The notes below the pieces were generated by a model that was not told the DNA's origin, searched no databases, and was given only the letters and a program-made list of their open reading frames with translations. Shown piece after piece: positions 1-64,000 of a DNA stretch of 64,000 nt (position 1 is its first letter; each line of letters opens with the position of its first letter). Source of the stretch: Rhodopirellula sp. (lineage in GTDB: Bacteria > Planctomycetota > Planctomycetia > Pirellulales > Thermoguttaceae); the NCBI GenBank assembly GCA_012728855.1, contig JAAYEH010000704.1, positions 1 through 64,000 on the forward strand, read 5' to 3'. The translations under genes were made by a program, and so were the position numbers.

Positions 1-300
1 CAACAGCAACACGGCAAGGCTTGGTTCAGTCCCCGGCGGCAGCTCTTTGAGCGTCTTCTCTATCCACCTCGACCTTACCACCACCTGGCGGTGTAACTGG
101 CTATGGACTTACGAAACGGACATCTAGTGGGCGAGGAAGACTCGTCTTGCCGGCTTCAACCCCAGGCCATCGGCCTACGCTCGCATGAGGTCGTCCCTTT
201 GGGCTATAGAGCAGTCTTTTCGCGTTTTCCGTAGTAATCGCCGCGAGTTGCTCTGGTTCCCATGCTGTGCAGTCATTGGCAACCCTTTCTTCCCAGTCGT

Positions 301-981
301 TCAGTATTCAAGATGTGTACCGAAGGTTACCGGCAAATCGGCGGCCTCCTGGAGCCGGCGAAGGTAAACTTGCCGAGGAATCTCCACGGCGCCGAGCCTC
401 GCGGTATGGGGAGTACGTTGTTGAATGTCGAAGAGCCGATAGCCGCGGGCAAGCAAGTGCGCCACGAGGTACACCAGCGCCACCTTGGAAGCATCGCGAA
501 CCCGATAAAACTTCGACTCCGCCGCAAATAGCCCTCCCAACGACACGCCATAGGTTCCACCTGCGAGCAGGCCGTTGTGCCATACCTCAATGCTGTGCGC
601 ATGGCCCAGTTCAAACAGGCGAGTATACGCCTGGATCATCGCCGGAAACAACCAACTCGCCCCGGCGCGTCCGTTTTCACTAGCGCAGCCGCGGATAACG
701 CCGGGAAAATCGACATCGCAGGTGACCGAGAACTTTCCGCTGCGACACGTCCGGAGCAATCGCCGTGAGGCGTGGAAACCGTCCAGTTCGATGATGGCGC
801 GTGGGTCCGGCGACCACCAGGTCATCAGACTCACATCGCTGGTAAAGGGCCAGGGAAAGATGCCGTGGCGGTAGGCGTCCAAGAGCCACGGGGGAGTCAG
901 GCGGCCGCCAACGGCAACCATTCCGTCACGGTCGGCGGTTTCCGCCGGCGGAAAGAATCGGGAGGTGGGAAATGTGTTCAT
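301..981 (-). CDS. aat: leucyl/phenylalanyl-tRNA--protein transferase
   Basis: 226 aa ORF; typical N-terminus RFFPPAETADRDGMVAVGGRLTPPWLLDAYRHGIFPWP and WWSPDPRAIIELDGFHASRRLLR, WHNGLLAGGTYGVSLGGLFAAESKF motifs. Confidence 0.95.
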   Translation of the reverse strand: MNTFPTSRFFPPAETADRDGMVAVGGRLTPPWLLDAYRHGIFPWPFTSDVSLMTWWSPDPRAIIELDGFHASRRLLRTCRSGKFSVTCDVDFPGVIRGCASENGRAGASWLFPAMIQAYTRLFELGHAHSIEVWHNGLLAGGTYGVSLGGLFAAESKFYRVRDASKVALVYLVAHLLARGYRLFDIQQRTPHTARLGAVEIPRQVYLRRLQEAADLPVTFGTHLEY

Positions 982-1144
982 CGGAGATTCGAGTCAGAAT
1001 GGGCTGGGAGTCCATTGTACCGCGCCGCCACCGCTTGCGTGACCAGACGCAGCCCCCCCTACTAAGCGGCCCCCCGCTTCAAACGGTTTCTCTTTTGCTA
1101 CAATTAGTCCGCTACGCTGAAGAATCCACAGGTCGGGAAGCCTT

Positions 1145-1990
1145 ATGAGACGGTACGATACGGTAGCCATCGTCGGGGTCGGGCTGATCGGCGGATCGAT
1201 CGGATTGGCGCTTCGCGAGCGCGGGCTGGCGAAGACGGTCATCGGGATCGGTCGTCGGCAGTCGAGTCTGCGCGCTGCCCGCCGGGTGGGCGCCGTGACG
1301 AATACCACAATCGATCTGGCAAAGGGGGTGGCCGACGCCGAACTCATCGTGATCGCGACGCCAGTCGCACGGATCGTCGAGCACGCGCTGCAGTCCGCCC
1401 AGACGTGTCCCGAGGGAGCCCTGATCACCGACGCCGGCAGCACCAAAGAGGCGATCGTCGAACAACTCGACGGAAGACTCCCCCGCAACTGCCGCTACCT
1501 GGGAAGCCATCCGTTGGCCGGCAGCGAAAAGGCCGGAGCATCTCATGCAACCGCCGACCTGTTCGAAGGCCGGGTCGCCATCCTCACCCCGACCGTCAAC
1601 ACCCACGCCGAGGATTTCGATCAGTTGGAGCAGTTCTGGTCGGACCTCGGATCCGTTGTGATCCAGATGGGCCCGGCAGACCACGACCGTGCCATGGCGG
1701 TGACGAGCCATTTGCCGCACGCCGTCGCCTCCGTGTTGGCCTCGATGCTGCCGGAGAGCTTGTTTCGCCTCACCGGCGCCGGCTTTCACGACACCACGCG
1801 GGTCGCCTGCGGCGACGCCGAACTTTGGAAACAGATCTTTGCCGCCAACCGTGCCAATCTCCTGGCCTGCCTCGACCAGTTCAGCCACCGCCTGCACGCC
1901 CTGCGATCCTCCCTGGAGCAGAACGACGCGGCCGCAGTCGAAGACATCCTCCGTCTAGCGAAGAAGAATCGAGATGCTTTGGGAAGTTGA
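1145..1990 (+). CDS. tyrA: prephenate dehydrogenase
   Basis: 281 aa; NAD-binding [61 protein letters not shown] motifs. Confidence 0.93.
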
Positions 1991-4900
1991 TATCTACCCC
2001 CGTGCGGGACATCCCGACCTGATCGGCAACCAAGTGTCGGCCGATGCTGCCGACCTGGGCTTGGCCGACGCGCCTCAAGTCACCGCCGCACGTGGCTATT
2101 TGATCCAGGGCGATTTGAGCCGCGAGCAAGTCGCTCGCATCGCCAATGAATTGCTGGCCGACGGCGTAGTCGAACGGACGGTCGTTGCGCCGGTGGGCGA
2201 TCCGTCGCTTGTCGAGGCACCCGAGGGCCGCTCCCACCTGATCCACGTCTTGCCCAAGCCGGGAGTCACCGATCCGGTAGCCCAGAGCGCCCTGTCGGCC
2301 ATCGCCGATTTCGGCATCGAAGCCCAAGCCGTCCGCACACTCAAGAAATACTGGATCACCCCGTTGCCCGACGAGCAGATTCGTCTGCTCTCGTCGAAGG
2401 TGCTGGCCAACGACGCTATCGAGCAGGTGATCGTCGGGCCGCTTTCTTTCTCCCATTTGGAATTGGGATCGCCGTACCAGTTCCAACCGATCACCGTGGC
2501 GATTCGCGGCATGGACGACGATGCGCTGGGGCGGCTGAGCCGCGAAGGCCAGCTCTACCTGTCGCTGGTCGAGATGCGGACGATCCAGGATCATTACCGC
2601 TCGCTCGACCGCGATCCGACCGATGCCGAGTTGGAGACGATTGCCCAGACATGGAGCGAGCATTGCAGCCATAAAACCCTTGCCGGCCGCATTCGCTATT
2701 GCGACGAGAATGGCCCGCGGCAGTGCGACAACATGCTCCGCGAGACCATCTTCGCCGCCACCGAGCAAATCCGCGCGGAACTCGCCGAGCGGGACTGGTG
2801 CGTGAGCGTCTTCCGCGACAACGCCGGCGTGATCCGCTTCGACGAGCAGTACAACGTCGTCTTCAAGGTCGAAACACACAACCATCCTTCTGCCCTGGAG
2901 CCGTACGGCGGGGCCAACACCGGCATCGGTGGCGTGATTCGCGATCCGATGGGCACCGGAATGGGCGCCAAACCGATCTGCAATACCGATGTCTTCTGCT
3001 TCGCCCCGCCCGACACCCCGGCCGACCGGTTGCCGCCGGGCGTTCTCCATCCCCGTCGCGTCATGAAGGGAGTTGTGGCCGGAGTGCGGGACTACGGAAA
3101 TCGCATGGGAATCCCGACCGTCAACGGCGCGATCTACTTCGACCCCCGCTACCTCGGCAATCCGCTCGTCTATTGCGGCAACGTCGGCCTGATCCCCCGC
3201 GAACTATCGAGCAAAGAGACCAAAGCCGGCGACCTGATCGTGACGATCGGTGGTCGGACGGGCCGCGACGGCATCCACGGCGCCACCTTCAGCTCCGCGG
3301 AATTGACCAGCCAAAGCGAATCGCTCTCCGGCGGCGCCGTGCAGATCGGTAATGCCATCACCGAGAAAATGGTGCTTGACGTGCTCCTGGTCGCCCGCGA
3401 CCGAACGCTGTACAACGCCGTCACCGACTGCGGCGCCGGCGGCTTCTCCAGCGCCGTCGGCGAGATGGGCGAAGAGATAGGCGCCGAGGTCTGGCTGGAG
3501 CGGGCGCCGCTGAAGTACGAAGGGCTTTCCTATACGGAAATCTGGATCTCGGAAGCCCAGGAGCGGATGATTCTGGCCGTGCCGCCGGAGAAATGGGACG
3601 AGTTGCACGCCCTCTGCCGATCCGAAGGCGTGGAAGCGACGGTGATCGGCCAATTCGTTCCCACCGGCCGCCTCGTCCTGAAGTACAACGACCATCAGGT
3701 CGCCGATCTCTCGATGCAGTTCCTCCACGGTGGTCGCCCACCGGTTGTTCGCGAGGCCGTCTACAACCCGCCGGCCCCGCGAAGACTGACGCTTCCGCCC
3801 GGCGACTCCTGGGACCACACCCCATCGCTGAAGCGGATTCTCAGTTCGCTGAACGTGGCGAGCAAGCATTGGGTGATCCGGCAGTACGACCACGAGGTAC
3901 AGGGTGGCAGCGCGATCAAGCCGCTGGTCGGCGTGGCGAACGACGGCCCGAGCGATGCCGCCGTCGTCAGGCCGGTCTTAACATCGCGGCGAGGTCTGGT
4001 GATCGCCTGCGGCATGAACCCCTGTTACGGCGACCTGGACACCTACTGGATGGCCGCCAGCGCCATCGACGAGGCGGTGCGGAACTGCGTGGCGGTGGGC
4101 GCCGATCCGCGGCGGATCGCCATCCTCGACAACTTCTGCTGGGGCAACACCGAGCGGCCGGAAACGCTCGGCTCCCTGGTCCGTGCCGCGTTGGCCTGCC
4201 ACGATGTGGCCGTGGCCTATCAGACGCCGTTCATCAGCGGCAAAGACAGTCTCAACAATGAATTCCGGCACGAAAACGCCGGCGAACCGATTTCGATCCC
4301 GCCGTCGCTGTTGATCAGCGCTATCGGTCAGATCGACGACGTGGCCCGCTGTGTGAGCATGGACCTGAAGCAGTCGGGCAACTGCCTCTATCTGGTCGGC
4401 CTGACCAGCGAAGAGTTGGGCGGATCCCACTACGCGTTGATTCTGGGGAAGCGGGGCGGACAGGTTCCGCAAGTCGCCTCGCAACGAGCCCGCGAGATCT
4501 TCCTCTCCCTGCACCGCGCCATGGAGGCCGGGCTGGTCCGCGCCTGCCACGACCTCAGCGAAGGCGGGCTGGCGGTGGCCGCTGCCGAGATGGCCTTCGC
4601 CGGCGGACTCGGCGCTCAAATCGAACTCGGCCGCGTGCCGCAGAACATCACGATCGACGACCCATCCCAGGCCGACGCGACGGCCCTCGCCCGGCGACTC
4701 CGCAGGCAGGAAATCCATCCACTCTCGACCTACGCCCCTGCCAACGCTGTGTTGCTGTTCAGCGAGTCGAACACGCGGTTTCTCTGCGAGGTCCGGCCTG
4801 AGGACGGCGAAGCCTTCGAAGCGACGATGGCCGGCCTGCCCCACGCCATGATCGGCGAAGTTTCCGACAGCGGAGTCCTCCAGATCATGGGAATCCCCCG

Positions 4901-5012
4901 CCCAATGACCGACGACGAGTCCGGCCGCATCGAGCTAGTCACGCCCTTGGTGATCGAAGCCGACATCGCCCAACTCAAAACCGCCTGGCAAAAGCCGCTT
5001 AACTGGCAGTGA
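1974..5012 (+). CDS. purL: phosphoribosylformylglycinamidine synthase II with N-terminal PurS-like region
   Basis: 1012 aa; [56 protein letters not shown]; about 170 aa N-terminal extension with two PurS-like repeats. Confidence 0.95.
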
Positions 5013-5013
5013 A

Positions 5014-5034
5014 GAGTCCAGAGTCGAGAGTCCA
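5014..5034 (+). repeat. heptamer repeat (GAGTCCA/GAGTCGA) x3
   Basis: gagtcca gagtcga gagtcca directly 3' of the purL stop. Confidence 0.85.
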
Positions 5035-5067
5035 GAACCAAACCTTCGACCGCCGCCCTGGCTCCTG

Positions 5068-5102
5068 ATGACCAATGACCAATGACCAATGACAAATGAC
5101 AA
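5068..5102 (+). repeat. heptamer repeat ATGACCA/ATGACAA x5
   Basis: atgacca x3 then atgacaa x2; last unit holds the purQ ATG at 5096. Confidence 0.9.
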
Positions 5103-5890
5103 ATTCCCACCCCAACGTATTGATTCTGCGCGCCCCGGGCACAAACTGCGACCGCGAAACCGCGTACGCCTTTGAACAAGCCGGTGCCGGCGTGGAATTA
5201 GTCCATGTCAATCGCGTGCTGGAACAGCCCGGCCTCTTCGACCGATTTCAGATCCTCTGCATCCCGGGCGGATTCAGTTACGGCGACGACGTGGCGGCCG
5301 GTCGCATTTTCGCCAATCAGTTCCGACACCATCTCGATGAGCAACTGAACCGTTTCAAAGACGCGGGGAAGATCATCCTGGGTATCTGCAACGGTTTTCA
5401 GGTGCTGCTCAAGTCCGGGGTGCTGCTGGAGGAGACGCCCGAGACCGGCCCGCCGGCCACACTCACCTGGAATGATTCCGGCCGATTCGAAGACCGCTGG
5501 GTGCAATTAAGTGCGGGCCAGTCGGATTGCGTCCTGTTGCGCGGGATCGAGTCGATGTATCTGCCGGTCGCTCATGCCGAAGGGAAGTTCGTCACCAGAG
5601 ATGAGGGCGTGTTGGCCGCCTTGGACCGCGGCAAACAATTGGCTCTGCGTTATCGTTGCCAGGTCGTCCCGGCGAACGCCGATGGGCCGGTTCCCTACCC
5701 GGACAATCCCAACGGATCGGTAGCCGACATCGCGGGAGTCTGCGACACGACCGGCAGAGTCCTCGGCTTGATGCCGCATCCCGAGCGGCACATCGACCGC
5801 ACTCAACATCCCCGTTGGACCCGAGGCGAAGGCCGCCAGCCCGGCGACGGAATGCAGATCTTCCTCAACGCCGTCGAATACTTTGCGTAG
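5096..5890 (+). CDS. purQ: phosphoribosylformylglycinamidine synthase I (glutaminase)
   Basis: 264 aa; VLILRAPGTNCDRETAYAFEQAGA, IPGGFSYGDDVAAGRIFANQ, ILGICNGFQVLLKSG, GLMPHPERHID. Confidence 0.95.
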   Translation: MTNSHPNVLILRAPGTNCDRETAYAFEQAGAGVELVHVNRVLEQPGLFDRFQILCIPGGFSYGDDVAAGRIFANQFRHHLDEQLNRFKDAGKIILGICNGFQVLLKSGVLLEETPETGPPATLTWNDSGRFEDRWVQLSAGQSDCVLLRGIESMYLPVAHAEGKFVTRDEGVLAALDRGKQLALRYRCQVVPANADGPVPYPDNPNGSVADIAGVCDTTGRVLGLMPHPERHIDRTQHPRWTRGEGRQPGDGMQIFLNAVEYFA

Positions 5891-5901
5891 TGCCGCCGCA
5901 T

Positions 5902-6480
5902 CTAATCGAAAATCCCCGCACCGAAACCTCCGCGGGGCGGGCGCGCGGCATGTTGAGACTGACGCACGGGCCCCTTGTGCGGCCCGCGGGGCTTCTCCGC
6001 TTGCTGAAATTGCGCCGGTTCCATCGTGTGTTGCGGTTGCTGGATCTCTTCGATTTCCTCGTGATCGAGGTCGTCGTAGCGTGAGACGTACCCCGGCTCG
6101 CTGGCACGTTCCTTTTCTTCCTCGAACGACTCGATCACACGCTGCTGGATCATCTCGCGGCAGGCCGAGTTGATCGGGTGCACGATATCGGCGTAGAGCT
6201 TCGTCCTCCCCTCGTCGTCGCGAAGGCCCTGGCTCTCACGCAGCCCCGCCCCGCACTGGTTGCAGTACGCTGCGCGAAGATGGTTCTTCGAGCGACACTG
6301 CGGGCAGTGCGCGGTGAGCTTGCGGCTGGGCATGGCTACAAACGGGCCGTTGGCGCCCTCAATGATCTTCAGATCACGAACCACGAAGCTGTCGTCGAAG
6401 GTGATCGAGCAAAACGCTTTCAGCCGTTCTCCCGGCTCCTCCATGAGCTTGATGCGAACCTCGGTGATCTCCACGGCCAT
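5902..6480 (-). CDS. spoVG: SpoVG family protein with inserted zinc ribbon
   Basis: 192 aa; ITEVRIKL...[36 protein letters not shown] and [18 protein letters not shown] flank CPQC-x13-CNQC. Confidence 0.88.
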
Positions 6481-6501
6481 TCTCCTTGCGAAACGGGCTT
6501 T

Positions 6502-7410
6502 CTAGAGGCTACCTCGGACTGCAAAGGCAATTCCGACTCCGTTGGCTTCCAACCGATTGGCCACCCGCCGAGCGTGCCGCTGGTGGCGGCAAATCCCAAA
6601 GTAGCAGGTTCCGCTGCCACTCATCTGATGGCCCAGGCAATCCATCCGCCCCATCTCCTGGCGGAGCCGCCGGATCCAGGGCGACAGGGTTTCCGCGGCC
6701 GACTCGAGGCGATTGAACAACAGTCGCCCGGCCCGTCCCAAATCCCCGCGACGCAGTGCTTCCAACAACGGCGCCATCGGTCGCGGCGGATCGCCCGTCT
6801 GACATATTCTATACACGGCAGCCGTCGACAAACCGGCCGGTGGCCGCACTACGACAAGATGCAGGTTGCCGAAGCCGCCCAACGGGTCAACCAACTCGCC
6901 GCGGCCGCGGCAAACGGCAGCCCCCCGGGCAAAAAAAAGCGGCACATCGCTTCCCAATTCGGCACCCAGCTCCGCCAGTCGCTGATCGGACCACCCCAGC
7001 CGCCATCCCGCATTAGCCGCCACCAGGGCAGCAGCGGCATCGCTCGAGCCACCCCCTAGCCCGGCGGCGGATGGGATCCGTTTCACCAAGTGGACAGCAG
7101 CGCCGCCATCGACGCCGGCGCGACGCCTGAGCAGGTTGACCGCCCGGACAACTAGATTCTCCGGACCCTCCGGCACCACGTCATCGCCCGCGGCAGAGGC
7201 GGCGCTTGGGGCCACGAGACGTCGGCAAGTGAAGTCGATCCGCGGGGCCGAACTCTCGCGAAAGAACAACGTGTCGCAGAGAGTAATCGGCGTCACCAGG
7301 GTCTCGATGTCGTGATACCCGTCCTCACGCTTCCCCAGCACCTCAAAGAAAAGATTGACTTTCGCAGGTGCCTGGACGACGAAGCCTGAGGGTGACCGGT
7401 GGAGGTGCAT
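6502..7410 (-). CDS. ispE: 4-diphosphocytidyl-2-C-methyl-D-erythritol kinase
   Basis: 302 aa GHMP kinase; APAKVNLFFEVLGKREDGYHDIETLV, KRIPSAAGLGGGSSDAAAALV, MSGSGTCYFGI. Confidence 0.93.
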   Translation of the reverse strand: MHLHRSPSGFVVQAPAKVNLFFEVLGKREDGYHDIETLVTPITLCDTLFFRESSAPRIDFTCRRLVAPSAASAAGDDVVPEGPENLVVRAVNLLRRRAGVDGGAAVHLVKRIPSAAGLGGGSSDAAAALVAANAGWRLGWSDQRLAELGAELGSDVPLFFARGAAVCRGRGELVDPLGGFGNLHLVVVRPPAGLSTAAVYRICQTGDPPRPMAPLLEALRRGDLGRAGRLLFNRLESAAETLSPWIRRLRQEMGRMDCLGHQMSGSGTCYFGICRHQRHARRVANRLEANGVGIAFAVRGSL

Positions 7411-7619
7411 CCTTGGTGCCTTTCCGGGCCTTTCCCAAAAGATCGGAAGAATTTCCGAACCTTTCTCGGGAGAGGCATATACCCACTAAGCCACCTGCCG
7501 ATTCTATCGGGGCCGTAGGCCAAGGTCAATCGGGGACGGAGCGCAGTGCAAGCAATCAAGCGGAGGTTTTATCCGCAATCGCCTGCAAAACCAAGAACTA
7601 GACAGAATAGGCTGTTTGC

Positions 7620-8267
7620 TTAAGATGCGCGGGCAGAGCGACCTTTGAGTATCTCTAAGGCGATGGGCAGCACGGAAAGGAAAACGATCGCCAGGATGAC
7701 GAGCGTGAAATTCTTTTGCACCACCTCGCGAGTGCCGAACAAATAACCCACAGAAACGAATAAGGCCACCCAGAGGATGCCGCCGAGCACATTATAGGCG
7801 AGAAAGCGGCGGTAGTTCATCGCTCCCACCCCGGCCACGAAGGGCGCAAAAGTCCGCACGATGGGGACGAACCGCGCCAGGATGATCGTCTTTCCCCCGT
7901 GGCGTTCGTAGAACTCGTGGGTGCGATCGAGATGCTTCTTCTTGAGAAAGCGGAAATTACCGCTGAAGGCCGGAGGGCCGATATAGTGCCCCAACCAATA
8001 GTTCACCGTATCGCCGAGAATAGCCGCCGCGGAGAGCAACACCACGAGTGTGCCCGGCTCCAGCGGCGAATCAGGACGTCCGGCCAGAGCGCCGGCCGCA
8101 AACAAGAGCGAATCGCCCGGCAAGAACGGCGTGATCACCAGCCCCGTTTCGCAGAAGATGATCGTGAACAGGATCAGGTATGTCCAGATCCCGTACTGCT
8201 GGATGAGCACGTCGAGGTGTTTGTCGACGTGAAGAAACAGGTCGATCAACCCGCCGAGCCATTCCAT
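7620..8267 (-). CDS. DedA family membrane protein
   Basis: FCETGLVITPFLPGDSLLFAAGALAG, RFLKKKHLDRTHEFYERHGGKTIILARFVPIVRTFAPFVAGVG; start set at MEWLGG because the upstream ORF extension reads through repeats. Confidence 0.9.
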   Translation of the reverse strand: MEWLGGLIDLFLHVDKHLDVLIQQYGIWTYLILFTIIFCETGLVITPFLPGDSLLFAAGALAGRPDSPLEPGTLVVLLSAAAILGDTVNYWLGHYIGPPAFSGNFRFLKKKHLDRTHEFYERHGGKTIILARFVPIVRTFAPFVAGVGAMNYRRFLAYNVLGGILWVALFVSVGYLFGTREVVQKNFTLVILAIVFLSVLPIALEILKGRSARAS

Positions 8268-8287
8268 GTGCGCCGCCTCGAGAGGAT

Positions 8288-8403
8288 TGTGTGGAGTGTT
8301 GGAGTGACGGAGTATTGGTAGGTGCGAGGGCAGGAAGGTTGGAAGGTTCAGTGCAGACAGCGCCGAACCTCTCTTTTCCATCACTCCATCACTCCACTCC
8401 CCG
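8288..8403. repeat. short TGGAGTGA-type repeats in inverted orientation around the ilvE stop
   Basis: gtgtggagtgttggagtgacggag (+) and, on -, ggagtggagtgatggagtgatgg. Confidence 0.6.
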
Positions 8404-9255
8404 CCGAGTCAGCTTCTTGAACAGGTCGATCAACTGCCGCGTGAGAGGCCCCGGAACGCCGTCGCCGATCGAGCGGCTGTCGACCTTCACGACCGGCACC
8501 ACTTCGGCCGCCGTGCCGGTCAGGAAGCACTCGTCGGCGATGTAGACGTCGTGCTTCGTCAGCGGCACTTCGCGAACCTCGATGCCGGCCTCGCGGGCCA
8601 ATTCAATCACGGCGTCGCGGGTGACGCCCTCGAGGATGCCGGCTTCGTTGGGCGGCGTGAGCAGGCGGCCGCCGCGGACAAGAAAGATGTTATCGCCCGT
8701 ACACTCGGCGACCTCGCCCTTGTGGTTGAGCATTAGCGCCTCGATGCAGCCAGCCTGTAGGCCCTCGATCTTGGCGAGGATGTTGTTCAAGTAATTGAGC
8801 GACTTGATCCGCGGGCTCAACGCTGCCGGATGGTTGCGGACCGTGCTGACCGTGATGATCTCCAGCCCTTTCTGGTAAAGCTCTTCCGGGTACAGCGCGA
8901 TGCGGTCGGTGATCACGATCACCTGGGGATCGCTGCAACGGTTGGGATCCAGGCCGAGACTGCCGGAGCCGCGGGTGACAACCACGCGGATATATCCGTC
9001 CTGGAGGCCGTTGGCCTGGAGCGTTGCTTCGATCGCCTGGGCCATATCCTCCTTGGAAACGGGGATGGTCAGCCAGATTGCCTTGGCGGAATCCCATAGT
9101 CGGTCGAGATGCCGGCGGAGCCGGAAGACCTTGCCGCCGTAGCTGCGGATGCCTTCGAAGACGCCGTCGCCGTAGAGCAGTCCGTGGTCGTAGACGCTGA
9201 CCTTGGCGTTTTCCTTGTCGTAGAGCTTTCCGTTGATCCAGATCTTGAGAGACAT
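8389..9255 (-). CDS. ilvE: branched-chain amino acid aminotransferase
   Basis: 288 aa class IV aminotransferase; KVSVYDHGLLYGDGVFEGIRSYGGKVFRLRRHLDRL, IKSLNYLNNILAKIEG, GTAAEVVPV. Confidence 0.93.
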   Translation of the reverse strand: MSLKIWINGKLYDKENAKVSVYDHGLLYGDGVFEGIRSYGGKVFRLRRHLDRLWDSAKAIWLTIPVSKEDMAQAIEATLQANGLQDGYIRVVVTRGSGSLGLDPNRCSDPQVIVITDRIALYPEELYQKGLEIITVSTVRNHPAALSPRIKSLNYLNNILAKIEGLQAGCIEALMLNHKGEVAECTGDNIFLVRGGRLLTPPNEAGILEGVTRDAVIELAREAGIEVREVPLTKHDVYIADECFLTGTAAEVVPVVKVDSRSIGDGVPGPLTRQLIDLFKKLTRRGVE

Positions 9256-9280
9256 GGCAATTTCGCGCGGTGTGAGTGAG

Positions 9281-10066
9281 TCAGTCGTCCGAGTTCACGG
9301 TCTCAACCCGGCCGTCCACCAGACGAACGGTTCGATCCGCCTGCCGGGCGATGGCGGGGTCGTGCGTAACCATGACTATAGTGAGCTTTTCCTGCCGGTT
9401 CAAGCTGCGAAGGATCTGGAGGATTTCCGCTCCGGTTTTCTGGTCGAGGTTGCCGGTCGGCTCGTCGGCCAACAGCAGTTCCGGCCGCGCCACCAGCGCT
9501 CTGGCAATGGCGGCGCGTTGCATCTCCCCACCAGACAGTTCGCGGGGCAAATGGTTCATGCGATGGCCTAGTCCGACCAGCTCCAGCAGTCGTTCGGCAG
9601 TGCTGCGGTGCCGGCGTCGGCGGCGAAAGAACCCCCAAGCCGACTCGCCGATCATCAGCGGAGCGAGCACGTTTTCCAGCGTGGTCAGTTCCGGCATGAG
9701 GTGATAGAACTGGAAAATCATGCCGAAGGACCGATTTCGCAACGCATCGCGGTCACTGCCGGGCAGATTGTCGATCCGCCGGCCGTTGAAAGCAATTGTG
9801 CCACCATCGGGTGCGTCAAGAGTTCCTAGCAGATGCAGCAGAGTGCTTTTTCCCGAACCACTCTGCCCGATGATCGCCAGGAATTCGCCCTGCTGTACGA
9901 CGAGATCGACCCCCCTGAGAACGGGAATGTCGACCAAGCCCTTGCGATAGCTCTTCTTGAGATTGACCGCTTCGATCTGGCAGCCTCGTGACCAACCGGC
10001 CGCGTTTTGGGACATGGTGCGTGGCCTCGGCGCCGCGGTCGTGCTCCCTTCCAATCCGTTACTCAT
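9281..10066 (-). CDS. ABC transporter ATP-binding protein (LolD/MacB-like)
   Basis: Walker A IIGQSGSGKSTLLHLLG, signature RELSGGEMQRAAIARAL, Walker B LLLADEPTGNLD; start at MSNGLE is one of several options. Confidence 0.9.
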   Translation of the reverse strand: MSNGLEGSTTAAPRPRTMSQNAAGWSRGCQIEAVNLKKSYRKGLVDIPVLRGVDLVVQQGEFLAIIGQSGSGKSTLLHLLGTLDAPDGGTIAFNGRRIDNLPGSDRDALRNRSFGMIFQFYHLMPELTTLENVLAPLMIGESAWGFFRRRRRHRSTAERLLELVGLGHRMNHLPRELSGGEMQRAAIARALVARPELLLADEPTGNLDQKTGAEILQILRSLNRQEKLTIVMVTHDPAIARQADRTVRLVDGRVETVNSDD

Positions 10067-11615
10067 AGCGCAACGCCTCCACGGGGTGCAAGCAGGCCGC
10101 ACGCAGCGCCGGCAGGACACTGGCCATGACGGCGATGACCAGGGCGCCGAAAACGATCCAGGTGACCGTCCACGGGTCGACGATCGTCGGAATCTTATAG
10201 AAGTAGTAAATCGACGGATCGAAAATCTTCTCGCCTCGGACCCAGCCGATCAGCTCGGCGATCGGGTTGATGTACTTGACGAACAGCAGTCCCAGGACCA
10301 TACCGACTCCGGAGCCGACCACACCCAAGGCCAGGCCGTACCCCAGAAAGATCCCCATAATGCCCGATCCCGATGCGCCGAGCGACTTGAGCACGCCGAT
10401 ATCGCGAGTCTTCTCCACGACGATCATGAAGAAAATCGCCAGAATGCCGAAGCCCGAGACGGCGATGATCAGAAACAGCAGGATGTTGAGAATGGCGGTT
10501 TCCATCTGGACGGCGGCCAGCAACGCGCCCTGCTTGTCGCGCCACGTTTGTACGAGATAGAGTTCGGGCGTGAAGCGGGCCGCCAGCTTGTCGCGGATCA
10601 TGTCGCCGTCGACTCCCGGCTTGAGCTTGATCTGGATGGAGTTGACCATCCCGACACGAGTCGTCGGGTCGATCATCCCGCGAAGCTGCTGCAGCTTCTC
10701 AATCGGAACGAAGACGAAGCTCGAATCGTATTCGCTCATCTTGCTCTCGTAGAAGTCGACGATCGTGAACGTGTCGCTGACGGCCTTGGGCGGAGTGCCT
10801 GCCGTGGGAAAGGTCAATTTCACATCGTCGCCGGGCAGGACGAGAAAACGGTCTTCGCCGTCGGAGGTGCGAAAGCTCCCCAGGGCAATCCCCAGAACCA
10901 GGCCGGCATGTTGGTCCCGGCTGGGATCGAAGGCGCTGGCTTGGGTTCCCGCCGCGGCGAAGGGATCCAGCGGCTCGGCGTCGGCACTTGTCGGGGCGTC
11001 GTCGGCCAGTACCGTCGTGTCGTTTGCCAGAGGAGCGTTTGCGTTTTTCTGCTCGAAGAAGCTCTCCCGCATCCGCTGTAGTTCCGCGGCATTGCGGCGG
11101 TGCTGCCATCCGGCCACCGACATCTGCCGGCGCTCGACGGCCTCGGGACCGGCCTGGTGGTCCAGAGTATCGTAGCCTCCTTCGCGGAGATCGAAGCTCA
11201 TCGCCCGCCGGTTTTCCGGGTGCTGGAGGTAGCGGCTGAAGTCGCTCACCTGGCTTTGGGTCTTGCCATCGATGCCGATGAGTTGGACTTGCCGGGTGAT
11301 CCAATTCTCACCGCAGCGGAAGTTGAGCATGGCCGGCACGACGACCGTCGGCGTCATTCCCTCAATCGAGTCGCCGGCGATTTGCCGGATCTGCTCGGTG
11401 TGCCACTCGGCGTCGCAAAAGCCGTTGATGCTCCGCGATTCCAGCACGAGATCGGAGAGGATCCCATGGATGCGATCCTGCATCTCGGTGGTGAAGCCGG
11501 ACATCACGCTGTTGACCACGATCATCGTGGCGACGCCGAGCATCACGCTGACGATCGACGCCAAGGCGATGTAGCGGGTGCGGAGATAACGCCAGCAGAG
11601 CAAGAGCTTGTACAT
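10059..11615 (-). CDS. ABC transporter permease (LolC/FtsX-like)
   Basis: 518 aa; N-terminal LLLCWRYLRTRYIALASIVSVMLGVATMIVVNSVMSGF, C-terminal FtsX-type IAVSGFGILAIFFMIVVEKTRDIGVLKSLGASGSGIMGIFL. Confidence 0.9.
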   Translation of the reverse strand: MYKLLLCWRYLRTRYIALASIVSVMLGVATMIVVNSVMSGFTTEMQDRIHGILSDLVLESRSINGFCDAEWHTEQIRQIAGDSIEGMTPTVVVPAMLNFRCGENWITRQVQLIGIDGKTQSQVSDFSRYLQHPENRRAMSFDLREGGYDTLDHQAGPEAVERRQMSVAGWQHRRNAAELQRMRESFFEQKNANAPLANDTTVLADDAPTSADAEPLDPFAAAGTQASAFDPSRDQHAGLVLGIALGSFRTSDGEDRFLVLPGDDVKLTFPTAGTPPKAVSDTFTIVDFYESKMSEYDSSFVFVPIEKLQQLRGMIDPTTRVGMVNSIQIKLKPGVDGDMIRDKLAARFTPELYLVQTWRDKQGALLAAVQMETAILNILLFLIIAVSGFGILAIFFMIVVEKTRDIGVLKSLGASGSGIMGIFLGYGLALGVVGSGVGMVLGLLFVKYINPIAELIGWVRGEKIFDPSIYYFYKIPTIVDPWTVTWIVFGALVIAVMASVLPALRAACLHPVEALRYE

Positions 11616-11648
11616 AGGGATTGTCGTTCCTTCTTCCGTGACGAACGC

Positions 11649-13136
11649 TCATTCCGCTTCCGGCCGCAGCAGCGGGAAGAGGATCACTTCGCGGATCGTC
11701 TGCGTGCCGGTCAGCAGCATCACCAGCCGATCGATGCCGACGCCCAGTCCGCCGGCCGGCGGCATACCGTGGCGCAAGGCCCGGATGAAGTCGCGGTCCA
11801 TCTTGGCCATCGAGTCTTCTTCCGAGAGGCCCTCCAACTGCTTGCCGAACAGTTCTTCCTGCAGGTCCGGGTCGTTGAGTTCCGTGTAGGCGTTGGCCAC
11901 CTCCATCCCCTCGATAAACAATTCGAAACGCTCGGCGACCGCCGGGTCCGCCGCCTTACGTTTGGTCAAGGGGCAGATGCTGGCCGGGTAGTCGAGCACG
12001 AAGACCGGCCCCTTGAGACGCCGCTCCACCTCCGCTTCGAAGACCTCGTTTTTGACCACGTCCGGGTGTTTGCCGGCCGTTTCCAAGCCGATCTTGTTGG
12101 CGTGGGCCTTCACTGCCTCCACATCGGCGGCATCCGTGCCCGTATGCTCCCGAAAAACCTCATCGTAGGATTTGCGCGCGAAGGGGGGGCTGAAGTCGAT
12201 CTCGCTTTCACCCCAGGGCAACCGCAGCGGCTGCCCCGAAGCGCCGATCGCCTCGACGATCAGCTTCTCGGTCAAGTCCATCATGGTGCGGTAATCGCCG
12301 TAGGCCTGGTAGGCTTCCAGCATCGTGAACTCGGGATTGTGCCGCGGGCTGATCCCTTCGTTGCGATAGACGCGGCCCAACTCGAAGACCCGTTCCATGC
12401 CGCCGACCAGCAGCCGCTTCAAATGCAGTTCCAGGGCGATTCGCAGGTAGAGATCGATGTCCAGGGCGTTGTGATGCGTGACGAACGGCCGGGCGGCGGC
12501 GCCGCCGGCGATGGCGTGCAGAGTCGGCCCTTCCGCCTCCACGTAACCTTCGGCGGCCAACGTCCGGCGTATCGAGCCGACGATCTTCGTCCGCTTGAGA
12601 AACCTTTCGCGGACCCCCTCGGTATGAATCAGATCGAGGTATCGCATCCGGTATCGGAGTTCCGGATCTACGAGTCCCTTATGCTTCGCGGGCGGGGTCT
12701 CGAGCGACTTCGTCAAAAAGTGCAGATCCTCAGCGAAGATAGTCAATTCGCCCGTCTTCGTCCGTTTCAGTTCCCCGTCGACGCCGATCAGGTCGCCGAG
12801 GTCGAAGCACTGGGCGATTTCCCAATTACGCTCGCCCACCTGGTTCTTGCCGAGAAACAGTTGGATCCGGCCGGTCCAGTCCTGGATATCGATGAAGATC
12901 AGTTTGCCGGCTCTGCGTTGGAGAACGATCCGTCCGGCGGCACGCACTTTGGGCCCATGCTGCTCGGGCGGACGTCCCGTCTCGCAATCCCCGCTCGGAA
13001 CAACCTCGATCTCGTTTTCCCGGTCGCGGATCGTGCCGATCGGTATGTGGTCGTCAAATCGCCCACCCCACGGATCGACACCCAGTTCGATCAGTTTCTG
13101 AAGCTTATCGCGACGGGAGGCTTCCAATTCGGCCAT
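11649..13136 (-). CDS. lysS: lysyl-tRNA synthetase (class II)
   Basis: 495 aa; FLKRTKIVGSIRRTLAAEGYVEAEGPTLHAIAGGAAARPFVTHHNALDIDLYLRIALELHLKRLLVGGMERVFELGRVYRNEGI; GLGVGIDRLVMLLTG. Confidence 0.96.
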   Translation of the reverse strand: MAELEASRRDKLQKLIELGVDPWGGRFDDHIPIGTIRDRENEIEVVPSGDCETGRPPEQHGPKVRAAGRIVLQRRAGKLIFIDIQDWTGRIQLFLGKNQVGERNWEIAQCFDLGDLIGVDGELKRTKTGELTIFAEDLHFLTKSLETPPAKHKGLVDPELRYRMRYLDLIHTEGVRERFLKRTKIVGSIRRTLAAEGYVEAEGPTLHAIAGGAAARPFVTHHNALDIDLYLRIALELHLKRLLVGGMERVFELGRVYRNEGISPRHNPEFTMLEAYQAYGDYRTMMDLTEKLIVEAIGASGQPLRLPWGESEIDFSPPFARKSYDEVFREHTGTDAADVEAVKAHANKIGLETAGKHPDVVKNEVFEAEVERRLKGPVFVLDYPASICPLTKRKAADPAVAERFELFIEGMEVANAYTELNDPDLQEELFGKQLEGLSEEDSMAKMDRDFIRALRHGMPPAGGLGVGIDRLVMLLTGTQTIREVILFPLLRPEAE

Positions 13137-13406
13137 CAGCGCATGGTATCCTGTCTAGGGCTAACTCGCGGGAGTCAGGGATTCTAGTGAAACTGCCGCC
13201 GGGGTCAACGCCAACTGCCGCGACCGGCATTCAAGACGAAGGTACGAACCACCAAGAAGAACTACTGCTTGTGATTGTGGTGGATTTTGCGCAGATGGAG
13301 AATCCGTCCAATCACGAGCAGTGCCACACTGAAAACCGGAACGCCCGCAATGACGCGTCGACTTGGGATAACTTCACCTGGAGCGAAGCGTCGACAACCC
13401 CACGTG

Positions 13407-14384
13407 TCATGAAGCGCGTCCATTTGCGTATTTCCGAACCAATGCCGCATCCTCGCCAGGCTGGTCGCTGTACTGGTCATAGATGCCCACGATCACGGCA
13501 TCGGTCGGCTTGATCGCGGCGAACGTCTCCCGAAACGCTTGTTCCACCCATGCTTTCCGGTCCGAGAGGCGGCCGGCGGCGAGGATCTTGAACGCCAGGC
13601 AAGGGCGGCGGGTGTTGCGTATCGCCTCGAACATCCGCGGCGGGTCTTCCTTCAGATAGACTTCGTTGACCGGCAGCGGCACTCGGCCGAGCAGTTTCTT
13701 GAGGTCTTCCTCGCTGCGGTGTCGCTCGTAGACGCAGGTCATGTAGTAATCCACATCCCACCCTTTCGACTCGACCGCGTCGACCACGTCCGGCATATGC
13801 GTGGAGACGCCGACCATCATCCCCGTGTCGCGAACCTGCTTGAGAAAATCGCGGATCTCGTCGAGCCGCCCCGCCTTGAAGAGCCCATCGGTCACCTCGC
13901 CGTGATGGGCGACCCCGATACAGCCCCCCGCGGCCAGTTTGGCCAGGTCGTTGGGATTCTGGCCCAGGGAGATCGCGGACATCTTTCCGCCTTCATCGAC
14001 GAACCGCCGGTACAAATCCAGATTGACCAGACCGGAAATCTGCCAGCAATTGATTCCCACCTCCTGGCAGCGCCTGAGCGTCTTAAGGATCTGCTCCGAC
14101 GTGAAGTATTCTCGCATTTGCTGATTGACGAACGTCGACAGGTGCGAGCCGCCGTTGAACGGATTGGCGCCGCAAACGAGTCGAGAAAGACTGTGTTTGC
14201 CGAAAGCCACCTGCGGGAGCGCTGTCTCCGGTGCAGCCGCCCAGGCCGGCTGGCCCTGCGCCGCCGCCAAGCCGAGCGAGACCGCTCCGGCGGCCTTGAG
14301 GAACTCCCGGCGGCCGTCGCGACCCGCCATGGCTCCCTCCCCAGCAGGTTGCGGCCCGGAACCCCGTTTCTGGCAATCACTCAT
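13407..14384 (-). CDS. Tat-exported TIM-barrel / aldo-keto-reductase-like protein
   Basis: start MSDCQKR; Tat signal RREFLKAAGAVSLGLAAAQGQPAWAA; barrel-like body. Enzyme class not certain. Confidence 0.65.
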   Translation of the reverse strand: MSDCQKRGSGPQPAGEGAMAGRDGRREFLKAAGAVSLGLAAAQGQPAWAAAPETALPQVAFGKHSLSRLVCGANPFNGGSHLSTFVNQQMREYFTSEQILKTLRRCQEVGINCWQISGLVNLDLYRRFVDEGGKMSAISLGQNPNDLAKLAAGGCIGVAHHGEVTDGLFKAGRLDEIRDFLKQVRDTGMMVGVSTHMPDVVDAVESKGWDVDYYMTCVYERHRSEEDLKKLLGRVPLPVNEVYLKEDPPRMFEAIRNTRRPCLAFKILAAGRLSDRKAWVEQAFRETFAAIKPTDAVIVGIYDQYSDQPGEDAALVRKYANGRAS

Positions 14385-14623
14385 GAACTGGTCTCCTTGG
14401 CGATGACTCCCCGTTGTGCCGGTGTGGCTCACGAATTCAGATACCGGCGCCGTGTGCATCCTACCTCGACAGTTCCCAAACGCCAATAAGGCGAGACTAC
14501 GTGCGGCGGTTCCCCCCCAAAAGGCTTGCTTGAAAACTCTCGCCGCAAGGATCATCATGACACAAGGTGGCCCTGCTCAATGCAGTCGGCTCGCTTCGCA
14601 CCAACCGCTCCGAGAGAGGTTCC

Positions 14624-16051
14624 ATGAAAAACAAACACGCGATTCGCCTTGTGTCGCTCGTTCTTACCCTGGTTGCTCTTACCTCCGCCTCGGCGACGGC
14701 GGCGACCAAAAACGTCATCGTGATGATCGCCGATGGCGCGGGGTTCAACACCTGGCGGGCGGCCGGCATGTACCAGGGGAAACTGGGCAAGGAGATCTAC
14801 GATGGCCCGGGTTGGTCGAAATACGCCGTGACGACGTATGCCCTCTCCCTTTCCGAAACGCCGCGGGGAACGGGCGAGCAGCAGGCCGAACTCGTCTACG
14901 ACCCGGCTCGGGCATGGGACCGTTCGCCCGCCGGCGGCGTCCAGAAAGGCGGGACGGGCGACTTCACCGGCTACAATTGGCTCAAGTCGACCGCGACCGA
15001 CTCGGCCGCGGCCGCCACCGCCATGGCCACCGGAAAGAAGAGCTACAACAGCGCCATCAATTGGAGCGACCTCGATCAGCCCTTGTCGCTTTCCGTCGCC
15101 GAACTGGCCCGGCAGCACGGCAAGGCGGCGGGCGTTGTCACGTCGGTTCAATGGTCGCACGCCACCCCGGCCGCCTTCGGCGCGGCGCACCGCCGCGACC
15201 GGGACGACTACGTGGAAATCGCCAACGAGATGCTCTCCGCCGATACGCTCAACGTCATCATGGGCGCCGGCCACCCCGATTTCGACGACGACGGCAAGGC
15301 GGCCGCAGCGGACCCGAAGTACGTCGGCGGCGCGGAGTCGTGGAGCCAATTGAAGGCGGGAACGCACCCGGGCCGCTGGAAACTGATCCAGAGCAAGGAG
15401 GAATTCCAGTCGCTGACAATCGGCCCGACGCCGCGCCGCGTTGTCGGCACCGCTCAGGTCCGCCGCACTCTCCAGCAAAGCCGCCTCGGCTACGAAACCA
15501 ACGATGCGCCTGGAAGCGATCCGCTCAACAACAACGTTCCCTCGCTGGCGGTCATGACCAAGGCAGCCCTGAACATCCTCGACGAGGATCCGGACGGGTT
15601 GTTTCTGATGGTGGAGGGGGGCGCCGTCGATTGGGCCAATCACCAGAATCAGGCTGCTCGCATGATCGAGGAGCAACTTGCTTTTCTCGAGGCGGTCCAG
15701 ACGGTTGTCGACTGGGTCGCGGCGAACAGCTCGTGGGATGAGACGCTGTTGATCCTCACGGCCGACCACGAGACCGGGATGCTCTGGGGGCCGAATTCCG
15801 ACACCGTCGCCTTCCAGCCGCTGGTCGACAACGGCCCCGGCGCGATGCCCGGCCTTCACTACAACTCGGGCAAGCACACCAACAGCCTTTTGCCGCTCTA
15901 CGTCCGCGGGGCGCACGGCGACCGCTTCGCCGCGTTGGCGGACGGAGTTGACGCGACGGCCGAATCGACGTGGGGCGTCGGGCGGTATCTCAACAACACC
16001 GAACTGTTTGACGTTGTCGCCATCGCCGTGTTGAGGAGGATCGACCAGTAG
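14624..16051 (+). CDS. alkaline phosphatase (PhoA superfamily), secreted
   Basis: signal peptide MKNKHAIRLVSLVLTLVALTSASATAAT; VIVMIADGAGFNTW, TATDSAAAATAMATGKKSYN, VEGGAVDWANH, TADHETGMLWG. Confidence 0.92.
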   Translation: MKNKHAIRLVSLVLTLVALTSASATAATKNVIVMIADGAGFNTWRAAGMYQGKLGKEIYDGPGWSKYAVTTYALSLSETPRGTGEQQAELVYDPARAWDRSPAGGVQKGGTGDFTGYNWLKSTATDSAAAATAMATGKKSYNSAINWSDLDQPLSLSVAELARQHGKAAGVVTSVQWSHATPAAFGAAHRRDRDDYVEIANEMLSADTLNVIMGAGHPDFDDDGKAAAADPKYVGGAESWSQLKAGTHPGRWKLIQSKEEFQSLTIGPTPRRVVGTAQVRRTLQQSRLGYETNDAPGSDPLNNNVPSLAVMTKAALNILDEDPDGLFLMVEGGAVDWANHQNQAARMIEEQLAFLEAVQTVVDWVAANSSWDETLLILTADHETGMLWGPNSDTVAFQPLVDNGPGAMPGLHYNSGKHTNSLLPLYVRGAHGDRFAALADGVDATAESTWGVGRYLNNTELFDVVAIAVLRRIDQ

Positions 16052-16074
16052 ATCCCGCTTGCCGAGCGGGATCT
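16050..16074. repeat. palindromic element family 1, copy 1; possible terminator
   Basis: AGATCCCGCT-TGCCG-AGCGGGATCT, 10 bp stem overlapping the phosphatase stop codon. Confidence 0.85.
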
Positions 16075-16107
16075 GTCGTTGCTCAATACGTGATCCGATT
16101 TGACGTC

Positions 16108-16127
16108 GGGTGGATTTCAATCCACCC
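16108..16127. terminator. hairpin between convergent genes
   Basis: GGGTGGATT-TC-AATCCACCC, between convergent phosphatase and NYN genes; no clear T-tract. Confidence 0.5.
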
Positions 16128-16162
16128 TACCAAGATTGGCCAACTTGTTTTCTTGCGGCTCC

Positions 16163-16942
16163 TTACCCGTTTTTCAGCCGCACCTGGTAGTTGCCGCGGG
16201 CCTCGTCGTGGACGAGGCGAATGCAGCCTTTCGATTCGGCGTCTTCGAGCAATTCGGAAAAGGTGCGGTAGCCGTAATAGCCTTCGTTGAAGCCCGGGTG
16301 GACTCGCCGGATCGCCTGTTTGAGCATCGAGCCCCAGAGCGGGTCGTAATCCTGTTCCAAGGAGCCGACCGTCTCGACCAGCCGGTCGATCGCTTCTTGC
16401 TTCTTGTCCTGTTTCTTATCCGGCGCGTGCTTCGTCTTCTTCTGCGCCGGCCGCGGGGCCTGCGAGGCGCGGACCAGATCGTCGTAGTAGATGAACTCGT
16501 CGCAGTTGCCGATGAACAACCCCGACGACGAACTCTTCACCCCGCAGCCGATTACCCGCTTGTTGTTCTCCTTCAGCTTGGAGACCAGCGGAGAGAAGTC
16601 GCTGTCTCCGGACAATAGTGCGAAGATGTCGATATGCGATTTCCCGTAGCAGAGATCCATCGCGTCGACAACCATGTGGATATCGGCGCTGTTTTTGCCG
16701 CTCATTTTGCTCTGGGGGATGTCGATCATCTCGATGCTTTGCGAATGAAACTCGTCGACGGCGCCGCGGTAGTGGCTCCAGTCGCAGTAGGCGCGTTTGA
16801 AGACGATCCGCCCCTTTTCCAGCAGGCGCTTCAGCACCAACTGCACCTGGAACCCCTCCGCCTTCAGCCCGAGCATGTCGCGGACTCCCAGGGCGAGATT
16901 CTCGTAGTCGACAAAGACGGCAATCAGGGGTTCTTCGGCCAT
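16163..16942 (-). CDS. NYN/LabA (DUF88) domain protein with C-terminal OST-HTH/LOTUS-like domain
   Basis: 259 aa; AVFVDYENLALGV, DIHMVVDAMDLCYG, IFALLSGDSDFSPLVSKLKENNKRVIGCG; C-term DYDPLWGSMLKQAIRRVHPGFNEGYYGYRTFSELLEDAESKGCIRLV. Confidence 0.88.
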   Translation of the reverse strand: MAEEPLIAVFVDYENLALGVRDMLGLKAEGFQVQLVLKRLLEKGRIVFKRAYCDWSHYRGAVDEFHSQSIEMIDIPQSKMSGKNSADIHMVVDAMDLCYGKSHIDIFALLSGDSDFSPLVSKLKENNKRVIGCGVKSSSSGLFIGNCDEFIYYDDLVRASQAPRPAQKKTKHAPDKKQDKKQEAIDRLVETVGSLEQDYDPLWGSMLKQAIRRVHPGFNEGYYGYRTFSELLEDAESKGCIRLVHDEARGNYQVRLKNG

Positions 16943-19900
16943 TCGGTTACCTGGAGTTTGATTTCATCGGAGTTGGCTTTCAGTTCGGGGGCGTACATCG
17001 CCTCGCCGCGGGCCGGCAAGGCGCTGAACTTGCCGGGAATCTCGGCCCTCATGCGGTAGGCCACGCTGTGGTCGCCGCGAGCCAGGCTCCGCGTGAAGAA
17101 GACCACGCGGTTGTCGCGGAACTCGACATACGCGCCCAACGCGTTGCCGGTGTAGCCGCTGCGGAGGTCGACCGGTTCGAATCCGGCGGGCTTCATGTCC
17201 TGGAAGACCAGATACTCGTAGTCGTTCTTGCTATCGATCTCCAATTCGATCTCGACCAGCTCTCCGCTCTTCAAGGCGGCCAGATTCTCCAGCGGTTGGC
17301 GCTCGTACTTCTCCACGCGCTGGTCGACCGCCTGGCCGCGCGAGCCGGCCACCTTGATCGACGTGTCGACCGGCTTGAGGCGGTAATACTTTCGCCGCAG
17401 CTTGAGCTCCAACCCGGCGGCGGCGATCGGATCCTCCAGCGTGAAGTTGGTCAGGTAAGCGTTGAAGTAGAGCGGCCCGCCGCCCTTCTTCTTCAGTTCC
17501 ACCTGGTGCTCGCCGTCGGTCACCGCCGCGCCTTGGAGCACGAAGGCGTTGTCGAAGGTGAACAGCGTTTGCGGTGTGATCTCCACGGCCTTTTGGAGCT
17601 TGCCGTCGAACCAGACCTCCACGGTCATCTCCGGCTTGGCCTCGCCGCTGGCGCGGAGGAAATCGGCCATCGCCTCGACCACCAGGGCGGTGTCGCGGGT
17701 GGAATTCCAGTAGGTGGCGTGCTTGCGATTGTTGAGCAGGTATTTCACCAGCCGGCGGGCCAATTCGCCCTTGGGCTCCGTGCGGGCCAGCAGTTTTAGG
17801 TAATAGGCATGGGCCTCGTACTCGCTGCCGTACCAATACCACCAGGAACTCTCGGGGAGCTTGAGCCAAGCCGTCTGGTTTTCGTCGTCCTGCTGAACGT
17901 ACTGGCCGATGTTGCGGACGACCATCGCCAACTTCTCCCGCTCATTTTGCCTGTCGAGCGCCATGCCAAGCATGGCCAGGCCGTAGACAGAGAGCTTCGT
18001 GCGGTCGCGGTAAAGAAACTCCCGCATCTCGGCGTTGTTCTCGCCGGCGTCGACCAGCACCATGTAGACGAAGGCATCGAGGTTGTCGGCCGACTCTTTC
18101 CAGGGCTTCTTCTCCGGCTTGGCCGCGGCGCTGTTGAGCCGCTCGACCTGTTTGTTCTGGTAATCGTCGAGCCAGGCCACGCCTCGGTCCAACATGCCGG
18201 GGACTAGTGCCACGTCGCTGTGAACGGCGATCTGCAGGCCGTGGACGACCAGGGCGGTGGTGTGCGGCGTGGAGTGTTCGCCGTAGCCGGAGAACCATCC
18301 CCAGCCGCCGTCGGAAAGCTGCATCTCGGTAAGGGCCTTGACGCCCTCCTTCACCATCCGCTCGACCTCGGCCCGATCAAAAACCGGGTTCCGTTTGTAC
18401 TGCTTCCACTGCGCGGCCCGCTCGGCCGCCTCGCCAAGCTCCTGGGCGTTGAGGTTCGTTCGTTTCTTCTGAATGTCCTCCAGGTCGAGCCCCATCTCGA
18501 TGAGGCTCTTCTGCGTGATTACCGTGGGCAGGAAACGATTGAGCGTCTGTTCGGTGCATCCGTAGGGGTATTCGACGAGATAGGGCAAGGCGTCGACCAT
18601 CGCCCCGGCCAGGGTCGGCGAGTAGCCGACCTCCAGCCGCGACTGCTCGGGCCGCCGCTCGGCCGGCACGCGGAGCGTGAGTTTGGCCGATTGCTCCTGC
18701 GGTCGGATCGCCGCCGACCACGCTTCCATTTTCAACATGCCGTGGACGTAGCAGGGGAACCGCATCTCCATGGCATCCGACTCCTCGTCGGTCAACGCCT
18801 TCATGCGGATCACCGCCTCGCCCTCCTCGAGCACCTTCACGCGCCAATCGACACGGCTTTCGCCGTCGGCGGCGACCTGGACCTTGCGAACCGGTTCGTC
18901 CATCGCTTCGAGCACGTTGCCGTCGAGTTCCAGGGCCACCTGGACCGCTTTATCGCTGTTGAGGTAGTTGTGAACGTTGGCCGAGAGAACGACCTCGTCG
19001 TTCTGGACGAAGAACCGCGGGGCCTGCATGCGGAGGATCAGGTCTTTGCGGGTAACGACGTCGGTGAAGCCCTCGCCGACCTTGGTGCCGTGGCCCATGC
19101 CCCAGACCTTGATCCGCCAGGTCGTCAGGTTTTCGGGCATGTCGAGCGCTACGTCGGCGGTGCCGTCCGCGGCCGTGGTCAGCGCGGCGACCCAGAGAGC
19201 CGTATCGGCGAATTTCGTGCGGACGGTCGGCTCGACCAGCGCCGCCCCGCCGGCATCGGCGGCCGGCGCGGCGGCAAGTGCCATCGAAGAATCCATACCT
19301 TCCGCCATAGCCGGAGCGGCCATGGGGGCCATCGGCATGGCCAAAGCATCCGCCTTGTCGAAGCTTTGCCGCATCATCATAGCGGGGGCGCCCGCTTGAC
19401 GGCTCTTCCGCAAAACAGCCCCGCCGAACCCCATTGCAGCGAAGGTTCCTCCTCCCATGGCGCCGATTTCATCGGCTCCCGTGGCGCCAAAGACGCCGAT
19501 GTCGGACATTCCCGTTTCGTTGGAGCGAAGGAGGTTGTGGAAATACCGCTGGAGGTTCGTTTCGGTCCGCGGGTTGTGGTGCCGCCGCCATTTCCAGAAA
19601 AACTCCTTGATCTCCGGTACATTCGATCCGCCGGAGATGTATTCGACCGACTTGTCGTAGATGGCCACCACCGTCGATCCCACGAATGGTTTGCCGTGGA
19701 AATCGGCCAGCTTGATCTTCACCTTGGCCTTCTCGCCCGGCCGGTACGATTCGCTGGAAGGCAAGACGTCGACCGAGAGCACCCGCTTCTCCGGCGGCAC
19801 GACAATCTCGCGGACGGCATCAAACACCCGGCCGTCGGAAATCGTCACCGCTTCGACGAAGAAGTTGGGCATGTCCTTCTGGAGCACGCCGATCTCCTCG

Positions 19901-22900
19901 ACCGTGTTCTTGCCGGTCAGGCGGACGAGCTTGGGCCGCAGGTAGACGCCATTGCTCGGACGAACGAAGAGCAACACGGCGGCGCCTGCGCGGTTGGTGT
20001 TGACCATCAGCTTGACCGTATCGCCCGCGCGGTAGTCGGCCTTGTCGGGGATCAACTCGATCTCGTTGAAGCGAAAGTCGGCGCTGTCGAAGCCCTCGCC
20101 GAGGATCGTGAAGACGTAACCGCCTTCGATGGTGTGGTCCTTGGCGTCGGCAACCGTATAGGAGAGGCGATACTGCCCGGGGCGGACGGCGCGGAGTTTG
20201 GTGTCGGCGCGGCCTTGGTCGTTGGTGGGCAGTTCGGCCGTGTGGACCGGCGTTTCCACCGGCTTGCCGTCCTCGTAACGGATTGCCAACAGCTCGACCG
20301 TGCCGGTGCCCTGCACCGGCTTGCCGTCGAGCGTTTGGGCGGCAAAGTGGGCCTCGATCACGTCGCCCGTGCGGTAGTAGCCGCGGTCGACCCAGGCGGT
20401 CACCTTGAACGGTTGGCGGGCGGCGAGCACCGTCCCCGTGCCGACGATCGTCCGCCGCGACTGATCGACCACCTCGGCGGTGATCGTGTACTGGTGATCC
20501 TGGTCCGAATGGATCGTCTTGGCAACCGCGGTGTCGATCTCGACCTTCACGACGCCGTCTTCACCGATCTCGACCTCCTGCTCGGCGACCAGTTCCGGCG
20601 GGTGCGGCTGGCGAGGCCACCAGAATGGCTCGGGCCGCGGACAGCCCCACCGCGCCCAACCGGGATACCAGTCGTAGTCGGCGGAAAACCACCAGTAACC
20701 GCGGCCGTACAGCCAGTCCCAAGGGCCGATCGGATACCAGCGCTCCGTGTAAGCGGTACGCTGGACTTTGTATTTCACCTTGGCCTGGGTGACGGGTGAA
20801 CCGAAATAGTAGTTGGCTTTGATCGTGGCTTCGATCTTCTCGCCGAGCATCACTGGCTCGGGCGGGGCATCGACCGTCACCTCGTATTCCGGCTTCTTGT
20901 ACTCCTCGACCCGGAAACTGCCGCCGCCGTGGTTGGCGATCGCCAGCCGGTAGACGCCCAACATGGCGTCGGCCGGCAGAGCGTACTCGCCCGCGATCCC
21001 ACCGTACTCGTCGGCCTTCATCTGCTGCTGAACAATCCGCTCGTTTTTCGGGCTGTAGAGTTCCACCGTGAAGGGGTGGCCGGCGAACTGCGAGACATCG
21101 GCCTGGTCGTATTGGGCGCGGCGGACCCAGAACTTGTATTGGACCGTCTGGTCGGGGCGGTAGACGGGTCGGTCGGTGATCGTGTAGACCTTCACGGCGT
21201 TGTAGTCGGCGTCGTGGCGCCGGCCGTACCAGATGTTGGTGAAACCGAGATAGCCCAGACGGCCTTCGGAGGTCCGCGCCACGATCAGCCACTGATAGTT
21301 GTTCGAGAGCCGCTTGGAATCGAGCGTCACCTGCCCGTCGGCATCGGTGAACTCGGCGAAATCCTCGACGAGCAGCTCGTATTGCCGGCCCTGACGGTGC
21401 TCTTGCCTCCAGCCGAAGAATTCCACGTTCGCCTTGGCCAACGGCTTGCCGCTGGCGGCGTCGGCCACGAAATACCATGCCTTGCCGTCCAGCGGCTTAT
21501 TGGCGATGGCCGTATCGTTGAGCCAGAGGATGATCCGGCTCGTGTTGCCGTCGGCCATCTTGGCGGTGAGCAGGTAGGCGCCCGCTCGCTCGATCTGCGT
21601 TTTTACCGTCACCCGCTTGTCGAAGTGCTTCTCGCGGGGCTCCAGGTCGAGCTTCCAGGCGGCGACCTGTTCTCCGAGATACTTCTGCTGATTTTGCTCG
21701 ACGATCCGATAGCCGACGTTCTCCAGATTGAGTTGGTCCCAGTCGAGTTGCTGCGGTCGCGACTTGATGTAGGCTTTTACGTCCTCCAGCAATCGCTCGA
21801 CCTTGATTTCGTGGGCGGTGAATGCCACCGACTTGCCGTTGCGGAAACGGTACTCAACCTCGGCTTTCTCGCCGACCGGCCCGCTCTGGACCGGCTCGAA
21901 GCGGCCCCAGTTGCCGACAATTTGTTGGAGCTGCTGCCGGTAGTGTTCCTGCTGTTCCTGCGGCGAGACGTCGATCACGCGTTGCCAATACTCGGCCGCC
22001 CTGGGATACTGCCGTCGATTTTCGAAGATGCGGGCCAACTGTTCCAATGCTTGCAAGCGTTGGCCGCTTTGCGGCTTGTCGGCCACCTGCTGGTAGAGCT
22101 TGAGGAAGTTCCACTCGTCGGGCAGTTCAAACCGCTTGATCCCGGTGGCCAGCCGTGCGATCGTCTCGTTCTCGCGCAGCGTGTGCAGCGCGTACGTGCC
22201 GCTCTCGTCTTCTTTGCTGTCGTCGGTGGCTCCGCGTCCGAACGCCCAACCGAAGGAGGCCATCGTCTGCACGCCGAACTGATTCCAGTGGAATTCGGCC
22301 CGCTGCAACGTCACCGGATCGGCGAGTTGCGGATGGAACTCGACGGCCTGCTCCAGAGCCCAACGCCAGCGCTGACCGTCGGTCTCCGCCGACTCGAACG
22401 TCTTCGGCACGCGGTGATAGACCGGTTTGCCGTCCGCATCGACCGGCGCGCCGGGGCTTTCGCGCCACGATCCCCAGCCTGGCTCATAATCGGGCAGTTG
22501 GTCGAGGTTCGTCAGGTACTGGAGCCGCCACGACTCGGCAAAACCGTTGTTATTCAGCAGAATGTCGGCCAGGCTCAGCAGAAAGTCGCCCACTTCCGCG
22601 TGGTTCGGCTCTTGTTTGGCCAGCGGCAGGGCCTGCGCCATCAGTTGCAGCGCTCGCACGCGGTCGCGATCCGACGCGTTGACGACCTGCCCGCCGCCGC
22701 GGTGATCGCCCCGCTGGAACTTGCCGGCGATCAGAAAACCGTGATGTGGCAGTTCCATATACTGACGGGCAGCGGCCCACAACAGTCGCCAGTTGTTCTT
22801 GTGGATCGCGACGGCTGCCTCAATCATCGCATCGGTCTCATCCACGCGGTTGAGTTGCTGGAGGCACTGCACGGCCATGCGAAGATCCTCACCGGCCTGG

Positions 22901-23097
22901 CGGACATCGTCCTTCGGATCCAGAGCCAGCCCGCGAAAGCCCTCGTAGGCTTCCTTATAGTTGCCGTCCTGGAACATCTTCTGAAACGTCTGGCGATTAG
23001 GCGGCGCAGGCCGCGGTTCGACGGCATTTCCCATAGTCAAGACTCCCAAGACAATACTGAGGGGCAACAACACGGCAAATGCACGGGCCAGGCTCAT
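16924..23097 (-). CDS. alpha-2-macroglobulin family protein
   Basis: 2057 aa; signal peptide; MG2-like GRPVYRPDQTVQYKFWVR; thioester EYPYGCTEQTLNRFLP; C-terminal receptor-like domain. Confidence 0.93.
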   Translation of the reverse strand: MSLARAFAVLLPLSIVLGVLTMGNAVEPRPAPPNRQTFQKMFQDGNYKEAYEGFRGLALDPKDDVRQAGEDLRMAVQCLQQLNRVDETDAMIEAAVAIHKNNWRLLWAAARQYMELPHHGFLIAGKFQRGDHRGGGQVVNASDRDRVRALQLMAQALPLAKQEPNHAEVGDFLLSLADILLNNNGFAESWRLQYLTNLDQLPDYEPGWGSWRESPGAPVDADGKPVYHRVPKTFESAETDGQRWRWALEQAVEFHPQLADPVTLQRAEFHWNQFGVQTMASFGWAFGRGATDDSKEDESGTYALHTLRENETIARLATGIKRFELPDEWNFLKLYQQVADKPQSGQRLQALEQLARIFENRRQYPRAAEYWQRVIDVSPQEQQEHYRQQLQQIVGNWGRFEPVQSGPVGEKAEVEYRFRNGKSVAFTAHEIKVERLLEDVKAYIKSRPQQLDWDQLNLENVGYRIVEQNQQKYLGEQVAAWKLDLEPREKHFDKRVTVKTQIERAGAYLLTAKMADGNTSRIILWLNDTAIANKPLDGKAWYFVADAASGKPLAKANVEFFGWRQEHRQGRQYELLVEDFAEFTDADGQVTLDSKRLSNNYQWLIVARTSEGRLGYLGFTNIWYGRRHDADYNAVKVYTITDRPVYRPDQTVQYKFWVRRAQYDQADVSQFAGHPFTVELYSPKNERIVQQQMKADEYGGIAGEYALPADAMLGVYRLAIANHGGGSFRVEEYKKPEYEVTVDAPPEPVMLGEKIEATIKANYYFGSPVTQAKVKYKVQRTAYTERWYPIGPWDWLYGRGYWWFSADYDWYPGWARWGCPRPEPFWWPRQPHPPELVAEQEVEIGEDGVVKVEIDTAVAKTIHSDQDHQYTITAEVVDQSRRTIVGTGTVLAARQPFKVTAWVDRGYYRTGDVIEAHFAAQTLDGKPVQGTGTVELLAIRYEDGKPVETPVHTAELPTNDQGRADTKLRAVRPGQYRLSYTVADAKDHTIEGGYVFTILGEGFDSADFRFNEIELIPDKADYRAGDTVKLMVNTNRAGAAVLLFVRPSNGVYLRPKLVRLTGKNTVEEIGVLQKDMPNFFVEAVTISDGRVFDAVREIVVPPEKRVLSVDVLPSSESYRPGEKAKVKIKLADFHGKPFVGSTVVAIYDKSVEYISGGSNVPEIKEFFWKWRRHHNPRTETNLQRYFHNLLRSNETGMSDIGVFGATGADEIGAMGGGTFAAMGFGGAVLRKSRQAGAPAMMMRQSFDKADALAMPMAPMAAPAMAEGMDSSMALAAAPAADAGGAALVEPTVRTKFADTALWVAALTTAADGTADVALDMPENLTTWRIKVWGMGHGTKVGEGFTDVVTRKDLILRMQAPRFFVQNDEVVLSANVHNYLNSDKAVQVALELDGNVLEAMDEPVRKVQVAADGESRVDWRVKVLEEGEAVIRMKALTDEESDAMEMRFPCYVHGMLKMEAWSAAIRPQEQSAKLTLRVPAERRPEQSRLEVGYSPTLAGAMVDALPYLVEYPYGCTEQTLNRFLPTVITQKSLIEMGLDLEDIQKKRTNLNAQELGEAAERAAQWKQYKRNPVFDRAEVERMVKEGVKALTEMQLSDGGWGWFSGYGEHSTPHTTALVVHGLQIAVHSDVALVPGMLDRGVAWLDDYQNKQVERLNSAAAKPEKKPWKESADNLDAFVYMVLVDAGENNAEMREFLYRDRTKLSVYGLAMLGMALDRQNEREKLAMVVRNIGQYVQQDDENQTAWLKLPESSWWYWYGSEYEAHAYYLKLLARTEPKGELARRLVKYLLNNRKHATYWNSTRDTALVVEAMADFLRASGEAKPEMTVEVWFDGKLQKAVEITPQTLFTFDNAFVLQGAAVTDGEHQVELKKKGGGPLYFNAYLTNFTLEDPIAAAGLELKLRRKYYRLKPVDTSIKVAGSRGQAVDQRVEKYERQPLENLAALKSGELVEIELEIDSKNDYEYLVFQDMKPAGFEPVDLRSGYTGNALGAYVEFRDNRVVFFTRSLARGDHSVAYRMRAEIPGKFSALPARGEAMYAPELKANSDEIKLQVTEWPKNP

Positions 23098-23457
23098 GGC
23101 AAACCTCCTGTTTCATTCCGGCGATGCCCCTTGCTTGCCGGCAATTTCGGTCAAGGGGTACGACGCCTCTACCCGGCATTGTCTCCGCGAAGCCCCTTTC
23201 CGGCAAGGCGCTACGCCATTTACCCCCGAACGGCTCCTCCATCCCTCGTTTTTTCTCCTTTCCCCTTTCCCTTTTTCCCTTCTCTTCTTCCCTCGGCGTC
23301 CTCTGCGGTTAGTCTTCTTTCCTAACCGTTTCCATCGCCTGCCGGGTGGGCACTGCCGAAATCCGTTGAAGCGCGACCAGGCTGATTCGTTTTACTCGCG
23401 ACGACAGATGAGTTAAGTTGAGGAATGTTGTCACCTCCTACACTTCCCCCGCAAGAG

Positions 23458-24732
23458 ATGCCATTGAAGATCATCGAGGATGCCACTTGCACCTTCTGTG
23501 GCTGTCTGTGCGACGATATCCAACTGAAGGTCGATGGCCACCGCATTGTCGAAGCCGAAAACGCCTGCCCTCTGGGCCAGGCGTGGTTTCTGGCCCCTCA
23601 GCCCGCCGACGTTCCGGCGTGCCTTATCGACGGCCAACCGGCCGCTTTGGAGGAGGGAATCCGCCTGGCCGCGGAAATCCTCACCACGGCCCGCTATCCG
23701 CTGATCTACGGACTGAGCGACACGACGTGCGAGGCTCAGCGGGTGGCCGTCGGCATCGCCGACCGGATTGGCGGCTCGGTCGACACGACGACGAGCATTT
23801 CGGGCGGTTCTGCGGGGATGACGCTCGACGGCGTCGGCGACGTTACTGCCACGCTCGGCGAAATCTTGCACCGCGGCGATCTGATCTTCTTCTGGGGTAC
23901 GGATCCGGCCGAAAGCCACCCGCGACACTTCACCCGCTATAGCCTTACGCCCAAGGGCATCTGGACCCCGCGGGGCCGCGAAGATCGAACGTGCGTCGTC
24001 ATCGATGTGCGAGAGACCGAGACCGCCCGGGCCGCCGACCTTTTCCTCCAGATCGATGCAGGAAAAGACTTCGAGGCCCTCTGGACTCTGCGAGCGTTGG
24101 CAAACGGACTCGATTTGGACTCGGAGCAAGTCGAGCGCGAAACGGGTGTTGCCATGGCGGCCTGGCAGGAACTGATGGATCGGATGAAACAGGCGCACTA
24201 TGGCGCGATCCTCTTCGGCACGGACCTTTCGATGCCGGGCGGGGCCGTCTCGGCGCTGGTGCGCGACATGAACGAGCATACCCGTTTCGTCTCCAGGCCG
24301 ATGCGGGGCGGCGGCAACGTGGCTGGGGCGGACAACGTATTGACTTGGCGAACCGGCTACCCATTCGGCGTGAATCTCTCCCGCGGCTATCCGCGCTTCA
24401 ATCCCGGCGAGTATACGGCGGCCGATCTCTTGCGCCGCGGCGAGGCCGATGCCGCCCTGATCGTCGCGTCCGATCCGATGGACAACTTCCCGGAGGCGGC
24501 GAGGGAACACCTGGCTTCCATCCCATCGATTGCAATCGATTCGCGTCCGACGGCGACCACTCGCCAAGCCACGGTTGCCTTTCGCGTGGCCACCTACGGG
24601 ATCAACGTGGCAGGCTCCGTCTACCGCACGGACGACGTGCCCCTTCCGCTTCGCCCCGCCGTCGCCTCGCCGTTGCCGAGCGATTTGGAAATCCTACGAG
24701 AAATCGAGCGGTTATTCGGGGAACTTCTGTAG
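23458..24732 (+). CDS. formylmethanofuran dehydrogenase subunit B-like (FhcB/FmdB type)
   Basis: CTFCGCLCDDIQLKVDGHRIVEAENACPLG, GTDPAESHPRHFTRYS, SRPMRGGGNVAGADNVLTWRTGYPFGVNLSRGYPRFNPGEYTAADLL. Confidence 0.88.
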   Translation: MPLKIIEDATCTFCGCLCDDIQLKVDGHRIVEAENACPLGQAWFLAPQPADVPACLIDGQPAALEEGIRLAAEILTTARYPLIYGLSDTTCEAQRVAVGIADRIGGSVDTTTSISGGSAGMTLDGVGDVTATLGEILHRGDLIFFWGTDPAESHPRHFTRYSLTPKGIWTPRGREDRTCVVIDVRETETARAADLFLQIDAGKDFEALWTLRALANGLDLDSEQVERETGVAMAAWQELMDRMKQAHYGAILFGTDLSMPGGAVSALVRDMNEHTRFVSRPMRGGGNVAGADNVLTWRTGYPFGVNLSRGYPRFNPGEYTAADLLRRGEADAALIVASDPMDNFPEAAREHLASIPSIAIDSRPTATTRQATVAFRVATYGINVAGSVYRTDDVPLPLRPAVASPLPSDLEILREIERLFGELL

Positions 24733-24745
24733 CGGGGCGAGGGAG

Positions 24746-24910
24746 TTTTTCGACAACGCGACTTTTCTGCAATTCGACTTGGGCGAGACTGGAAGTCGCA
24801 AGTGGAAGAGGAGACTCGATTTGGACCGCAGGTCGTGCGCGCAAGTCTGCACCGGCCGAAAGCTGGGTGGCGAAAAAAGAGCATGCCGAAGCTTTGTCCG
24901 GCCAGCCGCG
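24746..24910. repeat. dispersed diverged repeat, copy A
   Basis: shares 24-nt core CGTGCGCGCAAGTCTGCACCGGCC (24834-24857) and an upstream TTTTTCG block 89 nt away with copy B near 52196-52340. Confidence 0.7.
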
Positions 24911-25310
24911 AAGAGGAGTGGCAGAATCAGGGGGGCAGCCTCGGCGAGAGGCCGCCTGCTGCAACTGCTCTCGATGCAAGGCAAAGTCCACCATACTTCA
25001 TTCGCGTCAACGAGCGGCGGAAATGGATATGGTGTCCGCGGAATTCGTCTCGTCCGTATGAGCGGAGTCGAATTGCTCAGCGCGGATTGCCCTTGGCAGT
25101 TTCGACGCCTTTTCCCAGGTTCCAGCCTATCCCCAGTTTCTCCGCCGATTTCTCGGGATTCTCGCGTAATCTCTCATCGGCATATTCAAGCACCAGCGCA
25201 TCGGTTGTCAGGTCTCATCCCAGCCATTCGCAACTCGAAAACCGCCTCTCCCTGAACCACCTCCTCAGCAACCGCCAGCCCTCCCTGCCCGCGATAATGG
25301 CCCCCGTTCA

Positions 25311-25600
25311 AACCGCGTTCGATACTATTACGTCAGCAATGCCGAGGCGGAAACGCCCTGGCAGACGATGGCGATGGTCAGCGGCACGCGTTGGTACGTG
25401 GAGGAGTATTTGGAAGACGGAAAGATGTATCCGGGTATGGCCGATTACGAACTCCGGTCTTGGCCCGGTTGGCACCATCACATGAGCCTGGTCGCCCTGG
25501 CTCATCTGTTCGTGACGCTCAGCAAACGCGACCTGAAAAAAGACACGCCCGAGTTGACGTTGGACATGGCCGTGCAACTGTTGCGATCCGCATTTGCCCC
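25311..25600 (+). pseudogene. C-terminal remnant of an IS701/IS4-like DDE transposase
   Basis: RYYVSNAEAETPWQTMAMVSGTRWYVEEYLEDGKMYPGMADYELRSWPGWHHHMSLVALAHLFVTLSKRDLKKDTPELTLDMAVQLLRSA resembles the C-terminal RW..E......K...G...YE.RSW.GWHHH..L...AH.FL pattern; no N-terminal part. Confidence 0.75.
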
Positions 25601-25853
25601 TTCTTTCTGTTTAACGCGAATGGGGGTGATGGAATAACCAGATCAACGCTATTGCTGGAATTCTGCGGAGCAATTCGATGGCGTCTCTCTGGGAAATAGC
25701 CCCCAATGGAGTGCTATAGCCGGGGCGAAACTCCGATAGGCGGAGATCCTTCACCCAGTTGAGATCCGGGTGAAAGCCGCTTCGTTTTAGCATCGTGCCC
25801 ATTTTCGATTCGGCCTTCTCTGGTGGTGTCCTGTTGAATTCGCCTCGTTGCCG

Positions 25854-25886
25854 GCATTGCACACTGATGTACACTGATTGCAATGC
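25854..25886. promoter_or_regulatory. inverted repeat with internal direct repeats, candidate operator
   Basis: GCATTGCA ... TGCAATGC enclosing acactgat-gt-acactgat. Confidence 0.4.
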
Positions 25887-26104
25887 TTGCGTGCGGCGGC
25901 GCAAATCCGCTCCATCCGGCAAATTACGCCGACACGGCATACCTTCCCCTTGATATCCGCGTTTTTGGTGGGGGAACTTTGCACGGCGTCTTTCTTTTCC
26001 GCTAATCTTGAGGGGAGCCCGTCGAATGACTTGGGGGGCACGCAGCGTGCCTGCCGCGAGTCGGTCACGAGTCGAAGGGCAAACCATCGGTTGAGGCCAG
26101 TCCG

Positions 26105-26800
26105 ATGCTCGAATTGTGGAATCAAAGCATAGCTGCGGTGAATCTCCCCTACACGATCCTGCTGGGGCTCGTCTTCCTCTACTGGATCCTCTACATCGTC
26201 GGCGCGGTGGGCGAGGATCTGTTGGATTTCGCCGGCTTGGACGTGGATGCCGACCTCGACGCCGGCGGAGGCGTCGAGGCGGATGTCGACGGCGACATCG
26301 ACGTCGGCCACGGACATTCCGGCGGGCTGCTCGGTTCGGCGCTGCACTTTTTTCATGTCGGCGAAGTGCCGGTGATCCTCATTTTCAGTGTGCTCGTGCT
26401 CGCCATGTGGGTTGTCTCCGTGCTGACCAACTACGCCATCGGTAACTCTAGCGCGCTGGTGGCCGCAGCGTTGTTCCCGCCGATCGTGTTGGCGGGGTTG
26501 GTCATCACCAAAACCGCCATCGGTCCCTTTGCGCCGCTGTTGAAGAACCTCTTCGACCAGAGCGGCGACAAAGTGGAACTGATCGGCCGCCGCTGCGTCG
26601 TCAGCTCGTCGGAAGTGACCGGCGAGTACGGCCAGTGTGAAATTGCCAGGACGGGGGCTCCCCTTCTGTTGAATGTCCAGGCCAGGCAAGGCGAGCGGCT
26701 CGCCCGCGGCGAAGAAGCCGTGATCTTCGATTACGACAAAACGAACAACGTCTACTTGATTGCAAAGCTCGATATCCATGCGACCTCGAAGGAGGGCTGA
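26105..26800 (+). CDS. YqiJ/NfeD-like membrane protein with C-terminal OB-fold-like domain
   Basis: 231 aa; TM segments, Asp-rich loop DVDADLDAGGGVEADVDGDIDVGHGHSGG, C-term GDKVELIGRRCVVSSSEVTGEYGQCEIARTGAPLLLNVQARQGERLARGEEAVIFDYD. Confidence 0.75.
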   Translation: MLELWNQSIAAVNLPYTILLGLVFLYWILYIVGAVGEDLLDFAGLDVDADLDAGGGVEADVDGDIDVGHGHSGGLLGSALHFFHVGEVPVILIFSVLVLAMWVVSVLTNYAIGNSSALVAAALFPPIVLAGLVITKTAIGPFAPLLKNLFDQSGDKVELIGRRCVVSSSEVTGEYGQCEIARTGAPLLLNVQARQGERLARGEEAVIFDYDKTNNVYLIAKLDIHATSKEG

Positions 26801-28912
26801 ATGATGGCGGAACTGTTGGCGGGATTGACGTACGTCGTCGTTGGGACGGTGGTACTTTTGCTGGTCGGCGGCCTGGTGATGGCCGTGCGCTGCTGGCGGA
26901 AGGTGGAGCAAGGGACCGCCTTGATCGTGGTGGGCGGCAAGCAGCCGACGGTCCACTTTTCCGGAGTGATCGTGCCGCCGCTGATCCGCCAGACGGAGAT
27001 CATGGATATCTCGATCAAACGCATCGAGATCTTCCGCCACGGCACGGAAGGGCTGATCTGCAAGGACAACGTCCGCGCCGACATCAAGGTGGCCTTCTTC
27101 GTCCGCATCAACAACACTGAGGAGGACGTGCTCAAGGTGGCGCAGTCGATCGGCGCGGAACGGGCGTCGCAGCAACAAGCGATGATTGAATTGTTCGATG
27201 CCAAGTTCTCCGAGGCGCTGAAGACGGTCGGCAAGCAATATGACTTCGTCGATCTCTATACGTCGCGGGAGAGCTTCAAGGATCGCATCCTCAAGATCAT
27301 CGGCCGCGATCTGAACGGCTACATTCTCGACGACGCGGCGATCGACTACCTCGAGCAGACGCCGGTCGAGCACCTCAACCCCAACAACATCCTCGACGCC
27401 GAGGGGATCAAGAAGATCACCGACCTGACCGCGCAGCAGCAGGTGTTGGCCAACAACATCACCCGCGAGAAAGAAAAGGTCATCAAGAAACAGGACGTCG
27501 AGGCCCGCGAGGCGATTCTGGAACTGGAACGCCAGCAACGGGAGGCCGAGGAGAAGCAGCAGCGCGAGGTGGCTTCGGTCACCGCGCGGGAGCGGGCTGA
27601 AGCCAAGAAAATCGAAGAGGAAGAGCGGCTCAAGGCGGAGCGCGCCCGCATCACCGCCGACGAAGAGATCGCCATCGCCGAGGAGAACCGCAACCGGCAG
27701 GTGATCGTGGCCTCGCGAAACCGTGAGCGGACCGACAAGGTAGAGGGGGAGCGGGTCGAGAAGGACCGGCTGTTGGAGGTCACCGAGCGGGAACGGATCG
27801 TTACCCTGGCTCAGATCGAGAAAGAGAAGGCGATCGAGACCGAGAAGCGGGCGATCCAGGATGTGATCCGCGAGCGGGTGGTGGTCGAACGGGCGGTGGT
27901 CGAGGAGCAGGAGAGGATCAAGGACACCCACGAATTTGCCACGGCCGAGCGAGCCAAAAAGGTGGCGATCACCAACGCGGAGCAGCAGGCCCAGGAGGCA
28001 TTGGTCAAACAGATCAAGGCGGCCGAGGCAGCCCGCGATTCGTCGAAGTTCCGGGCCGAGGAGGAAGTGATTGCCGCGGAGGCCAAGCGCAACGCCGCCG
28101 AAAAGGAATCGGCCGCCAAAAAGATTCTGGCCGACGGCATCACGGCGGAAGAAGCGGCGTTGGGGCTGGCTGAGGCGAACGTCATCGAGCGGAAGGCGCT
28201 GGCCGAAGCCCGCGGCCTGGAAGCGAGGGCGGATGCCCTCCAGAAGGAAGGCTTCGCCGAGGCCAATGTTCTGGAGAGGAAGGCGCTGGCCGAGGCAAAG
28301 GGGCTGGAGGCCAAGGCCGCGGCCACCGAGAAGCAAGGCGCGGCGGAAGCTTCGGTAATGCTGCAGAAGTACAATGCCGACGCCTCCGGCATCAGCGAAA
28401 AGGCCAAAGCGATGAAGCTCTACAACGACGCCGGCAAGGAGCACGAGGAGTTCAAGCTGCGGCTGGCCAAGGAGAAGGAGATCGAGTTGGCGGCGATTCT
28501 CGCTCAGCAACAGATCGCCGCCGAGCAGGCCGGTATCGTAGGCAACGCCTTGAAGTCGGCCAAGATCGACATCGTCGGCGGCGAGACGGAATTCTTCGAC
28601 AAGATCACCGGCGCGATCGCCTCGGGTAAGACGATCGACCGCTGGGTCGCCAATAGCCAGGTGCTCCGTGACGTGAAGGGGACGTTTTTCAACGGCGAGG
28701 CTGATGGCTTCCAGAAGAAGCTCGCGGAGTTCATGGCGCAGTTCAACCTCGGCAGCGAGGATGTCAAGAACCTCTCGATCGCGGCGCTGATCGCCAAGAT
28801 GACGACGATGACCACTGACAACGCCGTCCGCCAGGAGTTGGACAACCTGCTCGGATTGTTCCGCGCGGCCGGACGGCACGAGAGCCCGGTTTCAACGTTG
28901 GACGTGAAGTGA
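26801..28912 (+). CDS. flotillin / SPFH (YqiK-like) family protein
   Basis: 703 aa; N-terminal TM, SPFH region RKVEQGTALIVVGGKQPTVHFSGVIVPPLIRQTEIMDISIKRIEI, long EA/K-rich coiled coil. Confidence 0.92.
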   Translation: MMAELLAGLTYVVVGTVVLLLVGGLVMAVRCWRKVEQGTALIVVGGKQPTVHFSGVIVPPLIRQTEIMDISIKRIEIFRHGTEGLICKDNVRADIKVAFFVRINNTEEDVLKVAQSIGAERASQQQAMIELFDAKFSEALKTVGKQYDFVDLYTSRESFKDRILKIIGRDLNGYILDDAAIDYLEQTPVEHLNPNNILDAEGIKKITDLTAQQQVLANNITREKEKVIKKQDVEAREAILELERQQREAEEKQQREVASVTARERAEAKKIEEEERLKAERARITADEEIAIAEENRNRQVIVASRNRERTDKVEGERVEKDRLLEVTERERIVTLAQIEKEKAIETEKRAIQDVIRERVVVERAVVEEQERIKDTHEFATAERAKKVAITNAEQQAQEALVKQIKAAEAARDSSKFRAEEEVIAAEAKRNAAEKESAAKKILADGITAEEAALGLAEANVIERKALAEARGLEARADALQKEGFAEANVLERKALAEAKGLEAKAAATEKQGAAEASVMLQKYNADASGISEKAKAMKLYNDAGKEHEEFKLRLAKEKEIELAAILAQQQIAAEQAGIVGNALKSAKIDIVGGETEFFDKITGAIASGKTIDRWVANSQVLRDVKGTFFNGEADGFQKKLAEFMAQFNLGSEDVKNLSIAALIAKMTTMTTDNAVRQELDNLLGLFRAAGRHESPVSTLDVK
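28172..28345 (+). repeat. 87-bp in-frame tandem repeat within flotillin coiled coil
   Basis: 29-aa units EANVIERKALAEARGLEARADALQKEGFA / EANVLERKALAEAKGLEAKAAATEKQGAA. Confidence 0.85.
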
Positions 28913-28915
28913 TCT

Positions 28916-31900
28916 ATGTCTACGACGGATACGACCAACCAAGCCGGGCCGGAGACCGGCGGCGACGCGATCGAGCGCGGCACATACGAGGTGATTCGCA
29001 ATCGATTGAGCGCCGCCGGGCGCGAACTCCGCGGGCGGCTCGATCAACTCAATGCCGCCCGCAAGGAGGTCTTCGGCGCGATCGAGACCGCCCTGCTGGC
29101 GACCGAACGGGTCACCACCGACCATCATTGCGTGCCTCGCGACATGGTGGCGGTGGGCAACTGGTTCCTCTTCGGCTACAACGTCCACCTCGGCCTGAAA
29201 TCGGCCGCCACGCTCGACGACGTTTTCGCCGTCTACCGCTTCGAGAACCTCACCTTCTCGCGGTTGCCGTTGGACGCCATCGCCGACGAGCGGTTTGCGC
29301 GCGATTTTCAGGAGTTGTTCAAGTACTATCGCAACACGCGGTTCTCGAAATTCGCGGTGATCGGCCCGCACCTGTTCATGGTTTTCCGCACGGGACCGGA
29401 CGTCCGCGACATCAAGACGTTCAAATGGCTGATCCAGGGCGACCGGATCGTCTACCTCGACAATCGCAGCGACCACGAGTTCCACTTTCCGCCACAGCAT
29501 GAGTTCACCTGGCGGCGGACGCACCGCGACATGCACACCGCGGGCCTGCACCCGCACATCTCGATCGAAGACCGGCTCTTCGTCGAGACCACCGAGGGCG
29601 ACCTGACGATCAAAATCGAGAACAACACCGACAGCGGCGAAGGCATCTACGCCGAACCGGTGGCCAACCCCGACCAGACCCTCGACGACGCCGAGATCTT
29701 CTATACGATCGTCGGCAACCTGATCCTCTTGAAGATTCGCCCCTATCAGGAAAGCCGCTTCCGCTATTTCATCTACAGCGAGAAGACGCAGCGGGCCCAC
29801 CGCATCGATTCCATTGAAAACGCCTGCGTGCTCCTGCCCGACGACCACGGGCTAATCTTCGCCAACGGCTATTTCCTCCAGACGGGCGAGACCAAGACGT
29901 TCGACAATGCGCTGTCGGAGATGGTTTTTCGCCAGCGGGTGCAGTCGCCCAATGGCGAGGACTACCTCTACGTCTTCTACAATCGTCCCGAGGGAGTCTA
30001 CATCCTGCTCTCCTACAACTTGATCGAGCAGCAGGTTCGCACCCCGGTGATCTGCAACGGCTTCTCGCTTTTCGAGAACGGCCAGATCGTCTACTTCAAG
30101 GGGCAGGCCGAGCCGCAGCGGCACCACACCTTGCAGATCTGGCAGACCCCCTACGTCGGTCCCGACTACAAGATCCCCACGCAGAACGAATCCTTCCTCT
30201 ACAAGATCGGCAACCGCGACATCGTTCGCGGAATGGCCGAGTGCAACGAGGTGCTCGGACTGATCGGCAAAGAGGACAGCTACGCCAACCTCTTCATCGA
30301 CCTGGCCAAGCAAACTTCCGACGTGCTCGATGCCTACCATTGGCTCGCCAGCGCGGAGGCTTTCAATCTCCGCGAGGTGCTCCTGCGCGTCAAAGAGACG
30401 GCGGAAGCCGCCATCGGGGAGTTTGAGAAGGTCACCGCGGTCCGCCGCGCCACGGAAGCGGAACTTCAGCGCGTGAGCCGGAAAACAGCGACGATCCAGA
30501 GCGCCGTGCGGGCCAGACGGTTCGAGGCGATCGGAGATTACGTGGCGTCGCTGATCGATCTGCGGTCTGTCCGCGGAGAGATCATCTCATTGCGGAGTCT
30601 CCGTTACATCCAGAGCTGCCAGGTCGATGCGCTGGAAAAGGGCGTCGAAGAGAGCGCCCAGCGCGTGGCGGAATCGTGCGTGCGATTCTTGCTGCGAGAC
30701 GAATCGCTGCGGCCCTACCACGAAGCGGTTGCCGCGCATCGTTCCAAGGTCGAACTGGTCGAAAAGGTCGCCGATGCGAAGGAGTTGGAGGCGAGGATCG
30801 TTACCACGGCGAGCGAGTTGGAGATGCTCGTGGAGATCGTCAGTAATCTGAAGATCGACGACGCCACCGAGCGAACCGCCATCATCGACGGCATCTCGGC
30901 GATTTTCTCGCAGTTGAACCAGATCCGCGCCGGGGTCAAGACCCGCATCCACGACCTGATGAAGGTCGAGGGGGCCGCCGAGTTCGCCTCGCAGTTGAAA
31001 CTGCTGGGCCAGGCCGTGGTCAACTATCTCGACGTTTGCGATGCGCCCGAAAAGTGCGAGCAGTATCTGACGAAGATGATGGTTCAGATCGAGGAACTCG
31101 AAGGGCGATTTGCCGAATTCGATGAATTCGTCGTCCAACTCGCCGAAAAGCGGGAGGATGTCTACAACGCCTTCGAAACCCGCAAGCTCCAGCTCATCGA
31201 AGCTCGCAACCGCCGCGCCACCGCCCTGGCCGCGGCGGCCGACCGCATTCTGAAAGGGATCAAAGGCCGCGTCGACGGACTGGCCGCGATCAACGAAATC
31301 AACGGCTATTTCGCCGCCGATATGATGATCGAGAAGATCCGCGACATCGTCCGCCAACTCGGCGAGATGGGCGACTCGGTCAAGGTCGACGACATCCAGA
31401 GCCGCCTGAAGACAATCCGGGAAGACGCCGTCCGCCAACTCAAAGACCGCCAGGATCTCTACGAGGAAGGCGACAACGTCATCCGGCTGGGCAATCACCG
31501 TTTCTCGGTCAATACGCAGGCGTTCGACCTGACCACGGTGCTCCGCGACGGCGAGATGTTCTTCCACCTCAGCGGTACCAATTACTTCGACCGCATCGAC
31601 GATCCGGCCTTGCTTGCCACCCGCGACGTCTGGAGCCAACAGATCATCTCGGAAACCAAGGACGTTTACCGCGGCGAATACCTGGCATGGCGGATCTTGC
31701 TAGCCGAGGGCGCGAGCGATGTTCCACCGGCGGCGACGCTCCTGGCCTATACGGCCGACGAGTTGCTCGCCTTCATCCAGCGCTATATGGGACCGCGCTA
31801 CGCCGAAAGCTACGTCAAGGGGGTCCACGATCACGACGCGGCCCGCATCCTCCGCGGGTTGCTGGAGATGCGCAGCACGATCGGCCTCTTGCGTTACCAT

Positions 31901-34240
31901 CCGCGGGCCAGAGCGCTGGCCGTCGCGTTCTGGTCGCAATTGCCCGACGGGCCGGACAAGGAGTTGATCGCGGCCAAGCGGCGAGGCGTAGGAGCGATTC
32001 GCGGGCTGTTCCCGTCGAGCAACGGCGACGAGCACCAGTCGGGCGAGATCGCCGATCTGATCCGCGATTACGTCGGAGCGACGCGGCTCTTTCCCGCCGA
32101 GCATGTCGAGCAAGCGGCCGAATACCTGGCGGAAGAATTGGCCGGAGCAGGACAATTTTCGATCAGCCCCGTCGCCCGCGATCTCTGTCAGGCGTTCTAT
32201 CGCTATCTCGAAGAGCGGTCGTACACCGAACGCTACGAAAAAGCTCTCAAGGAGGTGGAACACGACGGCGCCAGCGCCTTGGCGCTGGGGCTGGAGTGGG
32301 TGCGAGCGTTTCTCGCCACGCGCGACAGCCGGGAGGAGGCCGACTATACGGAGGAGGCCGCTACCCTACTGGCCGGTCGGACGTTCGATCCCGGTCGCGC
32401 CGTCGATGTCTCGGTAAGCCGCGACCTGGCCGAGATGGTCGGCGACCATCCGGTGATCGAGAACCGCGTCTATCGGCTCAACTATCACCGCTTTACCCAG
32501 CGGCTGGACCGCCACGTCCGCGAGGTCGTGCCACGCTTCGAGGCGTATGGCACACTCAAGAAGGCACTGCTGGACAAAGAGCGCCAGCGGATGCGGCTGG
32601 AGGAGTTTCGGCCACGGGTGTTGACCTCCTTCGTCCGCAACAAGCTGATCGACCAGGTCTACCTGCCCTTGGTGGGCGACAACCTGGCCAAGCAGATTGG
32701 CGCGGCCGGCGAGGCGAAGCGGACCGACCGGATGGGCATGTTGCTGGTCATCTCGCCGCCAGGCTACGGCAAGACGACGTTGATGGAGTACATCGCCAAC
32801 CGGTTGGGGCTGGTTTTCATGAAGATCAACGGCCCCGCCCTGGGCCACCAGGTCACCTCGCTCGATCCGGCTGAGGCCCCCAACGCCGCCGCTCGCGAAG
32901 AGATGGAGAAGCTCAATCTCTCCTTCGAGATGGGCGACAACGTGATGATCTATCTCGACGACATCCAGCACTGTAATCCGGAGTTGCTGCAGAAGTTCAT
33001 CTCGCTCTGCGATGCGCAGCGGAAGATCGAGGGCGTTTGGCGCGGCAGGACGCGGACCTACGATCTGCGGGGCAAGAAGGTGGCCGTGGTGATGGCCGGC
33101 AATCCCTACACCGAGAGCGGCGAAAAGTTCAAGATCCCCGACATGCTCGCCAACCGCGCCGACACCTACAACCTCGGCGAAGTGATCGGCGGCAACGCCG
33201 GGCTGTTCGAGATGATCTACCTGGAAAATGCCTGCACTTCCAATCCCGTACTCAACCAATTAGCCACCCGCAGCCAAAAGGACGTCTACGCGGTGATCCG
33301 CATGGCGGAAGGGACCGACCGCGAAGGCGTGGACCTGGAGGGGAATTACTCGTTGGCCGAGTTGAACGAGATGGTCGCCGTGGTGCGGAAGCTGATGCGG
33401 GTTCGCGACGTGGTGCTGCGCGTCAACGAGGAGTATATCCGCTCGGCCGGCATGAGCGACGACTACCGCACCGAACCGCCCTTCAAGCTCCAGGGTTCCT
33501 ACCGCAATATGAATCGCATCACGGAGCGGGTGGTCGCCGTGATGAACGACGAGGAACTCGAGGCGCTGATCTTGTCGAGTTACCAGAACGACGCACAGAC
33601 GCTGACCACCGGGGCCGAGTCGAACTTGCTGAAATTCAAGGAACTGACAGGCAAGCTGACGCCCACGGAAGCCGAACGGTGGGACGAGATCAAGACCACC
33701 TTCCGCCGCAACCTGCGGCTTCGCGGGCTGGACGAGCAGTCGCAAGCGGGGCAGGTGATCGCCGAACTGGGAGGTCTGGGCGAAGGACTCGACGCGATTC
33801 GGAAGGCCGTCGCGCGGGCGGCGACCGAAATGATCGCCGCCGACGGCAAGACCTCGGCCGCCGAGACGGTCTGGAAGACTTCTTTTGATGCGGAAACGCT
33901 GGAACTGCTCCGTTCGCTTGCCGAACCGTTGAAATCTCTTTGCACGCAGCCGGCGCGATCATCGGCACCGGCGGTGGAAGTGGTCAACAAGGTTCCCACG
34001 GCCATTCTCAGTGTTCTGCGCGAGCAATTCCGGCTGATGCAGGGTTGGATGGAGCCTCTTCACCGGCAGAGCACGAACGTGGGAACGGAGATCCACGGTC
34101 TTCGCAAGACGCTCGAGGAGACGCTGGCCGCCTATCAGCGACTGGTGGAGCGTCTGGAGGAAGCGGCGCGCAAGGGCGACGCTCTCTACGAAAGCCTGGC
34201 ACGCGATCAGGTCCGCAGCGAGCATCCTGGAAAGCCCTAA
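28916..34240 (+). CDS. giant AAA+ ATPase of the DUF3686 / 'DNA repair ATPase' type
   Basis: 1774 aa; long N-terminal beta-rich region, coiled coils, Walker A ISPPGYGKTTLMEYIANRL, Walker B VMIYLDDIQHCN, AGNPYTESGEKFKIPDMLANRADTYNLGEV. Confidence 0.82.
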   Translation: MSTTDTTNQAGPETGGDAIERGTYEVIRNRLSAAGRELRGRLDQLNAARKEVFGAIETALLATERVTTDHHCVPRDMVAVGNWFLFGYNVHLGLKSAATLDDVFAVYRFENLTFSRLPLDAIADERFARDFQELFKYYRNTRFSKFAVIGPHLFMVFRTGPDVRDIKTFKWLIQGDRIVYLDNRSDHEFHFPPQHEFTWRRTHRDMHTAGLHPHISIEDRLFVETTEGDLTIKIENNTDSGEGIYAEPVANPDQTLDDAEIFYTIVGNLILLKIRPYQESRFRYFIYSEKTQRAHRIDSIENACVLLPDDHGLIFANGYFLQTGETKTFDNALSEMVFRQRVQSPNGEDYLYVFYNRPEGVYILLSYNLIEQQVRTPVICNGFSLFENGQIVYFKGQAEPQRHHTLQIWQTPYVGPDYKIPTQNESFLYKIGNRDIVRGMAECNEVLGLIGKEDSYANLFIDLAKQTSDVLDAYHWLASAEAFNLREVLLRVKETAEAAIGEFEKVTAVRRATEAELQRVSRKTATIQSAVRARRFEAIGDYVASLIDLRSVRGEIISLRSLRYIQSCQVDALEKGVEESAQRVAESCVRFLLRDESLRPYHEAVAAHRSKVELVEKVADAKELEARIVTTASELEMLVEIVSNLKIDDATERTAIIDGISAIFSQLNQIRAGVKTRIHDLMKVEGAAEFASQLKLLGQAVVNYLDVCDAPEKCEQYLTKMMVQIEELEGRFAEFDEFVVQLAEKREDVYNAFETRKLQLIEARNRRATALAAAADRILKGIKGRVDGLAAINEINGYFAADMMIEKIRDIVRQLGEMGDSVKVDDIQSRLKTIREDAVRQLKDRQDLYEEGDNVIRLGNHRFSVNTQAFDLTTVLRDGEMFFHLSGTNYFDRIDDPALLATRDVWSQQIISETKDVYRGEYLAWRILLAEGASDVPPAATLLAYTADELLAFIQRYMGPRYAESYVKGVHDHDAARILRGLLEMRSTIGLLRYHPRARALAVAFWSQLPDGPDKELIAAKRRGVGAIRGLFPSSNGDEHQSGEIADLIRDYVGATRLFPAEHVEQAAEYLAEELAGAGQFSISPVARDLCQAFYRYLEERSYTERYEKALKEVEHDGASALALGLEWVRAFLATRDSREEADYTEEAATLLAGRTFDPGRAVDVSVSRDLAEMVGDHPVIENRVYRLNYHRFTQRLDRHVREVVPRFEAYGTLKKALLDKERQRMRLEEFRPRVLTSFVRNKLIDQVYLPLVGDNLAKQIGAAGEAKRTDRMGMLLVISPPGYGKTTLMEYIANRLGLVFMKINGPALGHQVTSLDPAEAPNAAAREEMEKLNLSFEMGDNVMIYLDDIQHCNPELLQKFISLCDAQRKIEGVWRGRTRTYDLRGKKVAVVMAGNPYTESGEKFKIPDMLANRADTYNLGEVIGGNAGLFEMIYLENACTSNPVLNQLATRSQKDVYAVIRMAEGTDREGVDLEGNYSLAELNEMVAVVRKLMRVRDVVLRVNEEYIRSAGMSDDYRTEPPFKLQGSYRNMNRITERVVAVMNDEELEALILSSYQNDAQTLTTGAESNLLKFKELTGKLTPTEAERWDEIKTTFRRNLRLRGLDEQSQAGQVIAELGGLGEGLDAIRKAVARAATEMIAADGKTSAAETVWKTSFDAETLELLRSLAEPLKSLCTQPARSSAPAVEVVNKVPTAILSVLREQFRLMQGWMEPLHRQSTNVGTEIHGLRKTLEETLAAYQRLVERLEEAARKGDALYESLARDQVRSEHPGKP

Positions 34241-34265
34241 CAAAACCCCGGCCCACCGAATACCG

Positions 34266-34278
34266 GCAGCCCGGCTGC
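34266..34278. repeat. GCAGCCSGGCTGC palindrome (family 2)
   Basis: GCAGCCCGGCTGC; near copy GCAGCCCGACTGC at 34323-34335. Confidence 0.6.
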
Positions 34279-34538
34279 TCTCCATCGTGCCCGGCGAGAT
34301 TCCAGCATCGGAGCTGATGGTAGCAGCCCGACTGCGTCTTCGGTACGCAAGGCCGATTATCGCGATTTTACCGCTTCTAACGCCGGAGACGGCGGATTTC
34401 GGCGGAAGTCTTGCGCGGGCGACCGCGGCCCCCGGGCGTAAGCTATGCTTTCCGAGGAAACCGGTACAGCAAGATGCCTGGGCGGGGGCGGTGCTCACAA
34501 CGTCCTTCCGCCGGCCGCAAAGCTATGGAACGCAGTCT

Positions 34539-35858
34539 ATGAAAACGCTCAACACTCCCTCACGCGCCGCCGACTCCAAAGAGAACACGTTCGAACAACT
34601 GAAGCAAAGGATCCACAGCAAGCTCGTCGACAAGCTGGATATGTCGCGGATCGGCGAATTGGAGGGGGACGTCCTGCGGCGGGAGATTCGCCTGGTGGTC
34701 GAACACCTCTGCGACACGGAAGACACCCTGCTGAATCGCAGCGAGCGCGACCGGCTGGTCGACGAAGTGCTCGACGAGACGTTCGGCCTCGGGCCGCTGG
34801 AAGTTCTGCTCAAGGATCCGACGATCAGCGACATTCTGATCAACGGGCCGAAGAACATCTACTGCGAACGCCGCGGCAAGATGGAGAAGACGAGCGTTAC
34901 CTTTCGCAACAACGATCACCTGCTGCAAATTGTCGACCGGATCATCTCCAAGGTCGGTCGCCGCGTCGACGAGACCTGCCCGATGGTCGACGCGCGGATG
35001 GCGGACGGTTCCCGCTTCAACGCAATCATCCCGCCGCTGGCCTTGGACGGCGCCGCGGTGTCGATCCGCCGCTTCGGCGCCAATCCACTGAAACTGGAGG
35101 ATCTCCTCAACTACAAGGCGTTTACCCCCGAGATGGTGATGCTGCTGGAGGGCGCCATCAAGGCACGACTGAACATCCTCATATCCGGCGGGACCGGCTC
35201 CGGTAAGACGACCCTGCTTAATACGCTTTCCAGCTTCATTCCCAACACCGATCGCATCGTAACGATCGAGGACGCCGCCGAACTGCAGTTGCAGCAGGAC
35301 CACGTAGTGCGTCTGGAAACCCGTCCGGCGAATATCGAAGGCAAGGGGGCGATCACGGCCACGGACCTGGTGCGAAACGCCTTGCGCATGCGTCCGGAAC
35401 GGATCATCATCGGCGAGTGCCGCGGACCGGAAACCCTGGACATGCTGCAAGCCATGAATACCGGCCACGAGGGATCGATGACGACGTTGCACGCCAACAC
35501 CCCGCGCGACGCCATCGCCCGCATGGAGACGATGATCATGATGGCCGGCTTCGAGCTTCCTTTGAAAGCGATGCGGACGCAGATTGCCAGCGCCGTCCAC
35601 CTCATTGTTCAGGCGAACCGCCTGCAGGGAGGGCCTCGCAAGATCACGCACATCACCGAGGTCGTCGGAATGGAACAGGATACGGTAGTGATGCAGGACA
35701 TCTACACCTTTGAAAAAGACGGAATGGATGAAAACGGCCGGGCATACGGCCGGTTTATCGCACACGGCATCCGGCCGACGTTTATGCCGCGGCTGGAATC
35801 GGCCGGGGTGCGGTTGCCGGCGAGTGCTTTCCGCCAGCGCGTCATGATGGAGGATTAA
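34539..35858 (+). CDS. tadA: Tad/CpaF-type secretion ATPase
   Basis: start MKTLNTPSRAADS; GPLEVLLKDPTISDILINGPKNIYCERRGK, Walker A ISGGTGSGKTTLLNTLS, RPERIIIGECRGPETLDMLQAMNTGHEGSMTTLHANTPRDAIARMETM. Confidence 0.95.
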   Translation: MKTLNTPSRAADSKENTFEQLKQRIHSKLVDKLDMSRIGELEGDVLRREIRLVVEHLCDTEDTLLNRSERDRLVDEVLDETFGLGPLEVLLKDPTISDILINGPKNIYCERRGKMEKTSVTFRNNDHLLQIVDRIISKVGRRVDETCPMVDARMADGSRFNAIIPPLALDGAAVSIRRFGANPLKLEDLLNYKAFTPEMVMLLEGAIKARLNILISGGTGSGKTTLLNTLSSFIPNTDRIVTIEDAAELQLQQDHVVRLETRPANIEGKGAITATDLVRNALRMRPERIIIGECRGPETLDMLQAMNTGHEGSMTTLHANTPRDAIARMETMIMMAGFELPLKAMRTQIASAVHLIVQANRLQGGPRKITHITEVVGMEQDTVVMQDIYTFEKDGMDENGRAYGRFIAHGIRPTFMPRLESAGVRLPASAFRQRVMMED

Positions 35859-35867
35859 TCGTCGCTT

Positions 35868-36839
35868 ATGACTTCGGTACTGATCATCGCAATCGCAGCG
35901 TTTGTCGGCGTCGCCGCACTGGTCGGCGGCGTGGCCATGATGCTCCGGCAACATCCAAGCAGCCGCATCGAAGATCGGCTGGATTTGCTCACCGGGGCCG
36001 CCACGCCCGGCAACCGAGACGGCCTTCTGAAGCAGAAGAGCGTCTTGACACAACCCTTGGACGCCGCTCCCGGTATTCTGGAATCGGCCTTGAACCGGTT
36101 CGGCAACATCGGCAGGCTCCTGGAGCAAGCCGACACTTCGCTCTCCGTCGCGCAGCTCGGCCTGGCCTGCGCCCTGATGGCGGCGGGCGGGGCCGGCGTC
36201 GGGCTGGTGATGAGAATTCACCCGATGTTCTTGCCGGTGCTGGCGGGCTTCATGGCCACGCTGCCCGTAGGCTGGATCCTTTGGCGTCGGAGACGGCGGC
36301 TGAAAGCCTTTGCCGTGCAACTTCCCGAAGCCCTGGAGATGCTCTCCCGCGCCTTGCGATCCGGGCAAAGCCTCGGCGCGGGATTCAATTTGGCGGCCAA
36401 CGAAATGGGCGGTCCCTTAGGCAAGGAATTTCAGCGGGTCTTCGAAGAGCAGAACTTGGGAATCGCGCTCGACGAGTCGCTCGATTCCTTGACGGATCGG
36501 GTGCCCAACCTCGATCTGCGTTTCTTTGTCACCGCGGTGATTCTGCAGCGTCAGACCGGCGGCGATTTGGCGGAGATTCTCGACAAGATCGGTTCGCTCA
36601 TCCGCGAACGATTTCAGATCTGGGGCCAGATCCAGGCGTTGACCGGCGAGGGACGACTGTCGGGCATTGTCCTGCTGGCGTTGCCGGTAGTCCTCTTTTT
36701 GGCAGTGTACCGCTTGAATCCCGATTACATCACGGTTCTTTTCGTGGATCCGATGGGCAAGAAACTGCTCGCCGGAGCGATCGTACTGCAAGTCCTCGGG
36801 GCGTTGTGCATCCGTAAAATCATTGATATCAAAGTTTGA
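35868..36839 (+). CDS. tadB: type II secretion F family protein TadB
   Basis: 323 aa; FAVQLPEALEMLSRALRSGQSLGAGFNLAANEMGGPLGKEFQRVFEEQNLGIALDESLDSLTDRVPNLDLRFFVTAVILQRQTGGDLAEIL. Confidence 0.93.
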   Translation: MTSVLIIAIAAFVGVAALVGGVAMMLRQHPSSRIEDRLDLLTGAATPGNRDGLLKQKSVLTQPLDAAPGILESALNRFGNIGRLLEQADTSLSVAQLGLACALMAAGGAGVGLVMRIHPMFLPVLAGFMATLPVGWILWRRRRRLKAFAVQLPEALEMLSRALRSGQSLGAGFNLAANEMGGPLGKEFQRVFEEQNLGIALDESLDSLTDRVPNLDLRFFVTAVILQRQTGGDLAEILDKIGSLIRERFQIWGQIQALTGEGRLSGIVLLALPVVLFLAVYRLNPDYITVLFVDPMGKKLLAGAIVLQVLGALCIRKIIDIKV

Positions 36840-36846
36840 GCCGACC

Positions 36847-37818
36847 ATGATTCTTGCCGACTTGATCAACTACGAAAGCTTGCTGCCCGTGGCCGTCTTT
36901 GGGATGTTCGCGGCGTTGGCCTGGTGGATTTTGGAGTCCGTAGGCGGGAGGCGCTCGCGGACGGTGGAGCGTCTCGAGGAGTTCAGTAATCCCCGCGCGC
37001 GTCGCGCCGGCGAACCGCGCACCGTCAAGAAGACCGATGCGGTCACCAAGATGCTCGAAAGGGCCACGCCCGCCCTGGCCAGGCCGCTGGAGCCGAAAAA
37101 CGAATTTGAAAAGAGCAAGCTCAAGAGCAAGCTGGCCCACGCGGGCTTCCGCGGCGAGGGGGCGCCAAGCATCTTCCTCGGATTGAAATTCGCCGGACTG
37201 GTAGCCGCGCTCTGCTTGGGTGGCGGAACCGTTCTGACGCTCAGCGGCATCTCGCAGAGATCGGTGATGGCGTCGATCGCCGTGGCGGGACTGATGTTCT
37301 ACCTGCCCGATCTGGTCGTCTGGTTCCTCGGCAAAAGCCGCAAGGACGCCATTTTCCTGGGACTGCCCGACGCCTTGGATCTGATGGTGGTTTGCGTGGA
37401 AGCCGGGCTTGGCCTGGATCAGGCCATGCGCAAGGTTTCCGAAGAGATGAAGAAGAGCTACCGCCTGATCGCCGAGGAATTCGGCCTGTCGAACTTCCAA
37501 CTGCAAATGGGGCGGCCTCGTACGGAGGTTCTCCACGAACTGGGCGCGCGGACCGGTGTGTCCGACCTGCGAACGCTTGCCGGCGTATTGATCCAGGCCG
37601 ACAAATTCGGGTCGAGCGTCGCCCAGGCGCTGCGGGTGCAGAGCGATGCCATGCGTGTTCGCCGCCGCCAATTGGCGGAGGAGAAAGCCGCCAAGACGGC
37701 CGTCAAATTGATTTTCCCGCTAGTGCTCTTCATCTTTCCCGGTATCTTCGTGGTGCTGGTCGGCCCGGCCGCGATCACGATGGTCCGCGAAATGTTCCCG
37801 AAAATGTCCGGAGGCTAG
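36847..37818 (+). CDS. tadC: type II secretion F family protein TadC
   Basis: LPDALDLMVVCVEAGLGLDQAMRKVSEEMKKSYRLIAEEF, GSSVAQALRVQSDAMRVRRRQLAEEKAAKTAVKLIFPLVLFIFPGIFVVLVGPA. Confidence 0.93.
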   Translation: MILADLINYESLLPVAVFGMFAALAWWILESVGGRRSRTVERLEEFSNPRARRAGEPRTVKKTDAVTKMLERATPALARPLEPKNEFEKSKLKSKLAHAGFRGEGAPSIFLGLKFAGLVAALCLGGGTVLTLSGISQRSVMASIAVAGLMFYLPDLVVWFLGKSRKDAIFLGLPDALDLMVVCVEAGLGLDQAMRKVSEEMKKSYRLIAEEFGLSNFQLQMGRPRTEVLHELGARTGVSDLRTLAGVLIQADKFGSSVAQALRVQSDAMRVRRRQLAEEKAAKTAVKLIFPLVLFIFPGIFVVLVGPAAITMVREMFPKMSGG

Positions 37819-37968
37819 GCCGGCTGGGCAGACTATTCCGCCGGCCGAAAGGATGTCCCAGTGCCGTCCGAGCCCTGCCGATAATGACCGATGCGGGCGC
37901 TTTGTCCGTGGACGTTCTTTAACCTTTCGGCTGACAATTCGGCCCTAGCTCCCCGGGGGACCGTCTCG

Positions 37969-38517
37969 ATGAAGGCTTGGCTCCTATCCACCGTCGTAAT
38001 CGCCCTGGTTTTTTCCGCCTGGGCGGTTCCCGCACAGTCTCAATGCCTGGATGAATTCTTCCATTCCGTTAAACGCGATTTCCGGCGGAACAACTGCTGG
38101 CCGGAGCCTTTCGTGCGACCTGATCGGGTCGCCACGCGAGTCCCCTTCGCCATGATGGTCAACGCCGGCTGGCAAAACCAGAACCTGCTGGGCGCCTACC
38201 ATTTCGATGAGAACGGCGTCGATTTGAATGAGGCTGGCGAGTTGAAGGTTCGCGCGATCCTCGCCGAAACACCTCCGCACCACCGCAACATCTATGTGGA
38301 GCGGGCCCCTACGCAAGACCGAACGGTTGCGAGGGTTGCGGCGGTGCAGAAGCGGGCTGCGGAATTGTCACTGTATGGGGAAACGCCGGCGGTGTTCGTG
38401 TCGAACGTTCTCGCCCCGGGTTGGCCTGCCGACGAAGTCGATGCCATTGGCCGCAAGTTCTACGCCTCGGCGCCCGAGCCGCGTTTGCCCGACTTTGAAC
38501 GCAGCTCCGACAACTAA
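37969..38517 (+). CDS. hypothetical secreted protein
   Basis: signal peptide MKAWLLSTVVIALVFSAWAVPAQSQ; follows tadC on the same strand; no recognised domain. Confidence 0.65.
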   Translation: MKAWLLSTVVIALVFSAWAVPAQSQCLDEFFHSVKRDFRRNNCWPEPFVRPDRVATRVPFAMMVNAGWQNQNLLGAYHFDENGVDLNEAGELKVRAILAETPPHHRNIYVERAPTQDRTVARVAAVQKRAAELSLYGETPAVFVSNVLAPGWPADEVDAIGRKFYASAPEPRLPDFERSSDN

Positions 38518-38903
38518 CGGCGCCCCTCCCAAGCCACCCCGTCCGTTTTTGCGAAACAGCCCCGCTACTGCCGACAACCGAGGCGTTAATGCTGCCGCAG
38601 ACTGATGTGCAGCAGCCGGGCTGACTGACTTTTTGCCATCTTGCCGGGGAGTTGTATCTTTACGCCCATGCCAAGGAAGACGAAGTTCCGTACCACCAGA
38701 AGCCCATCTTGCGGGTGGTCCGATTCGTTCAGCGGACCGGTCTGAGTCGTTAAAGTCTTTCTAATCGTTCACATCCGTTTCAGGTCAAAGGTTCCCGCAA
38801 CCGATGAAAAGATAAGCCGGCGGAGTCGACCGGAAGCAAGCCGATGTCGGTGTCGTCGCGATAGTGCCTCGTTCCGAGGGTTCCACGGAGGGTGGGTGTG
38901 AAG

Positions 38904-40115
38904 ATGGCATTTCTCAGCCGACTGGCTATTGGGTGGGGTCTGTTCGTCCTTGCGGCTGGGTGCGCTACCCAGTACGAGTCCGGAATACGCGGGCTGAACG
39001 TCACCGGGTCCGGTCCAAGCAACTCCCTTGGTGCCGCAGAGGCGACCACGTCGAAAATCGCTCCACCAAGTCGCAACGCGGAGCCCTTAAGCCGGTCCGA
39101 GGTGGCTCGGGCAATGGCTTACGAGGGGCGCGACACGAAGGAGAGCGTGCGGCAGACGGCAGGGCAGTCGCCGGTGACTGCCGTTTCATCATCGATCAAG
39201 CAGGGGGTCGGCAAGATCACCGATTTCTTCACTCCGGACCCGGTTCCCGTGTCTCGGAACGACCCCACATCTCTGGCCAACGCCTCCAGCCCGGGGCCAG
39301 AACTTTACGTGGCAATGGCACGGCTCAACGAGCAAACGGGAAAGGGCGTCGAGGCGGAGCAGCAGTATCGCAAGGCGCTGGCAATGCGGCCGGACGATCC
39401 GGACGCACTAGTCGGCTTGGCGCGGCTGAAAGACCGTCAGGGGCGACTGGACGAGGCGCTCGAACTGTATCGCCGCGCGGCCGAGGCCGGCCCTTCCGTG
39501 GCTGCGATCCACAACGACCTGGGATTGTGCTGCGCCCGCAATCGAAATACCCCGGAGGCGGTCACGGCGCTGCGTCGCGCTGTGGAACTTGAACCGAGGC
39601 AAAAGCTCTATCGCAACAACCTCGCCGCGGTGTTGGTGGAGTCGGGCGACAACGAGGCGGCCTTCGAGCATCTTCTCGCGGCACACGGTGAGGCGGCCGC
39701 CTGTTACAACTTGGGCTACCTCGTTCAGAAGAAAGGCCAGACCGACCTGGCGCGAAAGTTGTTTGCCAAGGCCGTCCAGAAAGACCCGTCGCTGGGCGAG
39801 GCGCGGGTTTGGCTGGAACGATTGCAGTCGGCCGAGCCGGCGGGCGGAACGCCTCCAGCGGCAATCGCATCGGCCCCGCGGCCGCCGATGTCGGCCAGCG
39901 TGGTTCGCCAGCTTCCTCCCACCGAAGCTCGGCCGGGATCGGCGGTTGCGGCTTCCTTGCCGCCGTCGGTCGGACGAGACGTCGCGAAAACTATTGAATC
40001 GCCGCTGCCGTGGCCGCGGGGTTCCGCACCAGCGCTCAACGCCCCGCTTCCGGCCGACTTGTCCGTCGGACCGAATCTCCATCCCTTGCCGCCCGTCGAC
40101 GCCACTGCGAAGTAG
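38904..40115 (+). CDS. TPR-containing lipoprotein, possibly TadD-like
   Basis: lipobox LAAGC; TPRs LYVAMARLNEQTGKGVEAEQQYRKALAMRPDDPDALVGLARLKDRQGRLDEALELYRRAAEAGP. Confidence 0.8.
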   Translation: MAFLSRLAIGWGLFVLAAGCATQYESGIRGLNVTGSGPSNSLGAAEATTSKIAPPSRNAEPLSRSEVARAMAYEGRDTKESVRQTAGQSPVTAVSSSIKQGVGKITDFFTPDPVPVSRNDPTSLANASSPGPELYVAMARLNEQTGKGVEAEQQYRKALAMRPDDPDALVGLARLKDRQGRLDEALELYRRAAEAGPSVAAIHNDLGLCCARNRNTPEAVTALRRAVELEPRQKLYRNNLAAVLVESGDNEAAFEHLLAAHGEAAACYNLGYLVQKKGQTDLARKLFAKAVQKDPSLGEARVWLERLQSAEPAGGTPPAAIASAPRPPMSASVVRQLPPTEARPGSAVAASLPPSVGRDVAKTIESPLPWPRGSAPALNAPLPADLSVGPNLHPLPPVDATAK

Positions 40116-40147
40116 CGATTCCCCCGTCGCGTTCAATGGCGTAAGAG

Positions 40148-40170
40148 TACGTCAGGCCTTCCAGCCTAAC
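40148..40170. repeat. palindromic element family 3, copy 1
   Basis: TACGTCAGGCCTTCCAGCCTAAC; AGGC/GCCT stem; 3' of the TPR lipoprotein gene. Confidence 0.7.
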
Positions 40171-40519
40171 TCGGCATCGGTATAACTTCTACGAGAAGAG
40201 TTGTTGTTGTCGTAGGAGTGGAATTCCCCGTTCGCCAAGAGCAGCGAAATGGATACGGCATCCGTTAAACCGCGTAGTCCTTGGCTTGCTGGGCTTTCGG
40301 CTTTTTGTGATGATCGATGCGTCCATGTTGGCAAGGCGCAATCGCCACGCGTCCCGCAAGCGATATCAGCGGTGTGCTGGGCGATAATCGGCGAATGTCC
40401 AAGGACAGCCGAATCTCCGGGCCTATTCCGATGGCCGACTTGCACGGGAAAGCGCGGCTGATCTATTGGTCGCGTACACGCATCTTCCCCGATCCGGACG
40501 ACATAACCCGCTACTCTTC

Positions 40520-40540
40520 CGATCCCATTCGGTGGGATCG
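40520..40540. repeat. hairpin with TTCGG loop
   Basis: CGATCCCA-TTCGG-TGGGATCG, 8-bp perfect stem. Confidence 0.6.
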
Positions 40541-40619
40541 AGTTGGGTTGCGACTTGATTGAGGACGCAGGAGTTCCTTCGCCAATTCTGGCCTGGTTCA
40601 AGAGCGGGTCGCAGCCAGT

Positions 40620-40644
40620 AGGTTCCGCTTGCCGAGCGGAACCT
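40620..40644. repeat. palindromic element family 1, copy 2
   Basis: AGGTTCCGCT-TGCCG-AGCGGAACCT, 10-bp perfect stem. Confidence 0.85.
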
Positions 40645-40700
40645 GAGCGGCTAAGTGAAGTTTCCACTCGGTGGGGCGATAGGACGCCAACTCTGCGCCC

Positions 40701-40725
40701 AGGTTCCGCTTGCCGAGTGGGACCT
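40701..40725. repeat. palindromic element family 1, copy 3
   Basis: AGGTTCCGCT-TGCCG-AGTGGGACCT; stem retained through two G-U type pairs. Confidence 0.8.
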
Positions 40726-40859
40726 AACTTCTGTTACCTGTCAACGTCGAGATTTGAACCAGGCCCCAATTCTTAGGTCTGAATGGCCGAATCCTTTGCT
40801 TCTCGACAGATGCAACAGAAGGTATATTCGAGGATGGATTAGTGGTATGCGCACCTCTG

Positions 40860-40904
40860 GGAGGGGAAGTTTCGCGGCGGACAGAACCAGCCGCAGTTTC
40901 CTCC
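40860..40904 (+). other. predicted nested hairpin in leader of homocysteine methyltransferase/MetF gene
   Basis: GGAGGGGA/TTTCCTCC outer and GCGGC/GCCGC inner stems, 27 nt before ATG 40931. Confidence 0.45.
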
Positions 40905-40930
40905 AGCAGGAAGGAACCCTCGCTTCTCTC

Positions 40931-42796
40931 ATGACCGACCGACCAACTTTCGTCGATGCACTCCACAGCGGGGTGCTTGTTTTTGACGGCCCGATGGGAA
41001 CGGAACTCTATCGGCATCATGTTTTCACCAACCGCTGTTTCGACGAGCTTTGCCTCTCCGATCCTTCCTTGATTCGACAAATCCACGCCGACTACTGCGA
41101 TGCCGGGGCCGACGTGCTTACCACCAACACCTTCGGGGCCAATCGCATTGCGCTGGGCAAGTTCGGTCTTGCCGAACGACTGCGGGAAATCTGCACCGCC
41201 GGCGCCCGCATCGCCCGAGAGGTTGCCGACGGGGCCGGGCGGCCGGTCTGGGTCGCCGGATCAATCGGTCCCCTGCCGCCCCAACCACAGCAGGAGAGCG
41301 AACTGGAGGAGATGGTTGTGGAACAGGTGGAGGCCCTGGTGGCAGGCGGGGCCGACTTCATCCTTTTTGAGACGCAGCCGATGCGGCAGTCGCTCGAGCG
41401 GTCGGCCGCGGCCATGCGTCGGTTGCCCGGCGTTCCTTTTGTCCTCTCCTTTACTGTTGTCCAGCGCGCGGAGACCGCCTCCGGCGAACCGGTCGAGCGG
41501 ATGCTCGCGCCGCTGCCGGAAGGCTCCCCACAGCCCATCGCCTGGGGCATGAACTGCGGCACGGGACCGGACGGGCTGCTCAGCGCCGTCGAGAAGGCGG
41601 TCCACCTGACCAACCTGCCGTTGATCGTGCAACCCAACGCCGGAATGCCCCGCGAAGTCGATCACCGCAACATCTATTTCTGCTCGCCGGAATACCTGAC
41701 GAGCTACGCCCGCCAGTATGTCGATTTGGGCGTCGGCGCCGTGGGCGGCTGCTGCGGCATCACCCCGGAGCATATCCGGGAAATGGCGGCGGCGATCAAG
41801 CCGCTGGCCCGCTCCCGCGTGAGACGCGTGATGGTCGCCGAGCCGGCGGAATCGGCCGAGTTGAGGGAGCCCACCGCAGTAGCCGAGCGATCTCGCCTGG
41901 CCTGGCGGCTGACGCATGGCAAGTGGTGTACGAGCGTCGAACTGCTGCCGCCGCGTGGTTGGGATCTCAGCGCGACGATCGAAAAGTCGCGATCCCTCTA
42001 TCGCCACGGGATCGACGCCATCAATATCCCCGACGGCCCGCGGGCCAGCTCGCGGATTTCCTCGCTGGTCGTCGCCGAGCGGATCCAGCAGGCGGTGGGC
42101 ATCGAGGTGATCTTGCACTTCTGCTGCCGCGACCGCAATCTTATCGGGATGCAGGCCGATCTGTTGGCCTGCGCCGCTTGTGACGTCCACAACATCCTCT
42201 TCGTTACCGGCGATCCGCCCAAGCTGGGCAACTACCCGCACGCCACCGGTGTCTTCGATACGGATTCCATCGGCATGGCCGGCGTGCAGAAGAGGCTCAA
42301 CTGCGGGCTCGATCTGGGCGGACAGGCGATCGAGCCGCAGACGTCGGCCTTCATCGGCGTCGGCCTCGACCCCACCGCGCTGGACCACCGGCGCGAACTG
42401 GACCGCTTCCGTCAAAAGGTCGAGGCAGGGGCGGAGTTTGCCATCACACAGCCGGTCTTTGATCCCGATGCGCTGCTGCGATTTCTCGACGAGGTCCGGC
42501 AGTACGAAATACCCATTCTTGCCGGCGTGTGGCCTCTGGCCAGTTACCGCAACGCCATGTTCCTGCACAACGAAGTCCCCGGCGTGGAGATCCCGGATGC
42601 GATTATGCAGCGGATGGCATCCGTCTCCAGCCGCGAGGAGCAGATGGCGATGGGCGTCCGCATTGCCCAGGAATCGGTGCGGCGGGTACACGACCGCATT
42701 GCCGGCATCCAGGTGAGCGCTCCGTTCGGCAAGGTGGAAACGGCGTTGGCGGTGATCGAGGGATGGAACGACAGTTATTCCCCCGCCGATCCTTGA
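40931..42796 (+). CDS. bifunctional homocysteine S-methyltransferase / methylenetetrahydrofolate reductase
   Basis: N-term VFDGPMGTELYRH, AGADVLTTNTFGANRIAL, GGCCGITPEHI; C-term SVELLPPRGWDLS, HFCCRDRNLIGMQADLLACAACDVHNILFVTGDPPKLGNYP, EFAITQPVFDPDALLRFLDEV. Confidence 0.93.
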   Translation: MTDRPTFVDALHSGVLVFDGPMGTELYRHHVFTNRCFDELCLSDPSLIRQIHADYCDAGADVLTTNTFGANRIALGKFGLAERLREICTAGARIAREVADGAGRPVWVAGSIGPLPPQPQQESELEEMVVEQVEALVAGGADFILFETQPMRQSLERSAAAMRRLPGVPFVLSFTVVQRAETASGEPVERMLAPLPEGSPQPIAWGMNCGTGPDGLLSAVEKAVHLTNLPLIVQPNAGMPREVDHRNIYFCSPEYLTSYARQYVDLGVGAVGGCCGITPEHIREMAAAIKPLARSRVRRVMVAEPAESAELREPTAVAERSRLAWRLTHGKWCTSVELLPPRGWDLSATIEKSRSLYRHGIDAINIPDGPRASSRISSLVVAERIQQAVGIEVILHFCCRDRNLIGMQADLLACAACDVHNILFVTGDPPKLGNYPHATGVFDTDSIGMAGVQKRLNCGLDLGGQAIEPQTSAFIGVGLDPTALDHRRELDRFRQKVEAGAEFAITQPVFDPDALLRFLDEVRQYEIPILAGVWPLASYRNAMFLHNEVPGVEIPDAIMQRMASVSSREEQMAMGVRIAQESVRRVHDRIAGIQVSAPFGKVETALAVIEGWNDSYSPADP

Positions 42797-43218
42797 TTCT
42801 TTGCCGCCCGGTTCGTCAACCCCAGCAACAGACATCCCAAGAAAATGATAACGGGCCCTTCCCCGAGGGTCCATAACAGCGGCATCCCTACGACGATATC
42901 CAACGCGAGCATTCCGATCCCGAAGAGGATTTTCAGCACGGCGAGGCACTTCACCACCGGCAAGAGGCGGCGGACGTTGAGCGAGATAAAAAGAAACAGA
43001 GCGCCTTGGACGGCATAGAGCCCGGATTGCGAACGGGTCAGGTACTGAACGATCCGATCCGCGGGCAACTCACCCATGCCCAGACCGCGGTGAATCTCTT
43101 CCATCCAGACAAGCGGCATCACCGCCGGAATCAAGGCGGTCAAGAGAATCGCTGCATAGATCCGCAGCAAGACGATCACCGCCCGCTCGGCGCGGCTTGC
43201 CCGAATAGTCTGGTGCAT
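42775..43218 (-). CDS. hypothetical membrane protein (about 4 TM)
   Basis: 147 aa with hydrophobic segments IYAAILLTALIPAVMPLVW, LYAVQGALFLFISL, GPVIIFLGCLLLGL. Confidence 0.65.
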   Translation of the reverse strand: MHQTIRASRAERAVIVLLRIYAAILLTALIPAVMPLVWMEEIHRGLGMGELPADRIVQYLTRSQSGLYAVQGALFLFISLNVRRLLPVVKCLAVLKILFGIGMLALDIVVGMPLLWTLGEGPVIIFLGCLLLGLTNRAAKNQGSAGE

Positions 43219-43291
43219 AGCGACCCGTGCATCCCGTGGTTGAGCGATGACTTCGTTCCACTTGGCATCGGCGGCGCAAAGACGCCTTCGC

Positions 43292-44038
43292 TCAATTGCC
43301 CGCCGCCGCTGCCTCCGATTCCGCCATCACCCGGTCGTAGGCTGCGACGATCATGTCGGCTGCCGCCTCCGTACCGAGCCGATCCACCCGAATCACCAAG
43401 TCGTACAGGTGCGGATCGTTGAGATCGCGGCGGAAGAACTGCCGAACAAATTCGTTGCGGCCCCGTTCGGCATCCGCCATCCAGCGGCGGGCAGCGGCTT
43501 CGTCCAAGTTCCCCTGCTGCATGATTCGCGAGAGCCGGTACTTCTCCTCGGCAATGATCCGCACGGCCAGTCCATGGTCTCGCGGCAGCAGGAATTGGGC
43601 GCCGCGACCCACAAAGATCACGTTTCCCTTGCGGGCACGGCTAAGAACGACGCGAGCCAGATGCACGACGTACTTCTCGTGGGAAATCAGCTTGGGATCG
43701 ACCCAAGCGCCCAGGATGTCGAACGCCCAGTTGGAGGTCGTCTCGTCGACCAATTCGAGCATCGACTTGGACAGGCGATAACGCTCGGCCACCTGGTCCA
43801 GAAGATTCCGGTCCATCACCTCCCAGCCGAGCCTTTGGCCCAATCTTGCCGCGAGTTCGCTGCCACCGGCGCCGACCTCTCGGGAGATGGAAATGTAGTG
43901 GCCAAGCGGCGGATGAGTCCGGTGATGACCGTGGACTCCGATCTCGCGACCGGCGATCTCTTCGGTCATCGCCCAAGCCTTCATTTGCCGCTCGGCGGCT
44001 GCGAAAACCTTGGGTTCCATGGGTGTCTGCACTCTCAT
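43292..44038 (-). CDS. cytidylate kinase-like family protein
   Basis: YISISREVGAGGSELAARLGQRLGWEVMDRNLLDQVAERYRLS, VIFVGRGAQFLLPRDHGLAVRIIAEEKYRLSRIMQ. Confidence 0.85.
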   Translation of the reverse strand: MRVQTPMEPKVFAAAERQMKAWAMTEEIAGREIGVHGHHRTHPPLGHYISISREVGAGGSELAARLGQRLGWEVMDRNLLDQVAERYRLSKSMLELVDETTSNWAFDILGAWVDPKLISHEKYVVHLARVVLSRARKGNVIFVGRGAQFLLPRDHGLAVRIIAEEKYRLSRIMQQGNLDEAAARRWMADAERGRNEFVRQFFRRDLNDPHLYDLVIRVDRLGTEAAADMIVAAYDRVMAESEAAAAGN

Positions 44039-44352
44039 GATCGGCCTCCTCGTTTGAGAGAAGATGGACTCGCGGACCATGTCGAGAAGCCGAACCCTCC
44101 CTGGCCGCGAGCGAACGACAAGCAACCGCATCGACACGCCGAGGCAGCAGACATGCCCACAGCTTGGGGCACCCGCAATGGAATTGCAGAATGCCACCTT
44201 GGAGTTATGCGCCTTCAGTTATTTTAATGGATCAGCGTAGCCAGGGGAAGCGCTTGGTGCAAAGTTTTTCCAGAATAATTATTTGGAATCAATCCTGCGG
44301 CTGGATAGGCCAAGGCATTGTGCCCGGCGAGTAGAAATCGCCAGCAGAGACT

Positions 44353-44670
44353 CTATCGCAAGAAATCGAATACCCCGGCAGGGCCGTAGCCGAAGTCTCT
44401 GGCGGAGAAATTCATCCCGTAGCCGTAGCCTGCCTGAAAACCAGGATAGTACCCATAACCTGGGCCGTACCCGTAACCGCGGTACATCGGTTGGTAGCCG
44501 TAACCGCCGGGGTAATACCAGCGGTAGCCATAATAACCGTAAGGGACGGACGAGTAGCCGTAGCTGCCGTGCCACCCCCGTTGAGCCTCGGCCGGAGCCA
44601 CTGGAACCGCGAGCCACAACGCTCCGAGGAGCACCAGCGTAACCGTTGCCGTCCAAACTGACTTGAACAT
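44353..44670 (-). CDS. secreted Tyr/Gly-rich low-complexity protein
   Basis: signal peptide MFKSVWTATVTLVLLGALWLAVPVAPAEAQ then GWHGSYGYSSVPYGYYGYRWYYPGGYGYQPMYRGYGYGPGYGYYPGFQAGYGYG. Confidence 0.65.
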   Translation of the reverse strand: MFKSVWTATVTLVLLGALWLAVPVAPAEAQRGWHGSYGYSSVPYGYYGYRWYYPGGYGYQPMYRGYGYGPGYGYYPGFQAGYGYGMNFSARDFGYGPAGVFDFLR

Positions 44671-44866
44671 CGGAAACCTCCTTTTTGGGCATTTTGCAGG
44701 GATATAATCTTCCGACTCCCCTCGGCCGCCGGGGTGCGTCCCGGCTCATTCGCCTCAAACGCAAGCCGCTGGGGTATCGCTCACCCAAATCATACGCCAA
44801 CAGGCTGCTGGAGACTCTAACCCTTGGTTACTACTCCGGCGAGAAAGCCCGACTTACTTGGGCAGA

Positions 44867-45517
44867 CTACGGGCCGCAGTGCGCGTCGCCGCGTCCACAA
44901 CAATCGCCGCGCAGCGCCTCAAGCCCTTCGCGGACGACCAACGGCACGATCACCAGGGCGGCCACGGGGTCCGCCCATGCCCAGCCGAAGGCCGCGTTGA
45001 GAGACAGTCCGACCAGCGTGGCCAGCGAAAGCCATGCGCATGTGATCGTTTCGTAGGAATCGGCCCGCAAAGCGGCGCTTCCGAGACGTTCCGCGGTTCG
45101 CAGTTTGGCCCAGCCCAAGACCGGCATGGCGACGAGAGACGCCGAGGTCAAGACAACGCCGATCACGCTCTCTTCGGCCTCCCGGCCGTAGCCGATGAGC
45201 CGCCGGGCAGCGTCGACGACGATATAGACGGCCAGCGCCAGCAGCAGGATGCCGGCGATCTTCGCCGCCGTTCGTTCTCGCTCCTCAACCCGCTGCGGCG
45301 AGCGGCGATCGAGTTCTTTGAGCAATCGCCAGAGAACGACCGAGGCGCTGGTGACCTCGATGATCGAGTCGACTCCGAAACTGAACAACGCCACCGAACT
45401 TGCCAGCAATCCCGCGGCAACGGCGATGGCGCCTTCCGCCACGTTCCAAACAATCAGTGCCCATTCGAGCCGGACCGCTCGGCGAAGAAGAGGCGTACGG
45501 GAAAAATCGGCGGACAC
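44867..45517 (-). CDS. cation diffusion facilitator-like transporter
   Basis: RRAVRLEWALIVWNVAEGAIAVAAGLLASSVALFSFGVDSIIEVTSASVVLWRL, ADSYETITCAWLSLATLVGLSLNAAFGWAWADPVAALVIV; GTG start inferred (ORF extends to 45571). Confidence 0.75.
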   Translation of the reverse strand: MSADFSRTPLLRRAVRLEWALIVWNVAEGAIAVAAGLLASSVALFSFGVDSIIEVTSASVVLWRLLKELDRRSPQRVEERERTAAKIAGILLLALAVYIVVDAARRLIGYGREAEESVIGVVLTSASLVAMPVLGWAKLRTAERLGSAALRADSYETITCAWLSLATLVGLSLNAAFGWAWADPVAALVIVPLVVREGLEALRGDCCGRGDAHCGP

Positions 45518-45533
45518 GGCGAGGCAACCTAAA

Positions 45534-46805
45534 CTAGTCTTTGGCGATCGTGGGCCGGCGTGCCCCGCCAATCGCCATCAGGTGCGATACCGTCCGCAGG
45601 TACATCACTCCGTCGGCGATCGCCGGCGTGCTATTGCTTCGCTCGCCGAGATCCATGCGGCTCACCAACTCGTACTTTTCCGACGCCGCGAGCACGACCA
45701 ATTCGCCCTCGCGCGAGATGCAGTAGAGATGACCGCCGACGCGTACCGGTGAACCGAAGAAATTGCCGCCGACGCGCTCCTTCCAGAGAACCTCGCCCGT
45801 GGGTGCGTTCAGGCAGGTGACCACCCCTTGGTCCCCCCAGAGGAAGACAAGGGGATCCTTGGCAATCGGCGTAGGCACGTAGGGGAGAGCCCCTTTCATC
45901 TCATAGACTAACTCGGGCTTCGTGCTGTTGGCCGGATCGCCGGGGCGGACGGCTACCATCCGCCTACCGACGCCGCCCCCGCCGCAACCGGCGACAATCA
46001 GTCCCGAGGCTACGGCGGGTGAGCCGACCACGCGGTAGGTTATCACGTCGATTTCCCAGTTCACCGCCCCCGTCCGTGGATCGAGGCTGCTGACGCCATG
46101 CGCCCAACTTGATTGGATCAATTGCGGCGGCCCGCCTTCGGATTGGTAGATCAGCGGAGTGGCGTAGGCCGTCTTTTCGGTTTTCCGCGGTGTCTGCCAG
46201 CGAGTCTCGCCCGTCTTCGCATCTAGCGCGAAGGTGGAACTTTCGCCGTCCTGATCGTTCGACAAGATCACCAGATCCTCGAAGACGATCGGCGACGCGC
46301 CGTATCCGTGCTCCGCAACGAACGGCCCCACCTCTCGCCGCCAGATCTCCGCACCCGACACCTGATCCAGAGCCGCCACATGGTATTCCTCCGGCGTCGC
46401 CCAGACAAAATAGAGCCGCTCCGCGTCCAACGCGGGCGTCGACGACGCATAGCAATTGAGCTTGTGTTTCGGATGCGTGGTCGAGGCGTACTCGCGTTTC
46501 CAGATCGGGCTGCCGTCGCCCGTTCGCAAGCAGTGGATGACCTGTGTGGCATCGTCCTCGGAGGCCGACGTGACGAAGACCCGCTCACCGCAAATCACCG
46601 GCGACGAATAGCCGATCCCCGGCAATTCCACCCGCCATCGATAGTCGTCAGCGGTCCAGCGCACCGGAATGGTCGTAGCCTCGCTGATCCCTGTTCCGTT
46701 GGGGCCGCGGAATCGGGACCACGAGCCATCGGCGGCCTCGATCGCCGAAGATAAGGATATCGACAACAGTCCGAACAAAAGACAACCGCGGAAAGTCCGG
46801 TTCAT
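45534..46805 (-). CDS. PQQ-like beta-propeller repeat protein, secreted
   Basis: start MNRTFRGCLLFGLLS; WSRFRGPNGTGIS, GEILWKERVGGNFFGSPVRVGGHLYCISREGELVVLAAS blades. Confidence 0.88.
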   Translation of the reverse strand: MNRTFRGCLLFGLLSISLSSAIEAADGSWSRFRGPNGTGISEATTIPVRWTADDYRWRVELPGIGYSSPVICGERVFVTSASEDDATQVIHCLRTGDGSPIWKREYASTTHPKHKLNCYASSTPALDAERLYFVWATPEEYHVAALDQVSGAEIWRREVGPFVAEHGYGASPIVFEDLVILSNDQDGESSTFALDAKTGETRWQTPRKTEKTAYATPLIYQSEGGPPQLIQSSWAHGVSSLDPRTGAVNWEIDVITYRVVGSPAVASGLIVAGCGGGGVGRRMVAVRPGDPANSTKPELVYEMKGALPYVPTPIAKDPLVFLWGDQGVVTCLNAPTGEVLWKERVGGNFFGSPVRVGGHLYCISREGELVVLAASEKYELVSRMDLGERSNSTPAIADGVMYLRTVSHLMAIGGARRPTIAKD

Positions 46806-47009
46806 TGTGCAAGTCCCTGGGGGGATGGACGGGAGGAAATTCAACCAATTCTAGCCTCCGTGGGCATGGCATGTCGACTGCCCGCACGAAACCCGTGTTG
46901 CCCCACGAGCGTCTGCCGCGCTACAATCCCTTTGCGGCGACCGCATGCCGGGGCATCACCCCTAACGCAACTTGCGGCCGCAAAACAACGAGCCGAAATA
47001 GCCGTATAA

Positions 47010-47870
47010 ATGACGTCTATCCGTCAATCCACCGAGGGGCTGCTGATCATCGGCCACGGCACCCGCGAACCGAAGGGGGTCGCGGCCATGCTGGACATTG
47101 CCAGGCAGACGGCGGCGCTGACTCGCGGATCGCTCGTCGAGCCGTGCTTTCTGGAAATGGCCTCACCGACCATTGCTCAAGGGGTTGGTCGACTGGTAGC
47201 GCAGGGGGCCAGGCGGATTCGCGCTGTCCCGTTGTTGCTTTTTGCCGCGGGACACGTCCGCCGCGACATCCCTCGGGCGCTCGCCGCTTCACAATCGGAA
47301 TACCCGGATGTGGAAATCGAGCAGGCTGCCCACCTGGGTTGTCGGGCGCCGATTGTGGAACTGTCGGCTCGACGTTATCGCGAGGCGATGGTCCGCCAAC
47401 CAGCGGCCGCTGGCGAAAAGACGTCCCTCATTATGGTAGGCCGGGGAAGCCGCGATGCTGATGCAACGCGCGAGATGTATGATTTCGCGGAACATCGCCG
47501 ACGGATGGTTCCTGTGGACACCCTCCAAGTGTGCTTTCTGGCGTTCCAGCAGCCGCGTCTTCCATTGGCTCTTGAGCAGGCGGCGAAAAGCGGCGCGAAG
47601 CAAGTCGTCGTCCAGCCCCATTTGCTATTCGCGGGCACCTTGCTGGAGCGGTTTCATGCCGAGGTTAACTTGGCCCGGAAAAGGTGGCCTGCGACTGGCT
47701 GGATCACCACAGACGTTCTTGGCCCGGAACAACTTATCGCGATGGCGGTGGCAGCGGAAAGTGCCCGGCAGAACCGATCCGCTTTGGATGCCGTATCGGA
47801 AGGAGAGTCAATGGGCGGCAACTCAGGGGGGTGGCAGTCCGATCTTGTTCCCGGGTGGATTTCTGGGTAG
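47010..47870 (+). CDS. sirohydrochlorin chelatase / CbiX family
   Basis: GLLIIGHGTREPKGVAAML, EPCFLEMASPTIAQGVGRLVAQGARRIRAVPLLLFAAGHVRRDIP, IMVGRGSRDADATREMY, HLLFAGTLLERF: two CbiX halves. Confidence 0.9.
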   Translation: MTSIRQSTEGLLIIGHGTREPKGVAAMLDIARQTAALTRGSLVEPCFLEMASPTIAQGVGRLVAQGARRIRAVPLLLFAAGHVRRDIPRALAASQSEYPDVEIEQAAHLGCRAPIVELSARRYREAMVRQPAAAGEKTSLIMVGRGSRDADATREMYDFAEHRRRMVPVDTLQVCFLAFQQPRLPLALEQAAKSGAKQVVVQPHLLFAGTLLERFHAEVNLARKRWPATGWITTDVLGPEQLIAMAVAAESARQNRSALDAVSEGESMGGNSGGWQSDLVPGWISG

Positions 47871-47945
47871 GATACACCCGATCTGTACGTTTGTGGGTGT
47901 TAGGTATTTCCGTTAAACTTTCGCGGTTTTTTGAGGTGGATCTGA

Positions 47946-50042
47946 ATGGCTTATCCCAGCGTTTCCAGAAACCGTCGTCGGCTGGCCTGTGTGCTGCTGC
48001 TGTTATTCGTGGTGTCGGGCATCGGTTTGGCCGTCTGCGCCGACCCACTGAGCCCAAGCGCCAAGGACCGGCAGATTGCGCTGACGGTCACCTCGTTGCT
48101 GAAAAGGGAGCATCTCTCCAAGCACAAACTCGACGACGAGATTTCCCAGCGATCGTTCGACATGTTTCTCAAGTCGCTCGATTCGATGAAGCTTTATTTT
48201 TACCAGTCGGACATCGACGGTTTCGCGGCGCAGAAGGACGAGTTGGACGATGCCATCCGGCGCGGCGACGTGAAATTCGCCTACGACGTCTTTAAGGTCT
48301 ATTTGCAGAGGCTCGACGAGCGCGTGCGTTTGGCCGACGAACTGCTGGCGATGAAGCATGATTTTACGGTGGACGAGCAATTGGCGGTCGACCGCGATGC
48401 CCTCCAATGGCCGAAGAACGAAGCCGAAGCCCGCGAACGTTGGCGGCAGCGGATCAAGTATGACCTGCTGGTGCTGAAAACGGACGACAAGCAGGGGGCG
48501 GAAGCCACGGAGAAGCTCTCGCGACGCTATCAAAGCTTCGCCAAGCGGATGCACCAGATCGACGACGAAGAGTTGCTGGAGATGTATCTGACGGCAATGA
48601 CCACCTCGTTCGATCCTCACACGACCTACATGGCGCCGAGCACCCTGGAAAACTTCGACATCGCCATGCGTTTGGAACTGGAAGGGATCGGCGCGGCGCT
48701 GCAGGCCGAAGACGGCTACACGGTCGTCAAGGAGATCATTCCGGGCGGGGCCGCCGATAAGGACGGCCGGCTCAAGCCGGGCGACAAGATCGTGGGAGTG
48801 GGGCAAGCGCAGGGCGAGATCGAGGACGTCGTCGACCTGAAACTCGGCGACGTGGTGAAGTTGATCCGCGGCAAGAAGGGGACGGTGGTCCGGTTGCAGA
48901 TCGTGCCGGCGGAGAGCGTCGATCGCAAGATCATCGACATCACCCGCGCCACGATCGAGTTGAAAGACAAAGAGGCGCGTGCCCAGGTCTTCGAGGCCGG
49001 CACGGGCGCCGGCGGCAAGGCTTACAAGATCGGCGTCATCGATTTGCCCAGCTTTTATATGGACATGGCCGGTGCGCGGATCGGCCTGCCCAACTTCAAG
49101 AGCACCACGCGCGACGTCCGCCGCATCCTCGATCGCTTTACCGAACAGGGGGTGGACGCCGTCGTGCTCGATCTCCGCCGTAACGGAGGCGGTTCGCTGC
49201 AGGAGGCGATCAATCTGACCGGGCTCTTCATCGACCGCGGCCCGGTGGTGCAGGTGAAGGACTCCGACGGCCGCATCACGCCCTACAACGATATCGAGGC
49301 GGGAACGGCCTGGGAAGGCCCGCTGGTGGTGCTCATCAGCAAGTTCAGCGCCAGCGCCAGCGAGATCCTCGCCGGGGCGATCCAGGACTACGGTCGCGGA
49401 TTGATCGTGGGCGATCATGCCACGCACGGCAAAGGAACCGTCCAAAGCCTGATGGATCTCACCCAGACGCTCTTCCGTCTGCCCAACATGGAGCCGCTGG
49501 GCGCGTTGAAGATCACCATGCAGCAGTTCTACCGACCCAGCGGCGCGAGCACGCAGAACCGGGGCGTTGCCTCCGACGTGGAACTCCCCTCGCTTACCAC
49601 GCACCTCGACGTCGGGGAAAAAGACCTCGATTACCCGGTCGCCTTCGACCAGGTCGAGCCGCTGAAATTCCCCAAGCTCGGCTACGTCAACGATGCGATC
49701 ATCAATCAACTGCAGCTCCAATCGGCCCAGCGGCGGAAGGACTCCGAGGATTTCCGCAAGGTGCTGGAGAACATCGCTCGCTACAACGATCAGAAGGATC
49801 GCAAGTTCGTCACGCTCAACGAGGAGAAGTTCATGAAGGAGCGGGCGGAGTTGAATGCGGACAAGGAGGAGGAGAAGAAGATCGAGGAGTTGAACGAATC
49901 CAACGGTCTTGAGATCAAGCGGGACTACTACCTCGACGAAGCGCTGGCCATCGCGGCGGATTACCTCAGTCAGCTTCGTGCGGCCCCGGCGGGCCAGGCG
50001 GTTCAAGTCATCCAGCCCGGCGGAACCGCTCGGACGAATTGA
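47946..50042 (+). CDS. prc: carboxy-terminal processing protease (Prc/tail-specific, S41)
   Basis: 698 aa; PDZ GIGAALQAEDGYTVVKEIIPGGAADKDGRLKPGDKIVGVGQ; VLDLRRNGGGSLQEAINLTGLFIDRGPVVQVKDSDG, SKFSASASEILAGAIQDYGRGLIVGDHATHGKGTVQ. Confidence 0.95.
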   Translation: MAYPSVSRNRRRLACVLLLLFVVSGIGLAVCADPLSPSAKDRQIALTVTSLLKREHLSKHKLDDEISQRSFDMFLKSLDSMKLYFYQSDIDGFAAQKDELDDAIRRGDVKFAYDVFKVYLQRLDERVRLADELLAMKHDFTVDEQLAVDRDALQWPKNEAEARERWRQRIKYDLLVLKTDDKQGAEATEKLSRRYQSFAKRMHQIDDEELLEMYLTAMTTSFDPHTTYMAPSTLENFDIAMRLELEGIGAALQAEDGYTVVKEIIPGGAADKDGRLKPGDKIVGVGQAQGEIEDVVDLKLGDVVKLIRGKKGTVVRLQIVPAESVDRKIIDITRATIELKDKEARAQVFEAGTGAGGKAYKIGVIDLPSFYMDMAGARIGLPNFKSTTRDVRRILDRFTEQGVDAVVLDLRRNGGGSLQEAINLTGLFIDRGPVVQVKDSDGRITPYNDIEAGTAWEGPLVVLISKFSASASEILAGAIQDYGRGLIVGDHATHGKGTVQSLMDLTQTLFRLPNMEPLGALKITMQQFYRPSGASTQNRGVASDVELPSLTTHLDVGEKDLDYPVAFDQVEPLKFPKLGYVNDAIINQLQLQSAQRRKDSEDFRKVLENIARYNDQKDRKFVTLNEEKFMKERAELNADKEEEKKIEELNESNGLEIKRDYYLDEALAIAADYLSQLRAAPAGQAVQVIQPGGTARTN

Positions 50043-50052
50043 GCCCGCCGTC

Positions 50053-50075
50053 TACGTCAGGGCTTCCAGCCCGAC
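50053..50075. repeat. palindromic element family 3, copy 2
   Basis: TACGTCAGGGCTTCCAGCCCGAC directly 3' of prc stop. Confidence 0.7.
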
Positions 50076-50110
50076 ATGGACGAACGCGGCCTTCGGACGC
50101 GACCAAAGTC

Positions 50111-50202
50111 GTTTAAGCGCAACGGTCAACGGCCTGCGCGGCTGTGTCGAGGCGAGGTTTGTTGCCGCTGCCCGCGCAGGCCGTTGGCCGTTGCGGTTAA
50201 AC
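50111..50202. repeat. long inverted repeat between convergent genes
   Basis: 30-nt arms 50111-50140 and 50173-50202 with 2 differences, 32-nt loop. Confidence 0.9.
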
Positions 50203-50238
50203 GAGCTAAGCGTGCGCGCAAGGCGCTGCATCGAACCG

Positions 50239-51573
50239 TCATTGCCCCGCGCGGACATCGTAGGCAAACAGCCAATCGCCGTGGCGGATGTAGAGCCTGC
50301 CGCCACAGACGACCGGATGGGCCCAGGTCGGCCCTTCGCCGTCGGAGGGGAGTTTGAATTCGCCGACCACGTTGTGCCCCGTCGGCGTCGCTTCAACCAG
50401 ACCCACGTCGCGCTTTTCACTGACGGTATACAGCATGTCATCGGCATAGGTGAGACAACCTTTGCCCACGCCGCGCTCGGCGTATATCTTCTTGCCGGTC
50501 TTCCACTCGAGGCAGATCCACTGGCCGCGGTTGAGACTGTGCGAGGCGCCGTACAGATAGCCGTCCACCAGCACCACGCCGCCGTGCTGGTTGTCGAGAT
50601 CCTTCGAGTGCCACACCGGCTCGACGGTTGCCTTCTGCCCTTCGACGTTGATCTTCAGCAACTCCGATCCGCTGCCGTAGCCGGTGCTGACGAAGACGTG
50701 GCCATCGCAAACCAGCGGCATCATCGCGTTGACGTCGTACTCGGTTTCGTGTCCGTGGCGCCAGAGCAAATCCCCCGTATCGGCGTTGACCGCGATCACC
50801 GCCTTGGCATTCATCGTCACGATCATCCGCAGCCCCTGGTGTTCGGCCAGGGCCGGCGAAGCGTAGCCGGCCGCATCGCCGGTCGACGGCGCCTTCCAGA
50901 CCGTCTCGCCCGTCTGTTTATTCAAGGCGACGACGCTTACTTCCGGGCCGCCGGGGCAGCAAATCACATGGTCCCCGTCGATCAAGACCGACTCGGCCAA
51001 CGCCCACTGGATGTTCTTTCCGCCGAATGTGTCGAGGACGTTCACGTTCCAGATTCTCTTGCCGGTCTTGGCGTCGAGGCAGATGACCTCGCCCAGCGGG
51101 CTTTCGTGATAGACGCGGTCGCCGTCGATCGTGGGCGTGCCGCGAGTGCCTTCGTACGACTTAGTCCACGCCGGGCCGTTTGCGGCCTGCCAGACGATGC
51201 GACCGCCGGCATCCAATGCCGTGACGACGGTCTTCTCGTCGATGTTCCCGTCGGTGTAGAGACGACCGTCGGCAAGAGTGACGCTCGCATAGCCCATCCC
51301 GATTCCGGACGTCTTCCAAACCAGCCGAGGTCCGTCGGCGGGCCACTTCTTCATCAGACCGCTGTCGGGCGAGAGATTGCGGCCTTCGGGGCCGTGGAAA
51401 CGGGGCCACGAGCAGGCGGTTGATCCGCCCGGAAGGGGCATGGGAGTGTCGGAGGCGAGTTGCCGCGCAGGCGGCGAATCTTTCACCGCTGGCTCGTTAG
51501 CGCACCCCGGCAAGGCGAGTGCCGCCAAGGTCAGGTAGGTCGACAGGATCGTCCCGATGGCAATGCCTTTCAC
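50239..51573 (-). CDS. PQQ-like beta-propeller repeat lipoprotein
   Basis: GTG start VKGIAIGTILSTYLTLAALALPGCANE lipobox; blades WPRFHGPEGRNLSPDS, KTGKRIWNVNVLDTFGG, QTGETVWKAPSTGDAAGYASPAL, NADTGDLLWRHG. Confidence 0.85.
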   Translation of the reverse strand: MKGIAIGTILSTYLTLAALALPGCANEPAVKDSPPARQLASDTPMPLPGGSTACSWPRFHGPEGRNLSPDSGLMKKWPADGPRLVWKTSGIGMGYASVTLADGRLYTDGNIDEKTVVTALDAGGRIVWQAANGPAWTKSYEGTRGTPTIDGDRVYHESPLGEVICLDAKTGKRIWNVNVLDTFGGKNIQWALAESVLIDGDHVICCPGGPEVSVVALNKQTGETVWKAPSTGDAAGYASPALAEHQGLRMIVTMNAKAVIAVNADTGDLLWRHGHETEYDVNAMMPLVCDGHVFVSTGYGSGSELLKINVEGQKATVEPVWHSKDLDNQHGGVVLVDGYLYGASHSLNRGQWICLEWKTGKKIYAERGVGKGCLTYADDMLYTVSEKRDVGLVEATPTGHNVVGEFKLPSDGEGPTWAHPVVCGGRLYIRHGDWLFAYDVRAGQ

Positions 51574-51819
51574 GAACTGATCTCCGAGGGCGATGGTTTT
51601 GGTGATGGTATGGTGGAATTCTAACACAGCCTGCGTCATGGGGCGTGGTGCGCTGTCGATTTTTTCGCCAGGATTATTACTGGGGAAATCGGCATGCAGA
51701 ATGTGGCGGTCAAGGATGCCGATTTTCCAAAATCACCAGTCCCGCACCACCCGGTCACTGTGGCGGGGCAAGCGTTGGAGGAGGAGCGGCGGGGCGCGTG
51801 CGACGATTGGCAGCGGCGG

Positions 51820-51873
51820 GCGTGGCCACCACGTTGGCGATTTCTCAAAAACGAGGGGGCATGGTGGCCACGC
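51820..51873. repeat. 12-bp perfect inverted repeat in gene-free region
   Basis: GCGTGGCCACCA (51820-51831) / TGGTGGCCACGC (51862-51873). Confidence 0.65.
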
Positions 51874-52195
51874 GCTTCTGGGGGAGGAGGTGCCGGTTTC
51901 TCGCGCTGAAGGGAGTCTCACTTCGTAAGAGTCTGGGCTGGAGCACGGCGGGCACATGGGGCGGAAAGCGACCGCGATCCCTTCCGCCAGCCGGCGGGAG
52001 AACTCGAATCATCGACCAAATTGCCAAAGGACTGCGGAGCGAGGCCGCGAAAGCGGCTGGATCTTGCTCCGGGAATGGACGTGATCATGTGTCCACTATT
52101 CCTGCCTCAGCATGGCCGATGCAGCGCACTATGTCAAGCAGGTTTTTTAAATAGGGGATGAGGAGAAGTTCGGCAGGGAGGCGGGACGAGAGCGA

Positions 52196-52340
52196 TTTTT
52201 CGCCAAGGCGACTGTTCCGGGATTTTGGTCGAGCCCGACTGCGGTGCATAAGCAGGCGGCGGCGGTGGGTTTACGTTGGAGGGCGTGCGCGCAAGTCTGC
52301 ACCGGCCAACAGTCGGGTGTCTAGAAAGTCGTCTGGAGCG
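52196..52340. repeat. dispersed diverged repeat, copy B
   Basis: same 24-nt core at 52284-52307 and TTTTTCG block at 52196; see copy A. Confidence 0.7.
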
Positions 52341-52475
52341 GGGAGGAGCGTATCCGGACTACAAAAGGTTCCTGACACTTTTTTGCTCCCCAGGTGCGAA
52401 ACTCGTGCAACGTCGCCAGAAACGGGACTTCGAGGCAGTCTTGAATCAGGATGGAAAACGACCGCGACGTCCGCG

Positions 52476-53123
52476 TTACGCCTTCGCCGCCGCCTCGGCG
52501 ACTTGCTCGGCTCGTTCGAGACCGTCCCGGTAGCGTTGAGCGACTGCTTCCCAATGGAAGGCGTTGAAAATCGCTTCGATGTAGTCGGCCCTCCGGTTCT
52601 GGTACTTCAGATAATAGGCATGTTCCCAGACATCGATTCCCAGAATCGGGATGTTGCCATGCATCAAAGGGCTGTTCTGATTCGGTGTATCCTCGACCAC
52701 CAATCGCTTCGAGCCGTCGAGACTCAACCAGGCCCATCCGCTGCCGAACCGGCCGAGAGCGGCCTTGGTGATCTGCTCTCGGAACGGTCCGAAGCCGCCG
52801 AAGTCGCGGTCGATCGCTGCGGCCAAGTCTCCTTTGGGCTGCCCTCCCGCCTTCGGCCCCAGAATCGTCCAGAACAGGGAGTGATTGGCGTGGCCGCCGC
52901 CATGATTGCGAACCGCCGATCGGATCTCCTCCGGAACCGTATTGATTGCGGAAACCAGTTCTTCCACGGTGGGGTTTCCCAAATCCCGCCCCTCACAGGC
53001 TTTGTTCAGATTAGTCACGTAGGCGTTGTGGTGCTTGGTGTGATGGATCTCCATCGTCCGCGCATCGATGTGCGGTTCCAAGGCGTCGTAGGCATACGGC
53101 AGGCTGGGAAGTGTGTAAGCCAT
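52476..53123 (-). CDS. superoxide dismutase (Fe/Mn)
   Basis: start [90 protein letters not shown]. Confidence 0.96.
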
Positions 53124-53252
53124 TTCAGGTCTCCTCATTCGGGTCGGGCGGGAAAGGGGGGCGGGAACCCGCGTGGACATTTTTGACAGATACGCTTGTC
53201 AAAATAATAGCAGGGTCCGCCCTGGAGGCAAGGCTGAAATGGGGAAGAGTAG

Positions 53253-53273
53253 ATCCCGCTTGCCGAGCGGGAT
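53253..53273. repeat. palindromic element family 1, copy 4
   Basis: ATCCCGCT-TGCCG-AGCGGGAT. Confidence 0.8.
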
Positions 53274-53329
53274 GTTCCGCGCCGGGCCGCCGGGTAAGCA
53301 GAATCTGCCGGGGAAACGCCAGGGGGTTC

Positions 53330-55588
53330 TCACTTCCAGGGCGTGAACACTCGGCTGACGCGTCGGAGCACGCCGTCATCCGTGGTCGTCTCACAATGGC
53401 TGGCCATCAGGTACGAACGGAAGCTGGCGAGGACTTCGCGGGCTCTTTCGTCGACGTCGTTGCGACGTCGGTCGCGGTATTTCTTTGGGGTGACGGTCAC
53501 CAGGATCTTCGTGCGCGCGAGGCCCTTGCCCTTCCCGCCGTAGCGGCCGGTGTTCTCCATCTGCTCTTCCTCGAATCGCACGTCCAACGTGAAGGCGACG
53601 GGGCGATCGGCCCGTCGCCGCAGTTTGGCCGGCTGTTCGTCGTTCATTTCCAAATGGATGCGATTGCCGTCGATCTTGAGAATCTTCGCGTCGTGATCCG
53701 CCACAAATCCGCGGAGTTTTTCGATGGCCACTTTCAGCGGCACCGCGGTTTGCAGATTCTGCTTAATGGTCAGCGCCGGTTTGGCGGGCTTGCTCGACCA
53801 CAAGCCCATCCACCCGGCCGATTCCTGCTCCTCGCCCGAGCCGGTTCCGAGCTGCACGACACAGTTGCGTCCACGCTGCTTGGCCATGAGAAGTCCGCGG
53901 TCGGCGCGGCGGAGCAGGGTTTCCGGTGTGTCGCCTGGCTGGATCTCGGTGACACCGAAGCTGGCGGTGATCGGTCGGCCGTCCAGCGGCGCTTGCGCCA
54001 TTTGAGAGAGGGCAATACGGATTTCGTCGGCGCGTCGTGCGGCCGTGGCGTTGTCGCAATCGGCGAAGAGCATAACAAATTCTTCTCCGCCGTAGCGTGC
54101 CACCAGGTCGCCGGGGCGGCAGGCGCTGCGCAGCAGTGACGCCAGGCTCTTGATTGCCTCATCGCCCGCCTGGTGGCCATAGGTGTCGTTCACCTTCTTG
54201 AAGAAATCCAAATCGCATATCATCAGCGAGCAAGGCACCTTTTGCTGCTTGTGCGCATTGACGAACATCTCTTGGACACGATCGAACTCCGCCCGGTTGG
54301 CCACCTGGGTCAGCGGGTCTTTGGTGGCTTTCTCGTGGAGGCTGTGGCAGCGTTCTTCCAGCGAGGTTTCCGGCGAAGCATCGTGGAGCAACAAGACCGC
54401 GCCGAGTTTGTCGCCGCTCTTCGAAACGACGGGAATCGCATGGCTGTCGACCGATACCGGCTGTCCCGCCCGCCCGGCGATGATCAGCCGCCGCAGCGAC
54501 TGCACGCCGGAATGAACCGTGCAGGCGACCGGGCAATCGTCGTCGGGAAGCGTATCGCCCTTCTCGTTCCGCATGTCGAGCAGCCCGGGCAACCACTGCT
54601 GGCCGGAAATGCTGGCGGCGGCAATGCCGGTGAGTCGCTCGGCGCCGTGGTTCCATTGTGTGATGTGAAGATTCGCGTCGACGAAGACCACGGCGTCGTG
54701 CATGTTGTCCAGTAGTCGCTGCTGGAAGGGGTAATCGCCGAGCGGGAGGGCGGACTCGCCGGTCGGCGAGGCAAGTTTCCAGTAGCGGTTCGACCGGTCC
54801 GAAGCAAGGCAGCGCAGCCAATGGGAAACGGCCTGTTGGTGCTGCTCCGATGTATCACAGGCACCGAGGTCGATGAACTGCCGGACGAGCAGCGGGTCGA
54901 ACTGCACGCCGGCGAACGCGAACAACTCGCTCATCGCCCGCTCTTGTGACATCGCCCGCCGGAAGACGTGATCGCTGGTCATGGCGTCAAACGCCTCGGC
55001 AACGGCGATCATCCGCGCGCCCAGGGGAATCCGGTCGCCTTGTTGCGGGTGGCCGGGTTTCGAGCCGTTGTACCAGGCGGGTACGTGTTCGACGACGTCG
55101 AGCACGTCGGCGTCGGCGCAGGCGTGGCGGAGGATTTCGATCGCCATCTTCCGCGACGCTTCGATCATCGAGAACTCATGGGGATCCAGCGAAGCCGGTT
55201 TCAGCAAGACGTGGTCGGGAACGCCGATGATTCCGACGTCGTGCAGAAGCGCCGCGATCTCGATGACGTCGCGGTCGTGATCGCTCAGCCCCACGCTCGA
55301 TGCCCAGATGGAACTCCGCAATGCCACGCGGAGGCTATGGTTTGCGGTCGGAGCATGTTTGCATCGCAACGCCGCATGGAGACTGCTGGCAATGCCCAAC
55401 CGCACCTGAACGAGTTGATTGTCCAGACGCGGCGGTATTCGCGATATTTCTCCGACGGGTTTCGCTGCCCGGTCGAGTTCAGAGACCAAAGCACCGAGTT
55501 CGGATACCAGATCCGTTGCCGACAACGGCAGGTTGCCGACACCCAGAGGTATCTCGGAGATGCGGTCTGAGCTGGAATGTTCCGGCAT
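53330..55588 (-). CDS. HD-GYP-like / PAS / GGDEF multidomain signalling protein
   Basis: IEIAALLHDVGIIGVPDHVLLKP; PAS-like LLDNMHDAVVFVDANLHITQWNHGAERLTG; KDPLTQVANRAEFDRV, DLDFFKKVNDTYGHQAGDEAIK, ARYGGEEFVMLF. Confidence 0.88.
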   Translation of the reverse strand: MPEHSSSDRISEIPLGVGNLPLSATDLVSELGALVSELDRAAKPVGEISRIPPRLDNQLVQVRLGIASSLHAALRCKHAPTANHSLRVALRSSIWASSVGLSDHDRDVIEIAALLHDVGIIGVPDHVLLKPASLDPHEFSMIEASRKMAIEILRHACADADVLDVVEHVPAWYNGSKPGHPQQGDRIPLGARMIAVAEAFDAMTSDHVFRRAMSQERAMSELFAFAGVQFDPLLVRQFIDLGACDTSEQHQQAVSHWLRCLASDRSNRYWKLASPTGESALPLGDYPFQQRLLDNMHDAVVFVDANLHITQWNHGAERLTGIAAASISGQQWLPGLLDMRNEKGDTLPDDDCPVACTVHSGVQSLRRLIIAGRAGQPVSVDSHAIPVVSKSGDKLGAVLLLHDASPETSLEERCHSLHEKATKDPLTQVANRAEFDRVQEMFVNAHKQQKVPCSLMICDLDFFKKVNDTYGHQAGDEAIKSLASLLRSACRPGDLVARYGGEEFVMLFADCDNATAARRADEIRIALSQMAQAPLDGRPITASFGVTEIQPGDTPETLLRRADRGLLMAKQRGRNCVVQLGTGSGEEQESAGWMGLWSSKPAKPALTIKQNLQTAVPLKVAIEKLRGFVADHDAKILKIDGNRIHLEMNDEQPAKLRRRADRPVAFTLDVRFEEEQMENTGRYGGKGKGLARTKILVTVTPKKYRDRRRNDVDERAREVLASFRSYLMASHCETTTDDGVLRRVSRVFTPWK

Positions 55589-55815
55589 GAATGACTGCTC
55601 GGGCGAGGCGGCTGTCCCCACGGTTGAACCGTGCCACCGTTGGCATGGATCTCGCTACTGAAGACTAGGTTACGGAGGGACTTGGGGCAAATCACCGGCG
55701 AGAGTCGGCGACTTTCTCGACGCCGTGTTGGAGCCCGGCAACAGGCCGATGCGTTTCTACAACGGGCGACCGGCGAGGGGAAGCCGCAGTACCGGTCTGT
55801 TCCGTAGAACCGATC

Positions 55816-57174
55816 CTATTCTCCGGGTAGCAGTTGCATCAAGAGCGGTGCAACATCGGTTAACTCGGCGTCCGGATTCTCTTCCGGCTGGATTCCCCGC
55901 CCGCATAGCAGCAGGAATCCGTCGCCGCCTTGGGTGCCCGCCAGCGACGGATCGGGACGCAAGAGTTGCCGTTTGTGATCCGGCTTGTGCCGAGTCTGAA
56001 ACCCCGGCGCCGGCACACCGACGACGTCCGGCCAGGACCGCTCGAGCGGATCGCAACCGTATGTGTCGGCGGTGCCGATTACCTCGGAAAACAGCGGTTC
56101 GCCGCTGACCGGGTGACGGGCTTCTCCGATCGCGGCGATCGTGTCCGCCAGAGCCTGCCGGCGAGCGCCCGCTGTTGCCAGAACCCGGGTTCCGAAGCGA
56201 CCCGGAGTGTTGAGATAGACCAGGGCCGCATGATCCCCGTGCAGCGCGACGGCACGGCTCCGCCGCCAGTCCGCAGGCAGCAATGCTCGAATCGGGTAGT
56301 GAACGCCCGTTGCCGCCGGGCCGTCCTTTCGACTAACCAGTGGGCGGACGGACCGCCAGATCCTTCGCCGCAGCCGGTGCTCCGCGGCTACGATCCCCCC
56401 GGCGGTTTCAAACAGTCCTCGACGGCGAAAAAGCTCGGCCAACGTGATCTTCTCCCGCGCGCGAACGAAGCCGTAGGGGCTCACCAGCGCCAAGGCGGCG
56501 TTTTGCCGGTCGGCCAATTCCGCCAAGTCTCCCAGCATGTGATCCAAAGCAACGAACGCCTGTCGCGATGTCGCCGTCCAGGTAGAAGCCCCGTCCATTT
56601 CCGCATCGACGCCGAGCAGACGCCAGACACGATGCTGAAGCGCCGCTACGGTATGCACCCGCACCTCGAACAACCGCCAAGGTGTCGCCGTGGCAATCCG
56701 CCGTACCTCCGCCGTCAGCTCATCGAGCAGTTTCTTCGTCTGCCGAATTCCGCCCTCCAGCGTATCGCGGTCCGTCAGTTTCCTCGCCCAGATCCGCGCT
56801 GCCGCTGCCGAGTCGCTGATCCATTGCGACACTGCGCCGCCGTCCCGTGCCCGGAGAAGTCCGGGAAGCATTGGGGTGGCAATCGCTGCGGGATCGACCG
56901 GCCGCACCCAGCCCCGGCGATGATCGAGATAAGAATCATCCCAAACGCCATGCTCCGCGGGACCGCAGCCGGAGCGGAGCGTTGTCCATGCCGCGGTCGA
57001 ACTGCCCACTCCTGCCCAACGCAATTTCCGACGCGCCGAATGGCGGAAAAGATGGGCCATGTTGGGCATCGTACCGTCGTCGGCCAGCCGGCTCAGCGCG
57101 GCGAGCGTCGCCCCGTCCCACTCCAACAGCAGCAATCGTTCGGCGGCGACATTCTTGGCGAACCACCGCGTCAT
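55816..57174 (-). CDS. alkaline phosphatase superfamily phosphodiesterase-like protein
   Basis: LLLLEWDGATLAALSRLADDGTMPNMAHLF, GVGSSTAAWTTLRSGCGPAEHGVWDD; C-term GDGFLLLCGRGIQPEENPDAELTDVAPLLMQLL. Confidence 0.75.
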   Translation of the reverse strand: MTRWFAKNVAAERLLLLEWDGATLAALSRLADDGTMPNMAHLFRHSARRKLRWAGVGSSTAAWTTLRSGCGPAEHGVWDDSYLDHRRGWVRPVDPAAIATPMLPGLLRARDGGAVSQWISDSAAAARIWARKLTDRDTLEGGIRQTKKLLDELTAEVRRIATATPWRLFEVRVHTVAALQHRVWRLLGVDAEMDGASTWTATSRQAFVALDHMLGDLAELADRQNAALALVSPYGFVRAREKITLAELFRRRGLFETAGGIVAAEHRLRRRIWRSVRPLVSRKDGPAATGVHYPIRALLPADWRRSRAVALHGDHAALVYLNTPGRFGTRVLATAGARRQALADTIAAIGEARHPVSGEPLFSEVIGTADTYGCDPLERSWPDVVGVPAPGFQTRHKPDHKRQLLRPDPSLAGTQGGDGFLLLCGRGIQPEENPDAELTDVAPLLMQLLPGE

Positions 57175-58865
57175 CGCCGTCGCTCCCGCGGTTCAGCCCG
57201 CCAGGCAGCCCGGCTGCTGCCAGCAGCCGGGCTGCTCGTGTGACGATCGCCGTGCCCGGCAGCCGGGCTGCTCGCGTGGGCACGGAAACGATCCGCATTC
57301 CAACGGTAGATCGTTACCGCTTGCACCCGCCCCGGCTGATCCGGAAAGGTTGCCGCCGGTTCGGCGGCTGTGGCGATCAACCATTGCAGGGTGCGGCTGC
57401 GTGGACTCTCGAAGTTCAATTCCTCCCGCTCGACAACAAGATAGTTCAGCTTCGGGTCGCAGAGGGCTCTCTGCAACTGATCCGGTGGATAGGTGAATCG
57501 GCCCGAGTACAAGCCGGTCCATCCGTGGGTGTCGAATACAGCGCCTGCCGAAGCCGAAGGGTTCGCGAGCCACTTTGCCGCCAGACGGTGCCCCAGGTGG
57601 CTGCCGTGCAGTGGTTTCGCCAGTTGCAGACCGCACGCCGCGACGATTGCAGCAAGAACCGCCGCCGAGACCCCGTAGGCGCCGAAGTGTTCCGCACGGA
57701 ACTTGCCAACCAGGTCGGTCAGCAGACGTCCGAACTCCAGAACTCCGTATCCGGCGCAGGCGACGCCGGGTATGGCCCACATCGCCAGGTGACGCGCGCT
57801 GAGATACCCTTCCGTGGCCGTGTGGTGCAGCACAGCGATTGTGAAAAGAACCAGGAGGGCGTGGAAGAATCGGTCCACCGCGCTGGGAGGCCGTCGCCGC
57901 AGCCGCCAGATGCCGAACAGCGCCGGCAATCCAACCCAAACGCCGAACAAGTCGCCCAGCTCTTCCAGGAATTGCACGGCTGCCGGCCCGTAGCCCCGGC
58001 GGCGGATGCTCACCGTCGGCTCCTTGCTGTCGAAGGCCATCGGGCTGCCGTCCGCCAGGCTCCAAGGTGCCGTTACACCGGCCTCGGAAGCCGGGAGCTG
58101 AGCGCAGACTACTGAATCCCTGCCATCGTCGCCCGTTCCCGCAAGAATTCGGCTAAGGGCGCACACAATCCCCAGCCCCAGAGCGAAGCAGCCGAGATCC
58201 GCCGTCAGTCGCCACCACGGCAGCCGTGGCGGCTCTCGAGAAACAAGAGCCCCCAGGGTGACCACCAATGCCGCCGGAAGAACCATCGCTTCCAACCTGA
58301 CAAGGTATGCCGTTGCGCTGGCAAATCCACCTAAGAACATCAGTGCGAAACAGGCAAGTCTTTGCCGCTTTGTCGGCGGCGAATCGACGCGCGCGAGATA
58401 CTCGACCACGGCCCAGGCGGCCAGTCCGAACCACAGCAGATGGGTGCTATCGCTGATGCCGTCCGCGCCCAACCGGCAGATCCCCGGCAGCACGGAGAAG
58501 ATCACCGCCCCAACGGCCGCGGCACCCTTCCCCACCAGCCGAATCGAAATGAAATACACCGGTACAACCGCCAATGCCGTCGGAAAGGCAGCGGCCAATT
58601 GCACACTCATTGCCCAACTAGCTTCCAGGGAACCGGCAACGGCTTCCACCGCCTTGTGGACCAACCAGACCCAGACGGGAAACAGCGGTTGCTCTCGAGA
58701 TCCGGCGGCCACCGTGCCAACCCCGTGAAGATCAATCTGGCGGGCAAGACGTGCAAACCAGACGGCATCCAACGCCGGCACCGTCGCGCGGCAGACCACG
58801 GCCGCTTGTACCAAACCGGCCAGGCTCGCCAGAGCAATGGCCGTGGTTGGCCCAAGCGAATGCAT
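57171..58865 (-). CDS. GT39/ArnT-like membrane glycosyltransferase
   Basis: multi-TM; DAVWFARLARQIDLHGVGTVAAGSREQPLFPVWVWLVHKAV, FPTALAVVPVYFISIRLVGKGAAAVGAVIFSVLPGICRLGADGISDSTHLLWF; start uncertain (ORF to 58904). Confidence 0.75.
   Translation of the reverse strand: MHSLGPTTAIALASLAGLVQAAVVCRATVPALDAVWFARLARQIDLHGVGTVAAGSREQPLFPVWVWLVHKAVEAVAGSLEASWAMSVQLAAAFPTALAVVPVYFISIRLVGKGAAAVGAVIFSVLPGICRLGADGISDSTHLLWFGLAAWAVVEYLARVDSPPTKRQRLACFALMFLGGFASATAYLVRLEAMVLPAALVVTLGALVSREPPRLPWWRLTADLGCFALGLGIVCALSRILAGTGDDGRDSVVCAQLPASEAGVTAPWSLADGSPMAFDSKEPTVSIRRRGYGPAAVQFLEELGDLFGVWVGLPALFGIWRLRRRPPSAVDRFFHALLVLFTIAVLHHTATEGYLSARHLAMWAIPGVACAGYGVLEFGRLLTDLVGKFRAEHFGAYGVSAAVLAAIVAACGLQLAKPLHGSHLGHRLAAKWLANPSASAGAVFDTHGWTGLYSGRFTYPPDQLQRALCDPKLNYLVVEREELNFESPRSRTLQWLIATAAEPAATFPDQPGRVQAVTIYRWNADRFRAHASSPAAGHGDRHTSSPAAGSSRAAWRAEPRERRR
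57205..57271. repeat. three GCAGCCSGGCTGC palindromes (family 2) inside a coding C-terminus
   Basis: 57205-57217, 57223-57235, 57259-57271; the first two form a 14-bp stem with GCC loop. Confidence 0.8.
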
Positions 58866-59452
58866 GAGGTACAAACAAGAGCGGCGTTTGTGGCCGAAGG
58901 CCATTTTTCACCGTAGCCTGGGGCAGCCCCCCAGGTACTTTCAAGGCAAAAACGTATCTGGGCTGAAGGCCGCCAAAGTAAGCACCGCGAGGGTTTTGGT
59001 CAATGCGAACTGTTGGGGATGCCATACTTGAAAACCGGTTCGACGTGTTCGCCCAAGATCAGTGCGGGCCGCTGCTGACAAATTAGGCAAAATGGAAAAT
59101 ATGGCGCAAGCAGGAGGCATTGATCGCTTTCGTAATCGCTGCCGTTCGTTCCGGTAGTGCTGGATTACGGGGGGCGAGGATGCCGAAACGTGAAGGGGCG
59201 GCCTGCGTCTGTCCCCTGAATTTCGACTTGCGCCGATTCCCCACCCGCATTATGATATGCGGCCAAGATGTACTGGTGCGTTAGACTTCCATGCAATTTC
59301 GCCGAAGCGGCCAACGTGACGACCGACGACGCCGGGTTCTGACCGACGCGATGCTCGGCTCCTCGGAGCAGCGCCGTTGCGGGCCGCGTCGACGGTCCAG
59401 CGAAATCGATCGCCCGCACCACAAATCCGCCAATTATGGGGACGCGGCTTTC

Positions 59453-60508
59453 ATGGACGAACAGTCTCGTTTGACCGACCTGGTTCCGCTACGGCTGCCC
59501 GTATTCTTGATTCCGCTGGTTGTCGGCGTGGCGATTATTGCCGGCTTGGAAGCCCTTTACTCGTGGATGCCGCGACTGGCCTCGATGACCACCGATGGTC
59601 GGGTGGCCGCCTTTGACCTGGACGGCGAGGGAAGTTTGGCGGTTTGGTTTTCTACCATGACGCTCTCCGCCGCCGGCTTAGCGGCCCTGCTGGTGTTTAC
59701 GGTTCGCCGCTTCAAGGTCGACGATTACCACGGCCACTATCGAGTCTGGATTTGGGCGGCGATGTGTTGGTTCCTCATAGGGCTCGACGAAACCGCCAGC
59801 CTCCACGAGGGATTCAAAGAAATGATGTCCGTGATCTCCGGGACACGCATTTTCGGCGATGGATCCATCTGGTGGGTCATTCCGTATTTCTTTCTCCTCG
59901 GCGCTGTGGGCACGCGGCTATTGGTCGACATGCGTTGCTGCTGGCTGTCGTCCGCGACAATGATCCTGGCCGCCGGCTGCTACGCGGTCGGAGTCGCCGC
60001 GCAACTCGGGTTGCTCCTGCCGGAGTCCGGGGCTCGCGGTGTAATGCTCGAAGAGGGCGCGGAAATGTTGGGCAATCTCTTCGTGCTGCTGGCGATGGCT
60101 CTCCACGCCCGCTACGTCATTATGGACGCCCAAGGGATGCTGCCTCGAGTGGATGACGAGAACGAAAATCTACCCGAGGAAATGGCGTCCGGCTTCGCCG
60201 AGGAGATCGACGAGGAAGCAGCAACAGCAGAAGGGGAGGAGGAGGCCGCGCAGCTTCGCGAGATTGCCATACATCCCCCTCACAGGATGTCGCCGCCATC
60301 TACCGCAACCGCTGCCCGCTCGACTCGTCCGGTCGCGCCGCGGCGTGCCGCCGCGGCCCCGGATCCTTCGCCGCCCGTCTTCTACGACGATCTGAATGCC
60401 GACGAAGCGGAGGCGTCGTCCGCCCAGGCAAAGATGACCAAGGCCGAACGAAAAGCCCTTCGCAGGCGGCTTGAAAAAATGAAGAGGGATCGGCAGCGGC
60501 AGGCCTGA
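59453..60508 (+). CDS. hypothetical multi-TM membrane protein with charged C-terminal tail
   Basis: MDEQSRLTDLVPLRLPVFLIPLVVGVAIIAGLEALYSW, several TM, C-term KMTKAERKALRRRLEKMKRDRQRQA. Confidence 0.7.
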   Translation: MDEQSRLTDLVPLRLPVFLIPLVVGVAIIAGLEALYSWMPRLASMTTDGRVAAFDLDGEGSLAVWFSTMTLSAAGLAALLVFTVRRFKVDDYHGHYRVWIWAAMCWFLIGLDETASLHEGFKEMMSVISGTRIFGDGSIWWVIPYFFLLGAVGTRLLVDMRCCWLSSATMILAAGCYAVGVAAQLGLLLPESGARGVMLEEGAEMLGNLFVLLAMALHARYVIMDAQGMLPRVDDENENLPEEMASGFAEEIDEEAATAEGEEEAAQLREIAIHPPHRMSPPSTATAARSTRPVAPRRAAAAPDPSPPVFYDDLNADEAEASSAQAKMTKAERKALRRRLEKMKRDRQRQA

Positions 60509-60580
60509 TCCTGGATTCCGCGCCTCGAATTCGGTATCCTTCTGTTTTGCCTCGCTCCCCTTAGTGATTGTCGGTTTCTC

Positions 60581-62140
60581 ATGGTCCGCACCCGCTTTGC
60601 TCCCAGTCCGACTGGTTACCTTCACATCGGAGGGGTGAGAACAGCACTGTTTTGCTGGCTTTTCGCCCGTCGTCACGGTGGTCAGTTCATTTTGCGAATC
60701 GACGACACCGACGTGAAACGCAACGTCGAGGAGGCCCTCCAGCCAATCCTCGACGGCCTTCGCTGGCTCGGGATCGACTGGGACGAAGGCCCGCAGGTCG
60801 GTGGTCCGTTCGCTCCTTACTACCAGTCGCAACGGCAGGAACGGCACCAGGCGGCGGTCGCGGAACTCATTCGTCGGGGACATGCCTACCACGACTATGC
60901 CACGACCGAGGAGCTGCAGGCGGAGCGGGAAGCGGCCTTGGCCGAAAAAAAGCCGCTGCGATACAGCCGCCACTGGATGGCGGAGACTGCCGAAGACCGC
61001 AGAAGGTTTGAGTCCGAGGGACGGCAGGCGGTCGTGCGGTTGAAGATCCCCACGGAAGGAACGCTGGTGATCGACGACTTGGTGCGAGGTCGCGTCGAGT
61101 TCGATTGGGCGCAGGAGCAGGACCATGTGGTTCAGCGCGGGGATGGGACTTGCCTTTACCATCTGGCCAGCGTCGTCGACGATCACGAGCTTGAGATCAC
61201 CCACGTGATTCGCGCCGAGGAGCACCTCTCGAACACCGCCCGCCAGGTGTTCATCATCAACGCTCTGGGCTATACCGTTCCCACTTACGCGCATCTGCCC
61301 TTGGTGGCCGAACCGGGCAGTAAGACAAAACTGAGCAAGCGCAAGCTCGAAAAGTACCTGAAGAACCGCGAATTCGCCGAGCGGGTGCAACACGGCCGCG
61401 CGATTGCCGAGCGATTGGGCCTCAGCGCCGAACTCGACACGTTCAATCCGGTGATCGTCGATTTCTATCGCCAGGTCGGCTACCTGCCCGAGGCGATTAT
61501 CAACTATCTTGCCCTGCTGGGTTGGTCCCCCGGTGACGATCGGGAGCAGTTCACGCGGGAAGAACTTGTCGAGAGCTTCACGCTCGAAAAGGTGAACAAG
61601 GCTCCGGCCAGTTTCGATCCTCAGAAACTATGGGTCTTTCAGGACCGCCACATGCGCGATCTGCCGCCGGACCGCAAGGCCGCCTTCGTCGCGCCCTATC
61701 TGGAAAAGGCCGGGCTGGTCGCTTCGCCGGCGTCCGAGGATGCCCGCCAGCGGGTTGCCGCTATTCTCCACGCCGCGGGCGACCGGATCAAAGTGGCCGG
61801 CGATATCCTCGACTATGCCGACTTCTTCACGCCCGACGACCACTTGCCCTATGAAGAGAAGGACTACGAGAAACGCATCCGAAAACCTCCTGAGGCCATA
61901 GAATTACTGCGGAAGTTCCGTGCCGATTTGGCGGCGGTCGAGCCGTTCGACGCCCCGGCGTTGGAAAAGCTCCTGCATGATTTCGTCGAGCGCGAGGCGA
62001 TCAAAGCCGGTCAGATCATCCATGCCCTGCGGGTGGCCGTCACCGGAAAAGCGGTCGGTTTCGGCCTCTTCGAGACGCTCGCCGTTTTGGGCAAGGAAAG
62101 CGCTTTGCGGCGAATCGACCGGGCCATCGAGCGGGTGTAA
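60581..62140 (+). CDS. gltX: glutamyl-tRNA synthetase
   Basis: RFAPSPTGYLHIGGVRTALFCWLFARRHGGQFILRIDDTD, KTKLSKRK, YLPEAIINYLALLGWSPGDDRE. Confidence 0.96.
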   Translation: MVRTRFAPSPTGYLHIGGVRTALFCWLFARRHGGQFILRIDDTDVKRNVEEALQPILDGLRWLGIDWDEGPQVGGPFAPYYQSQRQERHQAAVAELIRRGHAYHDYATTEELQAEREAALAEKKPLRYSRHWMAETAEDRRRFESEGRQAVVRLKIPTEGTLVIDDLVRGRVEFDWAQEQDHVVQRGDGTCLYHLASVVDDHELEITHVIRAEEHLSNTARQVFIINALGYTVPTYAHLPLVAEPGSKTKLSKRKLEKYLKNREFAERVQHGRAIAERLGLSAELDTFNPVIVDFYRQVGYLPEAIINYLALLGWSPGDDREQFTREELVESFTLEKVNKAPASFDPQKLWVFQDRHMRDLPPDRKAAFVAPYLEKAGLVASPASEDARQRVAAILHAAGDRIKVAGDILDYADFFTPDDHLPYEEKDYEKRIRKPPEAIELLRKFRADLAAVEPFDAPALEKLLHDFVEREAIKAGQIIHALRVAVTGKAVGFGLFETLAVLGKESALRRIDRAIERV

Positions 62141-62191
62141 ACTTGGCAGAACGCTCACCAGCGAACATCTCATTCGAACGGAATCCTTTTT

Positions 62192-63892
62192 ATGTCCACT
62201 TCCGAAACCCCCGCCTTCTCGACCGACTTTATCCGCGAGATCATTCGCGAGGACAACAAGACCGGCAAGTTCGGCGGCCGGGTCCACACCCGTTTTCCCC
62301 CCGAGCCGAACGGCTACCTCCACATCGGCCACGCCAAGTCGATCTGTCTGAATTTCGGCATCGCCCGGCAGTTCGGCGGCAAGTGCAATCTTCGGTTCGA
62401 CGACACCAACCCCGTCAAGGAAGAGCAGGAGTACATCGACTCGATCCGCGAAGACGTCCGCTGGCTCGGCTTCGATTGGGAAGAACGGGAGTTCTACGCC
62501 TCGGAGTACTTCGATCAGCTTCACGCCTGGGCAGTTCAGTTGATTGAAGCCGGAAAAGCCTACGTCTGCGACCTGACCGCGGAGCAGATCCGCGAGTTCC
62601 GCGGCACCCTCACCGAACCCGGGCGCAACAGCCTTTATCGCGATCGTTCCGTCGAGGAGAACCTCGACCTCTTCGAGCGGATGCGCCAAGGCGAGTTTCC
62701 CGACGGCTCACGGACGCTACGGGCGAAGATCGACATGGCCCACGCCAACGTCAACCTCCGCGACCCGGTGATCTACCGCATCCTCCACGCCGCCCATCCT
62801 CACGTCGGCGACAAGTGGTGCATCTATCCCATGTACGACTGGGCGCACGGTCAATCGGATTCAATCGAGGGGATCACCCATTCGATCTGCACGTTGGAGT
62901 TTGAGAATCACCGCCCGCTCTACGACTGGTTCTGCGATGCTCTGGGCATCTATCATCCGCAGCAGATCGAGTTCGCCCGGCTGAATCTCACCTATGCCGT
63001 GATGAGCAAGCGCCGGCTTCTGGAACTGGTCAAGGGGGGCTATGTCGAAGGCTGGGACGACCCCCGCATGTTGACCATCAAGGGCCTCCGCCGCCGCGGT
63101 TACACCCCCGAGGCGATTCGAACCTTTTGCGAACGGATCGGCGTGGCGAAGTTCAACAGCACGATCGACATGCAACTGTTGGAGTTCTGCCTCCGCGAGC
63201 ACCTCAATAAGATCGCACCGCGCGTCATGGCAGTGCTGAGGCCGCTGAAGGTCGTCATCGACAACTACCCGGAAGGTCAGGTCGAGGAGGTCGAGGCGGT
63301 CAACAACCCGGAAGACGAATCGGCCGGTACGCGAAAGGTTCCCTTCTCGCGCGTCCTCTACATCGAGCGCGATGATTTCCGCGAAGACCCACCCAAGAAG
63401 TTCTTCCGCCTCGCGCCCGGCCGGGAGGTCCGCCTCCGCTACGGCTACTTCATCACCTGCAAAGACGTCGTCAAGGACGCCGACGGCAACGTCGTCGAGC
63501 TGCGTTGTACCTACGATCCCGAAACCCGCGGCGGCAATGCGCCGGACGGGCGCAAGGTGAAGGCGACGATCCACTGGGTCAGCGCGGAACACGCCGTGCG
63601 GGCCGAGGCGAGACTGTACGATTATCTCTTCTCCAAGCCCGACCCCAGCGCCGTCGAGGAGGGCCACGACTACAAAGAGAATCTCAATCCCGACTCGCTG
63701 GAGACCGTTTCCGACTGCTATGTCGAGCCGAGCCTTGCCGGCGCGAAGCCCGGCGACCGCTTCCAGTTCGAGCGATTGGGTTACTTCTGTGCGGACGACA
63801 CATCGACGGCGGAGAAGCTTGTTTTCAACCGCACGGTCACGCTCAAAGATAGTTGGGCGAAGATTGAAAAATCGGGCAAGGCGGACGGGTGA
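62192..63892 (+). CDS. glnS: glutaminyl-tRNA synthetase
   Basis: [107 protein letters not shown]-like end. Confidence 0.96.
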
Positions 63893-63918
63893 TAACTCGA
63901 AAACAGGGAGCAAACACT

Positions 63919-64000
63919 ATGCGATATGGTTTGCGGATTCTTACCGCGATGGTTCTCAATCTGGTCGTTGCGACCGCCGGCGCCGCAGAACCCCGCATCG
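63919..64000 (+). CDS. partial CDS, secreted protein cut by window edge
   Basis: MRYGLRILTAMVLNLVVATAGAAEPRI signal peptide after aacagggag RBS-like sequence. Confidence 0.55.
   Translation, partial: MRYGLRILTAMVLNLVVATAGAAEPRI

Follow-up and report, generated by a model that had tools for sequence, protein, structure and literature searches.

Flotillins occur in all domains of life. In the 64,000-nucleotide stretch of planctomycete DNA analyzed here (the window), a gene for a flotillin-type SPFH protein lies between the genes for a small membrane protein and a giant AAA+ protein with a DUF3686 domain. This arrangement raises the question of whether the three products (the trio) work together as one membrane-bound machine and, if so, whether such a machine depends on the "phage shock" protein PspA, which is encoded beside related loci in other bacteria.

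Organization of the locus

The list of open reading frames confirmed the three-gene arrangement described in the first-pass annotation, i.e., three genes on the forward strand with 0 nt between the membrane-protein and SPFH genes and 3 nt between the SPFH and AAA+ genes (Table 1). The further claim that this spacing implies stoichiometric co-expression was not retained, as gene spacing is no demonstration of stoichiometric expression. An AAGGAGG motif is located immediately 5' of the SPFH start; scans of the locus for sigma-70-type promoters and for terminators gave results at chance level.

Table 1. Location of the trio genes and of their domains and motifs in the window
Feature	Position	Strand	Evidence
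YqiJ-like (NfeD-related) 3-TM membrane protein, 231 aa	26105..26800	+	ORF; Pfam YqiJ_N; hhalign to YqiJ
Asp-rich TM1-TM2 loop, about residues 37-72	26213..26320	+	Hydropathy scan, homologue comparison
YqiK-type SPFH/flotillin scaffold, 703 aa	26801..28912	+	ORF; BLASTP and hhalign to YqiK; conservation
Candidate ATPase-docking C-terminal region, SPFH residues 526-690	28376..28870	+	Comparison of AAA-linked and AAA-less SPFH proteins
Giant DUF3686 AAA+ protein, 1774 aa	28916..34240	+	ORF; Pfam
DUF3686 domain, residues 37-475, predicted beta-propeller	29024..30340	+	Pfam (631 bits); AF2; Foldseek
DUF7902, residues 597-678, inside long helical region	30704..30949	+	Pfam (92.6 bits)
AAA+ module, about residues 1230-1560, MoxR-like with pre-sensor-1 hairpin	32603..33595	+	Pfam AAA_5; AF2; Foldseek
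Walker A SPPGYGKTT, residues 1280-1288	32753..32779	+	Conservation in 80 homologues
Walker B VMIYLDDIQH, residues 1343-1352	32942..32971	+	Conservation in 80 + 7 homologues

The membrane protein and the SPFH protein

The membrane protein matches the Pfam family YqiJ_N with 24 bits (cut-off 23). While BLASTP gave no significant match to E. coli YqiJ, profile comparison succeeded and aligned the two proteins over TM2-TM3 and the C-terminus (hhalign, 96%, E = 3e-9). The acidic loop seen in the window protein at first reading is a general trait, with 22.5% Asp or Glu and 2% Lys or Arg across 56 homologues; the OB-like C-terminus described along with it proved less secure, as only one of 27 homologues matched NfeD (E = 0.005).

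Searches of Pfam, NCBIfam and PDB sequences with the SPFH protein returned essentially nothing (e.g., no Pfam Band_7 or Flot match at E <= 1), and its identity was thus settled through comparison with E. coli YqiK, to which it is 29% identical over residues 11-447 (BLASTP, E = 2e-43; hhalign, 99.9%). The initial designation of this protein as SPFH was therefore right despite the absent Pfam match. The SPFH domain (about residues 33-205) is followed by a long coiled coil, and QmcA gave a weak match limited to the coiled coil.

Planctomycetota also carry a second class of SPFH proteins (117-197 bits), which have no AAA+ partner and are encoded in YqiJ-YqiK operons; PspA adjoins these operons in four of the examples examined. 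While the SPFH domain is common to all of these proteins, the distal part of a conserved C-terminal region (residues 526-690 of the window protein) was detected in 46/46 held-out AAA-linked SPFH proteins (E <= 3e-33) and was undetected in seven AAA-less SPFH proteins and in YqiK (E >= 0.1). Among the SPFH proteins from a plasmid collection (n = 7), the proximal part of the C-terminal region was found in all seven and the distal part clearly in three and weakly in two, and the distal match was weak or absent in gammaproteobacterial and Deinococcus members. As the C-terminal region is specific to AAA-linked SPFH proteins, residues 526-690 represent a candidate dock for the ATPase.

The giant DUF3686 ATPase

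In addition to the two DUF domains (Table 1), Pfam recognizes AAA_5/AAA at about residues 1276-1401 of the third protein, and no transmembrane segment is evident. The Walker A and Walker B (IYLDD) motifs, reported as intact in the first-pass annotation, are present and conserved; among 80 homologues, Walker A is unvarying except for one T to C replacement, the AGNP sensor 1 and the RAD arginine vary little or not at all, and Walker B reads DDIQH in all 80, as it does in 7/7 homologues from the plasmid collection. The second acidic (i.e., catalytic) Walker B residue, usually Glu, is Asp in 80/80 homologues, and this DD Walker B could result in slow or altered hydrolysis. Our search of open-access papers found no experiments on any DUF3686 protein, and none of the papers searched names DUF3686.

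The AlphaFold model of the N-terminal part (pLDDT 86) contains a beta-rich domain over DUF3686 as well as long helices, and that of the C-terminal part (pLDDT 80.5) contains a helical array followed by an AAA+ module with a pre-sensor-1 hairpin. Foldseek searches with the N-terminal part returned many kinds of beta-propeller at low TM scores, which indicates the fold class but no specific relative. For the AAA+ module, the best matches were the MoxR-type proteins CbbQ2 and NorQ (target-normalised TM 0.54-0.60), followed by RuvB and FtsH, with spastin and fidgetin (Vps4 clade) ranking below the MoxR and RuvB types. A classical AAA fold of the Vps4/meiotic clade was rejected on the basis of this ranking and of the modelled hairpin. 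Of the MoxR traits, the AAA_5 match and the modelled pre-sensor-1 hairpin are present and the helix-2 insert is not evident in the model; no vWA family was recognized among the recurrent neighbors of the trio. By its modelled fold, this module looks like a remodeller of the MoxR type (CbbQ/NorQ) and not like Vps4. MoxR-type AAA+ proteins such as CbbQ and NorQ remodel protein complexes.

Linkage, distribution and co-inheritance of the trio

A genome scan with one genome per species yielded 80 named DUF3686 loci for analysis (at least 569 exist), from Planctomycetota, Bacteroidota, Verrucomicrobiota, Kiritimatiellota, Desulfobacterota, Riflebacteria and others. Using profiles built from planctomycete members, we scored the loci with >=3.3 kb of upstream sequence (n = 64) and found the order membrane protein-SPFH-AAA on the same strand in 60/64; the exceptions were three loci in which no SPFH gene adjoins that of the ATPase and a fourth with an SPFH gene in which no membrane-protein gene was detected. 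The trio was also present in this order at 7/7 loci of the plasmid collection (Pseudomonas pQBR103, Proteus, Vibrio, Streptomyces, Nonomuraea, Deinococcus and Hymenobacter).

At the genome level, DUF3686 was found in 40/297 Planctomycetota genomes and the system in 5/149 genomes of the Hymenobacter phylum. All 40 DUF3686-positive Planctomycetota genomes have a strong SPFH match, as do only two more, in which the contig ends 36 and 245 nt past the SPFH gene. The SPFH and AAA proteins are approx. 50-70% identical across many phyla, far beyond chance. Tree-distance correlations of 0.92 for SPFH-AAA and 0.79 for TM-AAA (0 of 999 permutations for both) and 0.85 for the third pair fit co-inheritance, as would be expected from shared vertical descent alone. 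Overall, these comparisons support the view that the three genes represent a functional unit, as had been proposed for the window; the outcome that would have spoken against it, DUF3686 homologues generally unlinked to SPFH/NfeD genes, was not observed.

PspA and alternative explanations

Our survey of the 80 loci identified PspA, CesT/Tir proteins and XRE/LexA-like regulators as recurrent neighbors of the trio, and thus independently recovered the link to PspA described previously (PMC11237479). PspA is encoded near the trio in 23/80 loci, directly upstream in many and sometimes in two or three copies (e.g., two upstream and one downstream at locus L153); at one representative locus, Pfam confirmed the PspA neighbor alongside a CesT/Tir protein and a LexA-like regulator. 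Among Planctomycetota, PspA is present in 28/40 genomes with DUF3686 as compared to 49/257 without (P = 3e-10, Fisher test, not corrected for descent or genome size). Such data would be consistent with an ATPase that is the bacterial counterpart of Vps4 and disassembles or recycles PspA/ESCRT-III filaments placed by the flotillin on damaged membrane, with trio-only genomes using PspA encoded elsewhere. This idea builds on what Ravi et al. 2024 (PMC11237479) suggested. We gave the phylum-wide association little weight, however, because genome size and descent may inflate it and because the window's order shows no association (PspA in 3/11 genomes with the trio vs. 21/89 without). Moreover, the window's own genome (G000, 99% complete) has no match to PspA_IM30 (15/15 candidates scored), to a profile built from trio-linked PspAs or to Snf7, so that an ESCRT-III-family partner, as Vps4 would have, was not found there. 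PspA was likewise not found in G066, whose genome is a single contig, in five others (G063, G212, G153, G140 and Pontibacter virosus DSM 100231). In any one of these genomes, PspA may have been missed because its sequence diverges too far from the two profiles or because it falls into a gap of the assembly, but this could less easily account for all of them. Together with an AAA+ fold that ranks MoxR and RuvB above spastin and fidgetin, these findings make a Vps4 counterpart unlikely, if still worth considering. Because several trio genomes, including that of the window, have no recognizable PspA, PspA appears to be an optional partner, and the trio core would have a PspA-independent job.

The three genes might instead be co-regulated in an envelope-stress regulon without forming a single complex, with the ATPase acting on soluble or other targets. 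Adjacency and co-inheritance indicate a functional link rather than contact, and in many Bacteroidota 0.5-3 kb separates the SPFH and AAA genes; on the other hand, the near-perfect coupling at the genome level over many phyla and an SPFH C-terminal region that occurs only alongside the ATPase render this explanation rather improbable. An anti-phage or other membrane defense system appears very unlikely. While its patchy distribution, the plasmid location of some copies and the link to "phage shock" proteins could be read as signs of defense, PADLOC gave no convincing model for the trio or for nine window neighbors, and no match was found in 50,697 phage records. The phage response and the defense-island enrichment considered in the first-pass annotation were thus not borne out, as the recurrent neighbors are not defense genes and the window's trio is surrounded by tRNA synthetases, a purine gene and pilus genes and not by a defense island. 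A DNA-repair ATPase, as the Pfam title of DUF3686 has it, is hardly credible to us in spite of weak RuvB matches at the P-loop and occurrence in Deinococcus, since the RuvB similarity is limited to about 50-80 residues around the P-loop, the constant partners are membrane proteins and a DNA-binding domain was not found; the name looks misleading, as had been suspected.

A proposed membrane-scaffolded AAA+ machine

The best reading of the linkage, co-inheritance, families and motifs is the membrane-scaffolded AAA+ machine put forward in the first-pass annotation, and we consider it probable, though not strongly so, that the trio encodes a single membrane-bound machine that remodels proteins to maintain the cell envelope. 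By analogy with QmcA-YbbJ and HflKC, the YqiJ-like and YqiK-type SPFH proteins would assemble on the inner membrane as a flotillin-like cage or ring. The giant ATPase would be cytoplasmic, because it has no evident transmembrane segment, and would be driven by ATP and held at the SPFH scaffold, with the C-terminal region common to AAA-linked SPFH proteins as the most likely contact. Binding to clients or to the scaffold may fall to its beta-propeller and helical arms, and remodelling of membrane-associated clients to its AAA+ ring of the MoxR type. PspA/ESCRT-III filaments could be one client or partner where PspA is encoded beside the trio, and B. subtilis, in which the SPFH protein YdjI is required for recruitment of PspA to the membrane (PMC8581546), offers a precedent; in the window organism the core would act on another target, e.g., damaged membrane-protein assemblies, because this genome has no recognizable PspA. 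The analysis shows the gene linkage and co-inheritance, the protein families, the conserved ATPase motifs, the predicted folds, the AAA-specific SPFH region and the lack of a recognizable PspA, whereas the physical complex, its docking site, its clients and its role in stress are what we infer.

More tentatively, the trio may represent a PspA-independent, flotillin-anchored machine of the MoxR type, in which the SPFH C-terminus docks a propeller AAA+ protein and PspA is an optional client. If true, this would add a new type to the SPFH-AAA+ partnerships represented by HflKC-FtsH and prohibitin-mAAA protease. The strict coupling of the trio in at least eight phyla points to one bacterial flotillin class with a dedicated ATPase, its persistence without PspA sets the main task of the trio apart from the phage-shock response, and these results direct experimenters to the organisms and the protein region worth testing.

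Comparison with known systems

The gene set has been known since 2024, when Ravi et al. described computationally, in mSystems (PMC11237479), operons that combine a CesT/Tir-PspA dyad with YqiJ/YuaF, band-7/flotillin and beta-propeller-coiled-coil-AAA+ genes, including "abbreviated" forms, and suggested that these operons might rely on PspA from genes at other loci; this description had been missed in the first-pass annotation. The window adds a member with the same three core families, i.e., a YqiJ/YuaF-type 3-TM membrane protein, a band-7/flotillin protein (through YqiK homology) and a beta-propeller plus AAA+ protein (DUF3686 and AAA; AF2/Foldseek), and represents an abbreviated form with the AAA+ gene. 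It differs in having no PspA or CesT/Tir gene, and thus no dyad, alongside and, contrary to the suggestion above, no recognizable PspA in its genome. The new constraints provided here are the PspA-independence, the MoxR-like fold with a DD Walker B and the AAA-specific SPFH region.

E. coli yqiJ-yqiK encodes a homologous membrane protein and SPFH scaffold in the same order as in the window, but has no adjoining DUF3686 ATPase, and YqiK does not have the conserved C-terminal region. In B. subtilis YdjFGHI (PspA-SPFH), the SPFH protein recruits a member of the ESCRT-III family to the membrane (PMC8581546), although this system has no giant ATPase and has other membrane partners. CbbQ and NorQ provide the closest solved AAA+ folds; in the window, by comparison, the AAA+ module is part of a 1774-aa protein with a propeller and helical arms, and no vWA partner was seen. 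The QmcA-YbbJ and HflK-HflC cages are likewise built on SPFH scaffolds, QmcA having an NfeD-type partner and HflKC the AAA+ protein FtsH; they belong to another SPFH subfamily, however, and the window ATPase, in which no protease domain was found, is not FtsH but resembles MoxR-type proteins.

Genes and other features surrounding the trio

The Tad-type pilus genes begin immediately 3' of the trio, and nothing was found to indicate that they belong to it. In the same-family genome G016, a gene located near the trio (L012:9828-11672) has an N-terminus very similar to that of the homocysteine S-methyltransferase/MTHFR gene of the window; this resemblance in location may reflect either chance or old synteny. 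The short upstream frame resembles, as judged by eye, the end of an IS transposase; a Pfam search with this frame gave no match at 1e-5, and it is possibly a mobile-element remnant. Across phyla, the TM1-TM2 loop of the membrane protein is conserved in composition and not in sequence; this acidic loop may possibly represent a cation sensor or a membrane-surface sensor.

Features in and near the trio in the window
Feature	Position	Strand	Remarks
Short frame (GTRWYVEEYLEDGKMYPGMADYELRSWPGWHHHMSLVALAHLF)	25314-25595	+	~0.5 kb upstream of trio
Strongly acidic TM1-TM2 loop	26213-26320	+	repeats such as DVDADVD
Tad-type pilus genes (CpaF-like T2SSE and T2SSF proteins)	34287-37818	same as trio
Homocysteine S-methyltransferase/MTHFR gene	40655-42796		near trio; Pfam

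Related operons with and without the ATPase

A sister operon class in Planctomycetota encodes a YqiJ-like protein rich in Asp together with an SPFH protein of the YqiK type, either with PspA (L143, L144, L146 and L147) or without it (L148-L150); these operons lack the giant ATPase gene, and their SPFH proteins lack the conserved C-terminal region. At L153 (4500-14839; contig of genome G242), a single trio is flanked by three PspA genes, i.e., two 5' and one immediately 3'. On plasmid pQBR103 of environmental Pseudomonas (L132:986-14190), the trio directly follows the gene run YjfI-PspA-rhomboid-DUF2491-DUF350-DUF1190-glutathionylspermidine synthase, an arrangement that represents a fusion of two operon groups described by Ravi et al. 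(2024; PMC11237479).
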